Positions 1-21,864 of a stretch of DNA of 21,864 nt are shown in pieces. Origin of the DNA: a virus. The notes beneath the pieces were generated by a model that saw only the letters and a list, made by a program, of their open reading frames with translations, did no database searches and was not told the DNA's origin. The position numbers and the translations under genes were made by a program. Where the stretch lies: the IMG/VR virus record IMGVR_UViG_3300000117_000312, positions 1 through 21,864 of that record. One strand, given 5' to 3'. Numbering within the stretch: the first letter of the stretch is position 1; the number at the start of each line of letters is the position of its first letter.

Positions 1-591
1 TACAGTCCGTTTGCAGTTCTTAAAAACTATTCATTCAGACCTACAGTAGTAAGTGATTTAAAGAAAGCAGTACAAGAATCTACAACCAAGGATATAGAAA
101 ATACTGAAAGAGAGATATACATAGAGCCTACTTACGAAGAGGTTGTACAATTCTTTAAAGAATGCAGAGAAGAAAACAGTGAGGACAATCCTTTATCATT
201 TGATATTGAGACAGCAAGTGGTGAGATAACTTGTATAGGATTTGCACCATCACCTAAACGATCAATGGTTGTACCATTCAGAGACATTACAAAAAAGTCT
301 CAAGCATTCTACGATTACACTACAGAGATAACTATCTGGAAAGAGATAGCTAGCTTATTACAAGATGAAAAGATAACTAAGGTAGCACAGAATCAAACTT
401 ATGATGTGTCTTGGTTGAGTTATAAATACGGAATAGATGTAGCAGGAACTGTACATGACACCATGCATGCACAACATTCTCTCCAGCCAGAAATGGAAAA
501 AGGATTAGGGTTCTTGGGATCTATCTACACTAATGAGGGAGCATGGAAAAACCTTACAAGTTTTTCTAAGAGTACCAAAGCAGAGGAATAA
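1..591 (+). CDS. DNA polymerase A, split N-terminal part (3'-5' exonuclease Exo I/II), 5' end off window
   Basis: The frame is open from base 1, so 196 residues are visible and the true start lies to the left. Seen: a DEDD-type proofreading exonuclease core, with Exo I as FDIET (D68, E70 counting from base 1) and Exo II as NQTYD (N131, D135). After it come the KGLGFLGSIYT-like loop and AWK found before Exo III in phage family A polymerases. The protein then stops. Exo III (YxxxD) and the polymerase domain are encoded by a separate gene at 1140-2684. The first 25 or so residues (SPFAVLKNY, RPTVVSDLKKA) resemble the end of the uracil-DNA-glycosylase-like domain that sits before the exonuclease in some phage polymerases; that is from memory. 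Likely role: half of a two-piece replicative polymerase. The exonuclease assignment is firm; assembly with the second piece is inference. Confidence 0.88.
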   Translation, partial: YSPFAVLKNYSFRPTVVSDLKKAVQESTTKDIENTEREIYIEPTYEEVVQFFKECREENSEDNPLSFDIETASGEITCIGFAPSPKRSMVVPFRDITKKSQAFYDYTTEITIWKEIASLLQDEKITKVAQNQTYDVSWLSYKYGIDVAGTVHDTMHAQHSLQPEMEKGLGFLGSIYTNEGAWKNLTSFSKSTKAEE

Positions 592-597
592 ACTTTT

Positions 598-891
598 ATG
601 AAACGTCCCCAATACTTTGCGGCAAAGCCGTTAGAGGAAGAGTACATTCCAATAGAGAATGAAGTAGTATTGTGGCGCTCAGTACTTGATCAAGCTATGC
701 AAGATATAGCATACACTGGTAGAGACAAAGAGTATATAAAGTTTAGAGAAGACGCAATCGAGTGGTTGTTTAATGATGAAGAAGATTTTGAATTAATATG
801 TGACTTTGCTATGTTAGATGCAAAGAAATCGAGAGAAGAATTTTTTTATATAATGGGGGTATCAAATGACAAGCGTAAAAGAAATGACTGA
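598..891 (+). CDS. Hypothetical phage protein inside the split polymerase locus
   Basis: A 97-residue acidic protein begins 6 bases after the exonuclease stop. A good ribosome binding site (AGAGGAA) lies within the end of that gene. The central part (W..VL..A..D, then R.DAIEWL, then DF..ICDFAMLD) resembles a small conserved phage protein of unknown function seen in many tailed phages, often with an A..WL..DDF..VC.LA pattern. I cannot attach a function. Its 3' end overlaps the next gene by 26 bases in another frame, indicating translational coupling. It is one of two genes lying between the polymerase halves. There are no membrane segments. A nuclease-type selfish gene is unlikely, because no homing-endonuclease motif (LAGLIDADG, GIY-YIG or HNH) is visible. 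Confidence 0.8.
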   Translation: MKRPQYFAAKPLEEEYIPIENEVVLWRSVLDQAMQDIAYTGRDKEYIKFREDAIEWLFNDEEDFELICDFAMLDAKKSREEFFYIMGVSNDKRKRND

Positions 892-1186
892 ACTAGTTAA
901 AAAGATAAGAGCAAAAAGAAATGAAGACCCAGTAAACTTTCCGTCTCATTACAACAAGGGAGACATAGGTTGCATTGATGCAATTAAGGCTTGTCAAGGA
1001 GATGGATTTAAATATTACTTACAAGGATCAGCCATGAAATACTTATGGCGTTATGAACACAAGAAGAAACCAATACAAGATTTAGAAAAAGCTAAATGGT
1101 TTATTAACAAACTTATTGAAACCACACAGGAGAGGGATGATGAGGATAATCAAGAACACGGAGATAGCAACTCAAGAGTTAAATAA
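866..1186 (+). CDS. DUF3310 family protein (phage nucleotide kinase-like)
   Basis: A 106-residue protein whose residues about 21-85 carry the DUF3310 pattern: DPVNFPSHY near the start, C.DAI, then F..Y..GSAMKYLWRY, then a basic stretch with DLEKA.WFI..L. DUF3310 includes the C-terminal part of T7 gp1.7, a nucleotide kinase acting on dTMP/dGMP. The isolated domain is common in phage replication regions, but its own activity is not settled, so a role in nucleotide metabolism is inference. The ATG at 866 follows a GGGGG stretch and overlaps the previous gene. The 3' end overlaps the polymerase fragment start by 47 bases in a different frame. The C-terminal 20 residues are charged and probably flexible; their DNA also holds the ribosome binding site and first codons of the polymerase gene. 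Confidence 0.85.
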   Translation: MTSVKEMTELVKKIRAKRNEDPVNFPSHYNKGDIGCIDAIKACQGDGFKYYLQGSAMKYLWRYEHKKKPIQDLEKAKWFINKLIETTQERDDEDNQEHGDSNSRVK

Positions 1187-2684
1187 GGAACAAACTCTTT
1201 GGGTATATTGCGGACTAGACTGCTCACTCACTAGTGAGATATGGTCAAAGCTATCAAAAGAATTAGACGATACAACTAAGAATACATATCAGTTCGAACT
1301 TAACAGTTTAAAGCCTGCACTCAGTATGATGTTGCGTGGACTAAAGGTTGATGAGATGAAGGCAGGAGTAATCCGCGCCCCCCTTGTCAAGAATAGAGTT
1401 ATGGTTGAGCGCATGTTAAACTTATTTGCTAATGCAGTATGGGATAAAGATCTTAATCATAATAGTCCTGTACAATTAAAAAGTTTTTTATATGAGTGGC
1501 TTAACTTACCACCAGTAATTGCATACACTAAAGGTAAACAAAAAGTATCAACAGATAAGGAAGCACTAGAACATTTGCGTAAAGAATATCCACGTGCTCG
1601 TCCTTTCTGTAATGCTATCTTATCCTTAAGAGATATAGACAAACAATTAAATATTTTAAACTGTGATCGAGATGATGATGGCAGGTTGCGTACATCATTT
1701 AAAGTTGCAGGCACAGAGACAGGTAGATGGGCAAGTTCAGAAAGTCCTTGGGGTACAGGAACTAATCTACAGAATATTACAAAAGATATGCGCGAAATAT
1801 TTGTACCCGATGAAGGCAATGTATTATTTTATGCTGACTTAGAACAGGCGGAGTCTAGGGTTACAGCTTACGTTGCTGGAGATGAGGGATACATTAATGC
1901 GTGTGAAGGTGAGGACTTACATACCCAAGTAGTTAAAATGGTATGGCCTAACATGGGTTGGTCTTCTGATCTTGCACAGAACAGAGAGCTAGCAGATCGT
2001 CCTTATATTGGACACTTTAGCTACAGAGATATGTGTAAGCGGGCAGGTCATGGAACTAACTATGGTCTATCAGCTACATCTTTAGGTAGACATTTAAAGA
2101 TAAAGATCTCACACGCAACGAGGTTTCAATTACTTTACTATGGTGGAGTGATTGCGTTGTCATCACTGGAGAGATGGCACAAACAAGATAAGGAAGGTGG
2201 TTTCCAAGAACTAATTGATGGGGGCACGATTATAGGGACTGGCCCATCTTCCTTAGTCAGAATACAAGGAGCGTTTCCAGGCATACGTAAGTGGCATGAT
2301 GAGACTGCGAAGCAGTTGCAATTAGAGGGCACACTTACAACTCCATTAGGTAGACGTAGACAATTTTGGGGCAGACTAGATGATGCCACAACATTACGTA
2401 AAGCTATTGCGTATGTACCACAGTCTACCATTGGGGATTTATTAAACATAGGATTGTATCGTGTGTGGAATGAATTAAAAGATGAAGGTGTTGAAGTACT
2501 AGGACAAGTACATGATGCTATTTTGGGGCAGTTTCCTATTGGCACAGAAGCTGATATCATTCCTAAGATATTAGAGCGCATGAAAAATCCCATGCAAGTA
2601 GGCGGCAGAGAAATGATAATTCCTTCTGATTGTGAGACAGGTCTCGATTGGAAGAACATGAAGAAATGGAAACCACATGAGTAG
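1140..2684 (+). CDS. DNA polymerase A, split C-terminal part (Exo III plus polymerase domain)
   Basis: 514 residues from the ATG at 1140. I chose this start because AGGAG at 1128-1132 is 7 bases away; the ATG at 1137 is 4 away and the upstream TTG at 1116 lacks a site. Exo III is near the N terminus (YCGLD, Y23 and D27), so this product completes the exonuclease encoded upstream. Polymerase motifs: TGRWASS (about 194-200) and NLQNI; motif A YADLEQAESR with D233 and E238; O helix R296, K300, H304, Y308; QST at 428-430; motif C QVHDA with H458, D459. The position equivalent to E. coli Phe762 is His304. Motif C has Ala460 where E. coli Pol I has Glu883. About 46 residues (331-376) separate RFQ from AFPGIRKWH, which are nearly adjacent in most relatives I recall. 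It acts at the replication fork. It overlaps the next gene by 8 bases. Confidence 0.93.
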   Translation: MRIIKNTEIATQELNKEQTLWVYCGLDCSLTSEIWSKLSKELDDTTKNTYQFELNSLKPALSMMLRGLKVDEMKAGVIRAPLVKNRVMVERMLNLFANAVWDKDLNHNSPVQLKSFLYEWLNLPPVIAYTKGKQKVSTDKEALEHLRKEYPRARPFCNAILSLRDIDKQLNILNCDRDDDGRLRTSFKVAGTETGRWASSESPWGTGTNLQNITKDMREIFVPDEGNVLFYADLEQAESRVTAYVAGDEGYINACEGEDLHTQVVKMVWPNMGWSSDLAQNRELADRPYIGHFSYRDMCKRAGHGTNYGLSATSLGRHLKIKISHATRFQLLYYGGVIALSSLERWHKQDKEGGFQELIDGGTIIGTGPSSLVRIQGAFPGIRKWHDETAKQLQLEGTLTTPLGRRRQFWGRLDDATTLRKAIAYVPQSTIGDLLNIGLYRVWNELKDEGVEVLGQVHDAILGQFPIGTEADIIPKILERMKNPMQVGGREMIIPSDCETGLDWKNMKKWKPHE

Positions 2685-3942
2685 AAATTATACAGACTTT
2701 ATACAAGCATCAGCAGATGCTATCAAAGGCAGTCCAATACCTAAACCTTTTGCACAGTGGAGTGCATTGAGTGCTGTAGCTGGAGCCATGGGTAGACGTG
2801 TGTGGTACTCAATGGCTAACTATGATATTAGATCTAACAACTTTATAGTTTTAATTGCACCACCTGGTAGAAACAAATCAGTAAGTTTGATTTTACCATT
2901 CACAAAAGTATTCAGCAGATTAACTACACCAGTAGGTACTACTGAAGATGACCAGAACTTTAACTCTGGATTAGATCAGTATGGCTTACGTAATTATCCT
3001 TTGTATGTAGTACAAGATAGAATCACACCAGAAAAATTAGCAGTAGACATGACTAAGATTACTAGATTGGATCTGCGTCTATCTACTCCTGCAATGGATG
3101 AGTTCTATGATTCATCTGTGACTTTAGTAACATCAGAGTTTGGTACATTCATGGGCAGACATGAAAGATATCTACAAATGTTTATGACAGATATGTGGGA
3201 TTCTAAGGCTGAGTACAGCCACAAGACTAAGACATCTGGCGAATACATAATCAAAGGGCCTTGTCTTAATTGGCTAGCTTGTGCTACACCAGAACAATTT
3301 GTAGATAATTTACCAGAAGATGCACGATCTCAAGGATTATTATCTCGTATGTTGCCTATCTATTATGATGGTGATCGCATACCTCAATCATTAGTGCAAG
3401 AAAGAGTTAGCGACAATACAGTTAATAATTTGCGTGAGGATTTAGCGGACATAGCTAAGATGTATGGGCCTATGACTTTTGATGAAGATGCATTTAAGAT
3501 TGTTGATGAAGACATCAAGGCTGGCATACCACCAGAGCCTACTGATAATCATCTATCAGAGTATGTGCAACGTAGAGTATCTCACTTCATTAAAATTGCT
3601 ATTGCAGTATCTGCTTCACGTAGAAGCACTCGTAAGATTATGTTAGAAGACTGGGAGTTTACAAAAGAATTATTATTTGCGGCAGAAAAACAAATGCCTA
3701 AAGCTTTAGAAGGTTTTGGTATGGGAAGAACAGGTCGTATTGCACATGATATGGTAACGTGGTTACATGGTACACTATTTAATAATGGCAGAAGTCATAT
3801 GCTTTTGAAATTATTTAAAAGAGAATTGCTACGAAAGATTCCAAATCCTGGTGAGTTAGAACAAACCATTAAGGCTATGGAAGATTCTGGTTATATAAAA
3901 GTCGAAGGGAATGTGGTTTTTCCATGTCGAAAAGACGCTTAG
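2677..3942 (+). CDS. DUF3987-like P-loop ATPase, probable replicative helicase
   Basis: 421 residues. Seen: a degenerate Walker A, APPGRNKS (61-68), with Asn where the GKS glycine normally sits; a probable Walker B / acidic region at TSEFGTF; and a DxARSQGLLSRMLPIYYDG-type block near the middle. In DUF3987-type ATPases that block carries a conserved Ser-Arg (possible arginine finger). The last 90 or so residues (KLFKREL, ELEQTIKAMEDSGYI) look like a winged-helix DNA-binding domain. DUF3987 proteins are found next to phage polymerases and are usually taken as helicase or helicase-primase ATPases. No primase domain (zinc finger, TOPRIM or AEP motifs) is seen here, so priming must come from elsewhere. 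The ATG overlaps the polymerase stop (ATGAGTAG), which implies coupled translation. Function is inferred from fold and context. Confidence 0.75.
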   Translation: MSRNYTDFIQASADAIKGSPIPKPFAQWSALSAVAGAMGRRVWYSMANYDIRSNNFIVLIAPPGRNKSVSLILPFTKVFSRLTTPVGTTEDDQNFNSGLDQYGLRNYPLYVVQDRITPEKLAVDMTKITRLDLRLSTPAMDEFYDSSVTLVTSEFGTFMGRHERYLQMFMTDMWDSKAEYSHKTKTSGEYIIKGPCLNWLACATPEQFVDNLPEDARSQGLLSRMLPIYYDGDRIPQSLVQERVSDNTVNNLREDLADIAKMYGPMTFDEDAFKIVDEDIKAGIPPEPTDNHLSEYVQRRVSHFIKIAIAVSASRRSTRKIMLEDWEFTKELLFAAEKQMPKALEGFGMGRTGRIAHDMVTWLHGTLFNNGRSHMLLKLFKRELLRKIPNPGELEQTIKAMEDSGYIKVEGNVVFPCRKDA

Positions 3943-4406
3943 TAATCAGTAAGTTGCGATGGGCGAAAGCTCTCGATGAACGTCCTGTGTTCATACCCTC
4001 TCCAAGGTTAACAGGCGTGAAGAGAGCTGGCGTACTTTATGAAAACAGAGTAGCTAACTATATGAAAGCTATCTATGGTGCGGAGAATGTATTGCATGGG
4101 CAATGGTATCAGTATGAAGACAGAAGGGGAGTAGGTTACTGCCAATCTGACATATTAATTTTACCACATGGAGATGTAAAGGATTTGATTATATTAGAAT
4201 GTAAATTAAAATCTAGAAAAGTAGCAGAGGTACAGCTTCGTTATTTATATAGACCCATAGTACAACACCTATATCCAGATACTAATATAATAATGGTACA
4301 AGTATGTAAGTTTTTAAACCCTAAAACAAAAGGAGTTATTATAGATGAGCTAGATGACATCTATAAGCAAGACTTATCTACATTATATTTAAGGACATTT
4401 GCATAA
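3924..4406 (+). CDS. PD-(D/E)XK family endonuclease
   Basis: 160 residues. The nuclease core is visible: an early helix with E40 (GVLYENRV), then SDILIL with D76, a short turn, LIILECK with E92 and K94, then a helix QLRYLYRPIV consistent with motif IV. The spacing E...D...ExK fits the PD-(D/E)XK superfamily (RecB, Cas4 and phage resolvase-like nucleases). The N terminus is very basic (SKRRLVISKLR), probably for DNA contact. It overlaps the ATPase gene by 19 bases and closes the replication block. Likely jobs are processing of replication intermediates, DNA degradation or recombination; the sequence does not decide between them. It is distinct from T7 endonuclease I in sequence, but could fill the same place in the genome. 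Confidence 0.8.
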   Translation: MSKRRLVISKLRWAKALDERPVFIPSPRLTGVKRAGVLYENRVANYMKAIYGAENVLHGQWYQYEDRRGVGYCQSDILILPHGDVKDLIILECKLKSRKVAEVQLRYLYRPIVQHLYPDTNIIMVQVCKFLNPKTKGVIIDELDDIYKQDLSTLYLRTFA

Positions 4407-4411
4407 TGTTG

Positions 4412-4440
4412 TGGACAGATCTTCACCAATATGTTATAAT
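4412..4440 (+). promoter_or_regulatory. Sigma-70-like promoter before the ribonucleotide reductase
   Basis: -35 TGGACA (4412-4417, 5 of 6 matches), 17-base spacer, -10 TATAAT (4435-4440) with an extended TGT just before it (TGnTATAAT). It lies in the only gap between the nuclease and the reductase. Predicted start is about 4447, giving a leader of some 36 bases with AGAGGAAC at 4471-4478 before the ATG at 4483. The match to consensus is strong, suggesting transcription by host RNA polymerase. Confidence 0.82.
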
Positions 4441-4482
4441 GTACTTTCATCACATTAATACAATCTAACTAGAGGAACTCTA

Positions 4483-6405
4483 ATGACCAATAATTATCTG
4501 CCTACTGAATACCAACAATTTATACATACCTCTAGGTATGCACGTTTTATAGATGATGAAAAGAGAAGAGAGTCGTGGCCAGAAACTGTTACTCGTTATG
4601 TAGATTTTGTAGCAGATAACTTAGACAATAACTTTAAGTATAAATTAAATTCTAAAATAAAATCAGAACTAACTAACTCCATATTATCATTACAAGTCAT
4701 GCCGTCAATGAGAGCATTGATGACTGCTGGGCCTGCATTAGATAGAGACCACACTGCTGGATATAATTGTAGTTACATTCCAATAGATCATGTTAGATCT
4801 TTTGATGAAGTTATGTATATTCTTTTATGTGGTACAGGTGTAGGCTTTTCAGTAGAGCGTAGCAACATAGAGAAGTTGCCCACTATTGCAGAAGAGTTTG
4901 AAGAGAGTGATACAATAATTGTAGTACAAGATAGTAAAGCAGGTTGGGCAAGATCGTTTAGAGAACTGATTGCTATGTTATACTCTGGACAAATTCCAAA
5001 GATAGATGTATCTCGTGTACGTCCTGCTGGTTCTAGACTAAAAACTTTCGGAGGTAGAGCTAGTGGTCCTCAACCTTTAATAAATTTATTTGAGTTTACA
5101 ATTAAAACATTTAAGAATGCAATAGGTAGAAGACTTAACTCTTTAGAATGTCATGATGTTGTTTGTAAAGTAGGTGAGGTTGTAGTAGTAGGGGGCGTAA
5201 GAAGATCTGCTTTGATATCTCTTAGTAACTTACAAGATGACAGAATGCGCGGAGCTAAGACTGGTCAATGGTGGATAGATGAAGGCCAACGTGCCCTCTC
5301 TAATAACTCAGCGGCCTATACTTCTAAGCCAGATATGTCAGTGTTTATTAATGAGTGGAAGAGTTTATATGATTCTAAGTCTGGTGAGCGGGGCATTTTT
5401 AATAGGCAAGCCGCCAAAAATAAAGCATCTGAAAATGGTAGAAGAGATATTGAATGGGACTTTGGTACTAACCCTTGCTCAGAAATTATATTACGACCAT
5501 ATCAATTCTGTAATCTTACAGAGGTAGTTATCCGTGCAACTGATAGTGAGAAAGATCTCTTAGCTAAAGTAAGAGCCGCAACTATTCTTGGCACATTTCA
5601 ATCTACTTTTACTGACTTTAAATATTTACGTAAACAATGGATACAGAATACAGAAGAAGAAAGATTGTTAGGTGTATCACTAACAGGTATTATGGACAAT
5701 CAACTTACTAGTAATCCTAAGAAAGAATTCTTGATGCGTCTACGCAAAGAAGCAGTTGATACTAATAAAGAGTTTGCTAAGAAGTTAGGCATACCACAAT
5801 CAACAGCTATCACTTGTGTTAAACCATCTGGTACTGTTAGTCAATTAGTTGATAGTGCTTCTGGTATTCATAGCAGACACAGTCAATACTATATACGTAC
5901 AGTACGTGGTGATAAGAAAGATCCTTTAACAACCTTAATGATTGAGAAAGGTATGCCACATGAACCAGATATAACTAAACCAGATTCAGTAGTTGTGTTT
6001 TCTTTTCCTATGAAAGCACCAGATGGTTGCATAACTAGAAATGATTTAACAGCTATCGATCAATTAGAAACGTGGCTAATGTATCAAAGATATTGGTGTG
6101 AACACAAACCTTCGTGCACAGTATCAGTGAGAGAACATGAGTGGTTAGATGTAGGCGCTTGGGTATACAAATATTTTGATGAGATATCTGGTGTTAGTTT
6201 CTTGCCACATTCTGAACACGTTTATCAACAAGCACCATACCAAGATATTAATAGAGAGGAATATCTTGAAGCAATTAAATTGATGCCACAAAATATAGAT
6301 TGGTCAGAACTAAGTAACTATGAAGAGGAAGACAATACAACGGGATCACAGGAGTTAGCCTGCAGTTCTGGAGTATGTGAAATAGTTGATATATCGTCAA
6401 ATTAA
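4483..6405 (+). CDS. Class II (adenosylcobalamin-dependent) ribonucleoside-triphosphate reductase, monomeric type
   Basis: 640 residues, about 100 shorter than the Lactobacillus leichmannii enzyme (739). It reduces ribonucleotides to deoxyribonucleotides, using B12 to make a thiyl radical. Seen: NCSY with C96 (the first active-site cysteine); NPCSEI with N330, C332 (thiyl Cys408 equivalent) and E334 (Glu410 equivalent); QFCNL with C343 (Cys419 equivalent, the same +76 offset); and a C-terminal redox pair C627 and C632 (CSSGVC), the same CX4C spacing as in the leichmannii enzyme. CVKPSGTVSQL near residue 450 is another family block. No partner radical subunit or activase is needed or seen. It has its own promoter and a good AGAGGAAC site. 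The enzyme would supply dNTPs from host RNA precursors, but makes the phage dependent on host cobalamin. Confidence 0.95.
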   Translation: MTNNYLPTEYQQFIHTSRYARFIDDEKRRESWPETVTRYVDFVADNLDNNFKYKLNSKIKSELTNSILSLQVMPSMRALMTAGPALDRDHTAGYNCSYIPIDHVRSFDEVMYILLCGTGVGFSVERSNIEKLPTIAEEFEESDTIIVVQDSKAGWARSFRELIAMLYSGQIPKIDVSRVRPAGSRLKTFGGRASGPQPLINLFEFTIKTFKNAIGRRLNSLECHDVVCKVGEVVVVGGVRRSALISLSNLQDDRMRGAKTGQWWIDEGQRALSNNSAAYTSKPDMSVFINEWKSLYDSKSGERGIFNRQAAKNKASENGRRDIEWDFGTNPCSEIILRPYQFCNLTEVVIRATDSEKDLLAKVRAATILGTFQSTFTDFKYLRKQWIQNTEEERLLGVSLTGIMDNQLTSNPKKEFLMRLRKEAVDTNKEFAKKLGIPQSTAITCVKPSGTVSQLVDSASGIHSRHSQYYIRTVRGDKKDPLTTLMIEKGMPHEPDITKPDSVVVFSFPMKAPDGCITRNDLTAIDQLETWLMYQRYWCEHKPSCTVSVREHEWLDVGAWVYKYFDEISGVSFLPHSEHVYQQAPYQDINREEYLEAIKLMPQNIDWSELSNYEEEDNTTGSQELACSSGVCEIVDISSN

Positions 6406-6408
6406 CCC

Positions 6409-6437
6409 TTGACTTAACGCCCCTCCTAGTGTATAAT
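6409..6437 (+). promoter_or_regulatory. Sigma-70-like promoter with inverted repeat around the -10
   Basis: -35 TTGACT (6409-6414, 5 of 6), 17-base spacer, -10 TATAAT (6432-6437). The -35 begins 4 bases after the reductase stop. GCCCCTCCTA (6419-6428) and TAGGGGGGC (6445-6453) form an inverted repeat with one bulged T, and the -10 lies in the loop between them. This could be an operator, or could come from the G-rich words common in this DNA. Predicted start is about 6444. Confidence 0.85.
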
Positions 6438-6443
6438 ATGCAA

Positions 6444-6513
6444 TTAGGGGGGCACAAGGGGCGAATTGAAATGTAATAATTTTGGTTTGCCCCTAGCTTT
6501 TACAGGAGAACAT
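6444..6513 (+). promoter_or_regulatory. Structured 5' leader with alternative G-rich/C-rich pairings
   Basis: About 70 bases of untranslated leader. GCCCCT at 6489-6494 can pair with AGGGGC at 6457-6462, while CCCCTA (6490-6495) can pair with TAGGGG at 6445-6450, so the two stems exclude each other. The C-rich arm is followed by AGCTTTTA and then the AGGAG site of the next gene. An ATG-TAA start-stop pair sits at 6471-6476. The layout suits an attenuator or translation control, but nothing shows that it functions. Confidence 0.4.
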
Positions 6514-6897
6514 ATGAAGTACCACCCGAACTACCCATCATCAAGTAAGCCGCCAGAAAAAGTGGATCAAGAAACATTGGACAAATGGAAGAAGGATAAA
6601 ACAGAAGCTATGTCTGTTGCTTACAGATTGTCACGCAGGCTAGGACAAAGAGACAAAGATCACGCACTACATTATAGAACTTACTTAGATGCGAAGAGCG
6701 ATCTAGCTGAGATAAGACGTTACGAAAGAACTGGAGAATGGTCTGGTGTGTTTATACCATCCGACCCTCCACAAGAAATGGTATACAGAGTTATAGCACC
6801 TGCGTATCATGAAGACGGAACTTTAAAGAGTGCACCAGAAGGTGCGGTTGTAGATTGTTTCGACAGAATAGTAAATGATTCTGATGCTAAAAAATAA
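6514..6897 (+). CDS. Hypothetical protein, 127 residues
   Basis: Start at ATG 6514 because AGGAGAA (6505-6511) lies directly upstream; the longer frame from TTG 6466 has no site and begins inside the leader. The N terminus is Pro/Ser-rich (KYHPNYPSSSKPPEK), followed by a charged, probably helical middle with many Arg, Lys and Glu (residues about 20-75), then a short hydrophobic and acidic C-terminal part (VYRVIAPAYHEDG, DCFDRIVND). There are no membrane segments and no catalytic motif that I recognise. It is the first gene of the transcript from the 6409-6437 promoter and lies 15 bases before the HTH-phosphoesterase, with a nearly identical AGGAGAACATAT start region. The two are therefore probably made together at similar levels. 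Confidence 0.82.
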   Translation: MKYHPNYPSSSKPPEKVDQETLDKWKKDKTEAMSVAYRLSRRLGQRDKDHALHYRTYLDAKSDLAEIRRYERTGEWSGVFIPSDPPQEMVYRVIAPAYHEDGTLKSAPEGAVVDCFDRIVNDSDAKK

Positions 6898-6912
6898 TAT
6901 AGGAGAACATAT

Positions 6913-8142
6913 ATGATAGACAAAATACAAGAAGCAGTTAATGCAGTAGTGCTAGCCAAAGGTAATAAAGCAGAAGCGGCAAAGAACTTAGGCATACCAC
7001 GTACTACATTATTAGGCAGATTAGATACAGCAGAACGAGAAGGTATTGCACCAAATGTAAATGCCCCCGATACTGCGGCGGCCTTAGTAGAGCAAAAGAT
7101 TCTATATGATATGCAAATATCAGAGCTAAAGAAACAAGTAAAAGAACTGGCTTTAGATAATATTACAGCAGAACAAATAAGAAAGACAGTATTTAAACTA
7201 CACAATCGTAATGCCAAACCACCTAAGTGGTTAAAGAAAAGTTCTCCAGCACACGGAGCACCTGGTGTACCTACATTATTCTTATCTGATTTACATTGGG
7301 GTGAGGTAGTTAATCCAGATGAGGTTAACAATTTAAACTCATACGATAGAGCTATAGCTAAGGCTAGACTTAAATCTACTATAGAATCTACTATAGATTT
7401 ATGTACTAATCACATGGTTAATCCTAAGTATCCTGGCATTGTTCTATGTTTAGGTGGAGACATGATATCTGGACACATACATGAAGAGCTTGCAGAAACA
7501 AATGATGGTACTAACATTGAGCACGTATTGGAATTGTTTGATCATCTAACATGGGCAATCAATTCATTAGCTGATACTTTTGGTAGAGTATTTGTACCTT
7601 GTGCCTTTGGTAATCACGGCAGAATGTTTAGACAATATAGGCACAAACAAGCAGCGGCTACTAGCTTTGACTGGATGTTATATACTATGCTTGAAAAACA
7701 TTACACTAATGCTAAAGACAATAGAGTACAATTTCAAATACCTTTTGGCTTTGATGCTTACTACAAAATATATGATGTTAATTATTTATTAACACATGGT
7801 GATAGGCTTGGAGTTAAGGGGGGCAGTGGAGTAGTTGGCATGTTAGGACCGATTGCTAGAGGAGTTGCTAAGGTAAAGAACGAATATGCTACACACAAGA
7901 AGCCGATTGATTATGTTATCATGGGACATTGGCATCAGTATTTATCTTTAAAAGGTATCATCGTTAATGGATCTCTTAAAGGTTATGATGAGTATGCAAT
8001 GAGTAACAGGTTTTCTTTTGAAGAGCCACGCCAAGCCTTATGGTTTACACACCCTAAGTATGGTATAACTTTCCAATTACCTGTAATTTCTGAACAAACA
8101 CTAGCAAAAAAGCCAAAATCTGAGTGGGTACAATGGAACTAA
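6913..8142 (+). CDS. Calcineurin-like metallophosphoesterase with N-terminal Fis-type HTH
   Basis: 409 residues. Residues about 10-40 (GNKAEAAKNLGIPRTTLLGR) are a Fis/NtrC-type helix-turn-helix. Residues about 60-95 are a charged helix linker. From about 118 a metallophosphoesterase core carries its metal ligands in order: SDLHWGE (D126, H128), GGDM (D183), FGNHGR (N234, H235), THGD (H295) and GHWHQ (H339, H341). Such enzymes cleave phosphate esters, including DNA or nucleotides. Stand-alone phosphoesterases occur in marine podoviruses. The DNA-binding head suggests action on DNA or a regulatory role; the substrate is unknown. AGGAGAA lies before the ATG. It ends 43 bases before the next gene. 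The phosphoesterase call is firm, the purpose is not. Confidence 0.92.
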   Translation: MIDKIQEAVNAVVLAKGNKAEAAKNLGIPRTTLLGRLDTAEREGIAPNVNAPDTAAALVEQKILYDMQISELKKQVKELALDNITAEQIRKTVFKLHNRNAKPPKWLKKSSPAHGAPGVPTLFLSDLHWGEVVNPDEVNNLNSYDRAIAKARLKSTIESTIDLCTNHMVNPKYPGIVLCLGGDMISGHIHEELAETNDGTNIEHVLELFDHLTWAINSLADTFGRVFVPCAFGNHGRMFRQYRHKQAAATSFDWMLYTMLEKHYTNAKDNRVQFQIPFGFDAYYKIYDVNYLLTHGDRLGVKGGSGVVGMLGPIARGVAKVKNEYATHKKPIDYVIMGHWHQYLSLKGIIVNGSLKGYDEYAMSNRFSFEEPRQALWFTHPKYGITFQLPVISEQTLAKKPKSEWVQWN

Positions 8143-8146
8143 TACC

Positions 8147-8175
8147 TTGTAAGTGCCCCTTTTATTTGGTATAAT
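8147..8175 (+). promoter_or_regulatory. Sigma-70-like promoter abutting the next ribosome binding site
   Basis: -35 TTGTAA (8147-8152), 17-base spacer, -10 TATAAT (8170-8175) with an extended TGG before it. The AGGAG site of the next gene follows immediately at 8176-8180, so a transcript starting about 7 bases after the -10 would lack that site and begin only about 4 bases before ATG 8186. The promoter may mainly serve the genes from 8356 onward. GCCCCT occurs in the spacer, as it does in the 6409 promoter. Confidence 0.65.
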
Positions 8176-8185
8176 AGGAGACTTT

Positions 8186-8344
8186 ATGAAAGACAACAAA
8201 CAGACAGAAATAAAAAAAGGGTTTGATATTCCCTATCCAGAGTTTGATGCACCATCTGTAACAATAGGTGGCGATGCAGTAAGACTACCGGAAACAGTAA
8301 AGAAACCCAAAGACAACTGGGACAGTTCATACAATGATGATTAG
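8186..8344 (+). CDS. Small hypothetical protein, 52 residues
   Basis: Start at ATG 8186, 5 bases after AGGAG (8176-8180); the longer frame from GTG 8153 runs through the promoter and is not credible. The product is hydrophilic and charged (KDNKQTEIKKGFDIPYPEFD near the start, DNWDSSYNDD at the end), with no membrane segment and no motif I recognise. It is Pro- and Asp-rich and probably partly disordered. It heads a run of tiny genes leading to the holin, which suggests a late or accessory role. Confidence 0.65.
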   Translation: MKDNKQTEIKKGFDIPYPEFDAPSVTIGGDAVRLPETVKKPKDNWDSSYNDD

Positions 8345-8355
8345 GGATAAATAAT

Positions 8356-8487
8356 ATGAGTCAATGTAAAAATTGTCAACACGGTTGTCATTGCTCGAAC
8401 GGCTCAAGCTGTTCTAGTTGTGGCTGTCATAATTGTCAACATGAAGATAAAGAAGAATCTTTAACTGATAGTTGGAAAAAGATTTAA
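8356..8487 (+). CDS. Cysteine-rich 43-residue microprotein, metallothionein-like
   Basis: ATG 8356 has AGGGA (8343-8347) 8 bases upstream, overlapping the previous stop. The 43-residue product has eight cysteines in its first 27 residues (C4, C7, C11, C13, C19, C22, C24, C27) and histidines at 9, 12, 25 and 29. The pattern is CKNCQHGCHC, then a Ser/Gly turn, then CSSCGCHNCQH, followed by an acidic tail ending in DSWKKI. The two halves look like a doubled CxxC...CxC unit. This composition suits binding of zinc, copper or another soft metal, as in metallothioneins or small zinc knuckles. There is no signal peptide. No family name can be given from sequence alone. It is too short for standard gene calling and easily missed. 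Possible roles: metal buffering, redox, or a zinc-stabilised adaptor that binds a host protein. Confidence 0.72.
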   Translation: MSQCKNCQHGCHCSNGSSCSSCGCHNCQHEDKEESLTDSWKKI

Positions 8488-8512
8488 CTAAGCAAGGACT
8501 AATCAACAATCA

Positions 8513-8626
8513 ATGTCAAAAGAAAAAAGTATAAGTTTTGCAGAATTAGCAAAGATGCTTAACAATAAAACTATTGGCGTTGTTAAAAAGAAAAGGAAAG
8601 CAAATGGAAAAAATAAATCTAATTAA
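8513..8626 (+). CDS. Tiny basic hypothetical protein, 37 residues
   Basis: A 37-residue frame with a short helix (SFAELAKMLNN) followed by a very basic tail (VVKKKRKANGKNKSN). AAGGA lies upstream at 8494-8498, farther from the ATG than ideal. It overlaps the next gene by 23 bases, and its Lys-rich codons supply that gene's ribosome binding site. This is a plausible small phage gene, perhaps nucleic-acid binding because of its charge, but the evidence is position and composition only. Confidence 0.5.
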   Translation: MSKEKSISFAELAKMLNNKTIGVVKKKRKANGKNKSN

Positions 8627-8711
8627 AGACTGGTTTAATGGTCTTGATAAGAAAGTTAAAATTATAATTGCAGTAGGTATTGTGGTTATTATAGGAATCA
8701 TTATTAACTAA
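8604..8711 (+). CDS. Single-pass membrane microprotein, 35 residues
   Basis: ATG 8604 follows AAGGAAA at 8593-8599. The product has a short charged head (MEKINLIKDWFNGLDKKVK) and one strongly hydrophobic helix of 15 or so residues (IIIAVGIVVIIGIII), ending right after it. Small proteins of this design (an LDKK-type head with one helix) are common beside holins in marine phages, as I recall. The stop overlaps the holin start (TAATG), so the two are translationally coupled. Likely location is the inner membrane, as a lysis accessory or holin modulator; that is inference. Confidence 0.72.
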   Translation: MEKINLIKDWFNGLDKKVKIIIAVGIVVIIGIIIN

Positions 8712-9151
8712 TGGGCATTCCATTCGAAATGATTACCATGCTTGGCTCCACTGTTCTCGGTGGAGTCATGAGCATATGGTCACAGAAAATCAAAGCTAAA
8801 GAATCAGAACAAAAACTTCTTATAGAAAGAAATGCTGTTCAACAAGAAGGTTTTAAATCGGCGAGAGAGTATGAGAACACAGGGTTTCAATGGACAAGAC
8901 GTATTATTGCTTTGACTGCAATCTTTTCTATTGTTGTATTACCTAAACTTATTCCTATATTTGCACCAGAAGTACAAATAATAGTAGGATATCTTGAGTT
9001 TAAACCAGGGTTTTTATTCTTTACAGAAGGTAAAGAGATAATGAAATGGGTACCAATGGCGGCACCAGGTATTGTAATAACACCACTTGATACTAATTTA
9101 GTGGCGGCAATTATTGGTCTGTACTTTGGTGGATCATTAGTAAAAAAATAG
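8711..9151 (+). CDS. Holin, GTA-type three-transmembrane family
   Basis: 146 residues. Three hydrophobic segments: about 6-23 (MITMLGSTVLGGVMSIW), 65-84 (IIALTAIFSIVVLPKLIPIF) and 129-144. A charged helix (KIKAKESEQKLLIERN) separates the first two, and TGFQWTRRI leads into the second. This order and the RWTRR-type entry fit the holin family first described for gene-transfer agents (GTA_holin_3TM). A holin permeabilises the inner membrane at the end of infection and lets the murein hydrolase out. No separate endolysin gene is visible here; the only lysozyme domain is in the giant - strand virion protein, so the lysis endolysin may lie outside the window. The start overlaps the previous stop (TAATG). 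Confidence 0.75.
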   Translation: MGIPFEMITMLGSTVLGGVMSIWSQKIKAKESEQKLLIERNAVQQEGFKSAREYENTGFQWTRRIIALTAIFSIVVLPKLIPIFAPEVQIIVGYLEFKPGFLFFTEGKEIMKWVPMAAPGIVITPLDTNLVAAIIGLYFGGSLVKK

Positions 9152-9178
9152 TTTTTAACAACCAACCAGGAGACTAAC

Positions 9179-9370
9179 ATGGAAGAAAAAATAACAGAAG
9201 AACAAATAGTTATGCAGGATTTACTTAATCAGCTTGCTGATAAAGACAGATCCATAGTAAACTATAGAGTTATTATTACACAGTTGAGAGCGCAACTAGC
9301 TGCACTACAAGCAGAAGATAAAGCGGTTGAAACTGTAGGAGATAAAAAGAAAAAAGAATCTAAAGATTAA
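9179..9370 (+). CDS. Small coiled-coil protein after the holin
   Basis: 63 residues, with AGGAG 7 bases before the ATG. The middle (residues about 8-48) is one continuous predicted helix with heptad-like Leu/Ile spacing (DLLNQLADKD, VIITQLRAQLAAL), then a Lys/Glu/Asp-rich tail (DKKKKESKD). There is no membrane segment or lipobox, so a classical spanin is not supported. Being last in the lysis run, it could be a soluble partner of the holin or an unrelated small phage protein. Its stop codon overlaps the stop of the convergent giant gene. Confidence 0.75.
   Translation: MEEKITEEQIVMQDLLNQLADKDRSIVNYRVIITQLRAQLAALQAEDKAVETVGDKKKKESKD
9343..9368 (-). terminator. Possible terminator of the - strand operon
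   Basis: Read on the - strand just past the giant gene: a weak stem AATC/GATT with a 4-base loop, followed by a long U-rich tract (CTTTTTTCTTTTT). It lies inside the 3' end of the + strand coiled-coil gene. The stem has a single G-C pair, so only the U tract argues for it. Confidence 0.25.
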
Positions 9371-12300
9371 TTCATTGTGACACCGAACTGCTCTGTCAGT
9401 TCTTGTTTATCTTTGAATGTCTTTTTATTAGACTTAAGCGCTCTAAGATTGAAGTTAGCCTGTAGGATTCCTTCATTTCTTAGACGGCTTATATCTGGTA
9501 CATAAGTATAGTTAGAGTCTACGTCATTATTAAATTTTTGTATCTCTCTCATAATTTCAAATATTTTTAACTGAGCCGCATCGCCCAACGCTTTATTGTT
9601 TGTTAGGTTGTAGCCGATATACATATCTCTAAACGCTGTTTTAATTTGTGCGTTAAATGATTTTGTTTTTCCTTGATATTTGGAATCAATTTGTTTCTCA
9701 TAGTATAAAATATTTCTAGCCTTAGAAATTTTAGTAGGAGTAAATCCTATACCTTGCATTAATAAATCAAATCCATTTAAATCAGCAGTAATTAATGTGC
9801 CCCTTCTAGTGTCTACGTATCCTTGTTGTGGATATTTGTAAGCCGCACGATATGCGTTTTTAACAAATGTAGGAGCTGCTGCCATATATAAATCCATATC
9901 AGTAGCCGCATTAAGCAATCCTTGTCTGTTAATTATATCAAATATTTCTCTACCACTTTGGAAGAATACAGCACCTGGTGCTCCTAAGAATTCTTCAGCT
10001 CTTGCTCCAGTTGGCATACCAAATGCTGATAAAATAGCACGAGCTTGTCCAGAGCCTGGTACTTCTCCTAAAGATAATCTTCTTTGTACGTTTACATTAC
10101 CAAAGGCTTCAATACTTCCATTCATAATAGCTTCAGTCATCTTCGGTCCAGTTAAATCTACTAATGCTTCTCGCATTACTGTACGTAAGTCTTCATCTAC
10201 ACCACCCATTTTTCTAGTCATTCTGTATAAGAAATCTAAGTCATCTGCTCCTGGCAATCCCATTAAACCACCAGTTAAAAATAATAATAACATAATACGT
10301 GCAAACATTTTTCTACCCATAGCTGTAGACTGTGCATTGCCTTGTCCTACTAATAATCTTCTAAGTAAACCAAACATTTGACTGATGTAAGTTTGGAATA
10401 AGAAGAATATAGAACCAGCACCTCGCATAATCATTGGTCTGTTTATTTTAGAATAATCGCCAAAGGTATCATCAATTAATATACGTGCAAAGTCTTGAGC
10501 ATTAGCTATCCCACCTCTTTGTTTTTTCATTTCATTCCAAATAAAATTAGAACCAGAATACCAAGTGTCTGCATTCTGCATAGTTTTAGGGTCTTGTGCT
10601 AATCTATAAGCCGCAACATATGCAGTCAAACGTGATATAGTCTCATAAGTATTAAACGTACCACCCATTACACCTTGTTCAAGTTGTTTTATTCTACCTC
10701 TAATCCTCATATTTGTTTTGTCAGTAGGAGTTAAAGTAAATCCTGGAGCCTGTCCAGATTCATACAAAGCCTGCCCCTGTTTAATAATACCGTTAGCAAT
10801 ATCTTCTAAGACAGCATCTACTAATGCTTCATCTTTAAATATTTCAAGTAACCTAGATCTATCTAAATTTAAAAAGACATCACCAAATTGATTATCTGTA
10901 AATGATATTAGTCTATTAACTTCAACAAACGCACGTGATAATTGTGTTGCTGATTTTGCACTGTTAGCAAACTGAGCCAGCATAGGACCGGTGAACTGCA
11001 CCATACTCATGGTCTGTAGAATACCAGAAGATAAATTGCCCCCTAAGAACCACCAGAAACCTAAACGTCTAGGTAAAGTAAACTCGTGAGAATGCATGTT
11101 GTCAACACCATACCCTTTCATTTTCTCAACAGCTTCTCTTAAGTTAGGCATTTTGTTTATGTCAGTATATTTTATAGCATCACTAAAACTATTGTTAACA
11201 TCTTTTAAATATCTATTACGTGCTCCATACTCAGAGGCTATCATACCAAATTGTGATATACTTCTTAAAATATCACCATCAAATCCAGGTACACCACCTA
11301 TCATTTTTCTGCCTCTTACAAACTTATCAAAGCCTACTATGTTTTGTTTACCTATTATTGTATCTAATTCACTTCTAACTTCATCATATTTTTTAGCATT
11401 TTTATCAGACAGATATTGTGCCATTGAGTCTATCATAGATAAATCTTTAGGCATTCTGCTTCTATAATCTTCACTAATTTCTTCAACTTCTGATACTGTG
11501 TATCCTTGTGATGCTGGATACTCTGCAAGTAATCTAGATCTAACTTCATTAAACTTACGAGAAGTAGTCATGCCTGTTGCTTTTTCTTCTCTCAATGGTA
11601 TAGATATGTGCTCATACCTAACAACTTCTCCTGTCTCATCATCTTTAACTGTAATAGCGTGACTACCATATCTTTGTAGTGGTATATAATCAAATTGCTT
11701 TAGTTCTTCAAAGTTTCTTAACTCTTGTAATAACGCAGGTAAATTAGTAGCATCTGTACCTATCAATCCATTAATAACTTCTGAATCTTCTGACAGTGTT
11801 TCTACCATATTACTCAAATCATTAGGGTTGTTCATTGAAGCAGACATAGCTCTGTCTCTTACTAATTGAGGAGCTCTAGCTAATCCATTAATAATTGATA
11901 CAAGTTGTCCGTACTGTAAATTTTCTATAACATCACCATCAAAAGTATTAGGATCAATACCTGCTTCAGTTAAAGCTTCTGGATTCATTCTAGATAAAAT
12001 TTCTACTGCTTGTTTAAGTTGAGGTACAAACGTACTAGCAATGGTACCTTTCTTAACTTCATCTAGTATGCCTATGATAGCCATTTGAGAATCTTCATAT
12101 ACATCTGCTAGTGCTCCGTCTAATACAATAACTTCGCCTTGTAAAATTGTTATAGGATTATCTCCGCCGGTAGTTATATTTTTAGGTGATACAAAAACTA
12201 TTCGCCCTTCTGCATCTTTTCTGTAACGAGCCTGTGCCCCTGCTTGTTGTGATATGATATGAGCTTTAGCTAGTATTTCTTTAGCACCTTCCATTCGATT

Positions 12301-15300
12301 AATAACATCAAAGTAGTTACGCATTTGTGCCGCAAACTGTGTTTGCAATGCTCTACCTTTTTGTTCTAAGCCTTGTACCGCTCTAAACAATCTAGCAATT
12401 ACTGGAAACTTAGCAGCTAAACCTCTAGCGTGCATCATAAACTTAGATACTTTACCAATATCTTTTAATGATACATCAGTATCTGGTGTTGTTCCAGCTA
12501 ATACTTTCTCTTCAGCTTTACCACCATCATCCATTCCTTTGTTAGCTTCTTTAGTTAACGGTCTGTTTTCTTTAGAATCTGGTTGACTTATCTTATCATC
12601 AGATGGATCCGCTTCATATGAACCCTCAGATGATGCACTATAATTAATATCAGACATATCCAGGTTAGGATTATTTTCTACAAGCAATACTTGATCTGCA
12701 TCAAACACTATGTAAGAATCTAAGCTTTCAATTGCCCCTCCATCTCCGTCGTAGTCTGTACTAACTTCGTATTGATTACGGTAAACAATACCATCATAAC
12801 CTTTAGCTTTGATTGCGTCTTGTAATATTTCCTGTCTCTTTCTTGATTCATTCACTCTTCTTGAACCAACAAACGAATCACCTACTGCTTGCATTTTTCT
12901 ACGTATTACTCCACCTTCCGTTGGAGTAAAAATAATATCAGTTAACATTGCTGGGGCCATAATTCTACTTACGTCCATATCTAACCCATATTGTTCAGTA
13001 GGGTTATTAGCTGGTGCAGTTAATTCTTCTAATGCATATTGTGCATCCCATTGAGCTCCCATATCCGCCATACGTACAGGATTACGTATATGTAATACTG
13101 CATTTATTAAAGAAGCTGGGTCTTCAACAACTAATGGTGTCAATGCAGCTAATAAATCTTTAAGTTGTTTTTCTGCAACATTTGCTGCTGTAGTATCTCC
13201 TGCTTCTCGAGCCATTCTTGCATCATCTTCTAACTTCTCTATTTCTAACTCAAGCATAGATCTACTCGCCATCATTCTGCCTCTAATAGTGGCTTGATCT
13301 CTTGTGCCAAAATGTATACCCATAGAGTCCGAGCCAGCTTTAAATCCTTGAGCTATTATTTTTCTATATGCTCTAGCGTTTGTGCCGTGTGTGACAATAA
13401 GGGGGCTTCCAGCAATCCTTATGTCTGTTTCGGTAGGCATTTGCCTGTTTAGTCTTTGTAGTCTAATTTTAAATAAATCAGGAGCTCTCATTAATTCAAA
13501 TAATCTAGCAACACTTTCTCCAGCATACGATCCCATGTTTGCTCTCAACAGTGACGCGCTAGTTATTTCACTAGTAGCTTCTTGATTATTCTCTAAATAT
13601 GCAGCAACCGTATTTAATTCTTGATCGGTTAAAGAATTTAATTGTTGTAGATAAAAGTTAGCTTGTTCTAAATTAACTACACCCGCCTCAGTTGTTAAGC
13701 TTTCAAACAAATTAGATAAAGCCGTTACAACTTTATTAGTTGTAGGATCTTGCCTTACTGCATAAAATTTAGGCAGTACTTTTATTACAAAAGATCTATA
13801 TAATTGTTTGTTAGTAATTACAGATCCAGTTTTTTTACCACCAACTAAGACTACACTACGTCCTCTTTGATTAAAGAAGTTTTCAGCTTGCTCAATAGAT
13901 ATCTTACCAATCTTAGCAAGATTAATCATTTCAGTTCTGCTTATGTCTACTTTGTTAATAATATCACGACGAGCTTGCATTACTCCTTTGTCGATGTTAT
14001 TAAATATTTGTGCTGTGCTTCTTAGTTGGTTGTTGGAAAGTGCATTACCTAATGCAATAATGTAATTTCTAATTCTGTTAAAGATCGATGCAATCATTCC
14101 TTTAGGGCTGTATAACGAGCCGTTAGATGTTGTTGCCATGTACTCAGCAAACGCATCTGATATTGATTCTTCTAGTAATGCTTCTTCATTTAAATTGAAA
14201 CCTTCATAACGTTTTCTAATATTGTATCGTTTCATATACGCATCACGCGCCGCACTTTTTAAAGTAGCTTGTTCTTCTGGTGTTAAAAGATTTTTAAATA
14301 TGTAATGCATAGACTCATGATGTAATGTAAACATACGAGAGTCTCCTGGATTTAACTTACTGCCATTAACATTTTGTGTAGCATTCATAGCCACTTCTAC
14401 TAGACCAAGACCGCCCAAGAATCTGCCGTTTACCTGTGCCCCTTTCTTGTTTGTAATACTATTGTAAATACGCAAGTCTAAATTATTAACGCCAAGTCTA
14501 TCTAATTCAGCACGTAGATCTTCTAAGATCATTGGCATTTTATCTATAGCATCTTGAGATAATGCTGGACGATCTAATGAATCAGGGTGATTAGCTAAAC
14601 TCCAATACTCTTCAATAACTTTTTCTCGCTCTACTTTTTCATAGCCAAGTAATTCTTTACTTAACTTATTAAATGCAGGTATAGATATTTTACCTTTTTG
14701 TTTATCCCAGTTTATAACAGGTTCTATATCAAAACTCTCTAATAGATTATTTAGTTCAACTCTTTTAGAATCAATAGTTTTAATTGCATTTAATCTTTTC
14801 TGCAAATCTCTTGAATATTGTTTGTACAACACTCTTTGATTTTCTGTCAAAGTTTTATATGCTGCTCTAGTAAATCCGTTAGGTAATATTTCTTTTATAC
14901 TATTTTCTAATTGTCTAGCGTCAAATTCTAATTGTTGTTTAGCTTTAGAAGTAAATAAATATACTAAAGTATTATTAAATGTAAATACGTGTTGATTAGT
15001 TGGTTTGTAATTTTTAATTAAATTTCTAAGAGTTAATATTTGAACTTCATCTTTATCTTTACGTGCTTGTTTTAAAAGTTGCCTATAGTATTGTATCATG
15101 TTAACTCTAAATCCAGAGTTGTTCATGTGTGTAGTTATTTCTCTTATCTTAAGTACTCTTGTTAATGGGTCAGATATTTCTTTGGCTACTGCTTCTTTCC
15201 TAGATTCAACAAAATTAATCTCGTTTTGTATACGAGCAGTTTCTGCTTCTATGTTTGGAGAGTTTGGATCTAAAGTTTCTAATTCACTTTTTAATTGTTC

Positions 15301-18120
15301 TATTACTTCATCAGACTTAGCTAGTTGCCAGGCATTTAGTTTCTTTGCTTGTGTCAATCTTTCTAACTCAATCGCGCTATCTGGATCTAAACCTGCCTGT
15401 GTTTCGTCAAAGCTTCTAGGAATTAAAGGGGGCACTTGAGTTCTTGATACTACTCTATTACTTTCTACAATCTGTGGAGTGTGTGGTATTTGATTAGATA
15501 TAATTTCTCTAATCTCTTGCAAGCCTGTAGTTACTTTAGCCTTATCTTTTAATTTAGTATTAGCTAATTTTCTATTTATAAACTCTATACCACGTGGCCC
15601 TTTATAGTAGCCCAGTTTTTGTAATTCAGTTTTTTCTTGATCTGTTAATTGATTTTCACTAGCCAATGTAGTGTTAAAGAAACCTACAATACCTTGCTTT
15701 CTTTCTTTTTGATATTGTTTCTCAGCAACTTTATTAAAAGCATCACCTTCTAACCCTTGATATTGTTTATACTTAGCAGGTAATGGAGAAACTTCTCCTT
15801 CTTCTTTTTGTATTCGTTCTTGATTTTGCAATTCAAATTGATATTCTTCAAACTCTTCTGCCAACCAATCATCTAAAGGTGGCAGTCCTACTATATCTTC
15901 TGCACTTTGCTCACTGTTAATAATTCCTCTAGCTTTTAAATCTTTTATTGCTTGATTAACTTCTTTATTCTTTGGTATTACTGTGTCTTCTTCTGGTAAA
16001 TATTGTTGATCTTCTAAGTTAGCAATATCTTTTTCATTCAATTGACTCTTAGTAAGTTTACTAGATTCGTTAAGTGGCACAAGAACAGGAGCACCTCCAC
16101 CTCTTGGAGTTAATATATAAACTTCATCACCTTTAGTTGTGACAGTTGTACCTAATAAAACATATTCTTTAGGTGTAGCATTTTCTGTTTTGTCCTCTGT
16201 GTCACCAACTTGTCCTGTATAAATAAAAGTATCTCCAACTTCACCACCAGTTGCATTAATAGCTTCCGTATTGTCTGTATCTACTTTGTCAGACAAAGCC
16301 GCAGTTGCATCTATGTTTTTGTTTCCAGCTTTTCTTATATATTGAATTGGACCAGAAGTTACTCCACCGATAACTCCACCAGCAACCGCACCAGCTGCAG
16401 CAGCTTCTCCTAATTGTTTCCAAAAATCTTTTGATGAATATAATTCTGCAAGACTAGCGCCTTCGTTTATCTCCGCAACAGTAGAAGTAATAGATTCTTG
16501 TATTGCCTCTGTTATACCTTCACCTACAAACTGTTTACCAAATCCTTTACCTACTTCTTTAATAATACTATTTTTAATTTTCTTTTCAGATAATTCTTTT
16601 ATAGTTGTTTTTTTAACTATGTCTTCAACAACATCAGCTCCATATTTTTTAGCAAACAAACGATTAAGCATAAACGATGTACCTAAATATCTTTCAGCCG
16701 CCGCGTATGGAATACCAGCTGCTAATGATAATGCCGCATTAGAATCACCTGATCTATCTAATTGTGCCCCTGTTGCTTCTCCAACACCCATAGAGTATGC
16801 TGCCATCATACCAGAAATACTTGCACCTGTTGCTGCTAAACTAGCACCGCCTGTAAATGGAGCGGCTGCAATTCCTGCACCTGCACCTACGGCACTAGCC
16901 ATTATGATTGGAATCATAGTAGTAGCACCTGCTCCTGTGTTAAACGCTGCCCAGTCTAGGAATGAACTTAACTTAGCTTCGCTCTCTAGTGCATCTTCGA
17001 TAGAAGTAATACGTGATTCAACTCCGCTAGGATTTTCGCCTTCTTTATATATGTGTACTGCAGCATCTTGGTTGTATTGTTCACGTAGTTTTTCAAACTT
17101 AGCCATGTTTTCTTCACTGCCAAATACATCAGCAACTGTATACAGTGCTCCTGTTCCGATAGCTTTAAGATTATCATAACCAGATTTAATACCAGCAGTT
17201 AATGCCCAATCATCTAAATCACTATTGTCTTTATAGTAAGAAGGTTGTAACCCATACTTATATAGATAACCTTGATCATACATTTGAGCTTCAACTTCTT
17301 CACTCTTCATATAATCTTGTACTTGCTCTGGAGTGAACTCTTCAGGCACAGCAATACGCGGAGCTTTTGGATCATCAAAGGCTACATATTTAACTTTTCT
17401 TTTAGGTGTCTTGTCTCTTGGTATATATAGATCTGCACCAGGTAAGCTTGCACTTTGTTGAGGTACTTGATAGGATCCAACTCCCGCATCTGCAAGAATT
17501 TTACTTACAGCTGCTCTAGCTTCTGTATCTTCATTAGATACTACTGTTCCGTCTTGGGTGGGTATAATAAGTTCTGGGCCATCTTCACCTACAAGATATG
17601 GTTTGCCTGCTTCAACCGGCCCCCCTTCTTGACGTGACTGAATACCCATAGACAATAAAGCATCTCGTACAGCTTCCATACGTGGACGTATGCCTGGTAT
17701 ACCTAACGCTTCTGCATCTTCATATTGTTTGTTTTTTAAAAATTCTTCAGCGGCTTTATCGTATTCTCCTGCGTTTATAAGATCTACTGTATTTGGACTT
17801 TGTCTTATTGATCCTCTGTAATATTCACTAAAGATAGCACTTTGTACATCTTTTGGAAATTTTTTAAAGTTTGGAATCAACTTATCAATTTCTTTAACAC
17901 GAACTTTTACGTCTTTGTCTAATAAATCTTCAGCTCTTTTTTTGGTAATTTTTGTTTGTTTATGTTCTAAAACATCTGGACCATAATGCCCGTAGCCTAT
18001 AGTGTAGTGTTTTTCACCAGGTAATTGATAAGGAATTAAAGATAATCCTTCAGCTTCTTTAATAATTTTTTTAAAGCCTCCTATATCATAGGTGCTTTTT
18101 TTCTTTTTGGCATCAGCCAT
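9367..18120 (-). CDS. Giant polyvalent virion protein: lysozyme, HExxH peptidase-like, ADP-ribosyltransferase-like
   Basis: 2,917 residues in one frame; AAGGA lies 8 bases before the ATG. Order: (1) residues 10-155, a T4-type/GH24 lysozyme with E24 in EAEG, T40 in YTIGYGH and an RPRMEA end; the catalytic Asp of T4 lysozyme is not evident (YQLPGEKHYT). (2) About 166-195, GGPVEAGKPYLVGEDGPE, a segment common in phage tail and tape-measure proteins. (3) About 385-590, Gly/Ala zipper segments likely to insert in membrane. (4) HESMH at 1268-1272 with ESISDAFAEY at 1318-1327, a zinc metallopeptidase pattern. (5) About 1575-1815, an ADP-ribosyltransferase-like fold (THGT with H1578, IHFGT, GYDGIVYRNQYE with E1785, DSYIVF). 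(6) Long helical parts. (7) Hydrophobic segments near 2350-2385, 2570-2590 and 2609-2632. Likely an internal virion protein ejected into the host to cross the wall and act inside. Domains are seen as motifs; activity and packaging are inferred. Confidence 0.88.
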   Translation of the reverse strand: MADAKKKKSTYDIGGFKKIIKEAEGLSLIPYQLPGEKHYTIGYGHYGPDVLEHKQTKITKKRAEDLLDKDVKVRVKEIDKLIPNFKKFPKDVQSAIFSEYYRGSIRQSPNTVDLINAGEYDKAAEEFLKNKQYEDAEALGIPGIRPRMEAVRDALLSMGIQSRQEGGPVEAGKPYLVGEDGPELIIPTQDGTVVSNEDTEARAAVSKILADAGVGSYQVPQQSASLPGADLYIPRDKTPKRKVKYVAFDDPKAPRIAVPEEFTPEQVQDYMKSEEVEAQMYDQGYLYKYGLQPSYYKDNSDLDDWALTAGIKSGYDNLKAIGTGALYTVADVFGSEENMAKFEKLREQYNQDAAVHIYKEGENPSGVESRITSIEDALESEAKLSSFLDWAAFNTGAGATTMIPIIMASAVGAGAGIAAAPFTGGASLAATGASISGMMAAYSMGVGEATGAQLDRSGDSNAALSLAAGIPYAAAERYLGTSFMLNRLFAKKYGADVVEDIVKKTTIKELSEKKIKNSIIKEVGKGFGKQFVGEGITEAIQESITSTVAEINEGASLAELYSSKDFWKQLGEAAAAGAVAGGVIGGVTSGPIQYIRKAGNKNIDATAALSDKVDTDNTEAINATGGEVGDTFIYTGQVGDTEDKTENATPKEYVLLGTTVTTKGDEVYILTPRGGGAPVLVPLNESSKLTKSQLNEKDIANLEDQQYLPEEDTVIPKNKEVNQAIKDLKARGIINSEQSAEDIVGLPPLDDWLAEEFEEYQFELQNQERIQKEEGEVSPLPAKYKQYQGLEGDAFNKVAEKQYQKERKQGIVGFFNTTLASENQLTDQEKTELQKLGYYKGPRGIEFINRKLANTKLKDKAKVTTGLQEIREIISNQIPHTPQIVESNRVVSRTQVPPLIPRSFDETQAGLDPDSAIELERLTQAKKLNAWQLAKSDEVIEQLKSELETLDPNSPNIEAETARIQNEINFVESRKEAVAKEISDPLTRVLKIREITTHMNNSGFRVNMIQYYRQLLKQARKDKDEVQILTLRNLIKNYKPTNQHVFTFNNTLVYLFTSKAKQQLEFDARQLENSIKEILPNGFTRAAYKTLTENQRVLYKQYSRDLQKRLNAIKTIDSKRVELNNLLESFDIEPVINWDKQKGKISIPAFNKLSKELLGYEKVEREKVIEEYWSLANHPDSLDRPALSQDAIDKMPMILEDLRAELDRLGVNNLDLRIYNSITNKKGAQVNGRFLGGLGLVEVAMNATQNVNGSKLNPGDSRMFTLHHESMHYIFKNLLTPEEQATLKSAARDAYMKRYNIRKRYEGFNLNEEALLEESISDAFAEYMATTSNGSLYSPKGMIASIFNRIRNYIIALGNALSNNQLRSTAQIFNNIDKGVMQARRDIINKVDISRTEMINLAKIGKISIEQAENFFNQRGRSVVLVGGKKTGSVITNKQLYRSFVIKVLPKFYAVRQDPTTNKVVTALSNLFESLTTEAGVVNLEQANFYLQQLNSLTDQELNTVAAYLENNQEATSEITSASLLRANMGSYAGESVARLFELMRAPDLFKIRLQRLNRQMPTETDIRIAGSPLIVTHGTNARAYRKIIAQGFKAGSDSMGIHFGTRDQATIRGRMMASRSMLELEIEKLEDDARMAREAGDTTAANVAEKQLKDLLAALTPLVVEDPASLINAVLHIRNPVRMADMGAQWDAQYALEELTAPANNPTEQYGLDMDVSRIMAPAMLTDIIFTPTEGGVIRRKMQAVGDSFVGSRRVNESRKRQEILQDAIKAKGYDGIVYRNQYEVSTDYDGDGGAIESLDSYIVFDADQVLLVENNPNLDMSDINYSASSEGSYEADPSDDKISQPDSKENRPLTKEANKGMDDGGKAEEKVLAGTTPDTDVSLKDIGKVSKFMMHARGLAAKFPVIARLFRAVQGLEQKGRALQTQFAAQMRNYFDVINRMEGAKEILAKAHIISQQAGAQARYRKDAEGRIVFVSPKNITTGGDNPITILQGEVIVLDGALADVYEDSQMAIIGILDEVKKGTIASTFVPQLKQAVEILSRMNPEALTEAGIDPNTFDGDVIENLQYGQLVSIINGLARAPQLVRDRAMSASMNNPNDLSNMVETLSEDSEVINGLIGTDATNLPALLQELRNFEELKQFDYIPLQRYGSHAITVKDDETGEVVRYEHISIPLREEKATGMTTSRKFNEVRSRLLAEYPASQGYTVSEVEEISEDYRSRMPKDLSMIDSMAQYLSDKNAKKYDEVRSELDTIIGKQNIVGFDKFVRGRKMIGGVPGFDGDILRSISQFGMIASEYGARNRYLKDVNNSFSDAIKYTDINKMPNLREAVEKMKGYGVDNMHSHEFTLPRRLGFWWFLGGNLSSGILQTMSMVQFTGPMLAQFANSAKSATQLSRAFVEVNRLISFTDNQFGDVFLNLDRSRLLEIFKDEALVDAVLEDIANGIIKQGQALYESGQAPGFTLTPTDKTNMRIRGRIKQLEQGVMGGTFNTYETISRLTAYVAAYRLAQDPKTMQNADTWYSGSNFIWNEMKKQRGGIANAQDFARILIDDTFGDYSKINRPMIMRGAGSIFFLFQTYISQMFGLLRRLLVGQGNAQSTAMGRKMFARIMLLLFLTGGLMGLPGADDLDFLYRMTRKMGGVDEDLRTVMREALVDLTGPKMTEAIMNGSIEAFGNVNVQRRLSLGEVPGSGQARAILSAFGMPTGARAEEFLGAPGAVFFQSGREIFDIINRQGLLNAATDMDLYMAAAPTFVKNAYRAAYKYPQQGYVDTRRGTLITADLNGFDLLMQGIGFTPTKISKARNILYYEKQIDSKYQGKTKSFNAQIKTAFRDMYIGYNLTNNKALGDAAQLKIFEIMREIQKFNNDVDSNYTYVPDISRLRNEGILQANFNLRALKSNKKTFKDKQELTEQFGVTMN
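9385..9415 (+). terminator. Possible terminator of the + strand operon
   Basis: GAACTG (9385-9390) and CAGTTC (9397-9402) form a perfect 6-bp stem with a 6-base loop, followed by TTGTTTATCTTT. It lies 15 bases after the last + strand stop and inside the last codons of the opposing giant gene. The modest stem makes this moderate evidence. Confidence 0.4.
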
Positions 18121-18146
18121 TTGTAGTTTCCTTACTTATAGTATTC

Positions 18147-18162
18147 AGAGAGCGGACTCTCT
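18147..18162 (-). promoter_or_regulatory. Intergenic RNA hairpin with UNCG-type loop
   Basis: In the 59-base gap between two virion genes, the - strand transcript carries AGAGAG-UCCG-CUCUCU: a perfect 6-bp stem with a UNCG-class tetraloop, about 26 bases before the giant gene's start. There is no U tract after it, so it is more likely an mRNA stability or processing element than a terminator. Confidence 0.5.
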
Positions 18163-18179
18163 TAGTTATGTTGTTAACT

Positions 18180-19286
18180 TTATTTGGGCTTGCCAAATTG
18201 ATCTATGTCTGCAGGCGGTAAGTTATACGCATCTGATGGCACTGTGGTGCCAATTGATTTTCTTCGCAGTTCGTCAATTCTTGCTGTTAATGATTTATAC
18301 TCGTCAGAATCTTCATCCATAGTTAATCGTTGATTTTGTAAATCAGTTATTTGTCCCTCTATACCAGCTTGTCCTTCAGTAATTGCTACTGATAATATAG
18401 CATCAACTTCAGCCATATGTGCTGCAGTGTTTGGTTCAAATCCTCTAATAGTTGCAAGTTCCATAGCTTGTTGAGTTGCTTTACTGTAATCAGATTTAGC
18501 TGCTTCCGCAATATTTTTCATAGCTTCACTATCTATTTTCTTTATTTCGTATGCAGTTTTTTGACGATCTAGTAATGTATCAATTGCTGCTGCTGCTTTA
18601 GTTTCACCTTTTTCCCTAAGAGCAATAGCTTCATCTTCTAAAGTTTCAATTTCATCCATGCCCTCTCGAAGCCCTCCAGATTTACCAAAGATTCTACTAA
18701 ATGTATCAGTGCCTTCTTTGCCACCAACCAATCGACGTTCAGATAAATTGTCACCAATGTTTCTAAGCAGTGCAAAAGCTTTGTCTCTGTTAGATATTTC
18801 TTCACCTTCTCTAACTCGTTCGTCAAATATTCTACCAAGAACAGTATCTCTGGGCACAAACTTTTCAGCTTCTTTAGCAGCTTTTTGATTTTCTTCTATC
18901 ATTTTTTTTCTTTTATCTTCAGCTGCTTTAGCCCCTTTTACTTGACTTTTCATTCTATAAGTTTCTCGTGCAGTTAAAGCTTTTTCATTTTTAGCATCTT
19001 TAAGTTTTTTAGCTTGCATAATTTTAATTAATTGAGAAGGAGTAAGTTCCGGATCACCTAAACGACTTTGCATCATTCTACTTTTGCTAACTTCTTGTCT
19101 TCTTTTTTCAGCAGCTAATTTTTTTTGTTCATCAATAAACTCTGATGGCATATATGAAAAATCATTTAAGTCTTCTATGCTTTCTACTTTTGGAAGTAAA
19201 TCTCCAAAAGTTGGTCCTTCATACGTATCGCTATAGCCTGGCAATATATATGATGGATATGGTTGTGGTTTTTTATCGTCTGCCAT
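18180..19286 (-). CDS. Helical, coiled-coil probable internal virion protein
   Basis: 368 residues; AGGAG precedes the ATG. The N terminus is Pro/Tyr-rich (PQPYPSYILPGYSDTYEGP). From about residue 50 to 290 it is almost wholly charged helix, very rich in Lys, Glu, Ala and Arg, with long coiled-coil stretches and no predicted membrane segment. Near the C terminus is another helical pair (ITDLQNQRLTMDEDSDEYKS). I recognise no family. Position directly before the giant lysozyme-bearing gene and after another virion-like gene suggests a partner in the internal core or ejection machinery, as short helical proteins accompany the large core protein in podoviruses. That role is inference from order and composition. 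A gap of 10 bases separates it from the gene before it. Confidence 0.8.
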   Translation of the reverse strand: MADDKKPQPYPSYILPGYSDTYEGPTFGDLLPKVESIEDLNDFSYMPSEFIDEQKKLAAEKRRQEVSKSRMMQSRLGDPELTPSQLIKIMQAKKLKDAKNEKALTARETYRMKSQVKGAKAAEDKRKKMIEENQKAAKEAEKFVPRDTVLGRIFDERVREGEEISNRDKAFALLRNIGDNLSERRLVGGKEGTDTFSRIFGKSGGLREGMDEIETLEDEAIALREKGETKAAAAIDTLLDRQKTAYEIKKIDSEAMKNIAEAAKSDYSKATQQAMELATIRGFEPNTAAHMAEVDAILSVAITEGQAGIEGQITDLQNQRLTMDEDSDEYKSLTARIDELRRKSIGTTVPSDAYNLPPADIDQFGKPK

Positions 19287-19296
19287 AATCTACTCC

Positions 19297-20643
19297 TTAA
19301 ATTCCTTTAAACATATTGTATATGTTTGCAACATCGGTTGCACCACTTATAAATTTATCAAAGTTACTTGGATTGTCATATATTTCTGGTGCTGAACCAT
19401 AATTATCAAAAGGTGTGCCCTGTATAATTCCGCTTAAGAAATTAAGTTGTTCCTTAGGATATGCTTGTTCTCTCAAGAAGTCAGCGTAAGCTGTATCCAT
19501 AGCTCTTTGATCTATACCTTGTTGCAATCCAGCTACACCTAATTGAGAAGCAACATCTGCCGCTCCAAGTTGTTGTCGTTTAGCCGCTGCAGAAATTTGA
19601 TCCATGCCAAGTCCTCTTTGCGAGTCACCTAAACCTCTTTGAGAATCTCCTAGTAATCTAGTTGAATCCATTAACTGTCTTTGTTGTCCACCCAGTTGTC
19701 CTTGTAGTGCCCCTAACTGTCTCATCTCGCCAGTTGCTGCTCGTGCTAAGTTACCAGCTGCAGTTGTTTGTCCTGCTGCTTGTAGTCTGGCTAAAGTTGC
19801 TTGGTTAGCTAAACTGCCTGCTTGAGTCTGTGCTTGTGCTCCTTGAATTTGACGCTTACGTCCTTCTTGAGCTGCAGATAATGCAGACTCATAAGCACTT
19901 GACAATCCTTTAGAATATAAATCACCAATACCTTCTTGTTGTGAACGGCTTTGCATGCCAGATAGTATAGCAGCACGACTGCCGCCAAATCCACCAGACA
20001 TAGCAGCTTTTGCTCCTAAGTTAGTTTGTTGTCTAGCTCCTTCTTCAGTAAATTTTCTAGCCGCTGCATCAATTACATTAGATGTATATGGATTCATAAA
20101 GCCTTGAATCTCAGCACCAGTAATACCTCGTGCCCCTTGACCTGCTAAACCATAAGCTCCGCCAGCCATATTCATTGTACCTTGGGTAGCATCATAACCA
20201 CCTTGAGCCATTCCTCTTGCTCTTTGCGATGCATCAAATGATGAGCCTAAAGTTCCAAGTGCCCCTGCTGCAGTTCCCATACCCGCACCTATCATACCTT
20301 CGGCTGTGCCACCACGTTGTCTTGCGTCGCCATACATACCACCAGCTGTTCCGTACATGCCACCTGCTTGTCCTAATGTACCAATACCTACGTCAGCTCC
20401 AGCAACTCCCTGTCCTGCATAACCTTGTTGTTGAGCTATGGCACGTCTTTGTGCTTCGCTTAAACCTGCTACTCTTGGGCCGCCGTATGCTACGTAAGGC
20501 TCTGAAGCTACGCCTTTGGCTGCTTCAATTGCTCTAGCCGATGCATCTCTTAAGTATTCAGGCATTGGAGACTCAGCGGTTTGTTCTTGACCTAAAGTTT
20601 GATCACCGCCTGTGCCTACTAAATAATCCCATATTGTTGCCAT
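19297..20643 (-). CDS. Gly/Ala/Gln-rich repeat protein, probable internal virion or DNA-ejection protein
   Basis: 448 residues; AAGGAA precedes the ATG. The N terminus (MPEYLRDASARAI, EPYVAYGGPRVAGLSEAQ) matches a pattern I recall at the start of proteins annotated as internal or DNA-transfer proteins in marine podoviruses, with EPY..Y.G.R.A.LS..Q. Residues about 90-180 are Gly-rich degenerate repeats (GGMYG, GGAYGLAGQGARG). Around 330-350 is a tandem LGDSQRG repeat. The middle (FMNPYTSNVIDAAARKF, GGFGGSRAAILSG) is typical of the same group. The C terminus (YPKEQLNFLSGIIQGTPF) is also conserved in my memory. Composition suggests a flexible, mainly helical protein that can be extruded through the tail channel. 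Exact function not proven. Confidence 0.82.
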   Translation of the reverse strand: MATIWDYLVGTGGDQTLGQEQTAESPMPEYLRDASARAIEAAKGVASEPYVAYGGPRVAGLSEAQRRAIAQQQGYAGQGVAGADVGIGTLGQAGGMYGTAGGMYGDARQRGGTAEGMIGAGMGTAAGALGTLGSSFDASQRARGMAQGGYDATQGTMNMAGGAYGLAGQGARGITGAEIQGFMNPYTSNVIDAAARKFTEEGARQQTNLGAKAAMSGGFGGSRAAILSGMQSRSQQEGIGDLYSKGLSSAYESALSAAQEGRKRQIQGAQAQTQAGSLANQATLARLQAAGQTTAAGNLARAATGEMRQLGALQGQLGGQQRQLMDSTRLLGDSQRGLGDSQRGLGMDQISAAAKRQQLGAADVASQLGVAGLQQGIDQRAMDTAYADFLREQAYPKEQLNFLSGIIQGTPFDNYGSAPEIYDNPSNFDKFISGATDVANIYNMFKGI

Positions 20644-20653
20644 AATTTATTCC

Positions 20654-21862
20654 TTAAACTGTTTCTTTTTCTCTACCATAGAATGGTGTTAATTGATTGT
20701 ATCCGCCGCCTGTTACTGCGTATTTTCTTACTTCGTCTAGACTTGCTGGACCAACAAAATATCTGTTAGCAAAAGATCTTTCAAATCTGTCTCTTTCACG
20801 ATTGTTTCTTTCTTCTTCTTCTGCCCTTCTTCGCGCCTCTTCTTCAGCCGCTCTTCTTGCAGCTTCCTGCTCAGCTCTTCGGTCATCTCCTCCACCTCCG
20901 CCTTCACCTCGACCTTGAATTCCAAAGCCTCGATAGGTAGATGGTAAAGATTTAGATAAAGCATCTTTTTCTTTACCAGTTAATTTATCTAGTGCTTTTT
21001 GCATCGTGTCTCTTAAACTTTTAGGAGTTTTGTCAGTAAATGACATTAATGCTTTGCCTATAGAATATATACCTTTCAACCCCATAGGAGCGAAAGCTGC
21101 CAAAGCTGCAGCACCTAAAACTGGTGCCGCTTTTGCTAGATCTGCTTTAAAGTCTGGATTAGTAAATTGATATTTTAATGATTCTACAAAGCCCATACTT
21201 GTAGTTGGATTTTTGCCATAGAACTCATTAAGTTGTGCTAGCTCATTTAATTCTGTGGTAGTGATAGTATTGGCTTTAGCTTTAGCAGCTAGTTCACCAA
21301 GCCTGTCTTGCATCTTGCCTTCGTAAGTACCGTATGCGCTTGGATCTATTGAAGAAAAATCAGGATCTCCTAATTCATTTACTGCTATACTACTAAGCGC
21401 TGGCCTCTGATCAAATGTAAAGGCCGGGTTATCATCGTAGAAGTCTTCTGAAAGCATTTGATTGTAATATGCTTCTCTGGTTTTTTGATCGTCGTAATCC
21501 TGCATTGCCTCATTAAAAGCTTTTTCAGAATATACATTAGTTGTAACACCTGTTTCGGGGTTAGTATTAGTAACAGGGTTACCATATTTATCTACCACAG
21601 CTGCTGCTTTTTTAGCAAGTCCTTCCATAGTCTCTCGATCTTTCATTGGTGTATTTGCCGCCTCTTCAACACTTTCTCTGTATCCGTCATCATCTGGCCC
21701 TGGACCTGGTCCTGGGTCTGGACTATCAGTACTTACATCTCCTTTGTTGCCAGAGTTTTCACCAGTTTGTGATCCTCCATTATCATCTGGAGTACCACTG
21801 TCATCTGCTCCCATGCCGCCCATGCCACCCGCACCAGTCTCTGCCCCTGGATCACTAGTAGC
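20654..21862 (-). CDS. Partial virion-like protein, acidic Gly/Pro head and Arg/Glu helix, 5' end off window
   Basis: The frame is still open at the right edge (13 codons beyond the Met at 21823), so the start lies outside; that inner ATG lacks a clear ribosome binding site. About 402 residues are visible. The N-terminal 70 are low complexity, acidic and Gly/Pro-rich (DSPDPGPGPGPDDDG). The middle is helical, with a hydrophobic segment (APVLGAAALAAFAPMGLKG) that could touch a membrane. Near the C terminus a long run of alternating Arg, Glu and Ala (AARRAAEEEARRRAEEEE) looks like a single stable alpha helix. The last residues (SFANRYFVGPASLDEVRKYA) look globular. No family recognised. Gene order places it among virion proteins; the low-complexity head and amphipathic parts fit an internal or tail-associated component. 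Confidence 0.75.
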   Translation of the reverse strand, partial: ATSDPGAETGAGGMGGMGADDSGTPDDNGGSQTGENSGNKGDVSTDSPDPGPGPGPDDDGYRESVEEAANTPMKDRETMEGLAKKAAAVVDKYGNPVTNTNPETGVTTNVYSEKAFNEAMQDYDDQKTREAYYNQMLSEDFYDDNPAFTFDQRPALSSIAVNELGDPDFSSIDPSAYGTYEGKMQDRLGELAAKAKANTITTTELNELAQLNEFYGKNPTTSMGFVESLKYQFTNPDFKADLAKAAPVLGAAALAAFAPMGLKGIYSIGKALMSFTDKTPKSLRDTMQKALDKLTGKEKDALSKSLPSTYRGFGIQGRGEGGGGGDDRRAEQEAARRAAEEEARRRAEEEERNNRERDRFERSFANRYFVGPASLDEVRKYAVTGGGYNQLTPFYGREKETV

Positions 21863-21864
21863 AT

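Follow-up and report, generated by a model that had tools for sequence, protein, structure and literature searches.

A predicted polyvalent virion protein of an uncultured phage, with two exchange sites on a conserved chassis

We analysed a 21,864-nucleotide stretch of viral DNA (the window) in which one gene encodes a protein of 2,917 residues. This giant is probably an internal virion protein that is ejected into the host and belongs to the polyvalent class, already known; its source is an uncultured and probably short-tailed marine phage. The reading draws on the domains of the protein, the context of its gene, the homology of its C-terminal module to a virion protein, the exclusion of cysteine and the exchange of domains in a defined slot. 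In an alignment with about 50 related phage proteins, the giant has a fixed chassis and two exchange sites, one at the N-terminus and one in the slot between a zincin-like peptidase and the C-terminal module. Judged by the same alignment, the lysozyme and the ADP-ribosyltransferase (ART) found at these sites are replaceable cargo: close relatives lack them or have other domains instead. The class itself and every recognised domain type of the giant are already known, the latter from the catalogue of polyvalent proteins (Iyer et al., 2017; PMC5512222). What is new is the chassis with two exchange sites and a C-terminal module that connects several podophage groups and has no Pfam model.

Gene and genome setting

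The 2,917-residue gene is a single, intact minus-strand ORF that starts with ATG and carries AAGGA approximately 10 nt upstream of the start codon. Its homologues in two other assemblies are likewise single ORFs, L012 aligning to residues 158–2914 at 57% identity and L013 to residues 4–2914 at 46% identity. The gene is thus not a fusion or other artefact of assembly, and the preliminary description was right to treat it as a single gene. A scan of the collection with the full-length protein gave no relatives because the automatic peptide patterns landed in its variable parts; relatives were collected by scanning with the neighbouring exonuclease.

The source contig is a 21.9-kb virus record. 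Related contigs of 57–60 kb encode a DNA polymerase, a DUF3987-type primase, a ribonucleotide reductase, an exonuclease, a terminase and head proteins, and their portal (802–850 aa) is of P22-type length. In related genomes that hold the terminase, portal and head genes, the gene of the giant comes last in the virion block, behind a gene that resembles those for ejection proteins, and so lies among virion and morphogenesis genes as expected of a polyvalent protein. Three further genes of this block precede it in the window (Table 1), and the related-genome counterpart of one of them, the 448-aa protein, matches PHROG 4287 ('DNA ejection protein') with an E-value of 3.8e-15. The portal, tail and ejection-protein genes point to a short-tailed phage (podovirus). 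The phage collection held no isolate with a close match (the best exonuclease match, at 46%, was to an uncultured phage), and no host was found through bacterial genome contigs.

A short ORF on the plus strand (about 9178–9370, ~63 codons, ATGGAAGAAAAAATA...) lies convergent to the 2,917-residue gene, the last codons of which it overlaps; it adjoins a 146-aa membrane-protein gene (8711–9151).

Table 1. Positions of the giant, its segments and the neighbouring ejection-block genes in the window
Feature	Residues	Window position	Strand	Basis or remark
Polyvalent internal virion protein (predicted), 2,917 aa, no cysteine		9367..18120	-	Whole ORF and homologues
GH24 phage lysozyme	21-133	17722..18060	-	PF00959, E 2.1e-12
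Linker GGPVEAGKPYLVGEDGPELIIP, exchange junction	160-200	17521..17643	-	Kept in relatives with different N-terminal enzymes
Chassis region 1, with hydrophobic Gly/Ala segment 395-424	240-590	16351..17403	-	
Poorly conserved middle	600-1150	14671..16323	-	Alignment and Pfam
Zincin-like metallopeptidase	1180-1390	13951..14583	-	Conservation of HExxH...EE
HESMH	1268-1272	14305-14319	-	
EE	1317-1318	14167-14172	-	
ART domain (ART-PolyVal), filling the variable cargo slot that separates zincin and C-module	1555-1835	12616..13458	-	PF18760 in 14/14 members, best E 4.6e-10
Conserved helical C-terminal module, with hydrophobic helix 2604-2625	1830-2917	9370..12633	-	Homologous to C-termini of DarB-like/PLxRFG giants
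Upstream neighbour, 368 aa, cysteine-free, probable ejection-block protein		18180..19286	-	
Cysteine-free protein, 448 aa		19297..20643	-	Counterpart in related 60-kb genome matches PHROG 4287
Cysteine-free protein, cut by window end		20654..21862	-	Counterparts of 476-551 aa start the block in related genomes

Chassis, enzymes and exchange sites

Three blocks are constant among the ~50 aligned homologues: residues 240–590, the zincin and residues 1830–2917. In the poorly conserved middle of the protein, Pfam recognised no domain.

The N-terminal segment is a GH24 lysozyme, an assignment that the profile match makes certain (47.9 bits to PF00959, cut-off 22.3) and that bears out the wall-degrading domain expected from the first inspection of the sequence. 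The catalytic residues E24 and T40 are present, and the equivalent of D20 of T4 lysozyme is missing, as in phi29 gp15. This enzyme type is shared with L013. Other relatives begin differently: G001 and L012 have an SLT-type N-terminus (17.3 bits, below the cut-off), L003, L009 and L016 are SLT-type by sequence similarity, L106 has a pesticin-type lysozyme (E 2e-50), and L008 has another form. L013 and L009 carry different wall enzymes on C-terminal modules only ~0.07 changes per column apart. A linker motif, GGPVxAGxPYLVGExGPE(I/L)(I/V)(I/V)P (at ~166–190), is common to all the N-terminal types compared, and residues 157–216 match PHROG 30701 and the tape-measure PHROG 5062. In these sequences the linker is the boundary at which one wall enzyme gives way to another.

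The zincin-like segment carries HESMH followed by E1317 and E1318 (the downstream acidic ligand proposed in the preliminary description). Neither the two histidines nor the three glutamates vary among 22 relatives, whose identities go down to ~23–30%. Of 67 distinct related giants, 66 have HExxH, and the other is an ORF fragment that starts after the motif. In an AlphaFold2 model of residues 1150–1835 (29 rows, mean pLDDT 75), helices 112–128 and 163–179 carry HESMH and EE, respectively, the arrangement of an HExxH helix with a glutamate in the next helix; zincin-like peptidases of polyvalent proteins are expected to have a three-stranded sheet as well, and ahead of HExxH the model is almost wholly helical. 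No significant Pfam model covers this region and a PDB fold search yielded no zincin fold, so that the assignment as a zincin-like peptidase, which is supported, rests on the motif and its conservation.

The ART domain is well supported, by sequence profiles and by the model. Its motifs THGT (1577), GIHFG (1601), GYDGIVY (1774) and DSYIVF (1801) are conserved, which upholds the polyvalent-type ART recognised earlier from three of them, and all 14 aligned homologues match PF18760. The copy in the window scores 23.2 bits by itself, under the cut-off of 31.2, and homologues in the same slot score 35.6, 37.6, 39.8 and 31.5 bits; L057, L106, L049 and L043 are above the cut-off. Among the 14 best ART rows, H1578, H1603, D1776, N1782 and E1785 are invariant or nearly so. 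Of the H-Y-D active site of the family, the His (H1578) lies in strand 1 of the model and the Asp (D1776) in strand 5, as assigned by motif; both are conserved. The strand-2 position holds the invariant H1603, against the Tyr described for ART-PolyVal (Iyer et al., 2017; PMC5512222). His is also present here in relatives scoring above the cut-off, for example L043, L049 and L057, and the position therefore seems to be variable in the family.

The preliminary description had called for structure prediction domain by domain; here it covered residues 1150–1835 and the C-terminal module. In BFVD, the 1150–1835 model matched phage ART-PolyVal and polyvalent-protein models with probabilities of 0.9–1.0. 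The PDB gave nothing significant (top match PARP2, E 0.36) and no support for a zincin fold.

The slot that holds the ART varies in content. Among the aligned tree rows it is empty (13–47 aa) in 11 and contains an ART in 17. L019 has instead a methyltransferase-like domain (19972–20553) and L043 a methyltransferase-like domain together with an ART (16033–17442), the match to Methyltransf_23 falling just under the cut-off. In L048 (18989–19903), L042 and L060 (19800–20720), the ART is replaced by a 305-aa domain with an EGRHR motif and no Pfam match. On a tree of the C-terminal module (FastTree, with some long branches), slot content changes at least five times, and ART at least three times.

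The C-terminal module spans 1,090 residues and is mostly helical in its predicted model. No Pfam model covers it, a Foldseek comparison of its model with the PDB gave no match, and no solved structure of a relative was found by sequence. It is homologous to the C-termini of four larger podophage proteins, from Klebsiella phage LASTA (4,433 aa), Pseudomonas phage H66 (3,787 aa), Pseudoalteromonas phage Y7 (4,675 aa) and Agrobacterium phage Atu_ph08 (4,877 aa), with E-values of 1e-25 to 1e-51 in hmmsearch and a probability of 100 (E 4.6e-52) in hhalign. According to its database annotation, the H66 protein (H66_0060) has been confirmed as a virion component by mass spectrometry.

Two hydrophobic segments, 395–424 and 2604–2625, are clear and are kept in the family average; those at 570–592, about 2363 and about 2568 are weak. 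Of the proposed membrane-active C-terminal helices, one is supported (2604–2625), and the C-terminus is chiefly the conserved module common to podophage giants.

Predicted delivery and alternative readings

The course that we infer runs from packaging and ejection through refolding and proteolytic release to the ADP-ribosylation of a target in the host. Delivery with the DNA, which the preliminary description had considered, has indirect support from the exclusion of cysteine and from the homologue annotated as verified in virions. The giant would be made late, with the three other cysteine-free ejection proteins, and packed in the head. It would then be threaded unfolded through the tail, ahead of the DNA, and refolded in the envelope, where the N-terminal lysozyme would open the peptidoglycan and the hydrophobic segments and conserved C-terminal module would anchor or route the chain. 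The zincin would act as a protease in processing and may release the cargo, and the ART, once in the cytoplasm, would ADP-ribosylate a macromolecule of the host ahead of phage gene expression.

An unlikely alternative is that the giant is a DNA-conduit protein like T7 gp16, with a lysozyme and a channel-forming C-terminal module, in which the ART and zincin have decayed or are folding modules without catalytic activity. The chassis is indeed conserved without an ART in many relatives, the ART copy in L063/L065 looks degraded, and T7 gp16 has the same layout of an N-terminal wall enzyme and a membrane/cytoplasmic C-terminal part (PMC8954989). Against decay stand the conserved HExxH...EE signature and the (nearly) invariant His, His, Asp, Asn and Glu of the best ART rows, and the methyltransferase-like domain found in the same slot elsewhere suggests that the slot holds catalytic payloads.

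We consider it improbable that the giant is instead a structural protein of the tail tip or injection needle, its lysozyme staying with the particle and its enzymes acting in the envelope rather than the cytoplasm. The linker motif does match tape-measure proteins, and lysozymes are common tail components, but the genomes have head and portal genes together with a gene for an ejection protein, and their gene lists contain no tail gene of tape-measure size. Moreover, the periplasm is not known to offer a substrate pool to an NAD-using ART. Least credible of all is an antirestriction function, taken from the database name ('DarB-like antirestriction') of proteins with a homologous C-terminal module: the DarB-type methylase-helicase pair is absent, Pfam finding neither domain in the giant, and the shared part is only the C-terminal module, which also occurs in giants with other N-terminal parts. 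We rejected the label because the name derives from the C-terminal part and was transferred with it.

As a predicted ejected polyvalent protein, the giant resembles the phage members of the class described by Iyer et al., 2017 (PMC5512222), multidomain giants encoded with virion genes, in that a single ORF joins several disparate activities, with a lysozyme, the signature of a zincin and an ART-PolyVal domain; it differs from them in the added C-terminal module and the two exchange sites. The DarB-like/PLxRFG podophage giants (H66_0060, LASTA, Y7, Atu_ph08) share the C-terminal module, a near-total lack of Cys and the position at the end of the virion block, but are 3,787–4,877 aa long, have other N-terminal parts (LPD39 and others) and are only ~22% identical. 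A 4,515-aa DarB-like protein of a Bcep22-like podovirus, JC1 gp69, which we liken to them by name only, was found in purified virions (PMC9144972). T7 gp16 and P22 gp16/gp20/gp7 are alike in gene-block position, in the near-absence of cysteine and (T7) in the N-terminal wall enzyme; they show no sequence homology to the giant, and no ART or zincin has been described in them. T4 Alt is a virion-borne ART that is ejected with the DNA and modifies host proteins (PMC5512222), as the giant is predicted to be, but it belongs to a different ART clade (R-S-E active site) and is a stand-alone protein.

The virion RNA polymerase (vRNAP) of N4-like phages (gp50) is also giant, ejected and cysteine-free, with an HExxH domain followed by a helical C-terminal part of ~1,100 aa (PMC12633501). 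The giant described here lacks its T7-like RNA polymerase domain (no Pfam or PHROGs match). The published layout (C1 HExxH, C2 helical; PMC12633501) prompted a search for homology in the zincin or C-terminal module, which hmmsearch and hhalign did not support; for the C-terminal parts none was detectable (hhalign probability 2–3%). The likeness is an analogy of layout.

More tentatively, the C-terminal module (residues 1830–2917) might be a general packaging-and-ejection carrier common to several podophage groups, with two independently exchanged ports, one for an N-terminal wall opener and one for a cytoplasmic payload (ART, methyltransferase or others). If so, the effector slot would be a catalogue of the proteins that phages deliver before transcription, and strict exclusion of Cys from the complete set of ejected proteins would allow the ejected proteins of phages of Gram-negative bacteria to be read from sequence alone. 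The family also offers a natural experiment on early phage weapons, with near-identical carriers that bear different wall enzymes and either have or lack the ART.

Cysteine exclusion in the ejection block

Cysteine is absent from the giant and from 49 homologues longer than 400 aa (93,945 aa). The products of the three upstream genes (18180–21862, minus strand) also lack it, giving four consecutive cysteine-free products in the window (4,135 aa in total) that match a four-gene block in related genomes. In two of these, G001 and G002, the block has 0 Cys against 0.53–0.67% in the other virion-strand genes (Fisher P 3e-8 and 4e-10, respectively) and 1.1–1.4% in other-strand genes. We rejected codon or base composition as the cause, the replication genes of these phages containing 1.1–1.4% Cys. 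Distant ART giants contain 0.049% Cys against 0.44% in the other ORFs of the same loci.

Ejection proteins of characterised phages behave similarly: there are no Cys in P22 gp7/gp20/gp16 (1,309 aa), N4 gp50-52 (4,294 aa) or SU10 gp20-24 (2,956 aa) and two in T7 gp6.7/7.3/14/15/16 (2,448 aa), compared with 65 in 9,171 aa of other virion proteins of T7, P22 and N4. In T7, P22 and the examined stretches of N4 and SU10, eight genes for 450 aa or more have zero Cys, and these coincide precisely with the ejection proteins in that size range. The rule is not absolute, since epsilon15 gp15-17, taken as ejection proteins, hold four Cys in 2,394 aa, and some head proteins that are not ejected (scaffold, N4 capsid) also lack Cys.

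The lack of cysteine in N4-like vRNAP was reported in 2010 and explained by the oxidising periplasm (PMC3715699; also PMC5795418). A wider statement of the exclusion was not found in the literature searched, and its extension to polyvalent giants and whole ejection blocks is new. Extended in this way, to T7, P22, SU10 and polyvalent giants, the cysteine test offers an easy way to screen uncultured phages for ejected proteins. An N4-like vRNAP of Vibrio phage pVa5 (L187:4393–14427) has a related N-terminal lysozyme domain and no cysteine.
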